Source: Thermococcus nautili (GTDB lineage: Archaea > Methanobacteriota_B > Thermococci > Thermococcales > Thermococcaceae). From it: a stretch of DNA of 64,000 nucleotides. A program made the position numbers and the translations under genes. Positions 1-64,000 of this stretch are shown here, piece after piece; within the stretch, counting starts at the first letter, position 1; each line of letters begins with the position of its first letter. Location of the stretch: positions 1,488,001 through 1,552,000 of the forward strand of contig NZ_CP007264.1 in the NCBI RefSeq assembly GCF_000585495.1. Reading direction: 5' to 3'. The notes beneath the pieces are model-generated. The model was not told the origin of the DNA. It searched no databases and saw only the letters and a list, made by a program, of their open reading frames with translations.

Positions 1-123
1 TTCTGGATTAGCTCCGGGCTGGACGAGAAGGTATCCGCAAGGCTCATGACCTTCATAGTAACTGCGGTAGTGGCAGTGATTGCAACCTACCTCCTCAAAC
101 CGAAAGAGCGACCAACCTCCTGA
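1..123 (+). CDS. C-terminal end of a membrane protein (partial)
   Basis: An open frame enters from the left edge and stops at TGA 121-123, giving 40 residues. The visible end has a short soluble stretch, then a hydrophobic segment (about residues 19-35, rich in V, A, I and T) that looks like a last transmembrane helix, then a basic tail ending KPKERPTS. The family cannot be told from this fragment; a multi-pass transporter is the most likely class. It is followed by a 134-bp gap with inverted repeats and the promoter of the next gene. Confidence 0.6.
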   Translation, partial: FWISSGLDEKVSARLMTFIVTAVVAVIATYLLKPKERPTS

Positions 124-153
124 AACCTTTTTCCTTTCATTGACGTCTTTTTT

Positions 154-227
154 CGAGCATTGTAACCATCCTATGGCCCACAATGCTCGTATCTACCACG
201 ATGTAGCTTTTGGGAAAGCTTATATAC
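154..227 (+). promoter_or_regulatory. Inverted repeat and TATA region upstream of the acyl-CoA synthetase gene
   Basis: Perfect 10-bp arms CGAGCATTGT (154-163) and ACAATGCTCG (180-189) are separated by 16 bp. A second 6-bp inverted repeat, AGCTTT-TGGG-AAAGCT (205-220), runs into a TATA-like element around 218-227 (gcttatatac). A start site about 25 bp further on would fall near 248, right at the ribosome binding site GGTGAGG of the gene starting at 258. The outer repeat could be an operator or a terminator hairpin of the upstream gene; no T-tract follows it. Confidence 0.45.
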
Positions 228-257
228 GATTCCACGGAGATTTTAACGGTGAGGTTC

Positions 258-1634
258 ATGAACCTGGACTACTTCTTCAAACCGAAGGGTATAGCCGTCA
301 TCGGTGCATCGAACGACCCGATGAAGCTCGGCTACGAAGTTTTCAAGAACCTCAAGAAGTACAAGGAAGGAAAGGTTTACCCCGTCAACGTCAAGGACGA
401 GGTTGTTCAGGGCGTTAAGGCCTACAAGAACGTCAAGGACATCCCCGACGAGGTTGACCTTGCGATAATCGTCGTTCCCAAGCGCTTCGTGAAGCAGTCG
501 ATAATAGACTGCGGTGAGAAGGGAGTTAAGGGAGCGGTCATCATAACGGCCGGCTTCGGCGAGACTGGTGAAGAGGGCAAGAAGGAGGAGCGCGAGCTCG
601 TCGAGATTGCCCACAGGTACGGAATGCGTCTGATAGGCCCGAACTGCGTCGGCGTCATGAACACCCACAACGACATGAACGCGACCTTCATAATGGACGC
701 CAAGAAGGGAAGCATAGCCTTCGTGAGCCAGAGCGGAGCTTTAGGAGCGGGAATCGTCTACAAGACCGTCAAGGAGGGAATTGGCTTCTCCAAGTTCATC
801 AGCGTCGGCAACATGGCAGACCTCGACTTCGCGGAGCTCATGGAGTACCTGGCGGACACCGAGGAGGACAGGGCCATAGCCCTCTACATCGAGGGAATCA
901 AGGACGGAAGGAAGTTCATCGAGGTCGCCAAGAGGGTCACCAAAAAGAAGCCCGTCATAGCCCTCAAGGCAGGAAAGAGCGAGAGCGGAGCGAGGGCAGC
1001 ATCAAGCCACACGGGTTCCCTGGCCGGAAGCTGGAAGATTTACGAAGCTGCTTTCAAGCAGAGCGGAGTTCTCATCGCCGAAACAATCGACGACATGCTC
1101 AGCATGGCTCGCGCTTTCACCCAGCCGTTGCCCAAAGGAAAACGCGTCGCAATAATGACCAACGCCGGCGGACCGGGCGTTTTGACGGCCGACCAGATTG
1201 ACAAGAGGGGCCTTAAGCTGGCCGACCTCGAGGAGGAGACGATAGAGGAGCTCCGCTCGTTCCTCCCGCCGATGGCCGCCGTAAAGAACCCCGTTGACAT
1301 GATAGCTTCTGCAAGGGGCGAGGACTACTACAGAACCGCCAAGGCCCTCCTCCAAGACCCGAACGTCGACATGCTCATAGCGATATGCGTCGTCCCGACC
1401 TTCGCGGGAATGACCCCAACGGAGCACGCTGAGGGCGTTATCAGGGCAATCAAGGAAGTCAACAACGGCAAGCCAGTTCTCGGCCTCTTCATGGCCGGTT
1501 ACGTCAGCGAGAAGGCGAAGGAGCTCCTTGAAGAGAACGGAATCCCAAGCTACGAGAGGCCGGAGGACGTTGCCGCCGGTGCCTACGCGCTCGTCCAGCA
1601 GGCGAGGAACGCTGGGGTTTTGGAGGATGAGTGA
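258..1634 (+). CDS. ADP-forming acyl/aryl-CoA synthetase, alpha subunit
   Basis: Alpha subunit of the archaeal NDP-forming acyl-CoA synthetase, which converts acyl-CoA + ADP + Pi to acid + CoA + ATP at the end of amino-acid fermentation. The 458 residues carry an N-terminal CoA-binding Rossmann domain (VIGASNDPMKLGYE), succinyl-CoA-synthetase-like motifs (GPNCVGVMN, SQSGALGAGI) and the conserved His near residue 251 in SSHTGSL that is phosphorylated in this family. The ATG at 258 is chosen because GGTGAGG lies just upstream and the CoA domain begins at once; an in-frame start further upstream lacks this. It is followed by iorAB, the same order known in Pyrococcus for the isozyme that uses arylacetyl-CoA, so indoleacetyl/phenylacetyl-CoA is the likely substrate (inference). 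The beta subunit is not in the window. Confidence 0.9.
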   Translation: MNLDYFFKPKGIAVIGASNDPMKLGYEVFKNLKKYKEGKVYPVNVKDEVVQGVKAYKNVKDIPDEVDLAIIVVPKRFVKQSIIDCGEKGVKGAVIITAGFGETGEEGKKEERELVEIAHRYGMRLIGPNCVGVMNTHNDMNATFIMDAKKGSIAFVSQSGALGAGIVYKTVKEGIGFSKFISVGNMADLDFAELMEYLADTEEDRAIALYIEGIKDGRKFIEVAKRVTKKKPVIALKAGKSESGARAASSHTGSLAGSWKIYEAAFKQSGVLIAETIDDMLSMARAFTQPLPKGKRVAIMTNAGGPGVLTADQIDKRGLKLADLEEETIEELRSFLPPMAAVKNPVDMIASARGEDYYRTAKALLQDPNVDMLIAICVVPTFAGMTPTEHAEGVIRAIKEVNNGKPVLGLFMAGYVSEKAKELLEENGIPSYERPEDVAAGAYALVQQARNAGVLEDE

Positions 1635-1674
1635 CTTTCATTTTTCATCAACTTAATTTCGGAGGTGTTGTTTG

Positions 1675-3621
1675 ATGGCGAAGGTGACGGACATAGTGCT
1701 GTGGGATAAGCCCGGGGAGAGGGTTCTCCTCCTCGGAAACCAGGCAATAGCGCGCGGAGCTTTGGAGGCCAACATAGCGGTTTTCGCGGCTTATCCCGGA
1801 ACCCCGAGTTCGGAGCTGACCGATACGATGGCGATGGTGGCCAAGAAGGCAGGAGTTTACATGGAGTACTCCACCAACGAGAAGGTCGCCTTTGAAACCG
1901 CGCTTTCCGCTGCCTGGAGCGGTCTCAGGGCCATGACGGCCATGAAGCACGTCGGACTGAACGTTGCAGCGGATACGTTCCTCAGCGCCGTCGGCATGGG
2001 CGTCGAGGGCGGTTTCGTCATAATGGTCGCCGACGACCCGAGCATGTGGAGCAGTCAGAACGAGCAGGACACGAGGGTTTACGCAAAGTTTGCCAACGTG
2101 CCCGTTCTTGAGCCGATTTCACCCCACGAGGCCAAGGAGATGACGAAGTACGCCTTCGAGCTCAGCGAGAAGTTCAAGCACTTCGTCATCCTGAGGACGA
2201 CCACAAGGAGCTCCCACGCGAGGGGAGACGTCGTTCTCGGAGAGCTCCCGGAGGAGATAAAGACCGGCAAGAGGAAGTTCGGGAACTTCAAGAAGAACCC
2301 CGAGAGGTTCGTTGACATCCCGGCCCACGCGAGGAAGTTCCACCCGCAGATTCTTGAGAAGATTGAGAAGATTCGCGAGGAGCTCAACAACTGCCCCTTC
2401 AACTGGATTGAGGGCGACGAGAACGCGAAGGTCGGTATAATCGCTCCGGGTCTCGCCTACGCCTACGTCAAGGAGGCCTTGGCCTGGCTCGGCGTCGAGA
2501 ACGTCAAGATACTCAAGCTCGGAACGCCCTTCCCAGTTCCATACGGCCTGCTTGAGAAGTTCCTCGACGGACTTGAGAAGGTTCTCATCGTTGAGGAGCT
2601 TGAGCCGGTTGTTGAGGAGCAGGTCAAGACCTGGGCCTACGACAAGGGCTTAACGATTCCGATTCACGGCAAGGACCTCGTGCCGAGGGTTTACGAGATG
2701 ACCACGAGGAGGGCGGTAACGGCCATAGCGAAGTTCCTCGGCCTCGAAACCCCGGTGAACTTCGAGGAGCTCGACCAGAAGTACGAGAAGGTAAAGGGCA
2801 TGGTCCCGCCGAGGCCGCCGAGCCTCTGTCCGGCCTGTCCGCACAGGAACACCTTCTACGCGATTAGAAGGGCCGCAACTCCGAGGGCAATCTTCCCGAG
2901 CGACATAGGCTGTTACACCCTCGGCGTCCTTCCACCGCTCAAGACCGTTGACACAACCGTCGCGATGGGCGGTTCGATTGGAGTTGCCCACGGCCTCAGC
3001 ATCGCCCTGAACGGTTCCGTTGCCGAGGAAGAGCACAAGACGGGCAAGGAGAAGAAGGTAATCGTCGCCACGATAGGCGACTCAACGTTCTTCCACACGG
3101 GACTTCCGGCTTTGGCAAACGCCATCTACAACCGCTCCAACGTCGTCATAGTCGTCCTCGACAACCTCGTTACGGCAATGACCGGTGACCAGCCCAACCC
3201 GGGAACCGGCGAGACCCCGCACGGTCCGGGCAAGCAGATTAAGATTGAAGAGGTCGCGAAGGCCCTCGGTGCCGATTACGTCGCCGTCGTTGACCCCTAC
3301 GACATAAGGGCCGTCGAGAGGACCATAAAGGAGGCCCTGGCCGTTGAAGGTGTGAGCGTCGTCGTCGCGAGGCGCGTCTGTGCGCTCTACAGAATAGGCC
3401 AGCTCAGGCGCGAGGGCAAGCAGTGGCCGCTCTACCAGGTCAACGAGGACAAGTGTACCGGCTGTAAGATTTGTATCAACGCCTACGGCTGTCCGGCAAT
3501 CTACTGGGACGCCGAGAAGAAGAAGGCCAAGATTGACCCGACGATGTGCTGGGGCTGCGGCGGTTGCGCCCAGGTCTGTCCGTTCGACGCCTTCGAGAAG
3601 GTGAGGGAGGGAGAGCTATGA
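1675..3621 (+). CDS. iorA: Indolepyruvate:ferredoxin oxidoreductase, alpha subunit
   Basis: Catalytic large subunit of IOR, which oxidatively decarboxylates aryl pyruvates (from Trp, Phe, Tyr transamination) to aryl-CoA with reduction of ferredoxin, in the cytoplasm. The 648 residues have a pyruvate-oxidoreductase-type N-terminal domain ([13 protein letters not shown]), a TPP-binding domain ([22 protein letters not shown]) and a C-terminal two-cluster ferredoxin region from about residue 590 (CTGCKIC and [12 protein letters not shown]). The ATG at 1675 has GGAGGTG seven bases upstream; a TTG immediately before it is not needed. The gene overlaps iorB by ATGA and follows the acyl-CoA synthetase alpha gene by 40 bp, so the three form one operon producing and then using aryl-CoA. 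Confidence 0.95.
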
Positions 3622-4235
3622 GCGAGATGAGGGAGTACAACATCGTTATCACCGGAGTTGGCGGTCAGGGAATCCTTACCGCGGCGAACCTGCTCGGCTG
3701 GGCGGCGCTTAGAGCTGGCTACAAGGTGCGCGTTGGTGAGGTTCACGGCATGAGCCAGCGCTTTGGAAGCGTTATCGCCTACGTCAGGTTTGGAGAGGAC
3801 GTCTACGGCGCGATGGTTCCAGAGGGTAAGGCCGACGTCATACTGAGCTTCGAGCCTGTCGAAGCTTTGCGCTACATCAACTACCTCAAGAAAGGGGGCC
3901 TTGTCTTCACCAACGCGAGGCCGATTCCGCCGGTTCAGGTCTCGATGGGCCTCGCCACCTATCCAAGCCTCGAAGAGATTAGAAAGGTCGTCGAGGAGGA
4001 CTTTGAGGCCAAGTTCATGGCCTTCGACGCCGAGAAGCTCGCGATGGAGGCCGGCAACATCATAACCACCAACGTCGTCCTCATCGGAGCGCTGACTCAG
4101 ACGCCGGGCTTCCCGCTCTCGGCGGAGCACGTCAGGGAGGTCATAAAGGTCAGCGTGCCGAAGAAGGCCGTTGACGTCAACATGAAGGCCTTCGACTTGG
4201 GCGTCAAGGCCGCGAAGGAGATGCTGGGGCTTTGA
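3618..4235 (+). CDS. iorB: Indolepyruvate:ferredoxin oxidoreductase, beta subunit
   Basis: Small gamma-type subunit of IOR, 205 residues, with the family motif [21 protein letters not shown] at the N-terminus and the [12 protein letters not shown] motif near residue 40. The start ATG 3618 overlaps the iorA stop (ATGA) and GGGAGGGAG lies just upstream, so translation is coupled to iorA. The ORF extends upstream in frame, but that extension is only a shadow of the iorA ferredoxin domain. The product forms the IorAB complex that feeds ferredoxin reduction during peptide fermentation. Confidence 0.95.
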
Positions 4236-4288
4236 GGCCCCACAATTTTTATTAATTCTCATTCTGTTAGTAACTCTGGTGTCCCTCG

Positions 4289-5908
4289 GTGGAGTGCATA
4301 GAGGGGAAGGAGATAACATCAACCAAAAGCGGATGCTGGGCGTTTTCAGACGGCGAGCGATGGCATCTCTTTGAGTGGGTTGATTACCTGCTCAAACCTG
4401 AAATTGATGCCGATGAAATTCTCGTTGGCAGAATACCGGCGAGGAAATTGAAAAACGGACAGTTCTTGATTTCGTTCAAGAACTTCATCGGGAAAACCGA
4501 GATAACGGGTGTTAAAAACGGGGAAATCGTCTTTAAACATCCCGTGAAGGTTCTTTCGCTCAAATTTTTGAAAATATATCCTAACGTCTCTGCTTCCATA
4601 AAAGAACGCGGGATAGCGCTTATCTCGAAAGTCCAAGATTTGTTTGTAGAGAGGCTCATTGAGGATGTAATAAAACACTCCCTCTCAATGCCCTTCCAGC
4701 TGGAATCGCCAACGGGCTTCGCAGTGGAAGAAAGCGATGAGCCCGTAAACGAGCTCTTTGCTTACCATTACCTCCGCTTAAACAAAACTCGAATCATCGA
4801 GGCCTTTGAAACGGTTGTGCACAGAATGAAGCGAGAACTCAGAGTGGAGAAAGAGTGGCTAAGGCCCGACGAGGTCGACGACGTAACCCCAGAAACGCTG
4901 ATTTCAATCACCGAACACCCGGGATACCTGGCACCGGCTGGAGAGGGCGTTCTTGTGGCAAGATACCTGAACGGCTACGTGCCCACCAAAGTTCTCGGAA
5001 GTAGAAAGTATGAGAGCTTCGACACCCCGGAGAACAGGTTTGCAAAGCATTTTCTCGACATTCTCCTCGAGTGGGGTGAGAGGGTAATAAACGCCTTCGA
5101 GGACGGGAAAAAGACCGACCTAAAGCCCATTAGGGAGCTCCTTGAAGAGCTTGAGTTCGTTAGAAGCGATAGCGTCTGGGAAGAGATAGGGGACATGGCG
5201 CTCTTTCCTTACACATCACAGACCCTTCTAAAAGGCGATGGCTACCGCGACCTGCTTGTGCTTTACCGGGAGTTCACGGCGTACTCGCCTTTCTTTGGGG
5301 GGCTTCAAAAGGCAATAGATAACAGGGACATGGCGAAGCTCTACGAGTACTGGGCTTTTCTCAGGCTCGTGGAGGAACTTGGCAAAGTCCTTGGGAAGAA
5401 GGACATCCACATCGTTGTCACGCCTGCGGGAGAGTTATCAGAAAGCGGAGACGTTTACGCACAATTCCACAACGGCTGGAGGCTCTACTACAACAAAAGG
5501 CTAACCCCGAGGAAGTGGAGCTACTCCGTAACGCTGAGGCCGGACTTTTCACTATTCAATGGCGACCCCTCAAAGAAGGGCACGGAAATTATAGGCGTTT
5601 TCGACGCCAAGTTCAAGCTCGACGTTGTTGATAGAACCGAAGAAGTTGAGAACTTGGACGAGCTGGATGAGGCCGCGGAGAGAACCGGAAACTACTGGAC
5701 CTGGGCAAAGCTGGAGGACATTTACAAGATGCACACATACAGGGACGCGTTAGGATGCAGGTTCGCGGTGGTGTTATATCCTGGAAGAAGGAGTGTGTTT
5801 TTTGATGTTCACCATAGAAAAACCAGAGATTTTGAAATAAAATCAATCTCAATTGAAATCCCCACCGGAATCGGATACTTGAGTTTTATTCCGGAGGTGG
5901 CAAAATGA
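4289..5908 (+). CDS. DUF2357-type PD-(D/E)xK nuclease, McrC-like partner
   Basis: A 539-residue protein resembling the DUF2357/PDDEXK_7 family, which accompanies McrB-type AAA proteins as the nuclease arm of type IV-like restriction. The C-terminal part carries a PD-(D/E)xK core: RPDFSLF near residue 417 and GVFDAKFKLD (D-A-K) near 438-440. The first 300 residues are a long beta-rich DUF2357 region with no motif I can name. The GTG start has GGTG 7 bp upstream; a TATA-like tttttatta lies about 35 bp upstream. The next gene starts in the stop codon (ATGA), so nuclease and AAA protein are translated together. Restriction of modified foreign DNA is the likely role; substrate unknown. Confidence 0.75.
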   Translation: MECIEGKEITSTKSGCWAFSDGERWHLFEWVDYLLKPEIDADEILVGRIPARKLKNGQFLISFKNFIGKTEITGVKNGEIVFKHPVKVLSLKFLKIYPNVSASIKERGIALISKVQDLFVERLIEDVIKHSLSMPFQLESPTGFAVEESDEPVNELFAYHYLRLNKTRIIEAFETVVHRMKRELRVEKEWLRPDEVDDVTPETLISITEHPGYLAPAGEGVLVARYLNGYVPTKVLGSRKYESFDTPENRFAKHFLDILLEWGERVINAFEDGKKTDLKPIRELLEELEFVRSDSVWEEIGDMALFPYTSQTLLKGDGYRDLLVLYREFTAYSPFFGGLQKAIDNRDMAKLYEYWAFLRLVEELGKVLGKKDIHIVVTPAGELSESGDVYAQFHNGWRLYYNKRLTPRKWSYSVTLRPDFSLFNGDPSKKGTEIIGVFDAKFKLDVVDRTEEVENLDELDEAAERTGNYWTWAKLEDIYKMHTYRDALGCRFAVVLYPGRRSVFFDVHHRKTRDFEIKSISIEIPTGIGYLSFIPEVAK

Positions 5909-8193
5909 TTAACGAAAAAACTCTTAGGGGTTTGATAAGATTATACTGCCTGCATCTCGACATTGAAAAAAAGAATTTAGACTGGCTGAATAGCAGTCCA
6001 AGGGAATTTAAAGAATTGATAGAACAGGCAGGGAGGAATAAAGACCACAACCTGCTTAAGAAGGCATTTAGTCTTCTGTATTCTGGCAGAAACCTTCAGA
6101 GATTTCACCTTCGAGATAAAGAACGACTAGATGTAATCATGGAGAAGTTTGTATCAGTTCTCATTTCAACATCACCTGAGGACATTAGAAAGAACATTGA
6201 CAAAATTTTAGAAGCATGGCAAGAAGAAATTGATGGACTAGGGAAAGGGTCACTGACAGAAGCATTAGCTTTTTATTACCCAGAATACTTTGCTCCTTGG
6301 AACAACACAACAAAGTGGTACTTCGAGTTATTTGGCTGGGGACGACCAAAGAAATACTCAGAGGTATTGAAGAGATTGGAATTGCTCAGGGACATTATGT
6401 TTCAAATTTGTGGGAAAAAAGTAACTCTTCTAGAAGCTGACCATTTTGGCTGGTGGCTCAGAGACAGAAGGATATTCATACAGACGTTTAAATCCCAGCC
6501 CTCAAAGAATTATAGGCAAACAGTGAACCAAGAAGTAGACATAAAAGTCATCAAAGAGTGTTTTAGTGATAGAGAGCAGGAGCTCTACAATGCAGGATTC
6601 ACGAGAGCATGGGGGAGAAAAGCTAATGAAAAAGTCCCCAGCATTGGTGACATCGTTCTCTTTGGAATTAGAAAAGAGAAAAAGTTATTGAGTCTGCACG
6701 CTTCTTCATGGGCGGTTATCTGTGACAAATTTGACTCCGAGTATTGGGGCAAAACTGGAAGATATAGAAAGGTCTTTCTTCTGAAACCTATCCCAGCTGA
6801 AGGCATCACTGGGTTAGATGCTCTCATTAAAGAGAACAGCGAATGGTATTCAGTATCCATGTTTAGTAACCTGCTGGAACTTAGAACAACGGAGAAACTT
6901 CTTGAGCTGCTGGGGGAAGTGGGAAATAGTATGATTACAAGTACTTCACAATATCGCCTCAAGGAGGAGCACAAAAAAGATGTGAACTTCACGGGATATC
7001 TTTTCAAAAGAGGCTACCTCTACCCACCCTATCTCGTTTCCCAGTTCTATACAGCGCTCAAAACCAAGGGCTTTGTAATTCTTTCTGGCCTGACAGGAAC
7101 CGGAAAGACCAAGATAGCCCAAGAACTTGCACAACTCATTGACCCCACCAAAGAGAACCTCCTGTTCCTCCCCGTCCGCCCGGACTGGAGGGACTCAAAG
7201 GCACTGCTCGGTTATTACAATCCCCTAACCGGAGAATATCAGAGAACACAACTGCTCGACTTCATCTTAAAAGCCATCGAGGACTACGATAAAAACCGTG
7301 AGAACGCCATGCCCTACTTCGTTATTCTCGACGAGATGAACCTTGCCCACGTCGAGTACTACTTCGCCGACTTCCTCAGCGTCCTTGAGAGCGGGAGAGA
7401 CGAGAATGGATTCACAAGGGAACCCATACCGCTCCACGAGGTTGAGAAGGTTGAAAAAGAAGGGGAGATTCCAAGGGAACTCAAACTCCCGCCAAACCTC
7501 TACATCATTGGAACCGTGAACATGGACGAGACCACTTACTCTTTCAGTCCAAAGGTTCTTGACAGAGCTTTTGTTGTGGAGTTCCACGACGTTGACCTCG
7601 AAAACTACCCACCGCAGGATTCGGAGTCAGAGCCATCACCCAAAACAATCAAAGCCCTTAGAGACTCCATCCTAACCGACCTTCGCGGCGAAGAGAACAA
7701 ATTCCTCGCTCGTTCAAAGGAAGAGATGAATAACGCCGTTAGAACGCTAAAGAACAATAAAGAAGAGAATAAAGATTACTGGAAAGTTCTCATTGAACTG
7801 AACAACGCCCTTAAACCCTACGATATGCACTTCGGCTATCGCGTCGTTGATGAGATTGCGCTGTTTTTCCAGAGCGCCAAGGAGAGCCAGGACAAAGGTA
7901 TCGTGGAATTCAGGGACGATGACGAAATCTTCGACCTCGCACTCCTGATGAAAGTTCTCCCGAAGTTCCACGGAAACAGGAAGAAGCTCGAAGAGCCTTT
8001 GAAAGCCATCTTAAAGCTGTGCCTCTCAGAGAACGCGAAAACTAGAGTTCAAGACCTTGGAAGGGAAGCTGTTCTAAGCATACTCGAAAACTGGGAAAAG
8101 GAGAAAGAAAACTTCCGCTTCAAACACACGGCCAGGAAAGTTCTCCGCATGCTCCGCCAGCTGTACGAGATAGGCTTCGCGAGCTTCAGCTGA
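5905..8193 (+). CDS. McrB-like AAA GTPase/ATPase of the DUF2357 system
   Basis: A 762-residue two-part protein. Residues from about 370 hold an McrB-type AAA module: Walker A GLTGTGKTK (about 395), Walker B YFVILDEMN (about 471) and IGTVNMDETTYSFSPKVLDRAF (about 535), which corresponds to the McrB signature loop in the variant form seen in DUF2357-linked McrB proteins. The first 350 residues are an unrecognised, Lys/Trp/aromatic-rich region (for example GDIVLFGIRK and SSWAVICDKFDS) that may read the target DNA. GGAGGTGGC precedes the ATG, which overlaps the stop of the nuclease gene. The 5' half is visibly more AT-rich than the AAA half, suggesting that the recognition domain was exchanged by recombination. 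Energises the nuclease (family knowledge). Confidence 0.8.
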   Translation: MINEKTLRGLIRLYCLHLDIEKKNLDWLNSSPREFKELIEQAGRNKDHNLLKKAFSLLYSGRNLQRFHLRDKERLDVIMEKFVSVLISTSPEDIRKNIDKILEAWQEEIDGLGKGSLTEALAFYYPEYFAPWNNTTKWYFELFGWGRPKKYSEVLKRLELLRDIMFQICGKKVTLLEADHFGWWLRDRRIFIQTFKSQPSKNYRQTVNQEVDIKVIKECFSDREQELYNAGFTRAWGRKANEKVPSIGDIVLFGIRKEKKLLSLHASSWAVICDKFDSEYWGKTGRYRKVFLLKPIPAEGITGLDALIKENSEWYSVSMFSNLLELRTTEKLLELLGEVGNSMITSTSQYRLKEEHKKDVNFTGYLFKRGYLYPPYLVSQFYTALKTKGFVILSGLTGTGKTKIAQELAQLIDPTKENLLFLPVRPDWRDSKALLGYYNPLTGEYQRTQLLDFILKAIEDYDKNRENAMPYFVILDEMNLAHVEYYFADFLSVLESGRDENGFTREPIPLHEVEKVEKEGEIPRELKLPPNLYIIGTVNMDETTYSFSPKVLDRAFVVEFHDVDLENYPPQDSESEPSPKTIKALRDSILTDLRGEENKFLARSKEEMNNAVRTLKNNKEENKDYWKVLIELNNALKPYDMHFGYRVVDEIALFFQSAKESQDKGIVEFRDDDEIFDLALLMKVLPKFHGNRKKLEEPLKAILKLCLSENAKTRVQDLGREAVLSILENWEKEKENFRFKHTARKVLRMLRQLYEIGFASFS

Positions 8194-8217
8194 CATTTAT
8201 TTTCCAAAACCCTTATA

Positions 8218-8255
8218 ACTTACCCCGGGGTAAGTAACTTACGGTGGGGTAAGTT
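8218..8255. repeat. Two palindromes at the start of the ATPase gene
   Basis: A perfect 18-bp palindrome ACTTACCCCGGGGTAAGT (8218-8235) is followed directly by a second copy with 7-bp arms AACTTAC/GTAAGTT (8236-8255) around GGTGGG. The GGTGGGG inside the second copy is the ribosome binding site, and its last bases are the TTG start codon (8254). The site is suited to autoregulation or could mark an element end. A related pair lies at the 3' end of the same gene. Confidence 0.8.
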
Positions 8256-9378
8256 GCTATTCGACCTCCAGCCAAAGAGGAGGAGGGAAGACCTCTACGA
8301 TAGGGAGGAAGAGCTCAGGGAGTTTTTTGAAGCCGTTGAGCTCGGAGAAACGCTTGTTCTTCTGCTCGGCATCAGGAGGCTCGGTAAAAGCTCACTCCTC
8401 AACGTTGCGCTCTCCGAATCAGAAAAGCCGTTCTCCAAGATTGACGTTCGCTCGCTCTACTTTACCCACGGCTCGATTCCTCAAGAGTTGCTCGCGAGAA
8501 AACTCCTCGAAGGTCTCCTCAAGTCCCTGAAGGGAACGGACAAAGTGCGGGTAGAACTTATGAAAGCCCTCTCAAGGATTAAGGGGGTTAGAGTTTCGGG
8601 TCTTCAGGTGGAGTTTGATGAAAAGCCCGACCTTGCGGAGCTCCTTGAGAAGCTCGACTCTTGGGCCGAGAAAACTGAGAGAAGAGTTATAATTGCCTTC
8701 GATGAGGCCCAGTACCTGAGGCTTTCGGGGATACGGTACGATGGGCTCATAGCGTACGCCGTGGACAACCTGCCGAACCTGACGTTTGTGCTGACCGGCT
8801 CCGAGGTCGGAATGCTCCACGATTTTATCGGACTCGACAACCCCAAAAAGCCCCTCTTTGGCAGGTACGCGAGGGAAATAACGCTGAAGAGATTTTCGAG
8901 GGAGCAGAGCAGGGACTTCCTGAGAAGAGGATTCGACGAGCTTGGAGTAAAAGTTCAGGAGGAGGAAATTGAAAGAGTCGTTGAGAGGCTCGACGGAATT
9001 GTCGGATGGCTGACCCTATACGGCTACCTTCGGGGGATTAGAAAGCTCTCCGAAAAAGATGCTCTTGACGAGCTCTTTGAGAGAGCCAAAGCGCTTGTCC
9101 TCGACGAAATTTCGACCCTCACAAGGTACAGCACGAGGTACTGGTATATTCTGAAGGCAATCTCCTTGGGAAACGATTCATGGAGCTCCATAAAGGAGTA
9201 CGTGGAGTTCAAGGCGGGAAAGATAAACGACGCAAAATTCTCGGGCCTGCTGAAGAACCTCGTCAAGTACGGCTACCTTGAAAAGACAGAGGATGGTTAC
9301 TCCATCCCCGACCCAGTCGTTAAGGAAGTCATAAAGAAGACCAACTTACCCCCGGGTAAGCCACTTACCCTCCCCTGA
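8254..9378 (+). CDS. Archaeal AAA ATPase (ATPase_2/PF01637 type)
   Basis: A 374-residue member of the expanded archaeal ATPase family (STAND/AAA-like). Walker A GIRRLGKSS is near residue 40, Walker B RVIIAFDEAQYLR near 145-157, a sensor-like VLTGSEVG near 178, and the C-terminal third looks like a winged helix (SSIKEYVEFKAG to YGYLEKTEDGYSI). The start is TTG, with GGTGGGG upstream; no ATG is available and the protein begins with the LLFDLQPKRRREDLYDRE pattern typical of the family. Both ends of the coding region lie in TTACCCC/GGGGTAA repeats, and the last residues (NLPPGKPLTLP) are translated repeat. The cellular role of these ATPases is not established; it sits 60 bp after the McrB-like gene and may be an independent mobile unit or a system accessory. 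Confidence 0.8.
   Translation: MLFDLQPKRRREDLYDREEELREFFEAVELGETLVLLLGIRRLGKSSLLNVALSESEKPFSKIDVRSLYFTHGSIPQELLARKLLEGLLKSLKGTDKVRVELMKALSRIKGVRVSGLQVEFDEKPDLAELLEKLDSWAEKTERRVIIAFDEAQYLRLSGIRYDGLIAYAVDNLPNLTFVLTGSEVGMLHDFIGLDNPKKPLFGRYAREITLKRFSREQSRDFLRRGFDELGVKVQEEEIERVVERLDGIVGWLTLYGYLRGIRKLSEKDALDELFERAKALVLDEISTLTRYSTRYWYILKAISLGNDSWSSIKEYVEFKAGKINDAKFSGLLKNLVKYGYLEKTEDGYSIPDPVVKEVIKKTNLPPGKPLTLP
9345..9370. repeat. Palindrome and half-site at the end of the ATPase gene
   Basis: CTTACCC-CC-GGGTAAG (9345-9360) is a near copy of the palindromes at 8218-8255, followed by a half-site ACTTACCC (9363-9370) inside the last codons of the gene. With the 5' copies this brackets the ORF almost exactly. 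Confidence 0.7.
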
Positions 9379-9379
9379 G

Positions 9380-10381
9380 TCAGAACTCCCACCACTCCGA
9401 CTGTATCTCCTTCACCCTCGCCACCGTTCTCAAGGCTTCGTACGATGGACTGACCGGAACCTCGCGGATTTCTCCGCTGAGGTAGCCCCTGATGAAGGCT
9501 GGAAGGCCTTTGTCAAGGCCGACCGAGTAGCCACCCTCAAAAATCACCGCGAGCGGATAGCGCGAGAGCGTTGAGCCCGCGTAGGCGAAGAAGAGTTCAC
9601 TGAGGCGAAGCGTCGTCAGGTTCTCCCCGAGGAATCCGTCAAATCCAGCAGAGACGACCACGAGCTTCGGCCTGAACTGGGTCAAGACCGGGAGAACAAC
9701 CTCGTTCCAGGCGTAGATGAAGTCGTCGTCTCCGGAGTAGTGGGGCATCGGCAGGTTGATTTTCGTCCCCTCGGCATTCTTCCCGCCGACGTCGTGCTCG
9801 TAGCCACTCCAGGGATAAATATCACGCTCGTGAAGGTCTACATGCACCGCGTTGGGGTCGTTCCAGAGTAGCTCCTGCGTCCCGTTGCCGTGATGGGCGT
9901 CAAAGTCTATGACCAGAACCTTTCCAGCGAGCTCCTCGGCCGATTTCGCCGCGTAGGCCGCGTTGTTGAAGATGCAGAAGCCGAGCGTTGAGGCGTTGAA
10001 GGCCCTTCCGGCCTTTCCGGCGTGGTGGCCAGGTGGCCTGACGAGGGCAAGGTGAAGGCCTCCGAACTTCAGGGCCAGCTCGACGGCGAGCCTCGACGCC
10101 CCGAAGGCGAGAAGCGAGGCCTCCCACGTGCCGGGGGAAACGTAGGTGTCCGGGTCGAGGTACGAGAAGGTTCTGCTGCTCTCGCGGACGAGCTCAACGT
10201 AGTCCCTTGAGTGGACCTTCAGGAGCTCCTCCTCCGGAACGGGAACCGGCTCGATGGGCTTCCACAGGTTCAACCGCTGGAGGGCCTTTACTGCCCTCAA
10301 CAACCGGTCTGGGTTTTCTGGGTGATAGTTCTCGGGTCTGTGCTCGAGAAAAACGGGAGAGTAGATAACGGAGAAGGCCAA
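9380..10381 (-). CDS. Histone deacetylase/acetylpolyamine amidohydrolase family protein
   Basis: A 333-residue zinc hydrolase of the arginase/deacetylase fold. Visible are the substrate-tunnel motif VRPPGHHAGKAGRAF (double His), the metal ligands DFDAHHGNGTQELLW (D and H) and VSAGFDGFLGE (second Asp), and the C-terminal GGYSVGL with the transition-state residue region. Substrates may be acetylated lysine (for example on Alba or histones) or small acetylated amines; the sequence does not decide. The TTG start at 10381 has GGTGAGGGGG upstream, which overlaps the stop codon of tbp. The gap to tbp is only 6 bp, so the two are co-translated. Its 3' end abuts the convergent ATPase gene. Confidence 0.88.
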   Translation of the reverse strand: MAFSVIYSPVFLEHRPENYHPENPDRLLRAVKALQRLNLWKPIEPVPVPEEELLKVHSRDYVELVRESSRTFSYLDPDTYVSPGTWEASLLAFGASRLAVELALKFGGLHLALVRPPGHHAGKAGRAFNASTLGFCIFNNAAYAAKSAEELAGKVLVIDFDAHHGNGTQELLWNDPNAVHVDLHERDIYPWSGYEHDVGGKNAEGTKINLPMPHYSGDDDFIYAWNEVVLPVLTQFRPKLVVVSAGFDGFLGENLTTLRLSELFFAYAGSTLSRYPLAVIFEGGYSVGLDKGLPAFIRGYLSGEIREVPVSPSYEALRTVARVKEIQSEWWEF

Positions 10382-10387
10382 GCCCCC

Positions 10388-10960
10388 TCACCACTCCTCC
10401 TCTTCCTCGATTAGACCGTACTTCTCAAGCTCGCGGAGGAGCTTCCTAACGGCCTCCCAGGCGTCGTGCTCGCTCTTGGCGCCTGAGCAGACGATTTTAC
10501 CGGAGGAGAAGAGCAGTATCACCGCCCTCGGCTCCTTCACACGGTAGATGACACCGGGGAACTGCTCAGGTTCATACTCACAGTTGGGCAGGCTCAAAGC
10601 GACCGCGTCGAGGTTGAACTCCATGCCGATGTCACCGCTGAAGACCATGTTCTGTATGTCAATCTGGGGAGCGCGGTGGAACTTGGCGCCGATTTTCTTG
10701 AGCATCTGGATGAGCTTGTTGACGGCCCTCTCGATGTCCTCGACGCTTTTAGCACCTGTAACGACGAGCTTCCCGGAGCTGAATATAAGCAGGGCAACCT
10801 TCGGCTCATCGAAGCGACAGATGATTCCGGGGAACTCCTCCGGGTTGTACTTCGAGTTGGGGCATATTTCAATAACCTTCTCAAGGTTCAGCTCCGTAAA
10901 GAGGTCAACAGAAGCGACGATGTTTTCAATCCTGAGCTTTACATTGCTCATGTCCACCAA
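10388..10960 (-). CDS. tbp: TATA-box binding protein
   Basis: Archaeal general transcription factor TBP, 190 residues, two direct repeats of the saddle fold: NIVASVDLF to [17 protein letters not shown] and NMVFSGDIG to [18 protein letters not shown], plus the acidic tail EEEEEW typical of Thermococcales. Recruits TFB and RNA polymerase at the TATA box. The start is taken as TTG 10960 (MVDMSNVK), because GGAGGTG sits 7 bases before it and Pyrococcus TBP begins with the same MVDMS; ATG at 10953 is the alternative. A TATA element of its own (tttataaa, 10996-11003) lies about 35-40 bp upstream. Followed by the HDAC-like gene in the same operon. Confidence 0.97.
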
Positions 10961-10993
10961 GGTTTACACCTCCGGATGGTGGGTTTAAAAACC

Positions 10994-11004
10994 CCTTTAT
11001 AAAT
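10994..11004 (-). promoter_or_regulatory. TATA box of the tbp promoter
   Basis: On the minus strand atttataaagg is a good archaeal TATA box with a purine-rich flank. The predicted start near 10975 leaves a short leader containing GGAGGTG. Confidence 0.55.
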
Positions 11005-11062
11005 GAGGGCCGTCGCTTTTTAAAGCTTTATGCTCAAAAGGGAACATCGAAGAAGAAAAAGT

Positions 11063-12766
11063 TCAAAGGTAGGCCTCAACGAGGACCTTTCCAGCTTCGG
11101 TCAGGCTCTTGCTTCCGAGGAAGCCGAGCTGGCGGAGCATCGTTAAAGCTTTCTTTATCTCGTCGTCGCTGAGACTGAGGTGCTTCCTGATGACGTCAAC
11201 CTCCTCCATCTTGTAGCCCTTGACCTCGCCCTTCTCCTTCCATATCCTGTTGAAGGTCTCGAGGTTCTCGTAGATTACCTTGAGCACGTTGTAGAGGGTC
11301 GGCGTGACGCTGAACTTGACCTTGACTATCTCCTGGAGCTTGGCGTTCTCGAGGGCGGTCTTAACCTTATCCCCGAGCTCCGTCAGCTTGACCATACCGT
11401 TCTGGAGCTCAACGACGAAGCCCTTCGCTTCCGCCTCGCCGATTGCCCTGATGATTTCCTTCTCGTCTCCGCCAACGTAGTCCTTAACCAACTCGACCAG
11501 CTCGTCCCTGTGGATGTACTTCTTCCTCGGGGTCTTGGCGAGTATAGCGGCGTCGTATCTTGTGAGGAACGGCTTCCTCTTTATGCTCCTGCTGAGCTTG
11601 AGGTAGAACCTGCCCTTGTCGGTGACGCCGGCCTTGACAACGCCCTCCTCCTGGGCCCTGATGACCCACTCGGCTATTGGCACATCGCCGCTCTCGGCGT
11701 AGGTTACCGCCTTCATGGCATCGGGACTGACGGTTCCGAAGTTTATGGCCTCTTTACCCCACTCGGTGAGCCAGTAGGTGTCTCTGTTCTTGACGAGCCT
11801 CCTCTCAACCAGCTCCTTGCTCTCGAGGAGGTGCAGTATGGCTCCAAGGTCCTCGACCTCAACGCGTTTGGCTATTTCCTTCTCGGTGGGCAGAACCTCG
11901 GGATTGGTCTCGTACTTCTCCTCAATCTCCTTGATGGCCCTGAGGACTGCAAGCTCATCGTCGAGCAGGTAAATCGGGAGAACCTTCTCCTCAACCCTGC
12001 CCATCGCCTCGTAGGTCTCCATCACGGCCTTTCCGAACTCTGTGGTTCCCTTCTCGTCGGTGAGCCCCATGCTCTCCAGCTCGGCGTTGCTCCTTCCGGC
12101 CTTCAGGGCCTCAAAGTCCTCCTTCCTGAGGACTATCGCCCTCGCAAATACCGGAATCATGCTGACGGCTTTGAGGGCGAGCTTCGCCGCAGGAGTGGTT
12201 GCGAAGGCCCTTCCCTTCTCGGTCGGCGGTGAAATCAGGAGCAGGCGCATGGCCTGAAGGGCGTTCACGATGTTGTCGCCGTAGAGCTTGGAGTTCTTGT
12301 AGGTTACAAGCTCGTCGAGGGTGCCGATTTTCGGCATTCCCCTGAGGAACGAGACTATCTCCGGGGTCAGGTAAACGACGGGGTGGGTCTCGCGGTAAAG
12401 CGCAAGAAGCGCCTTTCCAAACTCGGTGAGGCCGTTCTCATCGGCGAGCTTCCTCTCCTTCAGCTTCTCGAGCCAGCTCTCGGGGACCTTTCCGGTCTCC
12501 TCGAGGAGCTCAAGCATCTTCATTATTTCGGTATCGGCTATGAGGTCGGGAAGCTCGTCGAGGTTCAGGGAGTCGCTTATCTCGAGGAGCTTCCTTCCGG
12601 CATCGGTAAGCTTAATCTTTCCACCATCAAGCTCGGCAAACCCGAGAATGTAGAGCTCGATTGCCCTTATCTGGAACTCCTCCGGCAGTTTGGCCTCAAT
12701 CTCGGCCTGGCTCTCGGTCTTCTTCATTTCCCTGAGTATCTCAAGGTGCCTCTTCTTCAGATACAT
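11063..12766 (-). CDS. DUF505 family protein, array of winged-helix-like modules
   Basis: A 567-residue protein of the DUF505 type found in Thermococcales and methanogens; function unknown. The sequence is a run of similar modules, each with a helical stretch and then a [LVT]T-[DE]-x-G-[KR] wing-turn motif: LTDAGRKLLE, LTEFGKALLA, TTEFGKAVME, LTEWGKEAIN, VTDKGRFYLK, LTELGDKVKT and LTEAGKVLVE, plus a weaker one near TPAAKLALKA. This pattern is that of tandem winged helices, so DNA or protein binding is likely (inference). The ATG has GGAGGGGTGATAAC upstream. It lies directly upstream of tbp on the same strand, with about 100 bp including the tbp promoter between them. Confidence 0.8.
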   Translation of the reverse strand: MYLKKRHLEILREMKKTESQAEIEAKLPEEFQIRAIELYILGFAELDGGKIKLTDAGRKLLEISDSLNLDELPDLIADTEIMKMLELLEETGKVPESWLEKLKERKLADENGLTEFGKALLALYRETHPVVYLTPEIVSFLRGMPKIGTLDELVTYKNSKLYGDNIVNALQAMRLLLISPPTEKGRAFATTPAAKLALKAVSMIPVFARAIVLRKEDFEALKAGRSNAELESMGLTDEKGTTEFGKAVMETYEAMGRVEEKVLPIYLLDDELAVLRAIKEIEEKYETNPEVLPTEKEIAKRVEVEDLGAILHLLESKELVERRLVKNRDTYWLTEWGKEAINFGTVSPDAMKAVTYAESGDVPIAEWVIRAQEEGVVKAGVTDKGRFYLKLSRSIKRKPFLTRYDAAILAKTPRKKYIHRDELVELVKDYVGGDEKEIIRAIGEAEAKGFVVELQNGMVKLTELGDKVKTALENAKLQEIVKVKFSVTPTLYNVLKVIYENLETFNRIWKEKGEVKGYKMEEVDVIRKHLSLSDDEIKKALTMLRQLGFLGSKSLTEAGKVLVEAYL

Positions 12767-12903
12767 GTTATCACCCCTCCACTTCCGTTTTGATGCTTAA
12801 AAAGCCTCCGACATTTTTAGAAACGCAAAGTTTTTAAAACTTTCGGTAACTAAAATCGGCGAAGGTTTAAAAGACAACCGGTTGAGTGAGGGGTGGTGAG
12901 AAC

Positions 12904-13332
12904 ATGAGAAACACGATTGTCTTAGTTAGAACCGACAACTTTCAGAAGGCGAGCGTCGCGTTGGCCGACCTCGTGAGATACGGGGGCATGAGGATTCGCG
13001 GTGACCCGAGGATAATCCCGCCGGCACTTTCGGACTGGGCTTTCGAAAAGATAAGTGGCGAGAAGCCGAGAAAGCGCTTTAAGGCCCACGTCGTTGCCCA
13101 GATTGACCTTCCGCCGAGGAAGGCCATAGGAAGGCTGATGGACATTCACCCCCCGGCCCATATCCTTGTAATCCCGCCGGATTCAGAGGTCTGGGAAGAG
13201 TTAATGCGCCTCTGGGGAAGCTTTGAGAAGCTCCGCGGCTTCCACCCCCCGAAGAGGACGAAGGCCGAAGAAGCCCGGCGGAAGGCCGAGAAGAGGAGAG
13301 AGAAGGAAGAGTGGGAGTTCGAGGAGATTTAA
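12904..13332 (+). CDS. DUF356 family protein
   Basis: A 142-residue archaeal protein of the DUF356 family, function unknown. It opens with MRNTIVLVRTDNFQKASVALADL, followed by GMRIRGDPRIIPP and a PPAHILVIPPDSEVWEELM core, and ends in a very charged tail (about residues 118-142, Lys/Arg/Glu) that may be a coiled coil. The ATG at 12904 is preferred over an in-frame upstream codon because GAGGGGTGGTGAG precedes it; a TATA-like gtttaaaag is at about 12863. Divergent from DUF505. Confidence 0.8.
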   Translation: MRNTIVLVRTDNFQKASVALADLVRYGGMRIRGDPRIIPPALSDWAFEKISGEKPRKRFKAHVVAQIDLPPRKAIGRLMDIHPPAHILVIPPDSEVWEELMRLWGSFEKLRGFHPPKRTKAEEARRKAEKRREKEEWEFEEI

Positions 13333-13779
13333 GGGAGAAGGTTTAGTCCTTCTTTCTCCCCAGCCTGTTTAAGGTCGCTGTCCAGCGTTCCAAGGTTTCT
13401 CACTTCAAAGACAAGTGGCGAGGATTATTGCGTCATTCGGGAGCAGGTTGTGCTTTCTCATGAGCCCATAAGATACCTCAAGAACTTCATCGTCCGTAAG
13501 GAGAACGTGAAACTGGTTGAGGAAGTCCTTTGGTTCCTCGGTGAGGATTACGTTTCCTATCTCGCCCCGCTTTTTGATTGTAAACGGGGAAACTCCAGTT
13601 TTGAGTGCGATGTAGTGGAAAATGAACTCACTGAAAACTATGTCGTTGATTACCGGGACCAAATTGGAGTTGAGAATCTCTTCAAAGAGCGAAACGGCGG
13701 AGGGATTACCTTTTAGTCCCTCGATTAAAACGGAGGAGTCAAAAAAGATAAGCTCACTGGAGGTACCAGTCTTCTTCAT
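13329..13779 (-). pseudogene. VapC-like PIN toxin, frameshifted near the 3' end
   Basis: A PIN-domain ribonuclease toxin gene interrupted by a frameshift. The first frame (13779-13405, 124 residues) carries FFDSSVLIEGLKG with the first catalytic Asp, the Glu in FSEFIFHY and LPNDAIILATC with the third acid, then stops. In the neighbouring frame the expected ending continues as FEVRNLGTLDSDLKQAGEKEG to TAA at 13329-13331, including the Asp of TLDSD that completes a PIN active site. One base (or a small deletion) at about 13408-13412 explains it. Start ATG 13779 has GGGGG at the right distance and overlaps the antitoxin gene. The toxin is probably dead or weakened. Confidence 0.75.
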
Positions 13780-13924
13780 TGACATCCCCCTTGAACTTGC
13801 CAAGGTACTTGGAAAGAACAGCTCTGCTCAGCCCTTTCCCCATCTCCCGCTCAAGTATAATTTTTATCTTCCGTTCAATGAGACGCTCCATTCCAGAGGG
13901 CACCTTCATAGTCATTTTCCGCAT
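13754..13924 (-). CDS. VapB-like antitoxin
   Basis: A 56-residue protein, MRKMTMKVPSGMERLIERK and on, ending EEDWYLQ, with a short beta-type start (MTMKVP) followed by a charged helix, as in VapB antitoxins. The stop at 13754-13756 lies within the toxin gene, and the toxin start is 26 bp inside this frame, the usual overlapped antitoxin-toxin arrangement. The gene begins 3 bp after the stop of the McrC gene, so the pair is appended to the McrBC operon. Exact start uncertain (M1, M4 or M6). Confidence 0.7.
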   Translation of the reverse strand: MRKMTMKVPSGMERLIERKIKIILEREMGKGLSRAVLSKYLGKFKGDVNEEDWYLQ

Positions 13925-13927
13925 TAT

Positions 13928-15304
13928 TTAAGGATTTAAGATGTTGTTTAAGGTAGTTTTGAACTCTCTATCTGCCTCGGATATATCACCAGTTTTTAGA
14001 TGTTCCATGTTATATGTAACTACAAAGAGCTTCCTCCCATCAAAAAATTCAAACTTTAAGAAGTGAGTATTGGAAAGCTCGGGATTATATGTTGAGCTTG
14101 ATGGAATTATAATAACAGCAGGAGGTCTTGAGTCATTTTCGTAGTTATTCTCGTTTTTATATCCCCAGAGTCTTGAATAGACATAGAGCTGGCGTAACAT
14201 GTCTGAGCTGGGAATTCCCTCTTTGAGCTCTCTGTATTTTGCATCAAGCACCATAACCGGAATATCTCCCTTTCTAATAACGTAATCAGGCTTTTGGAGA
14301 TTTCCATCCTGATTCTTTAAAAAGGAGCGAGATTCTTGGTAAGACATTTTGTATCCTAGAGGAAGGTTTCTCATGAGAACTCTCTCAATAAACCGCTCAA
14401 ACAATTTGTTCATATCAACAAAGAACCCACTAACTTCCCTACTCCTTCCTTTGCCGTTTGCTGGCATAAACAAAAGTTTTGCCAGCTCGAAGGGTTTCCT
14501 AAACCTCTCATTGAGTCTCGTGAAATGAACGCGTTCAAAGTGCTCTGCCATAAGGTGTATTGGCGTAACACCATCAAAGGCAAGCATCAGCTCACCGAGA
14601 AGCTTTCTGTTTAGTCCCCATGTTGTTCTTCTGAGTGCTTCCCTAATCGATGCATAGAAAATCCTGTTAAGTAGATTGTCCTCAATGAGTTCATGAACCT
14701 CAACGCTGAAAGTGTTTAACTGAGGGGGAAGCTTTCGTATCTGTCTGCTCATCAGGAGTTTTCCACGGAGAAATCTTTCTTCCCGGTGAACTTCAACGTA
14801 TTCTCGATGGTATCCCCTTTGAACTTCGTTCCAGAGACTTTGAGCGAACAAATAAATAAAAACCTCATAAAGGTTCGGTTGGAGTTTTTGCCCATGAAGA
14901 AAAGCCAAGTCATAGTCTTTAATTTTCAGCCCGTAAGCCATGTTGAGCATTCGTATGAAAGCCAGAATGGACTTCCAAGTATCTTCCTGTGTTTCTTGTG
15001 TTTGATTACCCTTGGGCTTGAAAACTTTTGGAAGAATTTGAATGAAAACGTTATCAACGGCTGCAAAGCCGACGTAGTGTCGTGCTTTAATCTTGTTGGC
15101 ATAAACCTCCACAACGCCTTTGCTCTCGTCAATTTTATCTCCACTATCTGAGTTGTCTTCGGATTTGTCCAGCTTTTTAAAGCCCTTCTTAAACTGCTCA
15201 TTCAACTTGATGAGAGCATCCTGAATGGTTTTCTTATCCCCTGCAATATCTCTGTACTTCTTTTCCTCATGTTCATAGAGTGTTATCGCCGTTAGTCTTG
15301 GCAT
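13928..15304 (-). CDS. mcrC: McrC-type nuclease subunit of a 5-methylcytosine/modified-DNA restriction system
   Basis: A 458-residue McrC homologue, the endonuclease component of McrBC. The C-terminal third holds the PD-(D/E)xK core: QKPDYVIRKGDIPVMVLDAKYREL (near residue 330-355, D and D-A-K). The N-terminal part (KARHYVGFAAVDNVFIQILPKVF) matches the McrC N-domain that docks onto the McrB hexamer. The ATG at 15304 has AAGGGGACTG upstream and lies 5 bp after the McrB stop, so the two are one operon. The gene is visibly more AT-rich than flanking core genes, in line with an acquired defence module. Cleaves DNA when activated by McrB GTP hydrolysis (family knowledge). Confidence 0.85.
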   Translation of the reverse strand: MPRLTAITLYEHEEKKYRDIAGDKKTIQDALIKLNEQFKKGFKKLDKSEDNSDSGDKIDESKGVVEVYANKIKARHYVGFAAVDNVFIQILPKVFKPKGNQTQETQEDTWKSILAFIRMLNMAYGLKIKDYDLAFLHGQKLQPNLYEVFIYLFAQSLWNEVQRGYHREYVEVHREERFLRGKLLMSRQIRKLPPQLNTFSVEVHELIEDNLLNRIFYASIREALRRTTWGLNRKLLGELMLAFDGVTPIHLMAEHFERVHFTRLNERFRKPFELAKLLFMPANGKGRSREVSGFFVDMNKLFERFIERVLMRNLPLGYKMSYQESRSFLKNQDGNLQKPDYVIRKGDIPVMVLDAKYRELKEGIPSSDMLRQLYVYSRLWGYKNENNYENDSRPPAVIIIPSSSTYNPELSNTHFLKFEFFDGRKLFVVTYNMEHLKTGDISEADREFKTTLNNILNP

Positions 15305-15309
15305 ATGAA

Positions 15310-16968
15310 TCAGTCCCCTTCAGTTTGGGATTGGTTGTTCTCTGAGGAGTTTTCCTCGTTAGTTGTTGCTCCTCCCTCTTGAGATGAAGTGTTCTTACCG
15401 ATTATTCTCTTCAAAGCCCTAACAAAGGTGTCTCCTTCGAGAACTTTTAATTGATACGCTTCTTCCCCATTGGGCCCCGTAATATCAAGTTTCTCAAAGA
15501 ACACATTGCCAGAATCCTTATCTTTCTCATTTAGCACCCACTTTATCGTTTCCCAGTCGTTGTAGAAGTACTCCATGAGGAGCGGGAGCACTTCATAGTA
15601 CCAGACGCGCTTAAGGTCATCAACGGTCTCCACATTCAGGAAGTAGCTGTGCCCTATCCTGTGGTCGCGGTCTTTAACGACAGTAATGCGGTTGTTAATG
15701 GCTTTCAACAACTTTGAGAGATTGATGTCCTCAATAGTCTTATCCCTTAGTTTCTCAGGATTTGGCTCAACCTCGATAAAGGCAAATCTCCTTCTTAATG
15801 CAACATCTAACAGCGCAATGCTTCTGTCTGCGGTGTTCATCGTGCCGATGATGTAAAGGTTTGACGGGACCGCGAAAGGTTCTCCTGAGTATGGAAGCGT
15901 TACAATAAGCTGGTTCTCACCGCCTAAGCGCTTGTCCTTTTCGAGGAGCGTTATCAGCTCACCGAAAATCTTGCTAATGTTTCCACGATTAATTTCGTCA
16001 ATTATGAGGTAGAATCCTGGGGTGAGATTCTTTAGTTTGTCTTTTGGAATTTTTTGTACAACCTCCCACAAATACCTCTTGAGTTGGACATATTTCTCAT
16101 ATTCATGTGGAGATAAAGAATCTTCCTTGGTCAAAAGACCATGGAGCCTTTGCAACTTAATTTTTTCGATTAGTTCATCTTCTAAATTCAAAAGTCCCTC
16201 TACAATAGCCCGGAGAGCAATTTTCTTGAATATTCCATCTTCAACTACATAGCGGATTTGCCCTTTGTTATCAGTTCTTGGTCTGAATCCCTCTATGAAC
16301 TCCTCGTAACTGTAAGACTGGTGAAAGGTTATGAACGCCCAGCGATTTCCAGGTTTCTCTTCTCTTGTTTTTTCAATGACGTATTTCCTCGCAAGCCATG
16401 TCTTTCCGGTTCCAGGTGGACCGTAAAGGATTACCTGACCTTTTGTACCCAAACCCAAATTTAGTTCCCTCAGTTTTCCATCTAGACCAATGTGACTCTC
16501 ATTAGATGAGTCCAACACTTTTCTATCTAGCAGGGACTCGATATTATTGACAACTTCCTGAGGTGCTGGGATTAAGTACTGTTGTTTTGGACTAAAACCA
16601 ACGCTGTCTTTTGAGATTGGGGGGTTAAATTCCTGGAAATTTTTTAATGTAACTACATAAAACTGATCATACTTCTCAAACCATTTTGCAGCAAAGTTTT
16701 CTAAATACATGTTTAAATCCTCTGTATCCATAATCTGTGAAAGTTTCTCTTTTAGTTTCTCTTTGGGGACCACAGAGTACTTCTTGGCAACTTGTGATTT
16801 TCCTACAAAGCTCTGTCTGTAACCTGAGACACCACTTTTACTAACATAGTGATACACAATATCTCCTGGGGCAAGGTTCTCAATTATTTTCCATCTACTT
16901 CCGTGGGGTGCCCATAAGAGTTTTCCTATATGTTTCTCACTTCCAGTAATCTCAATCCATGTTCCCAT
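15310..16968 (-). CDS. mcrB: McrB-type AAA GTPase with N-terminal EVE/YTH-like reader domain
   Basis: A 552-residue McrB. Residues about 185-460 are the AAA module: Walker A GPPGTGKTWLARKYV, Walker B LIIDEINRGNISKIFGEL and the canonical McrB signature TMNTADRSIALLDVALRRRF that gives GTP specificity. Residues 1-150 look like an EVE/YTH-fold base-flipping domain: GTWIEITGSEKH, KLLWAPHGSRWKI, GDIVYHYVS and GYRQSFVGKSQV. Thermococcus McrB proteins with YTH-like readers of N6-methyladenine have been described, so modified adenine is a plausible target (inference). The C-terminus is a low-complexity Ser/Glu/Asn tail. ATG 16968 has GGTGGGTC upstream. Operon continues with mcrC and a VapBC-like pair. 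Confidence 0.87.
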   Translation of the reverse strand: MGTWIEITGSEKHIGKLLWAPHGSRWKIIENLAPGDIVYHYVSKSGVSGYRQSFVGKSQVAKKYSVVPKEKLKEKLSQIMDTEDLNMYLENFAAKWFEKYDQFYVVTLKNFQEFNPPISKDSVGFSPKQQYLIPAPQEVVNNIESLLDRKVLDSSNESHIGLDGKLRELNLGLGTKGQVILYGPPGTGKTWLARKYVIEKTREEKPGNRWAFITFHQSYSYEEFIEGFRPRTDNKGQIRYVVEDGIFKKIALRAIVEGLLNLEDELIEKIKLQRLHGLLTKEDSLSPHEYEKYVQLKRYLWEVVQKIPKDKLKNLTPGFYLIIDEINRGNISKIFGELITLLEKDKRLGGENQLIVTLPYSGEPFAVPSNLYIIGTMNTADRSIALLDVALRRRFAFIEVEPNPEKLRDKTIEDINLSKLLKAINNRITVVKDRDHRIGHSYFLNVETVDDLKRVWYYEVLPLLMEYFYNDWETIKWVLNEKDKDSGNVFFEKLDITGPNGEEAYQLKVLEGDTFVRALKRIIGKNTSSQEGGATTNEENSSENNQSQTEGD

Positions 16969-17039
16969 TATGACCCACCAGGTTAATAATCAAAATATTA
17001 AAATTTAAACTTTCTGGTGTACAAACAAAATCTCAAGTC

Positions 17040-17573
17040 TCACTTCTTCCTCTTCCGTATCCTGATGTTGGCGATGTCGCCGAGGGTTGGCTCGTAGTCC
17101 TTTGGAATAGTCTTCTTCTCCTTTACCTCCTCCTCGACGCGCTCGATGAGCGTAATCTTGAAGTAGCGTTCGAGCTTCTTGGCTTCCTTGATGGTGGGCT
17201 CGCGGTAGCCGTGCGCTATGGCCCTCAAATCGTTCACCGAAAGCCCAATCTCGTGGGACAGCTCCTCGTAGCTTTTTCCAGAGCGCTGTATAGCTTTGTA
17301 AACCCTCTCGGCGAAGTCCTCAACGATTTCCTCGGTGTAGAGCGGTCTCTCGCGGTAGGGCTTAGGCTCCCTCTTCGGCCTCGGAGCTGAGACGGGCCTT
17401 CTCCTCGGCTCCCTTCCGGTGGGCATTATGCTGAAGCCGGACTTCTTTCGGCCGTACTTCTCGTAACAGCGGTCGCAGACGAGGACCTCGGCACCTTCGA
17501 GTCTTATCCTGTGGCCCGGGCCCCTTATGGGCGCACCACAAATCTCGCAGTAGCGTGGCTTGGCCTTGCTCAT
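17040..17573 (-). CDS. Multiprotein bridging factor aMBF1
   Basis: A 177-residue archaeal MBF1: an N-terminal zinc ribbon (CEICGAPIRGPGHRI and VCDRCYEKYG, four Cys), a basic linker rich in Pro/Arg, and a C-terminal Cro-type helix-turn-helix (KSYEELSHEIGLSVNDLRAIAHG, about residues 105-130). It binds the ribosome and possibly the transcription machinery in archaea. ATG 17573 has GGTGGT upstream; a GTG nine bases earlier is the alternative. Divergent from the GNAT gene, with which it shares a 70-bp intergenic region. Confidence 0.92.
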   Translation of the reverse strand: MSKAKPRYCEICGAPIRGPGHRIRLEGAEVLVCDRCYEKYGRKKSGFSIMPTGREPRRRPVSAPRPKREPKPYRERPLYTEEIVEDFAERVYKAIQRSGKSYEELSHEIGLSVNDLRAIAHGYREPTIKEAKKLERYFKITLIERVEEEVKEKKTIPKDYEPTLGDIANIRIRKRKK

Positions 17574-17643
17574 AGCTACCACCTTCTCTACCGCTCAAAG
17601 CTCGGAGTCAGGCTTTTTAAACCCGACGATGAGGGTATCAATG

Positions 17644-18138
17644 ATGACGGAAGTGAAGATAGAGAAACTCCAAAAGCTCGACCAGGAAACGCTTGAGAGG
17701 CTGATAGAGATTTACATGAACGCCTACGAGGGAATGCGAGAGTACGGCGGGGAGGGCGAGAGCTACGCGAAGCGCTACCTGCGGTGGTGCTGGAGCAAGG
17801 CCAAGGACGGCTTCTTCGTTGCAAAAATCGGCGACGAGATAGTCGGCTTCATAGTCTGCGACGACGACTGGTACAGCAAGTACGAAGGGGAAACCGTGGG
17901 GGCAATCCACGAATTCGCCGTGGACAGGAGGTATCAGGGGCATGGAATAGGGCGGAAGCTCATGGAGAAGTGCCTCGAGTACCTGAAGGGAAAAAGGATA
18001 GAGCTCTGGGTCGGCGAGAAGAACGAGCGGGCGAAAAGGTTCTACGAGGAGTACGGTTTCAGAGAAGCTGGAAAGCACGGCATCTGGGTGAGAATGGTTA
18101 AGCCGGCCGAAAAGGTGATAAGCGCGGACGAGAAGTAG
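17644..18138 (+). CDS. GNAT-family N-acetyltransferase
   Basis: A 164-residue acetyltransferase of the RimI-like GNAT fold: FFVAKIGDEIVGFIVC (beta strands 2-4), then the acetyl-CoA loop FAVDRRYQGHGIGRKLME (the Q/RxxGxG/A signature), then ELWVGEKNERAKRFYEEYGF. The acceptor (protein N-terminus, Lys or a small molecule) is not evident. The ATG at 17644 is 7 bp after GAGGGT; ATG 17641 is possible. A TATA-like tttttaaac at about 17613-17621 would give an almost leaderless mRNA. Followed after 17 bp by a small unknown gene on the same strand. Confidence 0.85.
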   Translation: MTEVKIEKLQKLDQETLERLIEIYMNAYEGMREYGGEGESYAKRYLRWCWSKAKDGFFVAKIGDEIVGFIVCDDDWYSKYEGETVGAIHEFAVDRRYQGHGIGRKLMEKCLEYLKGKRIELWVGEKNERAKRFYEEYGFREAGKHGIWVRMVKPAEKVISADEK

Positions 18139-18155
18139 TTTCATTGGTGGTTGCA

Positions 18156-18446
18156 ATGCCCTGCATTCAGCCTCCAAGCCCGGACAAGGTGAGGGACATG
18201 AAAGAGGAGAGCTTCATAAGGGAAGGAAAGGGAAAGCTCAAGGTCACGATAGAGGGGAGCGAGACCCTCGAAACTACGATGAGCGGAAGGCTGAAGAGCG
18301 TCGAGGAAGTTGCCGAGATGCTCGGCGTCGAAGCGAAGGACGGGAAGATAGAGGCAGTGGTTGACGGAGTGAAGGTCAGGATGGAGAAGGGGAAGCTCGA
18401 GCTTGAGTTCGAGAGCGGGGACAGGATGAGGATTGAGAAGGCTTAG
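18156..18446 (+). CDS. Small conserved hypothetical protein
   Basis: A 96-residue protein I do not recognise. It starts MPCIQPPSPDK, with a charged helix, then SGRLKSVEEVAEMLGVEAKDGKIEA and a run of alternating strands (VVDGVKVRMEKGKLELEFESG) that suggests a small beta-sheet domain. The ATG at 18156 is chosen because GGTGG is 5 bp upstream. It follows the GNAT gene on the same strand, probably in one transcript, and its stop overlaps the end of the convergent transporter gene by 4 bp. Confidence 0.65.
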   Translation: MPCIQPPSPDKVRDMKEESFIREGKGKLKVTIEGSETLETTMSGRLKSVEEVAEMLGVEAKDGKIEAVVDGVKVRMEKGKLELEFESGDRMRIEKA

Positions 18447-19303
18447 GCGTAGAGGCTTATCAGAAGAACCCCCAGGGCCGTCAGGACGAGGGCAAGGGCA
18501 AGCCGCCCCGTGAACCTCTCTTTTAGGAAGAGCACCGCCATTATTGACGCCATTATGGGGCTCGACTCAGTTACCGGGGTCGCGATGCTTGAGCCAGCAA
18601 ACTTCAGGGCCAAGGCGAAGAAGTACTGGCCGAGTATAGTGCCCAGGAGCGTTATGATAAACACCAGCCCCCAGCCACGCGCGTTTAGCTTTCTAACATC
18701 GTCTTCTATTCTTGGAAGGAAGGCGAGCGACGCCAAAGCGCCGAAGCCTATTCTCAGGCCGATGACCGCGAAGGCGCTCTCACCCACCACGAGCCAGTCC
18801 GTCACGATTACGGCGAAGGTCCAGAGGAGCTGGGCCGAGAAGACGTAGGCGAGGCCCTTCCAGTTTATCCCACCGCCACGTGAGCCCTCGGAAGCGATTA
18901 CGAGAACCGCCATCACTATGAAGAACGCGCCGAGGAGGAGGCCCAGCGTGAGGGGTCTGCCAAGGGTGTAGTGGGCCACGAACATCGTTATTATCGGATG
19001 GGCCGTCACGAGGATTGCCGCCCGCGACACGCCGAGGAGGTTCATACCCTCAAGGAAGAACCAGTCGGCGAGCGTGAAACCGAGAACTCCGGACACCACG
19101 AGGATTGCCCATTGAAGAGCCGAGAAACTTGGAACGCCGAGGTAGAGGACGAGGGGAACGTAGAAGAGCGCGCTGAGGAGCAGTCTGATAACGTTAAGCG
19201 AGAGGGGGTTGACTTCCCTCATCGAGACCTTTGAGAGCACCGATGCGAGGGCCCACACGAAGGCCGCCGAAAGCGCCAGTATCACCCCAAGTGTTACGTT
19301 CAT
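18443..19303 (-). CDS. DMT/EamA-family membrane transporter
   Basis: A 286-residue integral membrane protein with about ten hydrophobic segments arranged as two EamA repeats: the first from LSAAFVWALASVLSKVSMREVNPL to about residue 135, the second from LAYVFSAQLLWTFAVIVTDWL to the end. The repeats share the W-A/T-F/L and PL/PV-x-E/SS patterns (TPVTESSPIMASIMAVLFLKERFT) typical of drug/metabolite exporters; substrate unknown. ATG 19303; a TATA-like cttataac about 28 bp upstream suggests a leaderless message, and no good ribosome site is visible. Confidence 0.85.
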   Translation of the reverse strand: MNVTLGVILALSAAFVWALASVLSKVSMREVNPLSLNVIRLLLSALFYVPLVLYLGVPSFSALQWAILVVSGVLGFTLADWFFLEGMNLLGVSRAAILVTAHPIITMFVAHYTLGRPLTLGLLLGAFFIVMAVLVIASEGSRGGGINWKGLAYVFSAQLLWTFAVIVTDWLVVGESAFAVIGLRIGFGALASLAFLPRIEDDVRKLNARGWGLVFIITLLGTILGQYFFALALKFAGSSIATPVTESSPIMASIMAVLFLKERFTGRLALALVLTALGVLLISLYA

Positions 19304-19365
19304 GGTACGGGGAAGGCACGCTCAGGTTATAAGCCTAACGCTTCGAGGGAGATAGAAAAGGCAAC

Positions 19366-19754
19366 CTACCCTTCAATGATTAAAGCATCTCCCAGAAGCT
19401 GAAAGTGATGGTCGGTCGTAACTACGAGCGCTCCATACCTCTTGGCAGTTTTGGAGATAATGCAATCTGCGAGTGAAACGTGCTTGTTTTTGTTCTTCCT
19501 GCGTATTTCCGCGTGCAGTTTCCCCGCGTTGATTGCCACTTCTTTATCCAAGGGAACGACCAAACCCATGTCGGCTATCGTCTCCACTATGCTCAAATCA
19601 ACCCCGTTTCTCTCCAAGAAACTACTAAGCTCTGCCAGAACAAGCGTCGGAATAATCACCAGCTCAGATTAGTTGAGAATCTCAAGAACAGCTTTTCCCT
19701 TCTCGGTGCCCCTAATAAGTTCCACGAGGGCGAAATGTCGAGGATAACTATCAT
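19366..19754 (-). pseudogene. VapC-like PIN toxin, broken by frameshift and stop codon
   Basis: PIN toxin remnant in two pieces. ATG 19754 overlaps the antitoxin stop (ATGA) and starts MIVILDIS with the first acidic residue; after about 8 codons the frame must shift to continue ALVELIRGTEKGKAVLEILN, which then meets an in-frame TAA at 19669-19671. The rest is open: SELVIIPTLVLAELSSFLE (Glu), HVSLADCIISKTAKRYGALVVTTDHHF (Asp acids), to the stop at 19366. With two lesions this gene is surely inactive, yet nearly full length, so decay is recent. Confidence 0.8.
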
Positions 19755-19903
19755 ATCCTCACGTCCACCCGGTCTTCTTCCCTGAACTCAGGAAGCCCTT
19801 TGGCTATCCCAAAGAGTTTGTCCCAGTTCTTTTTCTTCTCCCTTCCTTCAAGGAGTCTCCTCAGTTCCTCCCCGTTAATCGGGACTTTAATCTCTATGGC
19901 CAT
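19751..19903 (-). CDS. VapB-like antitoxin
   Basis: A 50-residue protein (MAIEIKVPINGEELRRLLEG to REEDRVDVRI) with the short N-terminal strand and charged helix of archaeal VapB antitoxins. GGGTGAGG sits 2 bp before ATG 19903; an in-frame upstream extension lacks a ribosome site. The stop overlaps the start of the toxin remnant. It remains intact beside a dead toxin. Confidence 0.7.
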   Translation of the reverse strand: MAIEIKVPINGEELRRLLEGREKKKNWDKLFGIAKGLPEFREEDRVDVRI

Positions 19904-19950
19904 GTCCTCACCCAAACGAGAATTGGGAAGAAAGATAGATAAAATTTCCA

Positions 19951-20355
19951 TCACCTCAAAACGGGCCTGAACTTGTAGCCGTAGAGGATTATGCCGTCCT
20001 CCTCAAACTCTCTGACCTTTCTGGTCACGACCTCAACTTCCATGCCCTCGTGGATTTCCTCCGGGTCAACGTCCGTCAGCTGGGCCAGAACAACGGGCCC
20101 TTCCTCGAGCTGAACCAAGGCCAATGGATAGGGCTTGTAGTACTCGAACCCGCTCGGCGGGTTCCTCACTATCGTCCATGTCAAAACCTTACCCTTTCCG
20201 CTGAACTCGTATTCCTCGACGTTCTTAGAACCGCAGACGGGGCAAACCTGCCTGTAGGGGAAGAAGACGTGGCCGTTCTCGCACTTTCCGCCTATGAGCC
20301 TGTACTTCTCGCGGAAGTGCCTCCAGTAGCGGGAAACCTGCATCGGACGGGCCAT
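19951..20355 (-). CDS. DUF35 OB-fold/zinc-ribbon protein of the thiolase-HMGS complex
   Basis: A 134-residue acyl-CoA-associated DUF35 protein: N-terminal helix, a rubredoxin-like zinc ribbon (GGKCENGHVFFPYRQVCPVCGS) and a C-terminal OB fold (GKVLTWTIV, PLALVQLEEGPVVLAQL). In archaea such proteins bridge thiolase and HMG-CoA synthase and channel acetoacetyl-CoA between them. ATG 20355 has GGAGGG 7 bp upstream. It begins 2 bp beyond the thiolase stop overlap region, third gene of the HMGS-thiolase-DUF35 operon. Confidence 0.9.
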   Translation of the reverse strand: MARPMQVSRYWRHFREKYRLIGGKCENGHVFFPYRQVCPVCGSKNVEEYEFSGKGKVLTWTIVRNPPSGFEYYKPYPLALVQLEEGPVVLAQLTDVDPEEIHEGMEVEVVTRKVREFEEDGIILYGYKFRPVLR

Positions 20356-20357
20356 CT

Positions 20358-21518
20358 TCACACCCTCCTGAAGATGCTAACGGTTATGTTCGAACCGGTT
20401 CCACCGATGTTCTGGGTCAGGCCGACCTCGGCGTCGGGAACCTGGTTCGGCGCCTCACCGCGGAGCTGGAGAACCGCCTCGACCGTCTGGTAAACGCCGG
20501 TAGCTCCAACGGGATGACCGCGAGCTTTGAGTCCGCCCATAGTCTGTATCGGATAATCTGCGTCAATCGCTATCTGGCCCTCCCTGGCGAGCTTCGCTCC
20601 TTCTCCTTTCTTTGCGACGCCGAGGGCTTCTAAGCTCAGCGCGGCCATGACCGTGAAGGCGTCGTGAACCTCGAAGAAGTCTATGTCCTTAGGCTCAACT
20701 CCCGCCATCTTGTAGGCTTTCTCGGCGGCTATCTTCGCCGCCTTGAGGGTGAGCAAATCTTCCCTGTTGGCGAGGTTTATGGTGTCTATGGCGCGCGCCA
20801 TTCCAGCAACTTCAACCCACTTCTCCTTCGGAACGCCGAGCTCCTCGGCCTTCTCGGGGGTGGTTATTATCACGGCGGCGGCACCGTCGCAGACCGGGGA
20901 AGCATCGAAGAGCTTGAGCGGGTCGGCTATGTAGGGGCTCTTCAGGACGGTCTCAACCTTGATGGGCCTCTTGAACATCGCGTAGGGGTTCTTGGCGCCG
21001 TTGGCGTGGGCGTTGACAGCGAAGAGGGCCAAATCCTCCTCGGTGTAGCCGTAGGTCTTCATGTAGTGCCTCATTATGAGCGCGTTCAAAGCTACGAAGC
21101 TGGCCCCGTGGAAGAGCTCCCACTCGGCGTCTGCCGCGTAGGCCAGGTAGCGGGTCGCGTCGCTCGGCCAGGCGTCGGTCATCTTCTCGACGCCGACGAC
21201 AGCAACAACGTCCTCAAGCCCGCTGAGAACGGCCTTAACACCCTCCTGAACGGCGGCACCTCCTGAGGCACACGCCGCCTCAATTTTAACCGCGGGAATG
21301 TTCCCGAGACCGGCCCAGTCCGCTATGAGCGCGCCGAGGTTCTCCTGCTCGACGAAGGGGCCCGAAACCATGTTGCCGACGTAGAGGGAGTCAACCTTAT
21401 CGACGCCAGCGTCTTCCATCGCCTTGAGAAGGGCCTCAACGGCCAAATCCCTAAGTGAGAGCTTCCAGTGCTCGCCAACGGGCGTCATGCCCGCTCCGAT
21501 TATGACCGCCTTCCTCAT
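20358..21518 (-). CDS. Acetyl-CoA C-acetyltransferase (thiolase)
   Basis: Condenses two acetyl-CoA to acetoacetyl-CoA for isoprenoid lipids. The 386 residues include the nucleophilic Cys in IEAACASGGAAVQEGV (about residue 85), the HEVHDAF-type motif (DFFEVHDAFTVMA) and the C-terminal GGLKARGHPVGATG His region; the second catalytic Cys of classical biosynthetic thiolases is replaced, as in archaeal SCPx-like enzymes. The ATG at 21518 follows GAGGTGG. It overlaps closely with HMG-CoA synthase upstream (11 bp apart) and DUF35 downstream. Confidence 0.92.
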   Translation of the reverse strand: MRKAVIIGAGMTPVGEHWKLSLRDLAVEALLKAMEDAGVDKVDSLYVGNMVSGPFVEQENLGALIADWAGLGNIPAVKIEAACASGGAAVQEGVKAVLSGLEDVVAVVGVEKMTDAWPSDATRYLAYAADAEWELFHGASFVALNALIMRHYMKTYGYTEEDLALFAVNAHANGAKNPYAMFKRPIKVETVLKSPYIADPLKLFDASPVCDGAAAVIITTPEKAEELGVPKEKWVEVAGMARAIDTINLANREDLLTLKAAKIAAEKAYKMAGVEPKDIDFFEVHDAFTVMAALSLEALGVAKKGEGAKLAREGQIAIDADYPIQTMGGLKARGHPVGATGVYQTVEAVLQLRGEAPNQVPDAEVGLTQNIGGTGSNITVSIFRRV

Positions 21519-21528
21519 CTCCACCACC

Positions 21529-22581
21529 TCACAGGATGTACTTCCTCCTCGCCTTCGCGTAGAGGGCGTAGTCTATGTACCTCTTCCTCTCAACGTAGTC
21601 CCTAACCTTCGGCGCGAGGTCTCTCTTCTCTTCTATGGCGTCCTGAACGACGATGCTGAAGGCGTCGCTTCCGGCTCCGGAACCGAAGGAAACCCACAGA
21701 ATCCTGTCGCCGGGCTTGGCTATGTCGAGAACCGCTGAAACGCCGACCATCGTTGCACCGCTGTAGGTGTTTCCAATCTTGCCGGTTAGAAGTCCCGGAA
21801 GAACCTTCTCCTTCGGGATTCCGAGGATTTTGGCAGCGGTGAGCGGGAACTTGACGTTGGGCTGGTGGAAGACCGCGTAGTCGAAGTCGTTGACGGTAAG
21901 ACCCAGCTCCTCCATCAGCGTTTTTGCCGCGTTGATTATGTGGTGGAAGTAGGCCGGCTCGCCTGTAAAGCGGTTTCCGTGCCTCGGGTAGTGCTCGTGC
22001 TGGCGCCTCCAGAAGTCCGGAGTATCGGTAACGTAGGAGTAGCTTCCCTCGAAGTAGGCAACGGTCTCGGAGCTCTTGGGGCCAACTATGAAGGCCGCTC
22101 CTCCTGCTCCTGCAGTGAACTCGAGGTGGTCGCCGGGCCTTCCCTGGGCGGTATCGGCTCCGATTGCCATCGCGTAGTCGGCCATCTCGGAGCCAACGAA
22201 GCCGATAGCTGTCTGCAGAGCCTCGGTTCCGGCCTTACAGGCGAACTCGAAGTCGGCGGTGCTGACGTCAGGCGTTGCTCCGATTGCCTCGGCTATGACC
22301 GTACCTGTGGGTTTAACCGCGTAGGGCTTGCTCTCCGAGCCGAACCAGACCGCCCTTATGAGCTTGGGATCAATTCCGGCCCTCTTGAGCGCGTTTCTTG
22401 CCGCTTCAAGCCCTATGGTGAGCGCGTCCTCGTCGAGACCGGGAACGGCCTTCTCCTCGATTGGAAAGCTCGAAACGCCCCAGACTCTTCCTATCTCCTC
22501 GGCCTTGATTCTATACCTCGGAACGTAGGCACCGTAGCCGACGATGCCCACTTCCCTCTTCGGCTTCAGTAGCTTCCTCAT
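21529..22581 (-). CDS. Hydroxymethylglutaryl-CoA synthase
   Basis: Second enzyme of the mevalonate pathway (acetoacetyl-CoA + acetyl-CoA to HMG-CoA). The 350 residues show [15 protein letters not shown] at the N-terminus, catalytic Glu near 83 (GSESKPY), Cys near 115 ([12 protein letters not shown]) and His near 239 ([10 protein letters not shown]), and [14 protein letters not shown] 22581 follows AGGTGATGCCC, a start pattern repeated in this genome. A TATA box (cttttataagg, about 22624-22634 on the minus strand) drives the HMGS-thiolase-DUF35 operon. Confidence 0.95.
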
Positions 22582-22680
22582 GGGCATCACCTTGAGAACT
22601 GACTGCCGGGGGTTGGAACGAGCCTTATAAAAGCCTTTCGGTAAAAGTGAAAAAGAGTTTAGACGATTGACGAGGAAAGC

Positions 22681-23361
22681 TCAGGGCTTCCTCACGACGA
22701 AGAGCGCGTGGTCCTTTTCGTAGGGCTCCAAACTAAGGCGCTCGACGACCTCGAAGTACTCGGAGAGCTCCCTTTCAACTTCCTTGAAGACCTCCTCCGG
22801 CTCCTTGGTGACGTCAATGCTCCTGCTCTTGACCGAAATCATGCCGTAGCCGCCGCTCTTCAGGAAGACCTTTGCGTTGTCTATGAGGATTTTCGCCTGC
22901 GTCGGCTGGGCGACGTCTTCAAAGATTACGTCAACCTTCGGGACGAGGGCGCGGTAGCCTTCGGGCTTCGTTGCGTCGCCGAGTATAGGAACGATGTTCC
23001 TCCTCTCCTCGACTATCGGAACGAGCTCCCTGAGAACTCTCGGCGAGAACTCGACGCCGAATATCTTGCCATCCCAGCCGACGATGTCGCTGACGTGGGA
23101 AGCGGTGGTTCCGCTCGCTATTCCGAGGTAAAGAACGGTTGAGCCGGGTTTAATCGGGAAGTTCTTGAGTCCGTTGAGTATGGCCGCGCCGAGCTTTGAA
23201 CGGCTCGGGTTCCAAATCCTGTACTCCTCGCCCTCGAACTTGATGACCCTCTCCCCGTAAACCCTCTGGCCGGGAACGAGGTTCTTGGTTGCAATCTTCT
23301 CGCTCCCGTCGTCATCGATGACGATGTAAACGCCCGGGAACCTGTGCTTCTTAACCTTCAT
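22681..23361 (-). CDS. flpA: Fibrillarin, rRNA 2'-O-methyltransferase
   Basis: Catalytic subunit of the archaeal box C/D sRNP, which 2'-O-methylates rRNA and tRNA. 226 residues: a small N-terminal beta domain ([17 protein letters not shown]), then the SAM-binding core [34 protein letters not shown], and [33 protein letters not shown] precedes the ATG and overlaps the end of the Nop5 gene, 5 bp upstream, so the two partners are translated together. Confidence 0.96.
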
Positions 23362-23366
23362 TTACC

Positions 23367-24632
23367 TCACCTCTTGCCCTTCTTTTTCTTCTTACCCCTC
23401 TTATCGGGCTTGCCCTTACCCTTCTTCTCCTTCCTGCCCTTCTCGTGCTTCTTGCCCTTCTTGTCCTTGCTCTTGAACTTCTTCTTTTTCTTCTCGGGCT
23501 TGGCCTTCCTCTTGGGCGGGTTCGGGTACTTCTCCTTGATTTCCTTGATTCTCTGCTCGAGCTCCTTCTTGAGCTCCTCGCCGATGTATTCGCCCGAGAA
23601 GTAATCAACCCTTGCCGCTATGGCCAGCTTTCCGGCCAAAGCCCTCGCAATCTTACCCCTCTGCCACCAAGGCGAGCGGTTTATTGCAGGGTACTGAAAG
23701 ATGACTCCGTGCTTGGGCGGCTTGGCACCCGTCCTTAAATGCCTGAAGAGGGCCTTTTCAGCGCCAAGAACCTGTATCGTCGATGCCGGCATCATGGCGA
23801 GCTCCTTAAGGCCTCCAGCGAGGCTCATGAGCCTTGCGGCGAGCTTCGCACCGACGAGGGCCTTCAGGTTCGGAGCAACTTCACCAACAGCGGTCTCAAG
23901 GTAGTCCTCAATCTGCTCCCTCAGCTTGTAGAGGTCGGAAATCTCGCTGGCGAGCTTCCTTATGATTTCGCTGTCGAACTTGCCGAGCGGTGCTCCCATG
24001 GACTTCTCGGCCGCCTTGAGAATCTTCTCAACCTTGCCCTCCGAGAAGCCGAGCTTTTCAAGCTTCTCCCTGCTCACGTTCTCCCTCGGGCCGATTTCCT
24101 TGACGAAGGCAACGTATTGCGGGTGCTTGGGTAGGATTTCGTCCAGCTCGGGGAAGTGAAGGCCGTACCACTCCCTCAGCCTCGAAACGAGCAGGTTAAT
24201 GACCTTGTCGATGTCATCGAGCGCCTCTATTGCCTGTATAATCATCTTGTCGCGCGCACCGCTCTGCTCCTGTATGCGGAGCCTCGTCAGAGCGACGCCG
24301 ACGGTGTAGTACTCGTCGAACCAGTTCTCGCCGAGGAACTCCTCCGGGCTTGAGCGGAGCTTTTCTCCTGCCAAGTTAGGGAACTCGGCGGTGGCGTTGT
24401 AGCCGAGCTCCTTGAGCTTCCTGCTCAGCTCGGTGTCCTCAACGATGAACTCTTCGTAACCCTCTCCGCCCAGCTCGTCGAGGAGAACTAAAAGCTCGTC
24501 GCTCGGTTCGCCTTTCAAAAGCCTGTCGAGGCTTACCTCTGGCTTCCCGCTGAAGGGTTTGCTCGCGATGAGCTTCCCGCTCTCGTCGAAGGCGTAAACC
24601 CCTCTGACGTTCTCGGCAATGTAAACCTTCAT
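23367..24632 (-). CDS. nop5: Nop5/Nop56-like C/D box sRNP core protein
   Basis: Scaffold of the box C/D sRNP, binding fibrillarin through its N-domain and the L7Ae-kink-turn through the NOP domain. 421 residues: N-terminal fibrillarin-binding domain (1-120), a coiled coil (about 130-250), and the NOP domain with GAKLAARLMSLAGGLKELAMMPASTIQVLGAEKALFRHL partially matching the family signature, ending in a Lys/Arg-rich tail of about 50 residues. ATG 24632 has AGGTGATGCTC upstream; an ORF extension to 24752 covers the promoter region and is not real. First gene of the Nop5-fibrillarin operon. Confidence 0.95.
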   Translation of the reverse strand: MKVYIAENVRGVYAFDESGKLIASKPFSGKPEVSLDRLLKGEPSDELLVLLDELGGEGYEEFIVEDTELSRKLKELGYNATAEFPNLAGEKLRSSPEEFLGENWFDEYYTVGVALTRLRIQEQSGARDKMIIQAIEALDDIDKVINLLVSRLREWYGLHFPELDEILPKHPQYVAFVKEIGPRENVSREKLEKLGFSEGKVEKILKAAEKSMGAPLGKFDSEIIRKLASEISDLYKLREQIEDYLETAVGEVAPNLKALVGAKLAARLMSLAGGLKELAMMPASTIQVLGAEKALFRHLRTGAKPPKHGVIFQYPAINRSPWWQRGKIARALAGKLAIAARVDYFSGEYIGEELKKELEQRIKEIKEKYPNPPKRKAKPEKKKKKFKSKDKKGKKHEKGRKEKKGKGKPDKRGKKKKKGKR

Positions 24633-24711
24633 GAGCATCACCTTCCGTTCTTTCCTCAGGTATAGAAGGGCGAGGAGTTTTAAACGGTATCGGTGGAAAA
24701 AGAGGGAAAAG

Positions 24712-25701
<990 letters not shown>

Positions 25702-25718
25702 TCAGGTTTAGGAGACAG

Positions 25719-25731
25719 GGTTTATATTTTT
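25719..25731 (-). promoter_or_regulatory. TATA box of the R15P isomerase gene
   Basis: Minus-strand aaaaaatataaac is a strong archaeal TATA element about 40 bp upstream of the ATG; the predicted start near 25698 leaves a leader with GGAGGTG. Confidence 0.5.
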
Positions 25732-25797
25732 TCTGAAAAGGCACAAGAACCCGAAGGGGCTTTGAGGTGTTTTTAGTGCATCAATGTCACCAAAAGT

Positions 25798-25824
25798 CCT
25801 TCGGTGTCCTTAAATTGCCGAAGG
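25798..25824. repeat. Inverted repeat in the divergent R15P isomerase/aminotransferase region
   Basis: CCTTCGG (25798-25804) and CCGAAGG (25818-25824) are perfect 7-bp arms with a 13-bp spacer. It lies between the divergent promoters, about 45 bp before the aminotransferase TATA box (ggtttataac, about 25870). Nothing else is visible in this 267-bp gap apart from the two promoters. Role unknown; operator or hairpin. Confidence 0.35.
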
Positions 25825-25947
25825 AAGCCGTGTTTACCTTTGTAAAGGCCAAATCTGGGCGTTGGGAAAGGTTTATAACGAAAGACCCGAAGTTCTTAGT
25901 GTATAGATTTGGTGACGTGCTCAGGCATGTTCATTGAGGTGGTGGCT

Positions 25948-27204
25948 ATGGAAGAAAAACTGATGGGAAAACTCGCATCCGAGCCCCTCAACTTCGAGTC
26001 ATTCTTCTCTGAGAAGGCCCTTCAGATGAAGGCCTCGGAGATTAGGGAGCTCCTTAAGCTCGTCGAGACAAGCGATGTTATCAGCTTGGCCGGCGGTTTG
26101 CCCGCCCCAGAGACCTTCCCTGTCGAGATTATCAAGAAGATTGCCCAGGAGGTTCTCACGGAGCACGCCGACAAGGCCCTGCAGTACGGAACGACCAAGG
26201 GATTCACCCCGCTCCGCCTCGCCCTCGCGAAGTGGATGGAAAAGCGCTACGGCATCCCGATGAGCAAGGTCGAGATAATGATGGTTGCCGGCTCACAGCA
26301 GGCCCTCGACCTCATCGGAAGGGTCTTCATAAACCCCGGCGACGTCGTCGTCGTTGAGGCACCCACCTACCTCGCAGCTCTAAACGCCTTCAAGTACTAC
26401 GAGCCCGAGTTCGTGAGCATCCCGATGGACCACGACGGAATGAGGATTGACTTCCTCGAGGAGAAGCTTGAGGAGCTGAAGAGGGAAGGAAAGCGCGTTA
26501 AGTTCGTCTACACCGTCTCGACCTTCCAGAACCCGATGGGCGTCACCATGAGCCTCGACAGGAGGAAGAGGCTCATAGAGCTCGCCAGGGAGTACGACTT
26601 CCTCATCGTTGAGGACAGCCCCTACAGCGAGCTCCGCTACTCGGGTGAACCGATTCCGCCGATAAAGCACTTCGACGACGAGGGCAGGGTCATCTACCTC
26701 GGAACGTTCTCGAAGATACTCGCCCCCGGCTTCCGCCTCGGATGGGTTTCGGCACACCCGCACTTCATAAGGAAGATGGAGATAGCAAAGCAGGCCGTTG
26801 ACCTCTGCGCCAACACCCTCGCCCAGGTTATAGCTTGGAAGTACGTTGAGGCCGGCTACCTCGACGAGCACATACCGAAGATAATCGAGTTCTACAAGCC
26901 GAGGCGCGATGCAATGCTCGAGGCCCTTGAGGAGTTCATGCCCGAAGGCGTCGAGTGGACCAAGCCCGACGGAGGAATGTTCGTCTGGGTCACCCTGCCG
27001 GAGGGAATAGACACCAAGCTCATGATGGAGAAGGCCGTCGCCAAGGGCGTCGCCTACGTCCCCGGTGAGGCCTTCTTCGCCCACCGCGACGTCAAGAACA
27101 CCCTCAGGCTGAACTTCACCTACGTTCCCGAGGACACCATCAGGGAGGGCGTTAAGCGCCTGGCGGAGGTCATTGAGGAAGAAATCAAGGCCCTCAAGAA
27201 GTGA
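25948..27204 (+). CDS. PLP-dependent class I aminotransferase (aromatic/aminoadipate type)
   Basis: Fold-type I aminotransferase of about 418 residues, related to archaeal aromatic and kynurenine/2-aminoadipate aminotransferases. Visible are SLAGGLPAPETFP, GSQQALDLIGRVF, the PLP Asp/Tyr region VEDSPYSELRYSG and the Schiff-base Lys in YLGTFSKILAPGFRLGW. It would make 2-oxo acids, possibly aryl pyruvates that feed IOR elsewhere in the window (inference). ATG 25948 follows GAGGTGGTGGCT; the frame is open upstream but without a ribosome site. TATA box at about 25870. Confidence 0.88.
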   Translation: MEEKLMGKLASEPLNFESFFSEKALQMKASEIRELLKLVETSDVISLAGGLPAPETFPVEIIKKIAQEVLTEHADKALQYGTTKGFTPLRLALAKWMEKRYGIPMSKVEIMMVAGSQQALDLIGRVFINPGDVVVVEAPTYLAALNAFKYYEPEFVSIPMDHDGMRIDFLEEKLEELKREGKRVKFVYTVSTFQNPMGVTMSLDRRKRLIELAREYDFLIVEDSPYSELRYSGEPIPPIKHFDDEGRVIYLGTFSKILAPGFRLGWVSAHPHFIRKMEIAKQAVDLCANTLAQVIAWKYVEAGYLDEHIPKIIEFYKPRRDAMLEALEEFMPEGVEWTKPDGGMFVWVTLPEGIDTKLMMEKAVAKGVAYVPGEAFFAHRDVKNTLRLNFTYVPEDTIREGVKRLAEVIEEEIKALKK

Positions 27205-27252
27205 GGAAAAGCTTTTTACCCTTTTCTTTCCCAGATTTCCATCGGTGGTGGC

Positions 27253-28092
27253 ATGAAACCCCTGATAGCAATCATAGGTTCTCCCTGGAGCGAGTCCCTT
27301 TCAGCCGGCAGGGCACACATAAAGCGCGTTATAGAGGCCGGTGGACTTCCAGCAGTTTTCAGTCCCGAAATCGAGCCCGAGGACATCATAGAAGTCGCCG
27401 ACGGGATACTGCTCATTGAGGGACCCGACGTCCACCCGCGCTTCTACGGGGAGGACCCCTCGCCGAGCCTCAGGGAAGTTGACGTTCTTCGAGACGAGTT
27501 CGAAATTGAGCTGGTAAAGCTCGCCGTCGAGGCCGGCATTCCAATCCTCGGGGTAGGAAGGGGAATGCACGTAATCAACGTCGCCCTCGGCGGAACGCTC
27601 TACCAGGACATCTACGACATCCCCAAGGCGATAAAGCACGACTGGAGCTTTGGAAGCACGAGGCCGGAGCAGAGGCTTCACACCATCAGAATAAAGGCGG
27701 ACTCGACCCTCTACTCCATCCTGCGCGAGAGCCTGAACATCGAGGGAACCAACGAGGGATGGGCGTGGGTAAACAGCTTCCACCACCAGGCCGTGAAGAG
27801 GGTTGGAGAAGGACTCAGACAGGTTGCCTTCGCCGTTGACGGCCTGATAGAAGCCATAGAGGGCAAAGAGGGCTTCGTTCTCGGTGTCCAGTGGCAGCCG
27901 GAGCACCTGCCCGAGATGCTTCCCCTGTACAGGGCCCTGGTTGGGGCCTCATTGAAGAGGCATGAGGAAAGCGATGAGATGAGGAGAAGGGCCATTGAAG
28001 CCGAAATCCGCGAGGAGCTCGCTAAGGAACAAGATGAGAGCCATCACAGCTCGGAAACGAGCGATAACCCTCCCGACACGAACCAAACGTGA
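27253..28092 (+). CDS. Class I glutamine amidotransferase-like protein (peptidase C26 family), catalytic residues missing
   Basis: A 279-residue relative of gamma-glutamyl-GABA hydrolase (PuuD, peptidase C26): SPWSESLSAGRAHIKRVIEAGG, EGPDVHPRFYGEDPSP, RDEFEIELVKLAVEAGIPILG and VNSFHHQAV fit the family. However, the nucleophile elbow usually written GICRGM reads GVGRGM, so Cys is replaced by Gly, and the terminal H-x-E usually seen in QWHPE reads QWQPE, so the His is replaced by Gln. It is therefore probably a pseudo-amidotransferase with a binding or regulatory role. The C-terminal 50 residues are a charged, Ser/Asn-rich tail. GGTGGTGGC precedes the ATG. The 3' end overlaps the convergent radical SAM gene by 71 bp. 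Confidence 0.8.
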   Translation: MKPLIAIIGSPWSESLSAGRAHIKRVIEAGGLPAVFSPEIEPEDIIEVADGILLIEGPDVHPRFYGEDPSPSLREVDVLRDEFEIELVKLAVEAGIPILGVGRGMHVINVALGGTLYQDIYDIPKAIKHDWSFGSTRPEQRLHTIRIKADSTLYSILRESLNIEGTNEGWAWVNSFHHQAVKRVGEGLRQVAFAVDGLIEAIEGKEGFVLGVQWQPEHLPEMLPLYRALVGASLKRHEESDEMRRRAIEAEIREELAKEQDESHHSSETSDNPPDTNQT

Positions 28093-28861
28093 TGCCCCTC
28101 TCGGTTATCTTTTTCTCTGCCTCACGGAGGATTTGAAAGCGTAGCTCCCTCGGGAGGTAATAGTAGCCGCCAATCCTCTCCCCCCTCTCATAGAGCGGCC
28201 ACAGCTTTTCCATCTGCCCCGGAAACTTCGCGAACATCCTCCTCTTGGAGTCCGGCCTCAGCTTGAGGGTTGAAACTGTGATGTGGCTCACAAAGCTTAG
28301 AGCGTCGAGAGTCTCGTCAAAATCCTCCCAGGTGTAGAACGGAATTATCGGGTCTATCCTCGCGTAAACAGGAATCCCTGCTTTCTTGGCCTTCTTCAAC
28401 GCCCGTATCCTCGCCTTCGGCGATGGGGCGTTGGGCTCGAGAAGTTTGGCTTTCCGCTCGTCAACCGTAGTTACGGTTATCCCGACGGCACAGCGGAGCT
28501 CGCTCAGAAGGTCTATGTCGCGCTCGAAGATGTCTGACTTGGTGAGGAGAAGACAGCGGACGTCATAGCGTCTAAATAGCTCAAGAACCTTCCGCGTTAT
28601 CCCGAGCTCGCGTTCTACCGTCGGATAGGGGTCGGAGGAGTAGGAGAGGGCTATGATGTAGCGCCTGTCGAACTTTCTGAGCTCCCTCTCCAGCTTTGGT
28701 AAGAGACCCTCCTTCGTCCTCACGCGGAAGGCGTTTGGGATATAGCTCGTTATGTAGCAGTAAACGCAGGCGTGGTCGCAACCGGTGTAAACGTTCAGCG
28801 TGTACTTGAATGGGCACGTGCAGAGCTTCGCCTTCCAGGGGTCGAAGGGTCGAATGTACAT
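28022..28861 (-). CDS. Radical SAM protein of the SplB-like type
   Basis: A 279-residue radical SAM protein. The CxxxCxxC cluster motif lies in GCDHACVYCYI (about residues 28-37), preceded by LNVYTG; downstream ALSYSSDPYPTVE, LLTKSDIFERDIDLL and GITVTTVDERKAKLLEPNAPS are shared with the spore-photoproduct-lyase-like and DNA repair photolyase families (COG1533). The substrate is unknown. A TATA-like ttttaaag about 28 bp before the ATG suggests a leaderless transcript. Shares a short divergent promoter region with the OsmC gene. Confidence 0.85.
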   Translation of the reverse strand: MYIRPFDPWKAKLCTCPFKYTLNVYTGCDHACVYCYITSYIPNAFRVRTKEGLLPKLERELRKFDRRYIIALSYSSDPYPTVERELGITRKVLELFRRYDVRCLLLTKSDIFERDIDLLSELRCAVGITVTTVDERKAKLLEPNAPSPKARIRALKKAKKAGIPVYARIDPIIPFYTWEDFDETLDALSFVSHITVSTLKLRPDSKRRMFAKFPGQMEKLWPLYERGERIGGYYYLPRELRFQILREAEKKITERGITFGSCREGYRSFPSCDGSHLVP

Positions 28862-28918
28862 AACCAGAGGTTGAGGAAAGGGCTTTAAAACTCACGCGGT
28901 AGGGACTACGGTGATGGC

Positions 28919-29359
28919 ATGAGCGTGAAGGGTCGTGTCAAGTGGGTTGATGGAATGCAGTTCGTCGGCTCGATGGAGGACGGTGGGTGCTCGATAATCC
29001 TCGGGGACGGTGGAATAAGCCCAATGAGGCTCCTTCTCCTCAGCGTCGCCGGTTGCACCGCCTACGATGTGGTTATGATTCTCAAGAAGATGCGCGAGCC
29101 GATTGAAGGCCTCGAAGTTGAGATTTCCGGCGAGAGAAGGGAGGAATACCCGAAGGTCTACACCAGGGTCCACATTCACTACAGGATTTACGGAAACGTT
29201 AAGGAGGAAAAGGCGAGAAGGGCCATAGAGCTGAGTCAGGACAAATACTGCTCCGCCTCGGCCCAGGTCAAGCTGAGCGGTGCCGAGCTGACGTACTCCC
29301 TCGAGATAGTGCGGGGCGATGATGAGGCGATGATGAGTAAATCCGTTGCGGAAAGGTGA
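28919..29359 (+). CDS. OsmC/Ohr family protein
   Basis: A 146-residue OsmC-type thiol peroxidase: the two reactive Cys are in SVAGCTAYDVVMILKK (about residue 44) and DKYCSASAQVKL (about residue 108), with the GDGGISPMRLLL strand between. It reduces organic hydroperoxides or binds thiols in the cytoplasm (family knowledge). GGTGATGGC precedes the ATG. Convergent with guaAA, 21 bp apart. Confidence 0.9.
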   Translation: MSVKGRVKWVDGMQFVGSMEDGGCSIILGDGGISPMRLLLLSVAGCTAYDVVMILKKMREPIEGLEVEISGERREEYPKVYTRVHIHYRIYGNVKEEKARRAIELSQDKYCSASAQVKLSGAELTYSLEIVRGDDEAMMSKSVAER

Positions 29360-29380
29360 AGAGAGGACCGACTAGCTGAG

Positions 29381-29947
29381 CTAGAGCTCCCCGCAGAGCC
29401 TCGCGAAGTTCCTGTAGACCTCGGCCCCGCGCTCGGTGTGCGCCACCTCCGGATGGAACTGGACGCCGTAGATTGGCAAGCTTTCGTGCTTCATAGCTTC
29501 AACCGGGCAGGTCTCGCTCCTCGCGAGCAGTTTGAAGCCCGGCGGGAGCTCCTTCACCTCGTCCATGTGGCTCTCCCACACCTTCAGTTTCCTCGGAAAG
29601 CCGGCGAAGATGTCGTTCTCCTCGATTATTTCAATCTCGACAAGGCTGTACTCGGCCTTCTCGCCCCTGCCGACCTTCCCGCCGAAGTGCCTCGCTATGA
29701 GCTGGTGGCCGAGGCAGATTCCGAGGATTGGGACGTTGAACTCGTCGTAGTGCTCCAGAATGGCCTCGCAGTTGCCCGTCTTGTTTATGTCTGGACCACC
29801 TGAGAAGATTATTCCCTTCGGCTTCATCGCCTTGATTTCCTCAAGCGGGGTGGTGTTGGGGATTATCTTCGCCTCAACACCCAGATAGCGGAGCGTTCTC
29901 CAAATCCTGTGGACGTATTGGCCCCCGTTGTCCATTATAACTATCAT
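29381..29947 (-). CDS. guaAA: GMP synthase, glutaminase subunit
   Basis: Class I amidotransferase subunit of the two-subunit archaeal GMP synthetase; supplies ammonia from glutamine to the synthetase subunit. 188 residues: [13 protein letters not shown], nucleophile [15 protein letters not shown] (Cys near 77) and the His-Glu pair in [11 protein letters not shown]. Its ATG overlaps the stop of the PIN toxin gene by 4 bp (ATGA), so its translation depends on a toxin gene lying between it and guaAB. Confidence 0.94.
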
Positions 29948-30390
29948 GAACCCACCTCCAGGAGTTTGAAGAATGCATCTGATTCCTCAACGAGATAAAA
30001 AGCCCTCAAACCGAGGGACTTGGCCAGTTCGGCCATCTTCTTGTCGTTCGTAACAAGAACCGCGTCAAGGTATCGGGCGGTCGCGATAAAATAAATATCA
30101 GAAGCCTTGTGATGCGTCTGAAAAGCCACTTCTCGAAGCTCCTCGATGAGCAGTTCCTCAGGAACCCACGCAACTATTTCGCTGTAGTAGGTTAGCGCCT
30201 TTTCAACCTGCTCTCGCTCAAAATACCTTGAGAGAACAGCAACGAACTCAACTTCCCCCAAGCGGGGAACGTAAAGCTCAAGCGAGCCCAACTGTGCATA
30301 CTCTATGATTCTTTCGGCGACTTCTGCCCTTTCAGGATAGAAGCTGGAAAACAGATGGAAAACAACGGAGGTATCAACTACGACCCTCAT
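29944..30390 (-). CDS. VapC-type PIN toxin inside the GMP synthetase operon
   Basis: A 148-residue PIN-domain ribonuclease with all acids visible: [14 protein letters not shown] (Asp 5), [13 protein letters not shown] (Glu), [25 protein letters not shown] (two Asp). It appears intact, unlike the other two PIN genes in this window. The ATG overlaps the antitoxin stop (ATGA) and the stop overlaps the guaAA start (ATGA), so toxin output is coupled to GMP synthesis genes on one transcript. Probably cleaves RNA; target unknown. Confidence 0.85.
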
Positions 30391-30596
30391 GTTTCCTCCT
30401 CCCTTAAGCGAAGGAGATAGTCCGTCGGGTCTTCCCTGAACTTTTCGGGCGTTACCTGCTTCCTCATCTCCCTCGCCAGCTCAAGGAAGTCCTCGTGGTA
30501 AATCCTCACCCTGAGCCTCTGCCCCTCCTTCAGCTTGAGGGGCCTGAGGGGCTTCAGCACGCCGTTCTCGTAAATCACCTCGATAATCTCGCCCAT
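30387..30596 (-). CDS. DUF104-family antitoxin
   Basis: A 69-residue protein whose first 30 residues (MGEIIEVIYENGVLKPLRPLKL, with the following EGQRLRVRI) match the DUF104/AF2212-type antitoxin fold that neutralises PIN toxins; the C-terminal half is a charged helix for toxin binding. GGTGGGAGC precedes the ATG; upstream extension is not supported. Begins 41 bp after guaAB and overlaps vapC by 4 bp. Confidence 0.85.
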   Translation of the reverse strand: MGEIIEVIYENGVLKPLRPLKLKEGQRLRVRIYHEDFLELAREMRKQVTPEKFREDPTDYLLRLREEET

Positions 30597-30637
30597 GCTC
30601 CCACCGCTTAAAGTTGGAAACGAAGGTAAATAAGCCT

Positions 30638-31561
30638 TCACTCGAACTCAATCGTTGCCGGGGGCTTGTTGGTGATGTCGTAGAGAACCCTTCCGACCTC
30701 GGGAATCTCGCTGGTTATGCGGAATGCTATCCTCTGAAGGACGTCGAAGGGAACGTTCATGGCGTTTGCCGTCATTCCGTCGAGGCTCTCAACGACCCTA
30801 ACCGCTATCGTTTCCTTGTAGGCCCTTATGTCGCCCTGAACGCCGACGGTTTTAACGCCGAGCAGAACCGCGAAGGCCTGCCAGGGTTTTAGGCCGGCTT
30901 TCTCAATTTCCTCCTCGACTATCGCGTTGGCTTCCCTGACTATCGCTATCTTCTCCGGTGTGACCTCCCCGAGGACGCGAACGGCCAGCCCCGGCCCCGG
31001 GAAGGGCATTCTGTTGTAAATCTTCTCAGGCAATCCGAGCTCCTTCGCCAGCTCCCGAACCTCGTCCTTGTAGAGGTCGCGGAGCGGTTCTATGAGCTCC
31101 AGCTTGAGCCTCTCCGGCAGGCCTCCAACGTTGTGGTGGCTCTTGATTTTCCCCTTGCTCTCAATCCAGTCCGGGGCGATGGTTCCCTGAATCAGGAAGT
31201 CGGCGTTGATTTCCTTGGCTATTTCCTCAAAGACCTCGATGAAAACCCTGCCTATTATCTTCCTCTTCTCCTCGGGGTCGGTAACGCCCTTCAAAGCCTT
31301 GAAAAAGCGCTCGCTCGCGTCAACGTAGTGGAGATTAAGGCCGAACTCGTCGCGGAAGGTCTTGACAACGAACTCGGGCTCGCCTTTCCTCATGAAGCCC
31401 GTGTTCACGAACACCGCGTGAAGCCTGTCCTCTATTGCCTTGTGAGCGAGTATCGCGGCAGTTGAGCTGTCAACGCCACCGCTGAGCGCTATTATCGCCT
31501 TCCCGTCGCCGACGGTCTTCCTAATCTCCTCAACCTTCTCCCTGATGAAGTCCTCCCACAT
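30638..31561 (-). CDS. guaAB: GMP synthase, synthetase (PPase) subunit
   Basis: ATP pyrophosphatase subunit of GMP synthetase: XMP + ATP + NH3 to GMP. 307 residues: P-loop [16 protein letters not shown] (about residue 24), the GTIAPDWIE region, [16 protein letters not shown] and the C-terminal dimer domain ending [12 protein letters not shown] 31561 follows GGTGGTGCTC. A TATA box (tttataaag on the minus strand near 31598) and a TTGACGT box (31632-31626) lie upstream, so the guaAB-vapBC-guaAA operon may have its own promoter after purP1. Confidence 0.94.
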
Positions 31562-31623
31562 GAGCACCACCTTTTACACCCGCTTTGGAATCCGCTTTAT
31601 AAACCTAACCCGCTTAAACACTT

Positions 31624-34757
<3,134 letters not shown>

Positions 34758-34761
34758 TTCC

Positions 34762-35433
34762 TCACCTCCTCGCCCACTCAACCATGCTCCTGAAGAGCCT
34801 CAGGCCGTCCCCACTCCCCAGAAAGCGGTCGCTCGCGCGCTCAGGATGGGGCATCGTTCCGAGAACGTTGCCACGCTCGTTGGCTATCGCCGCTATGTTC
34901 AGAACCGAGCCGTTGGGGTTTGCCTCTTCGCTCACGTTCCCGTTTTCGTCGCTGTACTGGAAGACTATTCTGACCTTTGAAGGGTCGTCTGTGTAGTAGT
35001 TGCCCTCCGCGTGGGCAATCGGCATTCTTATGACCTCCCCCGGCTCATAGAGGGAAGTAAACGGCGTTTCCGTGTCGTTCACGCGGAGGTGAACCCACCT
35101 GCAGAGGAAGCGCGGAACCCTGTTGGGCCTCAAAGCCCCGGGCAGAAGACCCGCCTCGGTGAGGATTTGAAAGCCGTTGCATATCCCTAGGACTGGCCGT
35201 CCCTCCTCGGCGAACTCCTTCACTTCCTCCATTATCTCCTGACGGGCGGCTATCGCACCGGCGCGAAGGTAATCGGCGTAGCTGAAGCCACCCGGCAAAA
35301 CCACGCCGTCGAAGTCCTTGAGGCTCGTTTTATACCAGACGCGCTCCGCCTCGGCTCCGGCCTTCCTTATGGCCCTCTCCGTCTCAAAGTCGCAGTTTGT
35401 TCCCGGGAACACCACCACGGCAAAGCGCACCAT
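34762..35433 (-). CDS. purQ: FGAM synthase, glutaminase subunit PurQ
   Basis: Class I amidotransferase giving ammonia to PurL. 223 residues with [36 protein letters not shown], nucleophile [17 protein letters not shown] (Cys near 89) and the C-terminal [11 protein letters not shown] (His, Glu). The ATG is 1 bp after the purS stop region. Part of purSQLP. Confidence 0.95.
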
Positions 35434-35434
35434 C

Positions 35435-35677
35435 TCAGCTCACCGGCTCTATCCTGTACTCCCAGCTGTGAATGAGCGGGTTGGCGAGGAGCTTCCGGCA
35501 CATCTCCTCCACCTCTTCCTCAGGTCTCTCGCTCTCAAGCTCGAACTCGAAGCACTTCGGAACCCTGAGGTTTTCAACCGCGTAGCCGAGGTTTCTAAGG
35601 GCCTTCCCTATGACCCTCCCTTCGGGGTCGTTAAGTCCCTCCTTGAGGCGAACGGTGACGGTAACCTTCCACTTCAT
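35435..35677 (-). CDS. purS: FGAM synthase subunit PurS
   Basis: An 80-residue PurS that holds the PurLQS complex together: [41 protein letters not shown], typical two-layer fold. The true start is ATG 35677 with GGTGGTCGC upstream; a longer frame up to 35893 is a shadow of the SLOG gene. First gene of a promoter-led purSQLP operon. Confidence 0.93.
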
Positions 35678-35700
35678 AGCGACCACCCTTGCCAGAAAAG

Positions 35701-35748
35701 TGTAAAAATTGAGAGTTTTTAAGGATTGTTTTGACAGAAAAATGTCAA
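35701..35748 (-). promoter_or_regulatory. purS promoter with purine box
   Basis: On the minus strand TTGACAT starts at 35748, then N18, then the TATA element CTTAAAA (35723-35717), then a second ACA 21-23 nt into that element (TTTTTACAC). The same spacing recurs at purD and purC. The upstream box is also the half of an inverted repeat TTGACA-N6-TGTCAA (35731-35748). It overlaps the end of the preceding gene. Confidence 0.65.
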
Positions 35749-36251
35749 GAACGTGCCAGCCCCAGCGCCAGCTCAACGGCCTCTTCGGGGCTCTCGGTGA
35801 AGGCAACCTCCGCGCGCTTTCGGTGGTCGAAGAAGCCGTCCTTCGCGAGGGCCCTAAGCTCGTCGCTCCTGTAGCCGGTTCCGGTAAGGACAACTACCGG
35901 AATCCCGAGGTTGTAGGCCATAAGAGCCTCGACCATCGTTCCAGAGCCGCCGCCGAGGACGACGAGGACGTCGGCCGATGTTACGAGGACGACGCTCCTC
36001 CCGACGGGGCTGAGGCCGGTCTTTACCCTGACGGAGCTGTACGGGTTCCCTTCCTCGTCCCCCGGAAGGACTCCGACGACCGTTCCACCGCGCTTCCTGA
36101 ACTCCTCGGAGACGACCTCCATTATTCCGCCCTTCCCGCCGGTTAAGAGTATGACATCGAGGGGAAGCGCCCTGGCAAAGGCCCTCGCCTTCCCCTCGGC
36201 CTCAGGGATGAGTTCCGGGTCGCCGGAACCGGCAACGGCTATCTGAACCAT
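35745..36251 (-). CDS. SLOG/LOG-like Rossmann nucleotide-binding protein
   Basis: A 168-residue protein of the LOG/TIGR00725 group of the SLOG fold: VAVAGSGDPELIPEAEGKARAFA-like start, LLTGGKGGIMEVVSEEFRKRGG and VVLGGGSGTMVEALMAYNLGIPVVVLTG (the GGGxGT nucleotide loop). The PGGxGTxxE motif of LOG phosphoribohydrolases is altered (GGGSGTMVE). It may bind or hydrolyse a nucleotide; its position between purP2 and purS, joined by a 1-bp overlap (TAATG) to purP2, suggests a purine-linked role (inference). Confidence 0.75.
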   Translation of the reverse strand: MVQIAVAGSGDPELIPEAEGKARAFARALPLDVILLTGGKGGIMEVVSEEFRKRGGTVVGVLPGDEEGNPYSSVRVKTGLSPVGRSVVLVTSADVLVVLGGGSGTMVEALMAYNLGIPVVVLTGTGYRSDELRALAKDGFFDHRKRAEVAFTESPEEAVELALGLARS

Positions 36252-37393
36252 TAGGTTACCACCTTCTCAAGCTCGTCGAGCTCGATTGCGCGCTTTATCT
36301 CGAGGGCGACCCTCCGTCCGGTGCTCATGGGCTTCCTCCAGAGGGCGTTGCCGTAGGGGTGCCCCATCGCCATGTGGATGTTCGTTCCGCCGCCGGTTCT
36401 CGGGGCGACGTCGTAGATGTAGAAGTTCAGGTCTTTGTCCACCGCCGTCTGGAGCGTGAACGGCCCGATTATTCCGGGCTCGTAATACTCCTGCGTCGCC
36501 TTAACGTACTTCTCGGCCATGTCGAAGACCTTCTCCAAAAGCGACTCGCGGAGGGTCGATGATGCGTGGCCCGTTACGGTGTATTCCGGCTCGAACTGCC
36601 ACTCGGGGAGGGTCAACTGCTGGGCCGCTGGAAGCCTTACGTGGCCGTCCAGGCTCGTTTCGAAGCGCCAATCTATTCCCAGAAGCTCAATCTCCCCGTC
36701 AATCGGCGAGTAGAAGAAGTCGAAGTTGAACACCGGACCGATGATGTAGCGCTCGATTCTGGCCCTTGCGAGGTCTTCTTCCGTAATTACGCCGAGTTTA
36801 ATGAGCTTCTCAGCCTTCTCGCGGAACTCCTTGTAGCTCGCGGCCGTGAAGAATCCCCTCTCAAGCCTCTTCTTGGCGTGCGGAAGCTTGACTATGACGA
36901 GGCCGACCTCGTCAATCTCCTCGGGCTTGACGGGCTCCGGATAGGGGAGTCCAGCCTTCTCAAGGAGCCAGTAGTAGCTCTTCTCCTCGCTCCTCTCCTC
37001 GCTCCTGAGCAGGTTCCTGCTCCCGAAGAGCGGAACCTTAAAGTCGTTCTCCACCCTGTCTATGCCGGTGTAGACCACGAAGGAGCGGTTTGGGACAAAG
37101 ATAACGTTCCTCTTTACCAGCTCATCCTGGACGTCTATTATCTGGGCGAACTTTTCAAGGACGATGACCTCGTCGATGAAGCCCTTGGTCAGGCCGTCCT
37201 TCGTCTTCCTCCGCCTGAAGTACTCGGCGTAAGTTCTGTGTCTGCCCCTCTGGGCGACGACGAGGACGGGCAAACCTTCCTCCTTAGCACCGTCGGCTAT
37301 GTCAAGAGCTGAATGACTTCCAAGGACGCCGACTGTTATCTTCCCGGGGTCGTACCTCTCGAGTATTCCCAAAATTTCATCGCGGCTTATCAT
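36251..37393 (-). CDS. purP: PurP paralogue (FAICAR synthetase-like ATP-grasp protein)
   Basis: A 380-residue second PurP-type ATP-grasp protein, about 50 residues longer than the first: VGVLGSHSALDIADGAKEEGLPVLVVAQRG, FVPNRSFVVYTGID, KLPHAKKRLERGFF, GPFTLQTAVDKDLNFYIYDVAPRTGGGTNIHMAMG. The ATP-binding loop differs from PurP1 (KLPHAKKRLERG in place of [10 protein letters not shown]). Whether it also makes FAICAR or another formylated or amidated nucleotide is not known. ATG 37393 follows GAGGTGATGGG and begins 10 bp after purD. Confidence 0.85.
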   Translation of the reverse strand: MISRDEILGILERYDPGKITVGVLGSHSALDIADGAKEEGLPVLVVAQRGRHRTYAEYFRRRKTKDGLTKGFIDEVIVLEKFAQIIDVQDELVKRNVIFVPNRSFVVYTGIDRVENDFKVPLFGSRNLLRSEERSEEKSYYWLLEKAGLPYPEPVKPEEIDEVGLVIVKLPHAKKRLERGFFTAASYKEFREKAEKLIKLGVITEEDLARARIERYIIGPVFNFDFFYSPIDGEIELLGIDWRFETSLDGHVRLPAAQQLTLPEWQFEPEYTVTGHASSTLRESLLEKVFDMAEKYVKATQEYYEPGIIGPFTLQTAVDKDLNFYIYDVAPRTGGGTNIHMAMGHPYGNALWRKPMSTGRRVALEIKRAIELDELEKVVT

Positions 37394-37403
37394 TCCCATC
37401 ACC

Positions 37404-38720
37404 TCAGCACGGGTTCGGTTCGAACTCCTTTCCAAACTCCTTCATCAGCTCAATCCTCTTCTCAACGCTCTCCCTGGTTCCAACGTCGCGCCTGTAGAAC
37501 AGCTCACCCTTTACGTGGGGAATCGCTCTTTGAGCTATCCTCTCGGCCTCCTCAAGGCTCTCCCCAATTCCAACGACCGCTATGGCCCTCGAGCCGAGAA
37601 GAGTGAGGTTCTCATCAATTGAAGCGTAGTAGAGCCTCGCACCGGCCTCTTCAACGGCCTTCTCGTTGACCTCTACCTTCACACCCTTGACGGGGTTCGT
37701 TGGATAACCCTTCGGCGCGAGGTACTTGACGACCGTCGCTTTGCCCTCGAACTCCGCCTTCCGAAGGTTGCCGTCAACTATTCCCTCGGCTATTTCGAGG
37801 AGGCTCGTCCTGAGGAGCGGGAGGACGTTTATCGCCTCGGGGTCGCCGAAGCGGGCGTTGTACTCTATGAGAACGGGCCCGTCCTTGCTGAGCATGAACT
37901 GGCCGTAGAGGATTCCCTTGTAGGGCGTTCCCTCCTTTCTCATGGCCTCGACGGTGGCTTTAAGCGTTTCAAGGGCCTTCTCATAGTCTTCCCGTGTCAC
38001 AAAAGGAAGCAGGCCGTTGGAACAGGAGTAGCTCCCCATCCCGCCGGTTATCGGGCCTTCATCGTTCTCGTAGGCGTGGGGGTAGTCTTGGACGAGGGGC
38101 ATGGGGAGGATTCTCTTCCCGTCGCTGAAGACCTGCAACGTGAACTCGACGCCGTCTGTGCGTTCTTCGATGAGAACCCTGCCGTCGCGCCTGATTAGCT
38201 CCTCGGCGTAGGCCTTGGCTTCCTCGTTGTCCCTCAGCTGATAGCCGACGACCTTAACGCCCTTCCCGCCGGTCAGGCCGATGGGCTTAACAACGACGGG
38301 CCTTCCAAACTCATCAACCCACGAGCGCATCTCCGAAACGTCGGTAAAAACGCGGAAGACCTTTCTTCCGGGGATTTCGTTGCGCTCCATGAAGGCCCTC
38401 GCGAAGGCCTTGTCGGTTTCGAGCTTGGCGGCTTCCCTGCTCGGCCCAACCGCGGGGATGCCGTTTTCCTCAAGGACATCAACGATGCCCCTCTCCAAGG
38501 GCGCCTCGGGGCCGATGAACGCCAGCTCAACGCCGAACTTTTCGGCGTACTCAAGAACCTTTTCGATGTCTGTCTCCTTTGCCAGGCCGTAGCCCTTCGC
38601 GAGCCTCGCGAGGCCGGGGTTTTTGTGCTTCGAGACGACGTAGAGCTCGGCACCTCCTCTCACGAGGGCCTCTCCAATCGCGTGCTCCCTTCCTCCTCCG
38701 CCAACGAGCAGAACCTTCAT
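37404..38720 (-). CDS. purD: Phosphoribosylamine-glycine ligase (GAR synthetase)
   Basis: Second step of purine synthesis: PRA + glycine + ATP to GAR. 438 residues: KVLLVGGGGREHAIGEAL at the start, IGPEAPLERGIVDVL, ATP-grasp loop KPIGLTGGKGVKVVG, QDYPHAYENDEGPITGGMGSYSC and EYNARFGDPEAI. ATG 38720 follows GGTGAAGCTC. Followed by purP2 and the SLOG gene in one operon. Confidence 0.95.
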   Translation of the reverse strand: MKVLLVGGGGREHAIGEALVRGGAELYVVSKHKNPGLARLAKGYGLAKETDIEKVLEYAEKFGVELAFIGPEAPLERGIVDVLEENGIPAVGPSREAAKLETDKAFARAFMERNEIPGRKVFRVFTDVSEMRSWVDEFGRPVVVKPIGLTGGKGVKVVGYQLRDNEEAKAYAEELIRRDGRVLIEERTDGVEFTLQVFSDGKRILPMPLVQDYPHAYENDEGPITGGMGSYSCSNGLLPFVTREDYEKALETLKATVEAMRKEGTPYKGILYGQFMLSKDGPVLIEYNARFGDPEAINVLPLLRTSLLEIAEGIVDGNLRKAEFEGKATVVKYLAPKGYPTNPVKGVKVEVNEKAVEEAGARLYYASIDENLTLLGSRAIAVVGIGESLEEAERIAQRAIPHVKGELFYRRDVGTRESVEKRIELMKEFGKEFEPNPC

Positions 38721-38736
38721 GAGCTTCACCACTTAT

Positions 38737-38785
38737 ATGTCAAAAACTTCGCTTTTTAAGGTTTGTTTTTAGCTTCTTATGTCAA
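38737..38785 (-). promoter_or_regulatory. purD promoter with purine box
   Basis: Minus-strand TTGACAT (from 38785), N18, CTTAAAA (TATA), and a second full TTGACAT box ending at 38737, so that the ACA of both boxes are 42 bp apart. The layout equals that at purS and purC. Confidence 0.65.
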
Positions 38786-38867
38786 TAAATGTGATGTTTA
38801 TTGTTGGACATCAGAAGACCGGAAAGGCATTTATAATCCAAAGGTGTATAATCACAGGGGGATTGTC

Positions 38868-39530
38868 ATGGACGGGACCGAGAGGGTTCTTCGAATGCTC
38901 CCCGCAGGGGGTGTACTGTCACTAATTCAGTCGGATTTGGAATCAAACGGAGAACTGTTCTCACTCCTTGTCCTCAGGAGGCTCCTCGAACGAGGTGAGA
39001 CAGTGTTTTTGTTCCTTTACGAACCCTTTAGGGTGTTTGAGAACAACGCAACTACCGTTGGACTAAACGTCCGGGAAAGCCTTGGAAAGAATCTTCACAT
39101 CTTTGATGCCTTCGGCAGCGTTTACCATCTTCCCCGAGAAGAGGATGGAATACACCAGCTCTCCGGGTACCTAGACGACTCCGTGTTCATAATAAAACTG
39201 AGGGAGTGGGCCGTTAAGACCCTCGAATCGAGGGAGTGGCGGAACCTTTGGATTTTCACCTATACATCAACGGGAGTCTGCAAACTGTTCAGAAGACCGT
39301 ACCTCGTTTACAGGATGATTTGGGCAATGAGAGAACTTCTCCTCGACAGTGCAGACACAAGAGGCACGGTTCTAACGCTATCAGAGCAGGAGTGCCCTGA
39401 AATAAGCGACTTAGCCTACGTCACTTCGGATGTGGTTATCGAGACTCACGTGGTCAACGGGAGACGGGTTGGCATAGTCACCAAGGGAGCAAACGAGGGT
39501 GAAGTGCTTGAGCTCTTCGGGGGTGATTGA
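38868..39530 (+). CDS. Degenerate KaiC-like (RecA-superfamily) protein A
   Basis: A 220-residue protein with the outline of a KaiC/RecA-like domain: LSLIQSDLESNGELFSLLVLRRLLERGETVFLFLYEP matches the strand-P-loop-helix pattern of KaiC proteins, then GLNVRESLGKNLHIFDAFGS. The P-loop GxxxxGK[ST] is absent, so it probably does not hydrolyse ATP. Start ATG 38868 with AGGGGGATTG upstream and a TATA box (ggcatttataatc, 38827) about 40 bp before. The second gene of the pair begins right after its stop. Role unknown; such proteins are often signal-transduction or motility partners in Thermococcales. Confidence 0.6.
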   Translation: MDGTERVLRMLPAGGVLSLIQSDLESNGELFSLLVLRRLLERGETVFLFLYEPFRVFENNATTVGLNVRESLGKNLHIFDAFGSVYHLPREEDGIHQLSGYLDDSVFIIKLREWAVKTLESREWRNLWIFTYTSTGVCKLFRRPYLVYRMIWAMRELLLDSADTRGTVLTLSEQECPEISDLAYVTSDVVIETHVVNGRRVGIVTKGANEGEVLELFGGD

Positions 39531-40292
39531 ATGCTTTCATGGGAAATCCCCGCTCTTGACGAGGCCCTGGGCGGACTTAAAAAGCACTCGTTCGTTTTGA
39601 TTCACGAGGCAGACCCAAGGGCGAGGGGAAAGGAGATTCTCTTCCATATAATGCGAGAGAAACTGAGGGCAGGGAGCCTCGTGGGGTACTTCAATATATC
39701 CTACCCCATACACGTCCTTATGAAGGCCTTCGAGGTCTCAGGAATAGACGCGAGGAAGCACTTGAGTGAAGGAAACCTTGCGATAATAGATACCTTTGGG
39801 AGTTTCTACGACATAATCAGCGACCTTGAGGGCGTGTGGTACCTCAAAGGCTCCCTTTCGGCCGATGTTCTCCCCGCCAAGTACGTGGAGGTCGTCGAGG
39901 CCCACAAGAGGGCATGGGCAGAACGCGGAATGTTCGAAGGGAGGGAACTCTACGGGTTCGCGATGGACGTATCGGACTACATAGACATGCTGGGAGGTGA
40001 ACTGGAGACTTTACGCTACCTTGAAATCTCGGCCGAGCTGAGGGTAAATGCAAAGGCCTACAGGGCGTACCCAAAGGGGACGAACTTCTGGCTTTGGGGA
40101 AGGAAGGGAAGCCCGCAGGTGCTGGCGTCCGTTTACAGACGCGCCACTTACGTCCTGCGCGTGAGGAGCGAGCTCAGCGGGAGCAAAGTTGTGAGGTACC
40201 TTGAGGTTCTCAAGGCCCCAGGAATGGGCACGGAGATGGAACGATTCACGTACCACTTTGAGAACGGCGTTCCCGTCCTGGAAATGATTTGA
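39531..40292 (+). CDS. Degenerate KaiC-like protein B
   Basis: A 253-residue paralogue of the previous gene: the region DEALGGLKKHSFVLIHEADPRARGKEILFHIMREKL is placed like the KaiC P-loop but reads EADPRARGKE, without the GK[ST] pattern; later NLAIIDTFGSFYDI corresponds to Walker B. The C-terminal part has a long helix-strand region ending VKAPGMGTEMERFTYHFEN-like. GGGGGTGATTGA precedes the ATG, which starts in the base after the first gene stop. Both genes sit between purD and purE and are on the purE strand. Confidence 0.6.
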   Translation: MLSWEIPALDEALGGLKKHSFVLIHEADPRARGKEILFHIMREKLRAGSLVGYFNISYPIHVLMKAFEVSGIDARKHLSEGNLAIIDTFGSFYDIISDLEGVWYLKGSLSADVLPAKYVEVVEAHKRAWAERGMFEGRELYGFAMDVSDYIDMLGGELETLRYLEISAELRVNAKAYRAYPKGTNFWLWGRKGSPQVLASVYRRATYVLRVRSELSGSKVVRYLEVLKAPGMGTEMERFTYHFENGVPVLEMI

Positions 40293-40360
40293 CGTAAATT
40301 TGCTAAATTTTCCCGGAAAATTTTTAAAGTTTTAACTTTTTTATGTCAACGGTGATGGCC

Positions 40361-40792
40361 GTGAAGGTTCTGGTCGTTATGGGAAGCAAGAGTGACAGCC
40401 ACATCGCAGAGAAGGTAACCACAGTCCTCGACGAGTTTGGTGTTGACTATGACGTCGAGGTTGCATCAGCACACAGAAACCCGAAAAAAGTTGAAGAGCT
40501 GGCAAAGAAGGACTACGACGTCTTCATAGCCATAGCGGGCCTCAGTGCCGCTCTGCCCGGCGTCATTGCCGCCCACACGGTTAAACCCGTTATCGGCGTT
40601 CCTGTTTCGGCCAAGCTCGGTGGCCTGGATGCCCTTCTCAGCATCGCGCAGCTTCCACCGGGAGTTCCAGTGGCGACGGTAGGAATAGACAACGGCAAAA
40701 ACGCGGCCCTCTTGGCAATAGAAATTCTCGCACTGAAGGATGACGAACTCAGGCGGAAGCTCGAAGAGTACAGGGAGAAAATGAGAAGCTGA
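40361..40792 (+). CDS. purE: N5-CAIR mutase / AIR carboxylase PurE
   Basis: Makes CAIR in purine synthesis. 143 residues: [33 protein letters not shown] (active-site SAHR), and the [21 protein letters not shown] stretch. A GTG start at 40361 is favoured because GGTGATG lies 4-8 bp upstream; ATGs at 40343 and 40355 sit in or next to this site. No PurK is in the window. Upstream are a TTGACGT (40289-40295) and an ATGTCAA (40343-40349) around a tttttaaag TATA element. Confidence 0.9.
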
Positions 40793-41101
40793 TTCTCAAT
40801 AACACCCATTTCAATTTTCATACCCTCTTATTTTAAACCGACAAAAAGGACTGATTCAAAACGGGGGATGAAGGGAAGACCCCCCGATTCTTAATTCCAC
40901 CCCCTCTTTATTCAAGCCCTCTCCTCGATTACAACTTCCTTATTCTCAACTCTCAGGCCTGATTTCATCCCAAGGGTTCACGCCATATTGATGGCCATAA
41001 GATTTTTTAAATTTTTCGGATATCTTCCAATGGATTAGACCAAATCCGTACATGTGTTCAATGTACGGAATTTAACATAATGAACAAATGAAAACAAAAG
41101 G
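40793..41101. other. 309-bp gap between convergent purE and purT ends
   Basis: No recognisable gene. It contains a GC-rich hairpin CGGGGG...CCCCCG (about 40862-40887) after purE, and a perfect stem-loop TCCGTACAT-GTGTTCA-ATGTACGGA (41045-41069) about 35 bp after the purT stop, both of which could end transcripts. A 35-codon minus-strand frame (41053-40946, ending GVNPWDEIRPES) is aromatic-rich but has no ribosome site; it may be a gene remnant. Confidence 0.5.
41045..41069. repeat. Perfect 9-bp stem-loop downstream of purT
   Basis: TCCGTACAT (41045-41053), loop GTGTTCA, ATGTACGGA (41061-41069). Possible terminator or protein site for the purT transcript; no T-tract next to it. Confidence 0.5.
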
Positions 41102-42391
41102 TCAGAGGAGGTGCTTCCTCTTCTCGTAATCCTGTCCGTGCCAGTCAGAGGAGCGCGTTCTGAGCTCTATCATGTGGGCAACCATCTCAGCCTTCCTCTT
41201 AGCCTCCTCAACGTTCTTGTCCCAGGCTATCGCAACGCCTAAACGCCTCCCCGGGTAGGCCTCGGGCTTGCCGAAGAGCCTCACCGTGGCGTTCGGGACG
41301 CTTAAAGCCTTGGCCAGCCCGCGGAACCTCGGAGAGTAGCCGGAGACGTTGGCCTTGATGACGTGGGTTGCCGCTGGAGTCAGGAGCGGGAACAGACGAT
41401 AGCCGTTTACCCACTCGCCCGGAATCGGGAGGCCAAGGACGGCCCTGAGGTGAAGCCCGAACTCGGAGAAGCCGGTCGGATGGGAAGCTAACGTCACCAT
41501 TCCGGTATCGTGGGGCCTCGGCGAGACCTCGTTGGCCCAGACCTTATCCCCCTTCACGAACATCTCGACACCGAAAAGACCAAGGCCGCCGAGGACATCG
41601 GTGATGCGCTTCGCTATCCTGTAAACCTCGCGCTCTGCCTTCTCCGAGATTTCAGCCGGCTGCCAGCTGGAGTGGTAGTCGCCGTCAATCTGGTAGTGGC
41701 CGACCGGCTTCGGGAAGGTGGTAACTATCTCGCCGTTCTCATCGTAGTGCCTCACGGCCAGCTCGGTAATCTCTACGTCGAACTCTATGTGCTCCTCAAC
41801 GATTATCTTGTCGGCGCTACCGCGGGCTTTCTTCTTCGCCTCCTCCCATGCCTTGGGGATATCTTCCGGGCCTTTAACGAAGTATGAACCCTTGCCCGAG
41901 GAGCTCATTATCGCCTTTGTGTGGCAGGGGTAGCCTATCTTTTCGCAGGCCTCGTAGAGTTCGTCGAGAGTAGTCGCGTAGGCGTACCTTGACGTCGGGA
42001 CTTTGGCTTCCTTCGCAAGGGTTTCCCTCGTCCTCTCGCGGTGCATGGCAATCCAGGTCGCCTTCGCGTTCGGGACCACGAAGTAGCCGTCCTTCTCAAG
42101 CTCGAAGAGGGCATCGAGGTTAATCGCCTCAATCTCAGGGATTATCGCGTCGGGCTTCTCCCTCTCGACGACCGAGAATAGAAAGTCCGCGTTCCTCATG
42201 TCTCCCACGTAGGAGCGGTGGGCGACCTGCATAGCTGGAGCGTTGGCGTAGCGGTCAACGGCTACAACCTCCACGCCGAGCCTCTGGGCCTCAATCGCTA
42301 TCTCCTTTCCGAGTTCTCCACTCCCGAGGAGGAGTATCTTCTGGGCAGAATCGGTCATGGCCGTTCCGAGCTCATCACGGGGCTTAATCAT
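41102..42391 (-). CDS. purT: Formate-dependent GAR transformylase PurT
   Basis: ATP-grasp enzyme: GAR + formate + ATP to FGAR, third step of purine synthesis without folate. 429 residues: KILLLGSGELGKEIAIEAQRLGVEVVAVDRY, AIMSSSGKGSYFVKGPEDI, VEEHIEFDVEITEL, GVEMFVKGDKVWANEVSPRPHDTGMVTL. ATG 42391 follows GAGGTGGTGCGG. Divergent from purM, with an inverted repeat of TGACGT half-sites between its TATA box and start codon. Confidence 0.94.
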   Translation of the reverse strand: MIKPRDELGTAMTDSAQKILLLGSGELGKEIAIEAQRLGVEVVAVDRYANAPAMQVAHRSYVGDMRNADFLFSVVEREKPDAIIPEIEAINLDALFELEKDGYFVVPNAKATWIAMHRERTRETLAKEAKVPTSRYAYATTLDELYEACEKIGYPCHTKAIMSSSGKGSYFVKGPEDIPKAWEEAKKKARGSADKIIVEEHIEFDVEITELAVRHYDENGEIVTTFPKPVGHYQIDGDYHSSWQPAEISEKAEREVYRIAKRITDVLGGLGLFGVEMFVKGDKVWANEVSPRPHDTGMVTLASHPTGFSEFGLHLRAVLGLPIPGEWVNGYRLFPLLTPAATHVIKANVSGYSPRFRGLAKALSVPNATVRLFGKPEAYPGRRLGVAIAWDKNVEEAKRKAEMVAHMIELRTRSSDWHGQDYEKRKHLL

Positions 42392-42403
42392 CCGCACCAC
42401 CTC

Positions 42404-42426
42404 AAACGTCACAGTGTTTGACGTTT
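42404..42426. promoter_or_regulatory. TGACGT inverted repeat in the purT-purM divergent region
   Basis: AAACGTCA (42404-42411) and TGACGTTT (42419-42426) are perfect 8-bp arms 7 bp apart. It lies just downstream of a purT TATA-like element (gcttttaac, 42432-42440 on the minus strand), where a repressor would block initiation, and 35-60 bp before the purM TATA-like elements. The half-site resembles the TTGACAT box of the other pur promoters. Confidence 0.55.
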
Positions 42427-42517
42427 TAGTGTTAAAAGCTTTGTATATTTAAGGGTTTTTTACCACAAACACGGCAAATCTTTTAAGCCCCCGGTGGAAC
42501 TCCCACCGGTGGTGCTC

Positions 42518-43522
42518 ATGCTGACCTACGCCCAGGCCGGAGTTGATGACGAGAAAACTGCCAGAGCTTTGAGAAGCATCATAGGTCTCGCGAGGGAGAC
42601 GTTCAGGTTCAGGAGGGGAAAGCCCGGGGAGCCAGCGGAAAACCTAGGCCACTACTCGGCCCTGCTCGACTTCGGAAACTTTTACCTCGCCATGACGACA
42701 GACGGCGTCGGAACGAAGGTTCTCGTCGCGGAAGCGGTTGGAAAGTTCGACACGATGGGGATAGACATGATAGCGATGAACGTGAACGACCTGCTCTGCG
42801 TTGGGGCTGAACCGGTCGCGCTCGTTGACTACCTCGCGGTGAAGCAGCCGGACGAGAAAATCTTTGCCGAGATAGCGAAGGGCCTCTACGCTGGAGCGGA
42901 GCAGGCGGGGATAGCGATAGTGGGCGGGGAAACGGCTGTGATGCCGGACCTCATAAACGGCTTCGATTTGGCCGGAACGGCAATCGGAACAGTCGAGAAG
43001 GGGAAGGTAATCACCGGCGAAAAGATAAAGCCCGGAGATGCCGTAATAGGAATTTCGAGCTCGGGAATCCACTCAAACGGATTAACTCTCGCGAGGAAGC
43101 TCCTCATTTCGAAGTACGGCCTCGACTACGAATATGATGGCAGAAAGCTCTGGGAGTGGCTCCTTGAGCCGACGAGGATTTACGTGAGGGCGGTTCTTGA
43201 ACTGCTCGAAAGGGTGGAAGTCCACGGTCTGGCCCACATAACCGGCGGCGGGCTTACGAACCTCAAGCGCCTCACGAACTATGGCTTCTCCCTTGAGATG
43301 CCCCCGATTGAGGGGATATTCAAGCTCATCCACGAGAACGGCGTTCCGCTGGAGGAGATGTTCAGGGTCTTCAACATGGGTGTGGGCTTCGTCGCGATTG
43401 TTCCGCAGGAGGAAAAGGAGGAGGCCCTGGAGATTCTCAACAAGCATTACGAGAGCTTTGAGCTCGGAAGGGTTACGGAGGAGCATGGAATAAGGGTCGA
43501 GAACTTCGGCGTAAGACTTTAA
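42518..43522 (+). CDS. purM: AIR synthetase PurM
   Basis: Fifth step: FGAM + ATP to AIR. 334 residues: [21 protein letters not shown] (the YxxAGVD start), [46 protein letters not shown] in pieces, [11 protein letters not shown] and [16 protein letters not shown] 42518 follows GGTGGTGCTC. Followed after 32 bp by the DUF835 membrane gene. Confidence 0.95.
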
Positions 43523-43554
43523 TTTAGGCAGACCAAAAGAGACCAGGTGGTGGA

Positions 43555-44619
43555 ATGAACCTCCTGCTCGCGGGCCAGCTCTTCAGTTTTTCCCTCAAGG
43601 TGACGGCGGGGTTAGTCCTGCTTGCAGGCTGGAGGCGATACCGGAGGAACTCACTCCTCCTCTGGTCGCTCTTCTTCCTGAGTTCATCTCTCTCAATAGT
43701 CTCAGAGCTCCTTGGCTTCAATCTGGGGGTTCCCCTTTTCCAGGCAATTGGCGTTTCGTTCCTGGCAGGAGGTGTTGTTTCCCTCCTCGATGAGGAGGCC
43801 GTTGGGTTCCCCATACACTCCCTCAGGCTCGCGGCGCTAACGTTGCCGTTTCTGGTTTCCGTCTATATCGTCCTATACGCCAAAGTGGTGCCGGACCCAA
43901 AGCCAATATACCTGTCCTACGGTGTAGCCGGAATCTTCTACGCCTTTGCAGGAGTTGTCCTCTGGGGTGTTAGGAGGTTCTATCCTCGCTCTGGAACGCT
44001 CCTGAGTGCCATAATAACCCTTCACGGAATTCACAAGATGGACTACCCATTCCTCAGGCCCGTCGAGTGGTTCGCGCCCATCGGGTTCACCCTCGGGGCA
44101 ACGCTGAACGCCCTTGAGGTTATAGCCTTCATCCACGTCGTCCTCTCCGAGAGGTTCAGGAACATCGTTGAGGTCGAGAAACCGGAGGTCGTGAAAAAAG
44201 GCGTCTTCATCGTGTCCCCGGATAGGTTCAAGGCGTACGTCGAGGCGCTCTCCGACTTCCCGGTTCTGGCCTTCGCGAGGAGGAGCGACTTCCCGGAGAG
44301 GTGGGAGGTTCACCTGCTGACGACCGTTGAGGGGCCTGGCAACATCGGGCCGACCCAGCTCCACAGAATAATCGAGAGAACCCGCTCCTATCTGGCGGAG
44401 GCTCACCGCGAGAACGTGACGGGAGTGGTCGTCATCGAAGGGCTGGAGTATCTGATGATGTACAACGACTTCCGCTCCGTCCTTAAGTTCCTCGCGACGC
44501 TCGCTGACTACATAGCCCTCTACGGTGGAATGCTGGTCTTAGTTCTCGACGAGAAGAGCTTCGACGAGAGGCAGCTTAAAACCCTCAGGCAGGTTCTCAA
44601 CGTGGGTGAAGGCAAATGA
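43555..44619 (+). CDS. Membrane protein with C-terminal DUF835 domain
   Basis: A 354-residue protein with about seven N-terminal transmembrane segments (residues 1-200; for example LFSFSLKVTAGLVLLAGW, LLWSLFFLSSSLSIVSELLG, LPFLVSVYIVLYAKV, GVAGIFYAFAGVVLWGV), resembling the sensor half of 7TM signalling proteins, then a cytoplasmic DUF835 domain from about 215: GVFIVSPDRFKAYVEALSDFP, GPTQLHRIIERTRSYLAE, VVVIEGLEYLMMYNDFRSVLKFL, a RecA-like core without P-loop. Function unknown; signalling is likely. GGTGGTGGA precedes the ATG. It sits in the purM transcript and its stop overlaps a 54-aa ORF. Confidence 0.8.
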   Translation: MNLLLAGQLFSFSLKVTAGLVLLAGWRRYRRNSLLLWSLFFLSSSLSIVSELLGFNLGVPLFQAIGVSFLAGGVVSLLDEEAVGFPIHSLRLAALTLPFLVSVYIVLYAKVVPDPKPIYLSYGVAGIFYAFAGVVLWGVRRFYPRSGTLLSAIITLHGIHKMDYPFLRPVEWFAPIGFTLGATLNALEVIAFIHVVLSERFRNIVEVEKPEVVKKGVFIVSPDRFKAYVEALSDFPVLAFARRSDFPERWEVHLLTTVEGPGNIGPTQLHRIIERTRSYLAEAHRENVTGVVVIEGLEYLMMYNDFRSVLKFLATLADYIALYGGMLVLVLDEKSFDERQLKTLRQVLNVGEGK

Positions 44620-44780
44620 TGCTAACAGTAAGAAGGAAAGCCTTCCTTGAGGAACTCCCTGCGGTCGTTGAAGAGGCCGTTGAAACTTACGGAGTCAAGT
44701 TGAGAAGGATAGAAATAGATGAAGACGAGAAGGGCTGCTACACGGTTTTAATCAGCTATGAGTCGGAGATTCACCGATAA
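44616..44780 (+). CDS. Small 54-aa protein coupled to the DUF835 gene
   Basis: ATG 44616 overlaps the stop of the DUF835 gene (ATGA) and GGTGAAGGC lies just upstream, so it is very likely translated. The product (MMLTVRRKAFLEELPAVVEE to YESEIHR) is an acidic helix followed by a short beta hairpin (LRRIEIDEDEKGCYTVLIS). I do not recognise it. The last 29 bp overlap the convergent purC gene. Confidence 0.65.
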   Translation: MMLTVRRKAFLEELPAVVEEAVETYGVKLRRIEIDEDEKGCYTVLISYESEIHR

Positions 44781-45459
44781 GCCTCTCGTAGAGCTTCTCG
44801 TAGGCCGAAATCAGGTCGCCCTTGTCAAAGCGGAAGACGTCCTTGTCAAGGCTCTCCTTCGTCTCTGCGTCCCAGAAGCGGCAGGTGTCCGGGCTAATTT
44901 CGTCCCCGAGGACTATCTCTCCCCTCTCGTTCTTCCCGAACTCGAGCTTGAAGTCCACGAGAATTATTCCGCGCTCGGCGAAGTACTTCCTGAGAACCTC
45001 GTTAACCTTGAGGGCTATTCTCTCCATCTCCCTGACTTCCTCCTCACTTACCCCCAAGACCTTGGCGTGGTAGTGATTAATCATCGGGTCGCCGAGGCTG
45101 TCGTCCTTGTAGTAGAGCTCAACTATCGGCTCCGGAAGCTCCGTGCCCTCTTCAAGGGGGAGGCGCTTCTTCAGGCTCCCGGCGACGACGTTCCTGACGA
45201 CAACCTCGAGGGGGTACATCTTGAGCCTCTCAACGATGAGCCTGTTGTCGCCGGCGACGCCTATGAAGTGGGTCTTGATTCCGTTCTCCTCAAGAACCTT
45301 GAAGAGAACCGCGCTAATCTGGGCGTTGAGCCAGCCCTTACCCTTGAACTGGGCCTTCTTCTTGCCGTCGAAGGCGGTGGCATCGTCTTTGAACTCCATT
45401 ATCGCCTTCCCATCGTCGAGCGGGATAACCTTCTTGGCCTTACCCTCGTAGACCTCCAC
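44752..45459 (-). CDS. purC: SAICAR synthetase PurC
   Basis: Ligates aspartate to CAIR. 235 residues: VEVYEGKAKKVIPLDDGKAIMEFKDDATAFDGKKK in pieces, NRLIVERLKMYPLEVVVRNVVAGS, DFKLEFGKNERGEIVLGDEISPDTCRFWD. The start is put at GTG 45459 because GGTGATTCGG precedes it and PurC proteins normally begin M-x-V-Y-x-G-K-A-K; the in-frame ATG at 45477 is close to the predicted transcription start. Divergent from purF. Confidence 0.93.
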   Translation of the reverse strand: MEVYEGKAKKVIPLDDGKAIMEFKDDATAFDGKKKAQFKGKGWLNAQISAVLFKVLEENGIKTHFIGVAGDNRLIVERLKMYPLEVVVRNVVAGSLKKRLPLEEGTELPEPIVELYYKDDSLGDPMINHYHAKVLGVSEEEVREMERIALKVNEVLRKYFAERGIILVDFKLEFGKNERGEIVLGDEISPDTCRFWDAETKESLDKDVFRFDKGDLISAYEKLYERLIGESPTHS

Positions 45460-45477
45460 CCGAATCACCAGTTTCAT

Positions 45478-45524
45478 GTAAAACTAGCTCACTTTTAAGG
45501 ATTTTTTTGCCATTTTAATGTCAA
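45478..45524 (-). promoter_or_regulatory. purC promoter with purine box
   Basis: Minus-strand TTGACAT from 45524, N18, CTTAAAA (45499-45493), and a second element TTTTACAT with ACA 21-23 nt into the TATA element. The spacing equals that at purS and purD. The same upstream box could also act on the divergent purF promoter (aaagcttttaaac, about 45535). Confidence 0.65.
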
Positions 45525-45613
45525 AACATGGGCAAAGCTTTTAAACACGGACGACTAAATTCGACCGGCTTAACGGAACGCCATTAACTTTCACGCGTCA
45601 ACCGGTGGTGGCG

Positions 45614-46948
45614 ATGCGAGAGAAGTGCGGAATCTTTGCAACGCTCTCAGAGAACTCCGCAAAGAAGGCCTACTACGCCCTGCTCGCCCTCCAGCACCGC
45701 GGACAGGAGAGCGCGGGAATAAGCGTCTGGCGGGGCAGGATAAGAACGGTTTCAGGCCTCGGTCTCGTCACCGACGTCTTCAGGGGAAAGGAGCTCGCAA
45801 AGCTCCGCTCGAACCTCGCAATAGCCCACGTCCGCTACTCGACGTCAGGCTCGCTCAACGAGACCCAACCCTTGGAAACGGAGTGCTGTGGAATGAGAAT
45901 CGCGGTGGCGCACAACGGGACGCTCACCAATTTCAGGCCCCTCCGCGAGAGGTATGAAAAGCTCGGCGTCAGGTTCCGCCACTCGGTTGACTCCGAACTG
46001 CTCGGGATTTCCTTTCTCTGGCACCTCCACGAGACGGGAGACGAGTTCGAGGCCATGAAGGAGGTTTTTAACGAGGTTAAAGGTGCCTACTCCGTTGCAC
46101 TCCTCTTCGACGGCAAAATCCTCGTGGCGAGGGACCCCGTTGGCTTCAGGCCCCTGAGCTACGGAACCGGAGACGGCCACTATTTCGCGAGCGAGGATTC
46201 TGCATTAAGGCTCTTCGTGGAGGAGACGAGGGACGTGAAGCCGGGGGAAGTCTTCCTTCTCTCGGAAAACGGCGTCGAGAGTAGGGTTCTCGCCAAGGAA
46301 AGCCACCACCACTGCGTTTTTGAGTACATCTACTTCGCAAGGCCGGACAGCGTCCTTGATGGGACAAACGTTTACAGCGCGAGGGTCAGAATGGGACAGG
46401 AGCTGGCGAGGGAGAGCCCGGCTGAGGGAGACGTCGTCATAGCGGTTCCCGACTCTGGAAGGGCCGCCGCTCTGGGCTTCTCGCAGGAGAGCGGAATTCC
46501 CTACGCTGAAGGCCTGATAAAGAACCGCTACATCGGGAGGACCTTCATAACGCCGGGTCAGTTCAACCGCGAGCTGAAGGTTAAGCTCAAGCTCTCGCCT
46601 GTTAGGGAAGTTGTGGCCGGGAAGAAAGTCGTTCTGGTCGACGATTCCATAGTCAGGGGCACGACGATGAAGAGAATCGTCGCGATGCTGAGGAAGGCCG
46701 GCGCGAGGGAAGTCCACGTCAGAATAGCCTCACCGCCGATAAGGTACCCCTGCTACATGGGCATCGACATCCCCACGAGGCACGAACTCATAGCGGCCTT
46801 CGGGGGGGTGGAAAAGGTCAGGGAAGCGATAGGGGCCGACAGCCTGGCTTACCTCAGCGTTGAGGGCCTGAAGAGGGCCGTCGGCAGGGAAGACCTCTGC
46901 ACGGCCTGCCTCACCGGCGAGTATCCCGAGTGGGCGTTCAGGTTTTAA
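45614..46948 (+). CDS. purF: Amidophosphoribosyltransferase PurF
   Basis: First committed step: PRPP + glutamine to phosphoribosylamine. 444 residues. A four-residue propeptide MREK precedes the N-terminal nucleophile Cys (CGIFATL); Ntn glutaminase motifs [40 protein letters not shown] loop [14 protein letters not shown]. Four Cys placed as in the [4Fe-4S] Bacillus-type enzymes are present ([22 protein letters not shown]), so a cluster is expected. ATG 45614 follows GGTGGTGGCG. Convergent with the MNT gene, 6 bp apart. Confidence 0.95.
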
Positions 46949-46954
46949 TCGATG

Positions 46955-47599
46955 TCAAAACTTGTAGAACAAGTCGGCTCCCTTCAGGATTGTGAAGGCT
47001 TCATATTTTACACCCCAAAGCTCCAAGAAGTCCCTGAAGCGGTAAGTGTGCTCTATTGGAACGACAACTACCCAAGCCCCCCACTGTTCACCGTTCAGCT
47101 CCTTGAGGAGGCCACTCTTCATGTCCCTGCCCTTGAGTGCGTACTGGAAGCGAACCCTGTCCTTTCGCGGAAGGCCCTCAAGGGTGAAGCGGAAGAGAGT
47201 ATATGCTTTTCCGTTCATGAGCTCAGCCATTGGTTCGTTCTTTGTGAGGGAAAATCCTTCTATTATCACTCCCAGGCTTGCAAGATTGTTGGGGTCGAAG
47301 AGCTCTTCAAGGCTCATGGCTCTGATGTCGAGTTTGGCCTTTGGGAGTATTTTGGAGAGCTCTCTTTTGAGTTCAAAGATGAGATTCCTAAGCTCCAAGG
47401 CTGAAAGTTTTGTCTTCGTCAATATCATGAGGTCGAAGTCTTTGGGGTTTTCTTTCCCGAGGACTGTCGAACCATAGAGGACGACGTCGAATACTTCTTC
47501 ATGGCTTTCCACGAACCTTTTGACGGTTTCATGAAGTGCTTCTGGTGGGGTAAAAAATTGAGAGAATTCAAAGCTGAGAGTAGAGGTTGCGGACGTCAT
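46955..47599 (-). CDS. MNT-type nucleotidyltransferase antitoxin
   Basis: A 214-residue protein with a minimal nucleotidyltransferase core: VLYGSTVLGKENPKDFDLMIL (GS-x9-DxD, about residues 41-56) and KLDIRAMSLEELF (third Asp). In HEPN/MNT pairs the MNT AMPylates or blocks the HEPN RNase toxin. It has a long C-terminal half not needed for the core (about residues 110-214), unusual for a minimal MNT. GGAGGTG is upstream of the ATG, inside the end of the HEPN frame. Confidence 0.8.
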   Translation of the reverse strand: MTSATSTLSFEFSQFFTPPEALHETVKRFVESHEEVFDVVLYGSTVLGKENPKDFDLMILTKTKLSALELRNLIFELKRELSKILPKAKLDIRAMSLEELFDPNNLASLGVIIEGFSLTKNEPMAELMNGKAYTLFRFTLEGLPRKDRVRFQYALKGRDMKSGLLKELNGEQWGAWVVVVPIEHTYRFRDFLELWGVKYEAFTILKGADLFYKF

Positions 47600-47893
47600 T
47601 TTTCAACACCTCCACCCATTCTTTTGTGGCCCTCATGAGGTAGGCTTTGCGGTAGTTGTTAAAGTGGAAGTCCACGATGTCGTAGCCGGATACTTCTCTT
47701 CGAGGATTCTGAAGCGTTCACTGTGGTTTCTCGGGAGTTTACCCGTGTCGCGAAGGATTATGTAGTCGCAGATTGCCACGAGGGCTTTGAAGTAGAGGTT
47801 GAGGGCCGAGTTGTAGTGGCCTTTGTTGTAGAGGTAGTCAGCATCCTCAAGGTATTCCTGAGCGTTGGCCTTGAGTTCATCGAGGTTTACCAT
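47568..47893 (-). pseudogene. HEPN-domain toxin, frameshifted in mid-gene
   Basis: ATG 47893 begins MVNLDELKANAQEYLEDADYLYNKGHYNSAL-type HEPN helices (given here in part) up to NHSERFRILEEKYP; from there the frame runs off into a Ser/Thr-rich tail and stops at 47633. The neighbouring frame continues the expected protein, GYDIVDFHFNNYRKAYLMRATKEW, to a stop at 47568-47570, overlapping the MNT start. Loss of one base in the CCGG near 47684 explains it. Intact length would be about 108 residues. Could also be a phase-variable or sequencing artefact. Confidence 0.7.
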
Positions 47894-47902
47894 GTCTATC
47901 CC

Positions 47903-47998
47903 TCGTTATCATGATAACGAGAGACTCATATATAAGCTTTGAGGTTTACATGATAACAATTAAGAAAGAAAACCATTGGAATGTTGTCATGATAACAA
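47903..47998. promoter_or_regulatory. Palindromic operator array of the HEPN/MNT operon
   Basis: A perfect 18-bp palindrome TCGTTATCATGATAACGA (47903-47920) lies between the TATA element (gcttatatatg, about 47928-47938, minus strand) and the HEPN ATG. Two further copies of CATGATAACA follow at 47949-47958 and 47989-47998; the last is within TTGTCATGATAACAA. Strong evidence for autorepression. Confidence 0.7.
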
Positions 47999-48015
47999 AA
48001 GAAGCGCTGAGCATA

Positions 48016-50004
48016 TCATGGGGTATTCATTTTTCTAACCCTGCACGCCGAGAACTTGAACTCGGGCGTTCCGGCCTTGTTCAGGGCCGGACTGGTAATC
48101 CTGTTCGCCTTGAAGTGGAAGGGGATTGCAACGACCCCCTCAGGGACACCGCCGACCTTCGCGCGCATTCTTATTCTCCCGCGCCGCGTCTCTATCTCCA
48201 CCCAGTCGCCGTCGCGGATTCCAAGTCTTTCCGCGTCGCGCTCATTGATTAAAGCCCTCGGCTCCCCCATGAGCTTCACGAGCGAGGGACTTCTCAGCGT
48301 CATCTCCCCCGTGTTGTAGTGGCTCATCAATCTGACGGTCGTTAGAACCAGCGGAAACTCCTCGTTCGGCCCCTCCCAGGGTGAAATCCTCTCGACCGCG
48401 ACGAGCCTCGCCTTTCCGTCGGGCGTCGCGAACTCCCACGTGTGCAGCCTCTTCCTGGGCAGAAAGATTCCATCGCCGTTCTTGAGTTCATCAACGCTCC
48501 TCTCCTCAAGTTCCGGGAAAAGGCGGAAGTATTCTGCCGTTATCTCCTCAACGCCCGCGTAGGTGAAGCCCGGAAGCCCGAGCGCCCGGCCGAGCATCGC
48601 CAGAATCTCCCAGTCGGGCTTTGAGTCAGCGTAGGGCTCGCAGACCCTGTGGCTCCACTGGATTCTCCGCTCGCTGTTCATGTATGAGCCCTCCTTTTCG
48701 CAGAAAGCCGAAGCAGGGAGGATGTAGTGGGCGTAGCGGGCGGTTCTCGTCATGAAGATGTCCTGGACGACGAGGAGGTCGAGCTTTCTCAACGCCCGTC
48801 TCACGCGCGTAAAGTCGGCCTCGCTCACCGCGGGGTTCTCGCCGACGATGTAGAGGGCCTTTAGGTCACCCCTTTCGATGGCCTCCCACAGCTCCGTCAG
48901 GTAGAGCCCCCTCTCTGTCGGCAGGTCGTCAACGCCCCAGAGCGAGGCAACGCGCTTTCTAAAGCGTTCGTCGGTGAGAGGGACGTAGCCGGGCAGGAAC
49001 TCGCTCAGCGCGCCCATATATGCCGCTCCCTGAACGTTGTTCTGCCCGCGCATAGGGTAGAGGCCGCCCTTTTCCCCGATGTAGCCGAGGAGCAGTGCGA
49101 GGTTTATCACCGCCAGAACGTTTTCAACGCCAGAGACGTGCTGGGTTAGGCCCATTCCCCACATTATGGCCCCGCTTCCAGCCAGGGCAAAAGTTCTCGC
49201 GACCTCCCGTATAGCCTCCGCTGGAATTCCAGTTACGCTCTCCGCGTACTCAGGGGTGTACTTCATAACAGCCATCCTGACCTCGGAGAAACCCCTCGTC
49301 CGGCCCTTCACGAACTCCTCGTCGTAGAGCTCCTCCCCGATTATAACGTTGGCAATTGCGTTGGCCAGGACTATGTCCGTCCCGGGCTTTATGACGAGCC
49401 TGTAATCCGCAAAGGCCATCGTCCGCGTTTCCCTGACGTCCACGACGATTATTTTAGCCCCCCTTCGTTTGGCCTTCAGGATGTAGTCCATGACGACTGG
49501 ATGCGTCTCGGCCGGATTGTAGCCCCATATCAGGACGGCGTTGAAGTTCTCTATATCCTCGTAGGGGTTCGTCTGCGCGCCGGTTCCGACGGCGAGCTTG
49601 AGCGCGTGAACGCTCGCCTCGTGGCACAGCCTTGCGCAGTTGTCTATGTTGTTCGTGCCGAAGAGGCGTGCAATCTTCTGGAGGAGGTAGTTCTCCTCGT
49701 TGCTGATTTTCGAAGACGCTATGAACGCCACCGCGTCCGGGCCGTAGAGCTCCCTTATCTCGAGAAGTTCATTCGCTATCTCGCCAATCGCCTGTCCCCA
49801 GCTGAGCGGGCGAAGGGAGCTTCCCTCGCGCTTCAGAGGCCTTTTCAACCTGTCCTTCGAACGAACGAATTCAAGCGCGTACAGCCCCTTCGGGCAGAGC
49901 TTTCCCCTGTTGGGTTCGCCAGGATACGGCTTTACCTTCCACCCGTCCCTGTCTATGATGAGCCTGCACCCAAAGCCGCAGTAGGGACACACAACCGTCT
50001 TCAC
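48016..50004 (-). CDS. fdhA: Formate dehydrogenase-like molybdo/tungstopterin oxidoreductase, alpha subunit
   Basis: A 662-residue member of the DMSO reductase family. N-terminal [4Fe-4S] motif CPYCGFGC...LCPKG, then GTNNIDNCARLCHEASVHAL with Cys (about residue 130) as probable metal ligand as in FdhF-type enzymes, IWGYNPAETHPVVMDYI, GMGLTQHVSGVENV and a C-terminal pterin-binding domain (HYNTGEMTLRS, PEFKFSACRV). No electron-transfer subunit, hydrogenase or membrane partner is nearby. GTG 50004 follows GGTGGTAGC; the upstream frame lacks a start site. Formate is the likely but unproven substrate. Confidence 0.85.
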   Translation of the reverse strand: MKTVVCPYCGFGCRLIIDRDGWKVKPYPGEPNRGKLCPKGLYALEFVRSKDRLKRPLKREGSSLRPLSWGQAIGEIANELLEIRELYGPDAVAFIASSKISNEENYLLQKIARLFGTNNIDNCARLCHEASVHALKLAVGTGAQTNPYEDIENFNAVLIWGYNPAETHPVVMDYILKAKRRGAKIIVVDVRETRTMAFADYRLVIKPGTDIVLANAIANVIIGEELYDEEFVKGRTRGFSEVRMAVMKYTPEYAESVTGIPAEAIREVARTFALAGSGAIMWGMGLTQHVSGVENVLAVINLALLLGYIGEKGGLYPMRGQNNVQGAAYMGALSEFLPGYVPLTDERFRKRVASLWGVDDLPTERGLYLTELWEAIERGDLKALYIVGENPAVSEADFTRVRRALRKLDLLVVQDIFMTRTARYAHYILPASAFCEKEGSYMNSERRIQWSHRVCEPYADSKPDWEILAMLGRALGLPGFTYAGVEEITAEYFRLFPELEERSVDELKNGDGIFLPRKRLHTWEFATPDGKARLVAVERISPWEGPNEEFPLVLTTVRLMSHYNTGEMTLRSPSLVKLMGEPRALINERDAERLGIRDGDWVEIETRRGRIRMRAKVGGVPEGVVAIPFHFKANRITSPALNKAGTPEFKFSACRVRKMNTP

Positions 50005-50079
50005 GCTACCACCGTATTGGCAAGAAAAAGTCAAAATTAAAAAGTTTTCTGGCCAAAATTGAGTAGAATTTGTTAAAAA

Positions 50080-50673
50080 TCAAAGCGCCTTTTTCAGAAA
50101 GTACTCGTGAACCCTCGTGTCATCCGTCAGCTCCGGATGGAATTCGAGGCCAATTAAGTTGTCCTGCTCGACGCCGACAACCCTGTCGCCGAGCCACGCG
50201 ATGGGCTTCACCTTATCGCTGAGGAGCTCCACTATCCTCGGGGCGCGTATGAAGACACCGGGAAACGGCTCGTCGCTGAATGCAAGCTTTATCGGCGCCT
50301 CAAAGCTGTCCACCTGCCTTCCATAGGCGTTTCTGTTCACTTTAACGTCGAGGAGCTCAAGGAACCTCTGCTCCGGCGTTGCCCCGATGACGTCTTTGGA
50401 GAGCATTATGAGGCCGGCGCACGTTCCCATTATAGGCAGACCTTCTTCGCCGAGCTTTTTAACGGGCTCAAGAAGCCCGGTCTTGACCATGAGCCTCGAT
50501 ATCGTCGTGCTCTCCCCACCGGGAATTATGATTGCCGATATTCCTTCAAGCTGTTCCGGCTTTCTGAGCCAGATTACTTCACCGGTGACGCCGAGGTTCT
50601 CAAGGGCCTTTTTGCTCGCCTCGATGTGCTCGCTGACGTCTCCTTGAAGGCCTATAACGCCTACCTTGACCAT
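50080..50673 (-). CDS. pdxT: PLP synthase glutaminase subunit PdxT
   Basis: Class I amidotransferase that provides ammonia to PdxS for pyridoxal 5'-phosphate. 197 residues: VGVIGLQGDVSEHI, IIPGGESTTISRLM, nucleophile GTCAGLIMLS (Cys near 81), GLEFHPELTDD (His, Glu). Starts 33 bp after pdxS on the same strand. Confidence 0.95.
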   Translation of the reverse strand: MVKVGVIGLQGDVSEHIEASKKALENLGVTGEVIWLRKPEQLEGISAIIIPGGESTTISRLMVKTGLLEPVKKLGEEGLPIMGTCAGLIMLSKDVIGATPEQRFLELLDVKVNRNAYGRQVDSFEAPIKLAFSDEPFPGVFIRAPRIVELLSDKVKPIAWLGDRVVGVEQDNLIGLEFHPELTDDTRVHEYFLKKAL

Positions 50674-50706
50674 TTCAACCCCTCCCGTGTGGAAAAAGGA
50701 GAAGAG

Positions 50707-51714
50707 TCAGACGCCCCTCTCCTCAAGGCGAACTTCAAGCTCCTCGATGTCCTGACCCTTCATGGGCTCGCCGATTTCCTTGCTTATCTCAACGAGAACG
50801 TCGGGCTCGTCCCAGTGGTTGACGGCCTCGACTATGGCCCTGGCCATCTTCTCAGGGTTGGAGCTCTTGAAGATACCAGAGCCGACGAAGACGCCGTCCA
50901 TGCCCATCTGCATCATCAGAGCCGCGTCAGCTGGAGTTGCAACTCCGCCGGCCGCGAAGTTAACGACCGGAAGGCGACCGAGCTTCTTTATCTCAAGGAG
51001 AACCTTGTAAAGGCCGTCAACGATTTCGCGGTAGGTGTAGTGTCCGTAAATCGGCTCGTTCTCGAGAACCCTTGCCGGAAGCCCGGCTATCTCCTTGACG
51101 TTGAGGGCGAGCCTGAGATAGGGCTCCGCGAACTTTTCAGCCACTCCGTAGACCTGCTCATCGGTCATGGCCTGAATCTGCCTTATTCCCTCCGCAACGA
51201 GGCGGACGTGCCTGACGGCCTCGACGATGTTGCCGGTTCCTGCCTCGCCCTTGGTTCTAATCATTGCCGCCCCTTCCCATATCCTCCTCACGGCCTCACC
51301 GAGGTTCCTGGCACCGCAGACGAAGGGAACGGTGAACTCCCTCTTGTCGATGTGGAAGAACGGGTCGGAAGGAGTGAGAACCTCGCTCTCGTCAATCATG
51401 TCAACTCCCAAAGCCTCGAGTATCTTTGCCTCGGCGACGTGGCCGATTCTGACCTTAGCCATGACAGGAATCGTAACAGCGTCCATTATCTCCTGAATCT
51501 TCTCAATAGGCGCCATCCTCGCGACTCCGCCAGCCTTTCTAATGTCGGCCGGGACGCGGTGGAGGGCCATGACGGAAACGGCTCCCGCCTCTTCCGCAAT
51601 CCTCGCCTGCTCGGCGTTGGTAACGTCCATGATGACTCCGCCCTTGACCATCTTGGCGAAGCCCCTCTTGAGCCTCTCCGTTCCCTTAGCCTCGATAACC
51701 TTCAGCTTGTCCAT
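50707..51714 (-). CDS. pdxS: PLP synthase subunit PdxS
   Basis: Synthase making PLP from ribose-5-phosphate, glyceraldehyde-3-phosphate and ammonia. 335 residues, a (beta/alpha)8 barrel: [21 protein letters not shown] in part, [16 protein letters not shown] (catalytic Lys), [14 protein letters not shown] and [33 protein letters not shown] in pieces. ATG 51714 follows GAGGTGGTGAGG; TATA box cttataatcc near 51751-51760 on the minus strand. The promoter sits right at the end of the TnpB element. Confidence 0.95.
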
Positions 51715-51789
51715 CCTCACCACCTCATTCAGATGAACGTTTTAGTGGATTATAAGCCTTGCCACCAGCAATGACGGATTTTCCTGACC

Positions 51790-51911
51790 TCCTCCCCTGC
51801 CAAGGCGAGGTTCGGCTTAACCCCTCGCCATGGACAGGAAGGTTTGAGGGGTTCTCATTAAGGAACCCGTTGGAACGGGTTCTTCGAACCCCTCTGGCCG
51901 GGCCTTCGGCC
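51790..51911 (-). ncRNA. Probable omega/reRNA scaffold at the tnpB 3' end
   Basis: The tnpB 3' end and the following bases carry nested stem-loops: GAACCCGTT-GG-AACGGGTTC (51863-51882, plus strand), GGCCG/CGGCC (51896-51911) and GGCGAGG/CCTCGCC (about 51802-51829). By analogy with characterised TnpB systems, this is where the guide RNA scaffold lies, the guide being taken from DNA beyond the right end toward pdxS. Ends not determined. Confidence 0.45.
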
Positions 51912-53130
51912 AATTACCCCTCCTCTGAGCGTAAAGCCCGCTCGGATTAGGGGTTATGGTGTTCACGGCCTTTTTCAAAATATTGAAGGCACCAACCAAG
52001 TCCGCATTAAAAACAAGTCCCGTTGCGGGACACTTAAACAAACCACGAACGAAACGAGCCTCCTCATGAGGCCTCCCGCAAACGGGGCAAAGCTTAGAAG
52101 TGAAAGCCTCATTAACAAGCTCAACCTGAATACCATACTCCTCTGCAACCTCAGTCAAGCGTTTGATAACGTAATTAAACCGCCAGACGTGGGATAGAAG
52201 GAAGTTTTGCTTTTTACCTCTATCAGAATTCCGAGCTATCCCCTTCGGATAGCCAATGACAATCTTAGAAACCCCCAAATCGTAAAGCTTCTTAACTGTC
52301 TGCCTTACTGCCGTGTTAATGTAGTGCTTCGCCTGAAGTTTGGCATTCCCATGCATTTTCTTGAGTTTCCTACTCGTCTTAGCTCCAGATTTATTGAGTT
52401 TGGACTGGTAATCGGCAATTTTTCTTCTCCAATAAAAATCAATGCTTTTAAGCAGTCTTCCGTTCACGAGAAAGCTTTCTCCATTCTCAACGTAAACGGC
52501 CATCAAATTGTTCACTCCTAAATCAATTCCTGCTGAGAGGCTTCCTTTGGGGTGCCTTGGAACGCTAACCCATTCTTCGCCTTCAAGTTTTTCCTCGACT
52601 GTGAGGCTTATGTGGGCATACCACTTCCTCCTAACCGGGTCATAAGTGATTTCTAAGCGACCCTGCTTCCCCTTCAAGTGTATTCTACCCTTGAATTGAA
52701 TGTCAAGGCGTTTGAACTTTCCGAGGCCTTTTAGAATGAGCTTATTTCCTTCAATTTTGTATTGGTCGTTTCTTAGGACGATTAAGGGTTTTCTCCTCCC
52801 GTCTTCTTTGAGATAGTTTGGTGGTTTTGGTTTAAGCCAAGAGGGGAGTTCTCCGTTACGCTTTTTTCGAAGGAGTGAGAAGAAACTCCTCCAGCTTTCA
52901 GCGTTCTTCCTCGCTATCTGCTGGACGGTTGCTGAACCGATTTCCCGTTTAAATTCCTCATAAACGGTTTTCTCGGTTGAATTGAAGTCCACGATTTTGT
53001 CCTCGAAGAATTGTTGTCTTCTCAAGTAGTTTACTCGGTTCCAGACTTTAGCTCCAGTATCGGCTAACTGATTGAGAGTTTTCTCCTGTTCTTTTGAGGG
53101 CTGTAGTTTTACTGTTACTGTTCTCTTCAT
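51817..53130 (-). CDS. tnpB: TnpB, RNA-guided nuclease of an IS605-type transposon
   Basis: A 437-residue TnpB. N-terminal helix-turn region (VKLQPSKEQEKTLNQLADTGAKVWNRVNYL in part), RuvC motif I GIDLGVNNLMAVYV (Asp near 199), RuvC II KIVIGYPKG-VELVNEAFTS (Glu), zinc finger CPVCG...FKCPATG and RuvC III FNADLVGAFNILKK (Asp). All catalytic acids are present, so it may be active. The last 55 or so residues (PSGLYAQRRGNWPKARPEGF onward) overlap the likely guide-RNA region. The third zinc position reads CPATG instead of C-x-x-C, a common archaeal variant. ATG 53130; no strong ribosome site. Confidence 0.92.
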   Translation of the reverse strand: MKRTVTVKLQPSKEQEKTLNQLADTGAKVWNRVNYLRRQQFFEDKIVDFNSTEKTVYEEFKREIGSATVQQIARKNAESWRSFFSLLRKKRNGELPSWLKPKPPNYLKEDGRRKPLIVLRNDQYKIEGNKLILKGLGKFKRLDIQFKGRIHLKGKQGRLEITYDPVRRKWYAHISLTVEEKLEGEEWVSVPRHPKGSLSAGIDLGVNNLMAVYVENGESFLVNGRLLKSIDFYWRRKIADYQSKLNKSGAKTSRKLKKMHGNAKLQAKHYINTAVRQTVKKLYDLGVSKIVIGYPKGIARNSDRGKKQNFLLSHVWRFNYVIKRLTEVAEEYGIQVELVNEAFTSKLCPVCGRPHEEARFVRGLFKCPATGLVFNADLVGAFNILKKAVNTITPNPSGLYAQRRGNWPKARPEGFEEPVPTGSLMRTPQTFLSMARG

Positions 53131-53209
53131 TTCAATGTATGGTATGGATTTTAGGCTTTAAAAGAGTATCGCTTTCCTAATTGAATGGCCGTTGAGCAGT
53201 TTACTGCAT

Positions 53210-53229
53210 CCCCGTCCTAAAGGGCGGGG
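53210..53229. repeat. Left-end hairpin of the TnpB element
   Basis: CCCCGTCC-TAAA-GGGCGGGG, an 8-bp stem with one T-G wobble and a 4-nt loop, 80 bp upstream of tnpB. Hairpins of this composition are common at ends of archaeal tnpB elements. Confidence 0.6.
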
Positions 53230-53309
53230 CTTTTAAAAGAAAAAGAAAAATATAACAGAGAAAGGTGCCGAGGAGACGGGAAAGTACCTCCGGGCACTAA
53301 AGGAAGTTC

Positions 53310-55301
53310 TCAGCTCCCTCTAAGCTCTTCCTCGGCCTTTCTCTTGAGCTCCCTGATGCGCTCAATCCGGTACTCCTCGACCAGCTTGAGGAACTTCTCC
53401 GCCTCCCTCTCCTCGTCCTCCTTCTTCCAGCGCTCTAACAACTCCTCGATGGCCCTCTCCAGCGTCTCCCTCTCAACGACCGCGAACTCGTCAACGCGCT
53501 TTACGTCGAGTTCTTCACTCGTGAAGAATGGCACGTGGGCCTCGCGGAGAACTTCCTTCACGGGCTCTGGAAGGGATTTCTCGGTTATCAGGGCCTTTAT
53601 CCCCTTCTCAACCAGCTCCTCCGCTATGGCCTTTCCGGCTCCGGCTGGGTTGATTACGAAGAGAACGTCGCCCCTCCTCAATCCGACTTCGCGTTCAATT
53701 CTCTCAAGCTCCCGCCAGCTGAGGACTCTCAGCACTTTCAGCGGAACCGCGCTACCGCGGATTTCGACCACGTTCATCCTCTTGACCTTGACCAAGTCCC
53801 TGCTCAGCCTCTCGATTAGTGCCCTCGCCTCCCTCAGCTGTTTTTCAAGAACCTCTATGCGCTTCACCTTCGCCTCAAGCTCCCTCTCGCGGAGGACCTT
53901 CCGCCTTACCTCCTCGTCGTAGTCCGCTATCCTTCTCTCAAGCCTCTCGATGGTTCTCCTCTGCTCGCGGATTATACCCCTGAGCTCCTCGTTCTCCCTC
54001 TCAAGGAGCGCTATCCTCTCCTCAAGCTCGCGGATTTTCCTCACGTAGGGCCTGACGTCAACGCTCGCCTGCTCCTCGGGTTCTTCCTCTTCCCTCGGCC
54101 TCTCGCGCCTCGCGACCTTCTGCATGGCCTCGCCGAGGTTGTAGCCCTGGATTACAAGGGCCTTCACCTCGTCGGCCCTCTTGCTCAACCCCGCCTCGCG
54201 GAGCTTCGCCTCGACGTGCTCAAGCTTGGGCTTTAGGCGAAGATAGGCCTTGTATGCGGCGGCCAAGGCGTCGCGCTGGTGGTCGTCATCGACCTTGATG
54301 CCAAGGCTCCTCAACAGCTCGTTCTTCTCCTCAACCCTTAAGCTCTCCCGCGGGACGAAGAGCTGGGCCTTGAAGGAGCGGGCTATCTTCTCGACGAAGC
54401 CCGGGGCCGGGGAAACGTCCGTTGCCACGACAACCGGGTGTCCTATCTCGCTTATGAACCTGAAGACCTCGCCGACCGGCATGTTCCTCTCGCTGTAGAG
54501 CGCCACCACGTTGCCGTTGAGGTCTATGACCGCTATTCCAACCGTTATGCCTGGGTCAATGCCAACTATGACGCTCCGCCTCTCCCTTACGGCCTCCTCG
54601 CCCTTAAGCGGGGCGAAGCCGAGCTCAGCCCTCTCGACCGGATAAATCCTGACCTCGACGTCGCCACCTCGCATAGGTCTCACGATTCCAGCTAACTCCT
54701 CCCTGCTTGCGTAGATTCTGAACTCGCCCCTCGCCAGGCCGTAGTCCTTCTCCTCGGTCTCGAGGTCGAAGGGAATGTCTGCCCTCTTCAACCTGTCCTC
54801 GATTTCCCTCACCTTGTCGCGGACGAGGTTGTGGACGCGCTTCCGATAGCGGTCCTGGCTCCATCCGCCTTTTCCGTGGCTCCTGCCTCTGGTTACCTTG
54901 ACTATGACCTCGTCTTCAAAGGCCAGAACCTCGTAGCCGACTCCTTTACTCGCGAGCAGGGCGGAGAGCTTGGCCTCTTCGTAGGGGTCGAACCTGTCGG
55001 TCGTTCTTATCCCGTGCTCCCTCGCGAGGCTCTGTAAGCTTCTCTGCTCACCGGGCCTTCCCGTTACCTGGACGAGCTTCGTGCCCGGCGGAAGGGCGCG
55101 GAGGAACTTCCGCAGGTCGTCGCCGAGCTCGGTGACGCTGTCTATCGCAACTATATCGGGCCTCTTCGCCTGGATGAAGCGGATTAAGCGGTAGAGTGTG
55201 AACTCACCCTTTCGCTCGAGCTTTCCGTTGTACCAGCTCACGACCGCGAAGCGCTTCGGATTCTCGCCGATGACATCAAGGCCGATGATGAGAATGAGCA
55301 C
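53310..55301 (-). CDS. DUF460 protein, two RNase H-like domains and coiled coil
   Basis: A 663-residue archaeal DUF460 protein. First RNase H-like domain from IIGLDVIGENPKRFAVVSW; second from VIVGIDPGITVGIAVIDLNG (about residue 245) with ATDVSPAPGFVEKIA; a coiled coil rich in Arg/Glu (about 430-520); and a C-terminal region with VLFVINPAGAGKAIAEELV. Such proteins are predicted nucleases of unknown role, possibly in RNA processing or repair. The start is a guess between GTG 55301, GTG 55304 and an ATT further in that has the GGTGGTGCTC spacing used by other genes here. Next to the TnpB element but typical of core Thermococcales DNA. Confidence 0.8.
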   Translation of the reverse strand: MLILIIGLDVIGENPKRFAVVSWYNGKLERKGEFTLYRLIRFIQAKRPDIVAIDSVTELGDDLRKFLRALPPGTKLVQVTGRPGEQRSLQSLAREHGIRTTDRFDPYEEAKLSALLASKGVGYEVLAFEDEVIVKVTRGRSHGKGGWSQDRYRKRVHNLVRDKVREIEDRLKRADIPFDLETEEKDYGLARGEFRIYASREELAGIVRPMRGGDVEVRIYPVERAELGFAPLKGEEAVRERRSVIVGIDPGITVGIAVIDLNGNVVALYSERNMPVGEVFRFISEIGHPVVVATDVSPAPGFVEKIARSFKAQLFVPRESLRVEEKNELLRSLGIKVDDDHQRDALAAAYKAYLRLKPKLEHVEAKLREAGLSKRADEVKALVIQGYNLGEAMQKVARRERPREEEEPEEQASVDVRPYVRKIRELEERIALLERENEELRGIIREQRRTIERLERRIADYDEEVRRKVLRERELEAKVKRIEVLEKQLREARALIERLSRDLVKVKRMNVVEIRGSAVPLKVLRVLSWRELERIEREVGLRRGDVLFVINPAGAGKAIAEELVEKGIKALITEKSLPEPVKEVLREAHVPFFTSEELDVKRVDEFAVVERETLERAIEELLERWKKEDEEREAEKFLKLVEEYRIERIRELKRKAEEELRGS

Positions 55302-55416
55302 CACCCTCCACCGGAAGTGACGCGGGGGGCTTTTTAATAGTTTGGCCGAGGGGACTTAGGGTTTCACCAAAACCGTTATTTAGCCCTTGAGTTATATTCA
55401 ACCCCGGGGTGATAGG

Positions 55417-55752
55417 GTGAAGATGCGCCTCGTCTTTGACAAAAAGTACGACATCATGAGCGGAGAGTACATCGTCAGGGTCAGGGAACTCGACCTGGAC
55501 GAGGAGCTGAAGGCCATAGTAGACGGCTTTGACCCCAAGGTCAGGATTAGGGGCGAGGAGCTCGGCCTCAATGAGCTGACCGAGAAGGTCTTCAAGGCAG
55601 GCACGAGAGAGGACGCGGAGAAGATAATGAGCGAAATAAGGGGAGCCCTCGTCGAGACCTTCAGCTCACTCATAGCCCGCTTCAAGGAGGCCCAGAGCTT
55701 CAACGGTTCCGTCGTCTACGAGATTGACTTCAACGAGCTATTCAAGGAGTGA
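55417..55752 (+). CDS. Conserved hypothetical protein
   Basis: A 111-residue acidic protein I cannot place. It begins MKMRLVFDKKYDIMSGEYIVRVRELDL, then a helical region (EELGLNELTEKVFKAGTREDAEKIMSEIRG) and ends VYEIDFNELFKE. GTG 55417 is preferred since GGGGTGATAGG gives the same spacing as other starts here; ATG 55423 is the alternative. Its 3' end overlaps the convergent pcp gene by 15 bp. Confidence 0.6.
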   Translation: MKMRLVFDKKYDIMSGEYIVRVRELDLDEELKAIVDGFDPKVRIRGEELGLNELTEKVFKAGTREDAEKIMSEIRGALVETFSSLIARFKEAQSFNGSVVYEIDFNELFKE

Positions 55753-56337
55753 CTCCAGCGCTTTCCTTATCGCCTCGTTTATCGTTTCCTGCGCCATCGA
55801 CGGCCTCGGCTTCTCGAGGACCTGGGCGTGGCTGAAAGGCACGTGGATGAAGCCCGCTTTCGTTTCCATTCCAGAGACGGCTATCGTGTGCAGGGCCGTG
55901 AACATCGCGGTGTTGCAGACGTAGGTTCCGGCAGTGTTGGAAACGCCGGCTGGGATTCCGGCCTTTCTCAGGGCCTTTACAACGGCTTTTATTGGTATCG
56001 TGGCGAAGTATGCATCTGGAGCACCCTCGAAGACAGGCTCGTCCTCTGGCTTAAAGCCGTCGTTGTCGGGCATCGTGGAGTCCATCACGTTTATCGCGAC
56101 CCTCTCGACGGTCACGTTCGGCCTTCCGCCGGCCTGGCCGGTCAGGAGAACGATGTCGGGCCTCTCCTTAGTGATTAGTCTCGGCAGAATCTCTCGAACC
56201 CTCGTGAACGAAACCGGTAGCTGAACCTTCAGGAGCGTTGCGCCGTTGAGTTCCTCGGGAAGTGCCTTGACGGCCTCCCACGATGGGTTTATCTCCTCAC
56301 CGCCGAAGGGCTCGAAACCCGTAACGAGGACCTTCAT
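55738..56337 (-). CDS. pcp: Pyrrolidone-carboxylate peptidase
   Basis: Cysteine peptidase C15 that removes N-terminal pyroglutamate. 199 residues: VLVTGFEPFGGEEINPSWEA, LLTGQAGGRPNVTVERVAIN (catalytic Glu), SNTAGTYVCNTAMF (catalytic Cys near 142) and AGFIHVPFSH (catalytic His). Characterised Pyrococcus and Thermococcus enzymes have the same length. ATG 56337 follows GGTGATTCC. Confidence 0.95.
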   Translation of the reverse strand: MKVLVTGFEPFGGEEINPSWEAVKALPEELNGATLLKVQLPVSFTRVREILPRLITKERPDIVLLTGQAGGRPNVTVERVAINVMDSTMPDNDGFKPEDEPVFEGAPDAYFATIPIKAVVKALRKAGIPAGVSNTAGTYVCNTAMFTALHTIAVSGMETKAGFIHVPFSHAQVLEKPRPSMAQETINEAIRKALESLLE

Positions 56338-56397
56338 GGAATCACCGGAAAGGGTAGGTTTTTAGGGTTTAAAAGCTACTCCGGACGAGGGGTGATG

Positions 56398-57510
56398 ATG
56401 AGGTACGACGTCCTAATCATCGGTGCCGGGCCCGTTGGCAATTATCTCGCTAACCTTCTCGCGAGGGATTACAGCGTCGCCGTCGTCGAGAGGAAGAACT
56501 CCTTCGGGGGAAAGGCCTGCACCGGCATAATCGGAGCCGAGAACTACGAGAGGCTCGGACTGCCAAAAAAAGCCGTCCTGAACGAGCTCTACGGGGCAAC
56601 TTTCTACTCGCGAATCCAGAGCTTTTCGATTGGGAGGAAGAGCCCCCAAGCGTACCTCGTTGACAGGAAAACGCTTGAGCGGGAGCTCGCGAAGAGGGCG
56701 ATGAGGAGGGGCGCCGATTACCTGATGAGCACGACCTTTAAGGGTTTCAAGAACGGGAAAGCTATTCTCCAGCACCTCGGGGAGACGCTTGAGGTAAAGG
56801 CGGACTTCTACGTCGGGGCCGACGGCGTGAACAGCACTGTGGCGAAGGCGATGGGAGCGAAGACAAAGGCCGAGTTCCTCAGTGGTTATGAGGTTGAGGT
56901 TCTTGGCGAGTTCGAGAGAAAGAGCGTCGAGGTCTGGGTGAACAAGGAGATAACGCCCGACTTCTTCGCGTGGGTGGCGCCGATAGACGGCGAAACGGCC
57001 AGAGTTGGAACCTTCGGGAGCATAGAGGCCCTGAACAGGTTTCTACGGCTCAGAAGGTTAGAACCCACGAGGATTCTCGAGTTCAAGGCCGGAACCGTCG
57101 GCTTCGGCTGGAGGAAGCCCTGGGTGCGGGGCAACGTGGCACTCGTTGGTGATTCCGCCCTTCAGATAAAACCGACCACCGCCGGGGGGATAGTCTACGG
57201 GATGCTCTGCGCCGAGGGCCTGAGGAAGGCCTTACTCGAGGGCAGGCCCGAGAACTACTGGAACTACTGCTCGTGGGTGAGGAGGCAGATAAGCTTTGGC
57301 CTCAGGTTCAGAAAGCTCTTCCTCGGCCTCGACCAGGAGGCGATAGAGAGAATCTTCGAGGTCCTAGGGAGTGAAGAGGCGAGGGAGGTAATTGAGACGC
57401 AGGCGGACTTCGACGACCACCTGAGGACGGCCAAGGCGATACTCAAGAGGCCCAAGCTCCTCGCAAAGCTCATAAAGGTCAGCCCGAGCCTGATTAGGGC
57501 GTTGCTGTGA
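56398..57510 (+). CDS. Geranylgeranyl reductase-family FAD-dependent oxidoreductase
   Basis: A 370-residue flavoprotein of the digeranylgeranylglycerophospholipid reductase type, which saturates archaeal lipid chains. N-terminal dinucleotide fold VLIIGAGPVGNYLANLLAR, GGKACTGIIGAENYERLGLP, YVGADGVNSTVAKAMG and the FAD phosphate motif VALVGDSALQIKPTTAGGIVYGM. Substrate could be another polyprenyl lipid. ATG 56398 follows GAGGGGTG. Followed 9 bp later by the ASCH gene. Confidence 0.88.
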   Translation: MRYDVLIIGAGPVGNYLANLLARDYSVAVVERKNSFGGKACTGIIGAENYERLGLPKKAVLNELYGATFYSRIQSFSIGRKSPQAYLVDRKTLERELAKRAMRRGADYLMSTTFKGFKNGKAILQHLGETLEVKADFYVGADGVNSTVAKAMGAKTKAEFLSGYEVEVLGEFERKSVEVWVNKEITPDFFAWVAPIDGETARVGTFGSIEALNRFLRLRRLEPTRILEFKAGTVGFGWRKPWVRGNVALVGDSALQIKPTTAGGIVYGMLCAEGLRKALLEGRPENYWNYCSWVRRQISFGLRFRKLFLGLDQEAIERIFEVLGSEEAREVIETQADFDDHLRTAKAILKRPKLLAKLIKVSPSLIRALL

Positions 57511-57519
57511 GGTGAGAGT

Positions 57520-57867
57520 ATGAGGTGGAAGATGGGCCTTCAGGAGGAGTACCTAAAGGCGATAGCCGAGGGGAAGAAGAGGATTGAGGGTCGCCTGTAC
57601 GACGAGAAGAGGCAGGCCATAAAGCCGGGCGACGAGATAGTCTTCGAGAACAAGCTCGTCTGCGTCGTAAAGGACCTGAGGGTTTATTCCTCCTTCAGAG
57701 AGATGCTGGAGAAGGAGGGCCTTGAGAACGTCCTGCCGGGAGTGAAGAGCATTGAAGAGGGCGTCAAGGTCTACAGGCGCTTTTATTCCGAGGAGAAGGA
57801 GAGGAAGTACGGTGTGGTTGCGATAGAGGTCGAGCCGGTTGCGTGGATTGGGGAACCGTTAGAGTGA
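57520..57867 (+). CDS. ASCH-domain protein
   Basis: A 115-residue ASCH protein, a PUA-like fold thought to bind RNA or act as an amidohydrolase: the family motif GxKxxExR is seen as EGKKRIEGRLYD (residues 17-28), with GDEIVFENK and the conserved VYSSFREMLEKEGLENVLPG. AGGTGAGAG precedes the ATG. Same operon as the reductase gene. Its end overlaps the small minus-strand gene by 9 bp. Confidence 0.88.
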   Translation: MRWKMGLQEEYLKAIAEGKKRIEGRLYDEKRQAIKPGDEIVFENKLVCVVKDLRVYSSFREMLEKEGLENVLPGVKSIEEGVKVYRRFYSEEKERKYGVVAIEVEPVAWIGEPLE

Positions 57868-57993
57868 GCCTATTTCTTGCCCCCATTTCTCGAACTCTTT
57901 CTCAATGGCCTTGAGGTTTTCAATTGCCATGCGATATTCCTCCTCGTTCAGGATTCCACGGATTTTCTCAAGCACCCACGCGTTTCCTTCCAT
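57859..57993 (-). CDS. Small 44-aa helical protein
   Basis: MEGNAWVLEKIRGILNEEEY and on, ending EKWGQEIGSL: an acidic, fully helical peptide with regular heptads (LEKIRGIL, AIENLKAIEKEF). GGGAG is 9-13 bp upstream of ATG 57993 and a TATA-like element lies near 58028. It is divergent from the DUF433 gene 79 bp away. It may be an antitoxin or regulator; function unknown. Confidence 0.5.
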   Translation of the reverse strand: MEGNAWVLEKIRGILNEEEYRMAIENLKAIEKEFEKWGQEIGSL

Positions 57994-58072
57994 AGGCAAC
58001 AACTCCCTGCAGTTTGAGACTACATGAATAAACCGCAAAAAGCGTTTTAAGGCTACAGCCTAAGATACAAAC

Positions 58073-58258
58073 ATGATGATTGACGACAGAATTGAGATAA
58101 ACCCCAAGAAAATGGGCGGTAAGCCTGTCATCAAAGGGACGAGGATTCCAGTTTACTTCATACTCGAACTCCTTGCCAACGGCTGGAGCTTTGAGGATAT
58201 ACTTGAGAGCTATCCACAGCTGACGAAGGAAGACCTAAACGCTCTTCTCGAAGGTTAA
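58073..58258 (+). CDS. DUF433 protein, orphan antitoxin-like, short
   Basis: A 61-residue DUF433 helix-turn-helix-type protein: KKMGGKPVIKGTRIPVYFILELLANGWSFEDILESYPQLTKEDL matches the family closely (shown here as GGKPVIKGTRIPV and WSFEDILESYPQLT). DUF433 proteins normally pair with a DUF5615 PIN-like toxin, but here the next gene is a convergent carboxypeptidase, and the protein stops after LNALLEG, about 10-15 residues short of usual. TATA-like gttttaagg 30 bp before the ATG suggests a leaderless message. Start could be 58073 or 58076. Confidence 0.75.
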   Translation: MMIDDRIEINPKKMGGKPVIKGTRIPVYFILELLANGWSFEDILESYPQLTKEDLNALLEG

Positions 58259-58268
58259 AAGAAAGAAA

Positions 58269-59768
58269 TCACAGATACCTCTCCTTCACCCACCTGATGA
58301 AGTAGTCCGGGTTCAGCTCCTCGCCGATGGCCTTCCTGAGGAGCTCCTTCGGCGGGTAGATGCTTCCCCAGCGGTGTATCTTCTCCCTTAGCCAGGCCTT
58401 GATTGGCTCGAACTCGGCCTTTGCAACCTTGTCTTCGAAGTCCGGGATGTCCTTCTTCATGTGGTAGTAGAGCTGGCTCGCGAGGAGCGTTCCGATGCTG
58501 TAGGTCGGGAAGTAGCCTATCGTTCCGTGCGCCCAGTGGATGTCCTGGAGGATTCCCTCGGCGTAGGTCTTCGGCCTTATTCCAAGGAGCTTCTCCATCT
58601 CCTCGTTCCAGAGCTCCGGCAAATCCTTCGCCTTAACGCCCTCGTTGAGCATCATCCTCTCAAGCTTGAAGCGGAGGAGTATGTGGAAGTTGTAGGTGAC
58701 GACGTCGGCTTCAGTCCTAATGAAGTCCGGGCGAACGATGTTGAAGTAGAGGTAAACGTCCTCCGGCGTGTAGTTGGCCATGAAGGGCAGATTCTCCTTC
58801 AGGACGGGGTAGATTAGCCCCGCGAACTCTCTGCTCCTACCGATGATGTTCTCCCAGAACCTGCTCTGGCTCTCATGGATTCCAAGGGAGACGCCACCGA
58901 CTATCGGGCTGAACATGAAGCGCTCGTCCTGCTGGAGCTCGTAGAGGGCATGTCCGAACTCGTGGACGGTGCTCAGTATCGTCCTCCTGAAGTCGTAGCC
59001 CTCGTAGCGCGTGGTTATCCTCACGTCCCTGATTCCGAACTCGGTCGTGAACGGGTGGGCGGAGATGTCCAAGCGGGAGCGGACGCCGAGCGGGAAGCCG
59101 AACTTCTGGAGAATCCAGAGGTTCACCTTCTCCATCTGCTCCCTCTCATACTTCTCCTTCTCGAGCGGGTGCTCCCTGGGAACCTTGCCCTCCTCCATTA
59201 TCTTCTCAAGGAGGGGCTTAAGCTCCTTCTCGAGCTTGTCGAACATCCTCTCGACGTCCTTGGTGGTGGTTCCCTCCTCGAAGAGGTCGAGCAGGGCATC
59301 GTAGGGCTCGTCCTCGTAGCCGAGATAGTCAGCGGCGCGCTTCGCCAAATCGATTATCCTATCGAGCCAGGGCTCGAACTTGGAGTAGTCGTCGCTCTTC
59401 TTGGCCTCCTCCCAGGCCTTCGTTGCCTGGCTCGTGACCTCGCTCATCTCCCTGAGGAACTCGGGCGGGAAGGCCTTGCTGATTCTTATCGAGCGGTCGA
59501 GGACGCGAACGACACCGCGCTCGTACTCGTTGAGGTCTTCCAAACCTTTCGCCTTCTCAACCAGCTCGACGAAGTCCGGCTTGAGGAGGAACTCCTGGCT
59601 GAGAACAGAAAGCTCGCCCTGCGCAACCGAGCGCTCGAGGATTCCCTCCCTGGGCATGTTGACCTCCATGTCCCAGCCAAGGACGCTCTGGGCGTGGTTG
59701 ATTGCCCATATCCTCCTGTACTTGGCCAGAATCTCCTTAATCGTCTCGTTCTGGAAGACGCTTTCCAT
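58269..59768 (-). CDS. Thermostable carboxypeptidase, M32 family
   Basis: Metal carboxypeptidase Taq/Pfu type that removes C-terminal residues in peptide degradation. 499 residues, the same length as the Pyrococcus enzyme: HPFTTEFGIRDVRITTRY, zinc motif STVHEFGHALYELQQ (HExxH), IHESQSRFWENIIGR (third ligand Glu) and the conserved IRPDFIRTEADVVTYN-type segment near 350 (VRPDFIRTEADVVTYN here). ATG 59768 follows GGTGGTGTTT. Confidence 0.95.
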   Translation of the reverse strand: MESVFQNETIKEILAKYRRIWAINHAQSVLGWDMEVNMPREGILERSVAQGELSVLSQEFLLKPDFVELVEKAKGLEDLNEYERGVVRVLDRSIRISKAFPPEFLREMSEVTSQATKAWEEAKKSDDYSKFEPWLDRIIDLAKRAADYLGYEDEPYDALLDLFEEGTTTKDVERMFDKLEKELKPLLEKIMEEGKVPREHPLEKEKYEREQMEKVNLWILQKFGFPLGVRSRLDISAHPFTTEFGIRDVRITTRYEGYDFRRTILSTVHEFGHALYELQQDERFMFSPIVGGVSLGIHESQSRFWENIIGRSREFAGLIYPVLKENLPFMANYTPEDVYLYFNIVRPDFIRTEADVVTYNFHILLRFKLERMMLNEGVKAKDLPELWNEEMEKLLGIRPKTYAEGILQDIHWAHGTIGYFPTYSIGTLLASQLYYHMKKDIPDFEDKVAKAEFEPIKAWLREKIHRWGSIYPPKELLRKAIGEELNPDYFIRWVKERYL

Positions 59769-59845
59769 AAACACCACCGGAGAATTTTGGAAGCCGAACT
59801 TTTAAACCTTTTCGATGGACATCTAAACGCTCCGTTGGAATGAAC

Positions 59846-61708
59846 TTACTCACTCCATTTCCGCAGTCGTTTGAGGACAACCGCGGTAACGGCGAGGATG
59901 ATGACGAGGCCCGGCCCGCAGATGGCTTTTTCTTTTGTGTTTGTTGAAGTTGGAGTAGTTGTTTCCATAACTCCCACCGTTGAAGTGTTCGTATGCTCTA
60001 ACTTTTGTGCCCCGGAACTGCACAACCCAAAGGTTACGCTCGAATTGAAGTACGGGTTAGGTAAAGCCTTGAAACTGGGAAGGGTCCTAATGTAATCCCC
60101 TTGTGGACTCATAAGCCTGAGCAGGTCAAAAGCCAGCTTTAAATTCCCGTTCACGTAATAAAGAGCGTAAACACCGGAAGAATTGTCAACTGGAAGGAGG
60201 TAGTTTCCCGGGCCGAGAATTATTCCAAAACTGGATCCACAGGCGTAGTAATAGTTCCCGTAGTCAAATCCTGCGGTGGGAATTATTAAGTAGCCGTCCC
60301 CGTCTTTTGCCGCGGCTAACTTCCACTCCCAAACCTTTGGCTGGTAATAATTCGCTAATTCATTTAACGGAATTCTAAGGGTCGTGTCGTTAAAGCGGAA
60401 GACCATATAGTCGCTTTCAACAACACCCCTTGCGACAGAACCATTGGAAGCGTGAAAGCTCTCGATTGACTGCCAACAGGTTCCGTTGAGAAGATAAACG
60501 CGCGTAGTGTTTAGGATGGGTGGGAGCTCTCTCAAGAGGAGCTCATAATGTCCCCCCCAAACACTAAACCGGAACTCGTGGAGTTCCCAAGGCTCGTGAG
60601 AGTTTGTCCACGTTGGAGAAAGGTTGAAGAACTTGGGAACACCGCTCACGACAAGATAAGGATAATAATAGGGAATCCACCCGGGCTCTTTCATTGTGGC
60701 AATTAAAACCGTTGAGGTTCCATTTGAGATGAGGGAGTAATGGAGCGAGATGTAACGTGAATACCCACCGCCAAAAAACTTGAAGAAAAACTTATGGGCT
60801 GGTAGGGGTGTTATCCACCTTTGGGGCGTCATTGCGATTACAGGGTTTTCAAGGTTTCTCAGTGGGTCTCCCTGAGGAGTAATCAGCCTCAAAACGTCCA
60901 CGAGGGGTTTTAGCTTTCCCTTCGAGTAGAGGAGGATTGGGATTGACTGGTTGGCCCATAACTCGGCACCCTTCGAAAAGTTAACGCCTGCGTAAACTTT
61001 TCCGTTGGCTTTCCAGTAGCTCAAACGCAAGGGATAAATTAGGAAGGCTTTTCTGTGAATTACCATGTATGAGGCCGTTGTTGAGTTCCAGATGTAAACC
61101 ACATCCCTGTAAATGACTCCCCCAAGGTTCTTTAAGAACTGCTCCGGGTAGTATTTTAAGAGTTCCTCCGCTGGAATCTTGAGGGTTGTGTTTGAGCCGT
61201 TGAAAACCACGTAGTTCCCCTCTAAGTGTCCAACCATCTGGGAATTCTTGGTGTAGTGAGTGACGACCACGGGTACTGCATAATTACAGGTTAGATAATC
61301 GTAGGCTGTGCCGTTTTCCGCCTGCCAGTGAATGATTGGAGTGCCGTCGTAAGAGAAGGGGGTAAAGTCGTTCGTTGGCCAGGGGAGCGTTGTGTTCCCG
61401 AGCCTGTGAGTTACTCCGGGGAGGTTCGTCAGGTTCACATACTGGAAGGTCCAGTTAGTAATGTTATTGAACGATGGGTACGCGGTGTAAAGAAGGCGGT
61501 ATTCGCCGGGGGACGAACCGTTCACCAGCCAGTAGGGGTTCACCATGATAATGAAGTATGGCAAAATTCCAATACTGTGGGGTCTAAGTCCCTCGATGGT
61601 GATTTGATAGGCCTGGAAGGTCCGGGTGCTGGAGGCAGAGACACCGTGAAATGGAACTATTGACATTGAAAGGATGAAAATAAGGAAACCAATCATTATT
61701 CGGGACAT
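59846..61708 (-). CDS. CGP-CTERM surface glycoprotein with duplicated domain
   Basis: A 620-residue exported protein: signal peptide MSRIMIGFLIFILSMSIVPF with cleavage near VSASS, many N-x-S/T sites, and a C-terminal Thr/Ser linker then KAICGPGLVIILAVTAVVLKRLRK, the CGP-CTERM tail that anchors and is thought to lipidate Thermococcales surface proteins. The ectodomain repeats itself: VVFNGSNTTLKIPAEELLKYY and LVDVLRLITPQGDPLRNL in the first half match MVFRFNDTTLRIPLNELANYY and AFDLLRLMSPQGDYIRTL in the second. Function unknown. GAGGAGAG precedes the ATG; it overlaps the upstream CGP-CTERM gene by 13 bp. Confidence 0.8.
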   Translation of the reverse strand: MSRIMIGFLIFILSMSIVPFHGVSASSTRTFQAYQITIEGLRPHSIGILPYFIIMVNPYWLVNGSSPGEYRLLYTAYPSFNNITNWTFQYVNLTNLPGVTHRLGNTTLPWPTNDFTPFSYDGTPIIHWQAENGTAYDYLTCNYAVPVVVTHYTKNSQMVGHLEGNYVVFNGSNTTLKIPAEELLKYYPEQFLKNLGGVIYRDVVYIWNSTTASYMVIHRKAFLIYPLRLSYWKANGKVYAGVNFSKGAELWANQSIPILLYSKGKLKPLVDVLRLITPQGDPLRNLENPVIAMTPQRWITPLPAHKFFFKFFGGGYSRYISLHYSLISNGTSTVLIATMKEPGWIPYYYPYLVVSGVPKFFNLSPTWTNSHEPWELHEFRFSVWGGHYELLLRELPPILNTTRVYLLNGTCWQSIESFHASNGSVARGVVESDYMVFRFNDTTLRIPLNELANYYQPKVWEWKLAAAKDGDGYLIIPTAGFDYGNYYYACGSSFGIILGPGNYLLPVDNSSGVYALYYVNGNLKLAFDLLRLMSPQGDYIRTLPSFKALPNPYFNSSVTFGLCSSGAQKLEHTNTSTVGVMETTTPTSTNTKEKAICGPGLVIILAVTAVVLKRLRKWSE

Positions 61709-62673
61709 TTTCTCACTCTCCTCACTGTTTTTTCTGCAAAGAGAGCAGTTGTCCCAAGTGGGACAAGGAAAGCAGGCCCACAGATGCTCTTTTTGCCCCT
61801 ATTCTCAACCACGGAGTTAGCAGTTGAATTGGTAGTATTCGCACTACCTTTGGCGCAGACAAACTTTTCCAAATCCATGAATTTAGGTGAACGGACGGTT
61901 TTGTTATCTGCAACAAAAAGTACGGGGATGTCCTCAACACCTTCCCCTGCGAGGACTTTGATTACCCCCATGTTAACCAAGATGACGCCGTGCTTTGCCT
62001 TAAACGCTTCCAGCTTCAGAACCGAAGCATTGACTCCTTCCGGGAGCGCAAGGGAGTAACTCCCTCCCAACCTGAAGTGAACCGTTCCGTTCTCAATCCT
62101 CACTGGAACGCCGGTTAAGGAACCGCCGGGGATTTTGTAGTTGGAGACGTTCCAGACGGACCCATTGCAGGTGTCTATCTTTGTCCCGTTGGGATACGAA
62201 ACGATTTTACAAGCTGAAACGTTTTCAAAACAAGCCCCATTGAACCGGTAGAGCACCTTCACGGTCACGTTCTTGAGGAGCGTGAAGTTGTGGGACACAC
62301 CTTCAATTGTGATTGTCACGTTTTTGTACGGGACGTGAGCCCTGTTGACGGTTAGAACGTAGAGCGTTCCGTTCACAAAACCGAGGAAGGTTTCCCGGCC
62401 GATGTCAGTGCCCCCAAGAAAGACGGCCTTGCTCCCGTCGGTAAGGATGTAGTACTCATCCACCGCACACGACGGTCTAGGCATCCACTCCCCCGCTATC
62501 ATTTCGCAGGTGTACGTGTTCTCTCCGATTCCAAGGAGAAGCCAGCCGTTGATAATACTGATTGAATCCACGGAATAAATTTTGTACGGCGAGCAATCGG
62601 CTGAGACGGCCGGGAGAAAAAGCAGTGAGAGCACAGAGATTACCAAGACCACGTTGGGAATAACTTTTGACAT
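61696..62673 (-). CDS. CGP-CTERM surface protein
   Basis: A 325-residue exported protein: signal peptide (SKVIPNVVLVISVLSLLFLPAVSA) cut before DCSPYKIYSV, a beta-rich ectodomain with many N-x-T/S sites and four or more Cys, an Asn/Thr-rich linker, and a C-terminal KSICGPAFLVPLGTTALF followed by a basic tail, a CGP-CTERM anchor that is weaker than usual because the helix contains AEKTV. The ectodomain contains GGSYSLALPEGVNASVLKLEAF and no known motif. ATG 62673 follows GGGGGGC. First gene of a two-gene surface-protein operon. Confidence 0.75.
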   Translation of the reverse strand: MSKVIPNVVLVISVLSLLFLPAVSADCSPYKIYSVDSISIINGWLLLGIGENTYTCEMIAGEWMPRPSCAVDEYYILTDGSKAVFLGGTDIGRETFLGFVNGTLYVLTVNRAHVPYKNVTITIEGVSHNFTLLKNVTVKVLYRFNGACFENVSACKIVSYPNGTKIDTCNGSVWNVSNYKIPGGSLTGVPVRIENGTVHFRLGGSYSLALPEGVNASVLKLEAFKAKHGVILVNMGVIKVLAGEGVEDIPVLFVADNKTVRSPKFMDLEKFVCAKGSANTTNSTANSVVENRGKKSICGPAFLVPLGTTALFAEKTVRRVRKCPE

Positions 62674-62901
62674 GCCCCCCACCGAATCTCACGTGGCTCC
62701 TCGGATTTCACACAAGCCATTGACAAAATAATCAAAGCTCCTAAAAAGCTTTTGGTTACACTAAATCCCAATAGACAACTCAATACGTTTTATATTTTGT
62801 CCATTTAATTGGGTAGTAACCGCTTACCACTCATCCAACTCCACCGTTTGGCTTAAAACCCAAGACAACGTAACGACTCCAATCAGGTCAGGGGTGATAG
62901 A
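62674..62901. other. 228-bp divergent region between surface proteins and the kinase gene
   Basis: No gene is visible. It contains AT-rich runs, including a TATA-like gttttatattttg (about 62789) toward the kinase and agcttttaggag toward the surface genes, and GGGGTGATAG just before the kinase ATG. No inverted repeat of note. Confidence 0.5.
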
Positions 62902-63732
62902 ATGGTCGAGCTCGTCGTCCTCGGTCACGTTTCGATAGACACGATAGTCTTCCCGGACGGAAGGAAAATCGAGATGCCCGGCGGGGCCGCGGCGGCCGTT
63001 GCTACATCAGCCTCTCTGGCCGGCGCTAAAGTTGGTCTCGTCACGAAAGTCGGCGAGGATTTTCCGCGGGGGTGGCTTGAAAAACTGGCTCAATACGTTG
63101 ACATCAGGGGAGTTCAAATCCTGCCCGGAAAGACCATTCACATCTGGGTTATCTACAAACCCGACGGAAGCGTCGAGTCGCCGGTCGAGATGGGCGTTGC
63201 GGAGAGAATGGGTGAGACGCCGATTCCTGGGGACTACCTTAAGGCAAAAATCTTTCACGTGGCCCCGATTCCGCCCGAGGAGCAGTTGAAGGTCCTTGAG
63301 AGGCTGGAAGGGAAGAATGTGAGCCTCGACTTCAACCCGACATACTACGAGGACTACCGGAGAAAGCCCGACCTCGTGAGGGAGCTCGTATCTATGAGTT
63401 ACGCAGTTTTTCCAAACGAGAGGGAGGCGAAGCTAATCACCGGCCTCGATGACGTGAAGAAATCCGCCGAGGAGCTGTACTCCTGGGGGGCGAAGCTTGT
63501 TGTGATAACAAGGGGAGAGAAAGGAGTCCTGATTTACGACGGAGACTTCCACGAGTTTCCGGCGCTTCCGGTTGAAGGGGAGATAGACCCCACCGGTGCC
63601 GGCGATGCCTTCGCGGGTGGCTTTCTGGCCGGGCTCGTGAAGGGGAAAGCGCTTGAGAAGTGCGCGAAGCTTGGCCTTGAGCGGGCGCGGGAGGTTTTGA
63701 AGAAGAGGGGAAGCTGGAGCATCAGCGTCTGA
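62902..63732 (+). CDS. PfkB-family sugar/nucleoside kinase
   Basis: A 276-residue ribokinase-type kinase: VVLGHVSIDTIVFPDGRKIEMPGGAAAAVAT start (GG motif), AGAKVGLVTKVGEDFPRGWLE, and the C-terminal anion-hole/catalytic-base motif DPTGAGDAFAGGFLAGL. Phosphorylates a sugar or nucleoside with ATP or ADP; the substrate is not decided by sequence. ATG 62902 follows GGGGTGATAGA. Confidence 0.88.
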   Translation: MVELVVLGHVSIDTIVFPDGRKIEMPGGAAAAVATSASLAGAKVGLVTKVGEDFPRGWLEKLAQYVDIRGVQILPGKTIHIWVIYKPDGSVESPVEMGVAERMGETPIPGDYLKAKIFHVAPIPPEEQLKVLERLEGKNVSLDFNPTYYEDYRRKPDLVRELVSMSYAVFPNEREAKLITGLDDVKKSAEELYSWGAKLVVITRGEKGVLIYDGDFHEFPALPVEGEIDPTGAGDAFAGGFLAGLVKGKALEKCAKLGLERAREVLKKRGSWSISV

Positions 63733-64000
63733 CCAAGAGGTAGAAGAGAACGTATAGAAGGACTACGAAGATGGCGGCAAGGGCAGTGTTGACGAAGCTT
63801 GGAGTGTAGAGGGACAGCAGGTAGGCGAAGTAGTAAATCGGAACGGCAAGCAGGGTTCCAGCGAAGAGAACGTAGTAGTGCTCTGCCGGAGCGCTTCTCT
63901 TGGCGAGGTAGATGGATTCCACGTACTGGATGGCGAATATTAGCGTAAAAATGCCCACAAAGCCCCCTATCGAGCGATAAACCAGCAAAAACCCCAGAAA
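63722..64000 (-). CDS. Small membrane protein, 5' end outside the window (partial)
   Basis: An open minus-strand frame that reaches the right edge. 92 residues are visible, with three hydrophobic segments (SIGGFVGIFTLIFAIQYV, YYVLFAGTLLAVPIYYFAYLL, TALAAIFVVLLYVLFYLL). A TTG at 63988 could be the start, but the frame is open beyond it, so the start is not certain. No family recognised. Its stop overlaps the end of the kinase gene by 11 bp. Confidence 0.55.
   Translation of the reverse strand, partial: FLGFLLVYRSIGGFVGIFTLIFAIQYVESIYLAKRSAPAEHYYVLFAGTLLAVPIYYFAYLLSLYTPSFVNTALAAIFVVLLYVLFYLLVRR

Follow-up and report, generated by a model that had tools for sequence, protein, structure and literature searches.

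We propose that the gene at 8254-9378 of the window encodes a self-repressing Orc1/Cdc6-like (STAND/PF01637) AAA+ ATPase, and that it carries an auxiliary second operator pair at the end of its open reading frame. We give this reading a probability of roughly 0.6. The window is the whole 64-kb stretch of Thermococcus nautili DNA that was analysed. A pair of palindromes precedes the gene, a cognate pair closes it, and the sequence of the palindromes changes with the subfamily of the protein. From these patterns we infer both the repression and the role of the downstream pair.

Palindromic pairs at both ends of the gene

The repeated unit is an 18-bp palindrome, ACTTAC-N6-GTAAGT, two copies of which, at a 19-bp pitch, lie at either end of the ATPase gene (Table 1). 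This bears out the original prediction, made from the letters alone, that the gene is bracketed by palindromes at both ends, with a unit wider than the TTACCCC/GGGGTAA then described. The two upstream palindromes were also correctly said to end in the start codon: P2 combines perfect half-sites with a non-palindromic centre, GGTGGG, and its final base is the T of TTG. The left pair spans the region from the TATA box, where P1 overlaps TTATAA, to the first base of the start codon. At the other end, a palindrome and a half-site had been proposed to form the last codons. The palindrome (P3) stands, but the supposed half-site is a second, degraded site (P4), and the whole feature extends to 9380, not 9370. 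The counterpart of P4 in the closest relatives (L023/L024) is ACTTACCCTCCCGTAAGT.

Table 1. Coordinates of the ATPase gene, its promoter and its palindromic sites (window positions)
Feature	Position	Strand	Remarks
Promoter of ATPase gene	8206..8219	+	BRE-like AAAACCC and TATA box TTATAA (8213-8218), from sequence
Operator site P1 (putative)	8218..8235	.	ACTTACCCCGGGGTAAGT, perfect palindrome
Operator site P2 (putative)	8237..8254	.	ACTTACGGTGGGGTAAGT, 19 bp from P1
ATPase gene	8254..9378	+	374 aa, PF01637, TTG start; Orc1/Cdc6-like fold, C-terminal winged helix
C-terminal winged-helix domain, residues 295-362	9136..9339	+	presumed to bind the operators
Codons of tail NLPPGKPLTLP	9343..9375	+	translated operator DNA, beyond the homologous protein
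3′ site P3	9344..9361	.	ACTTACCCCCGGGTAAGC, 1 mismatch
3′ site P4	9363..9380	.	ACTTACCCTCCCCTGAGT, degraded, 2 mismatches

These sites are specific to the gene. Where four to five repeats had been counted, the unit has exactly four matches in the window at up to two mismatches, all of them P1-P4, against a mean of 1.06 scattered matches in shuffled sequences. Across the 1,976,356-bp genome, the full 18-mer at up to three mismatches occurs in three places, all at the ATPase gene, and the reversed control in none. The half-site pattern at up to one mismatch has six matches, three at the ATPase gene and three at one paralogue. As claimed, the repeat in its full sequence is confined to the two ends of the ATPase gene; elsewhere in the genome the half-site recurs only at the promoter of that paralogue. 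Gene-bearing genomes together hold 75 sites, compared with 5 for reversed controls, and no further regulon was visible in this site search.

An ATPase of probable DNA-binding type

The protein matches the PF01637 profile with 61.1 bits (Pfam cut-off 33.2) and has both a Walker A motif, GIRRLGKSS, and a Walker B motif, DEAQ. Residues G39, R41, R42, G44, K45, D150, E151 and Q153 are invariant across 36 relatives. Its AlphaFold model (mean pLDDT 91.8) comprises an AAA+ core and a winged helix, the latter consisting of helices at 295-304, 310-321 and 326-338 and a two-strand wing, modelled with pLDDT above 90. The Pfam MCM_C winged helix-turn-helix profile matches residues 294-349. The closest solved structures are 2qen and 2fna (E 1.8e-70 and 6e-52; Foldseek TM 0.83-0.84), followed by Cdc6/Orc1 proteins, among them 2qby and 2v1u, both with bound DNA, and 1w5s. 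Such a fold would suit a DNA-binding ATPase whose winged helix probably contacts the operators. The C-terminal tail NLPPGKPLTLP is missing from every other subfamily and lies outside all homologous alignment columns; residues 367-374 of the model have pLDDT below 50 and are predicted to be disordered.

The upstream palindrome pair is a rule of the family

The genome of T. nautili holds further PF01637 paralogues. Our family set of 96 genes was drawn from 25 genomes of the genus, each searched for every paralogue, from additional genomes with orthologues, and from two contigs belonging to other phyla. In the subfamilies inspected, either a pair of palindromes or one long palindrome lies between the TATA box and the start codon, and its sequence is specific to the subfamily, for example ACTTAC..GTAAGT in subfamily 0, to which the window gene belongs, AGTATCGGTACCGATACT in subfamily 1, AACTAC..GTAGTT in subfamily 2, CTTGCA..TGCAAG in subfamily 3 and CCACCAGTAACTGGTGG in subfamily 6. 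A search for the palindrome beside other PF01637 genes had been suggested; palindromes do occur at their promoters, each subfamily having a sequence of its own. Members from Marsarchaeota (L018) and Methanomethylicota (L019) also have 5′ pairs, while in a few distant members (e.g. L074, L210) the sites are less clear.

Among orthologues of the window gene, P1 and P2 lie between the TATA box and the start codon in all 22 full-length genes of the genus and in four of other genera. The latter comprise one gene at the same locus in another genus (L229) and three at other loci in a third (L230-L232). P1 is kept in every orthologue with a readable 5′ end, other genera included, and the promoter sequence AAACCCTTATAAC is nearly invariant across the 22 orthologues despite their differing upstream genes. 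The non-ATG starts of subfamilies 0 and 4 coincide with an overlap of start codon and operator.

A palindromic site that overlaps the gene's own promoter, and that changes together with the protein subfamily, is the pattern of an autoregulator. We therefore read the left pair as a putative autoregulatory operator, addressed by the C-terminal winged helix of the protein.

At one paralogue in the T. nautili genome, of subfamily 4 (L009, 1-3436; G000:C1:1270095-1273530), the operator is common to the ATPase and a divergent gene for a membrane protein (2654-3436), which suggests that this neighbour is a target. A duplicate of the membrane-protein gene (701-1477) lies on the far side of the ATPase, with a solo copy of the operator upstream of it, at about 617-653. 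The solo operator beside the duplicated gene suggests a block duplication with loss of one ATPase.

It might be supposed instead that the palindromes act in the transcript as RNA hairpins, controlling translation at the start of the gene and processing or termination at its end. P1 and P3 are palindromic and would indeed form hairpins. However, the centre of P2 is conserved in a form that lacks self-complementarity, P4 has no following U-run, conservation follows the sequence of the half-sites and not their pairing, and the sites vary with the protein subfamily. We consider this extremely improbable, and rejected a hairpin or terminator on the grounds of the P2 centre, the missing U-run and the subfamily-linked variation.

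The second pair at the end of the gene

A copy of the gene's own palindrome at the stop codon is found in subfamily 0, in most of subfamily 3, in 5/5 members of subfamily 6 from the genus, in 2/3 of subfamily 8 and in one gene of subfamily 4 (L204). Each 3′ copy matches its own 5′ copy: mean alignment scores are 17.5, 16.9, 17.7 and 14.3 for subfamilies 0, 3, 6 and 8, against about 6-10 between subfamilies, with the exception of 12 for subfamily 4 versus 0, whose half-sites are alike. The idea of an autoregulatory operator duplicated to both ends hence draws support from the position of the sites, their subfamily-linked change, their conservation across genera and this 3′/5′ match, and we think it probable on these sequence comparisons.

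When the 96 proteins are arranged in a tree, bracketed genes appear in three separate places, and the starred branches call for at least five changes of state. Because members of subfamilies 0, 3 and 6 from other genera are without the 3′ pair, it is best regarded as a derived, genus-level feature. For the same reason an ancestral 3′ pair in these three subfamilies, which the genus tree had suggested, is doubtful. Orthologues at the same locus without palindromes had been named as a refuting case; they exist for the 3′ pair only, and outside the genus.

Within the genus, the 3′ pair is recognisable in 17 of the 22 orthologues and degraded in several (L036, L039, L041, L042). Its absence from other genera and its degradation in these orthologues indicate that it is not essential, and most subfamilies work without one. 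Among the 17 orthologues that have it, mean identity is 86% in the 3′ half-sites, 74% in the 3′ centres and 45% at fourfold-degenerate codon sites, compared with 98% and 92% in the 5′ half-sites (those of P2 likewise 98%) and centres. The 3′ centres differ from the 5′ centres, and the conservation is therefore not explained by one end simply converting the other. This conservation could nevertheless partly reflect recent origin or recombination instead of function.

Depending on the orthologue, the distance from the start of P3 to the end of the reading frame is 35, about 16-20 or 1 base, and P3 is translated as TNLPPGK or KLTPG-stop, or left untranslated. With such varying registers, what is conserved is the DNA and not the peptide, and the NLPPGKPLTLP tail is accordingly translated operator. 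The TTG start and this tail had been taken as marks of an element inserted as a block; both are explained by a coding sequence that overlaps operator DNA.

The best reading of the 3′ operator is that it is either auxiliary or a relic. As a functionless relic, it would have arisen when a block of operator plus gene was duplicated, segmentally or in tandem, and one reading frame was then lost to leave operator-gene-operator, with more recombination leaving an operator alone. Solo pairs are common at the locus, the operator of the subfamily-4 paralogue is found solo at the duplicated membrane-protein gene beside it, just as block duplication and ATPase loss predict, and the restriction of the 3′ pair to one genus, in three parts of the tree, fits as well. 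The greater conservation of 3′ half-sites than of 3′ centres, and much more so than of synonymous sites, speaks against a relic, as does the retention of a recognisable pair in 17/22 orthologues. No remains of a second reading frame follow the 3′ pair at the locus, where a convergent gene abuts it. We regard a relic as possible but unlikely, and favour an auxiliary operator.

At L049 (in G009; about 2560-2680), a subfamily-3 ATPase, the coding sequence of the convergent neighbour seems to extend across the 3′ operator, and its last codons would be the translated repeat on the other strand. After the 3′ pair in L049/L050, a sequence that resembles the beginning of the gene (LFSP/LFNP) was read by eye as the C-terminus of the convergent gene, and hence not as a relic reading frame.

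A constant locus with gene-less alleles

Across the 13 gene-bearing genomes of the genus that were mapped, some of whose stretches end before TBP, the gene order is ACS-IorA-IorB-(McrC-McrB)-ATPase-(HDAC)-TBP, the bracketed genes being optional. The ATPase gene occupies the same IorB-to-TBP locus in 13/13. This interval (window 3624-10960) is a variable hotspot in the genus, in which McrCB, the ATPase and an HDAC-like gene come and go independently. The optional insert between IorB and the ATPase is a two-gene McrBC-like defence module (window 4289-8193; PADLOC PDC-M26A), made up of a DUF2357 plus PD-(D/E)XK nuclease gene and an AAA_5 gene. Its N-terminal part is highly variable between genomes, in contrast to the conserved C-terminal 400 residues encoded by the AAA gene.

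The ATPase gene is present in 24 of 61 genomes of the genus. A check for empty-site alleles in close relatives had been suggested. Gene-less relatives do exist, yet at least ten of them keep one palindrome pair (G003, G004, G007, G011, G029, G031, G039, G050, G058 and, partly degraded, G059). Six others retain one site or a degraded one (G014, G017, G018, G024, G034, G046), and about ten have nothing recognisable; these classes cover part of the 61 genomes. One genome, G044, has a broken gene (L212, 109-2469), a decaying ATPase with an interrupted frame, a C-terminal piece shifted by about 1.3 kb and a 5′ operator site retained. When filled G032 is compared with gene-less G011 and G004, the 4.8 kb to the left are 93.6-93.9% identical and the right flank about 88-91%; P2, the gene and P3 are lost, while one pair and the gene's TATA box remain. 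The same kind of loss is seen in G039, between McrB and HDAC. Gene-less alleles still have one pair, in many cases together with the TATA box of the gene, and are therefore deletion scars and not virgin sites; they seem to have arisen by deletion from one operator pair to the other.

These observations speak against the alternative first offered, that the repeats are the termini of a small mobile unit. The locus is constant in the genomes mapped, the single reading frame encodes the ATPase and winged helix only, without a recombinase, and the relatives that have moved, namely the third-genus genes (L230-L232) and a relocated sister subfamily (L005/L048), lack a 3′ pair. L229, at the same locus in another genus, is without it too. 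Searches of plasmid, phage and viral-contig collections found no copy of the ATPase gene. A mobile unit would be expected to leave empty sites free of its ends, with target duplication in the filled ones, whereas the gene-less alleles keep one pair. On the locus mapping, the gene-less alleles and the collection searches, a mobile unit was set aside as the main reading.

A narrower version would make the pairs attachment sites, with the gene excised as a circle that re-enters a solo pair in a Campbell-like manner, solo pairs then being both scar and target. Clean filled and solo alleles do occur at one position, and the reading frame and repeats are tightly joined. In G021 the ATPase is 72% identical where its neighbours are 80-87%, and in G037 it is 72% where the HDAC-like neighbour is 89%, as if alleles had been exchanged. 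Yet this divergence is explained by faster protein evolution or ordinary recombination, and where a solo allele has the TATA box of the gene itself, loss is the simplest explanation. The lack of any recombinase, the fixed locus in every genome of the genus mapped, the empty collection searches and the moved copies (L005/L048) without a 3′ pair weigh here too, and we consider such a cassette very unlikely.

Proposed mechanism and its significance

In the self-repression that we favour, two dimers of the ATPase would occupy the pair of palindromes that spans the region from the TATA box to the start codon of its gene, and so block initiation; the switch could be ATP binding or some ligand. Within the genus, the subfamily has acquired another cognate operator pair, placed where the reading frame ends. 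This 3′ pair is most likely auxiliary: protein bound at both ends may co-operate, forming a 1.1-kb loop or a road-block at the end of the gene, and could so tighten or insulate the unit. As a side effect the gene lies between repeats, and is often deleted with one operator pair left behind. We speculate further, and regard it as rather improbable, that archaeal Orc-like ATPases form a large family of self-addressed regulators, every one with a palindrome of its own that varies with the protein. Several members in one genus would independently have copied this address to the other end of the gene, letting the protein loop its own gene, and the doubled address would also turn the gene into a cassette, excised time and again and perhaps regained at the pair left behind.

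Our literature search found no described function for the PF01637 archaeal ATPase family, and nothing on its operators or on repeats at both gene ends. The present reading gives a testable function to an abundant family: the sites that its proteins probably bind lie at the very genes that encode them. Paralogues with diverged sites provide a ready series from which to work out the code of recognition between protein and DNA. In one genus 3′ copies arose several times, a natural experiment on the importance of a distant second operator in archaea, and solo pairs mark places of past gene loss.

Comparison with known systems

The PF01637 STAND/AAA+ ATPases 2qen, from Pyrococcus abyssi, and 2fna (SSO1545), from Sulfolobus, share family and fold with the window protein over its full length; their deposited titles cover the ATPase alone. 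Cdc6/Orc1 initiators likewise combine an AAA+ core with a winged helix, and bind specific repeats at origins. Here, in contrast, the sites lie at the gene's own ends and are subfamily-specific, and identity is only 13-15%.

In the bacterial lac and gal systems, a main operator at the promoter is accompanied by a distant second operator, with possible looping. The second operator described here differs in being archaeal, in comprising a whole pair and in lying at the stop codon of a single gene, that of the regulator itself; looping is a proposal. Archaeal regulators of the TrmB and Lrp type have a palindromic site at their own promoter. In the present case, the presumed regulator is an AAA+ ATPase, and its two palindromes, at a 19-bp pitch, extend from TATA box to start codon and are matched by a second cognate pair at the 3′ end. 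The TrmB and Lrp families are the subject of two reviews (PMC4158304, PMC2995911). What appears to set the window gene apart from such autoregulated systems is an AAA+ ATPase as the presumed autoregulator, with a second cognate operator pair 3′ of its gene.
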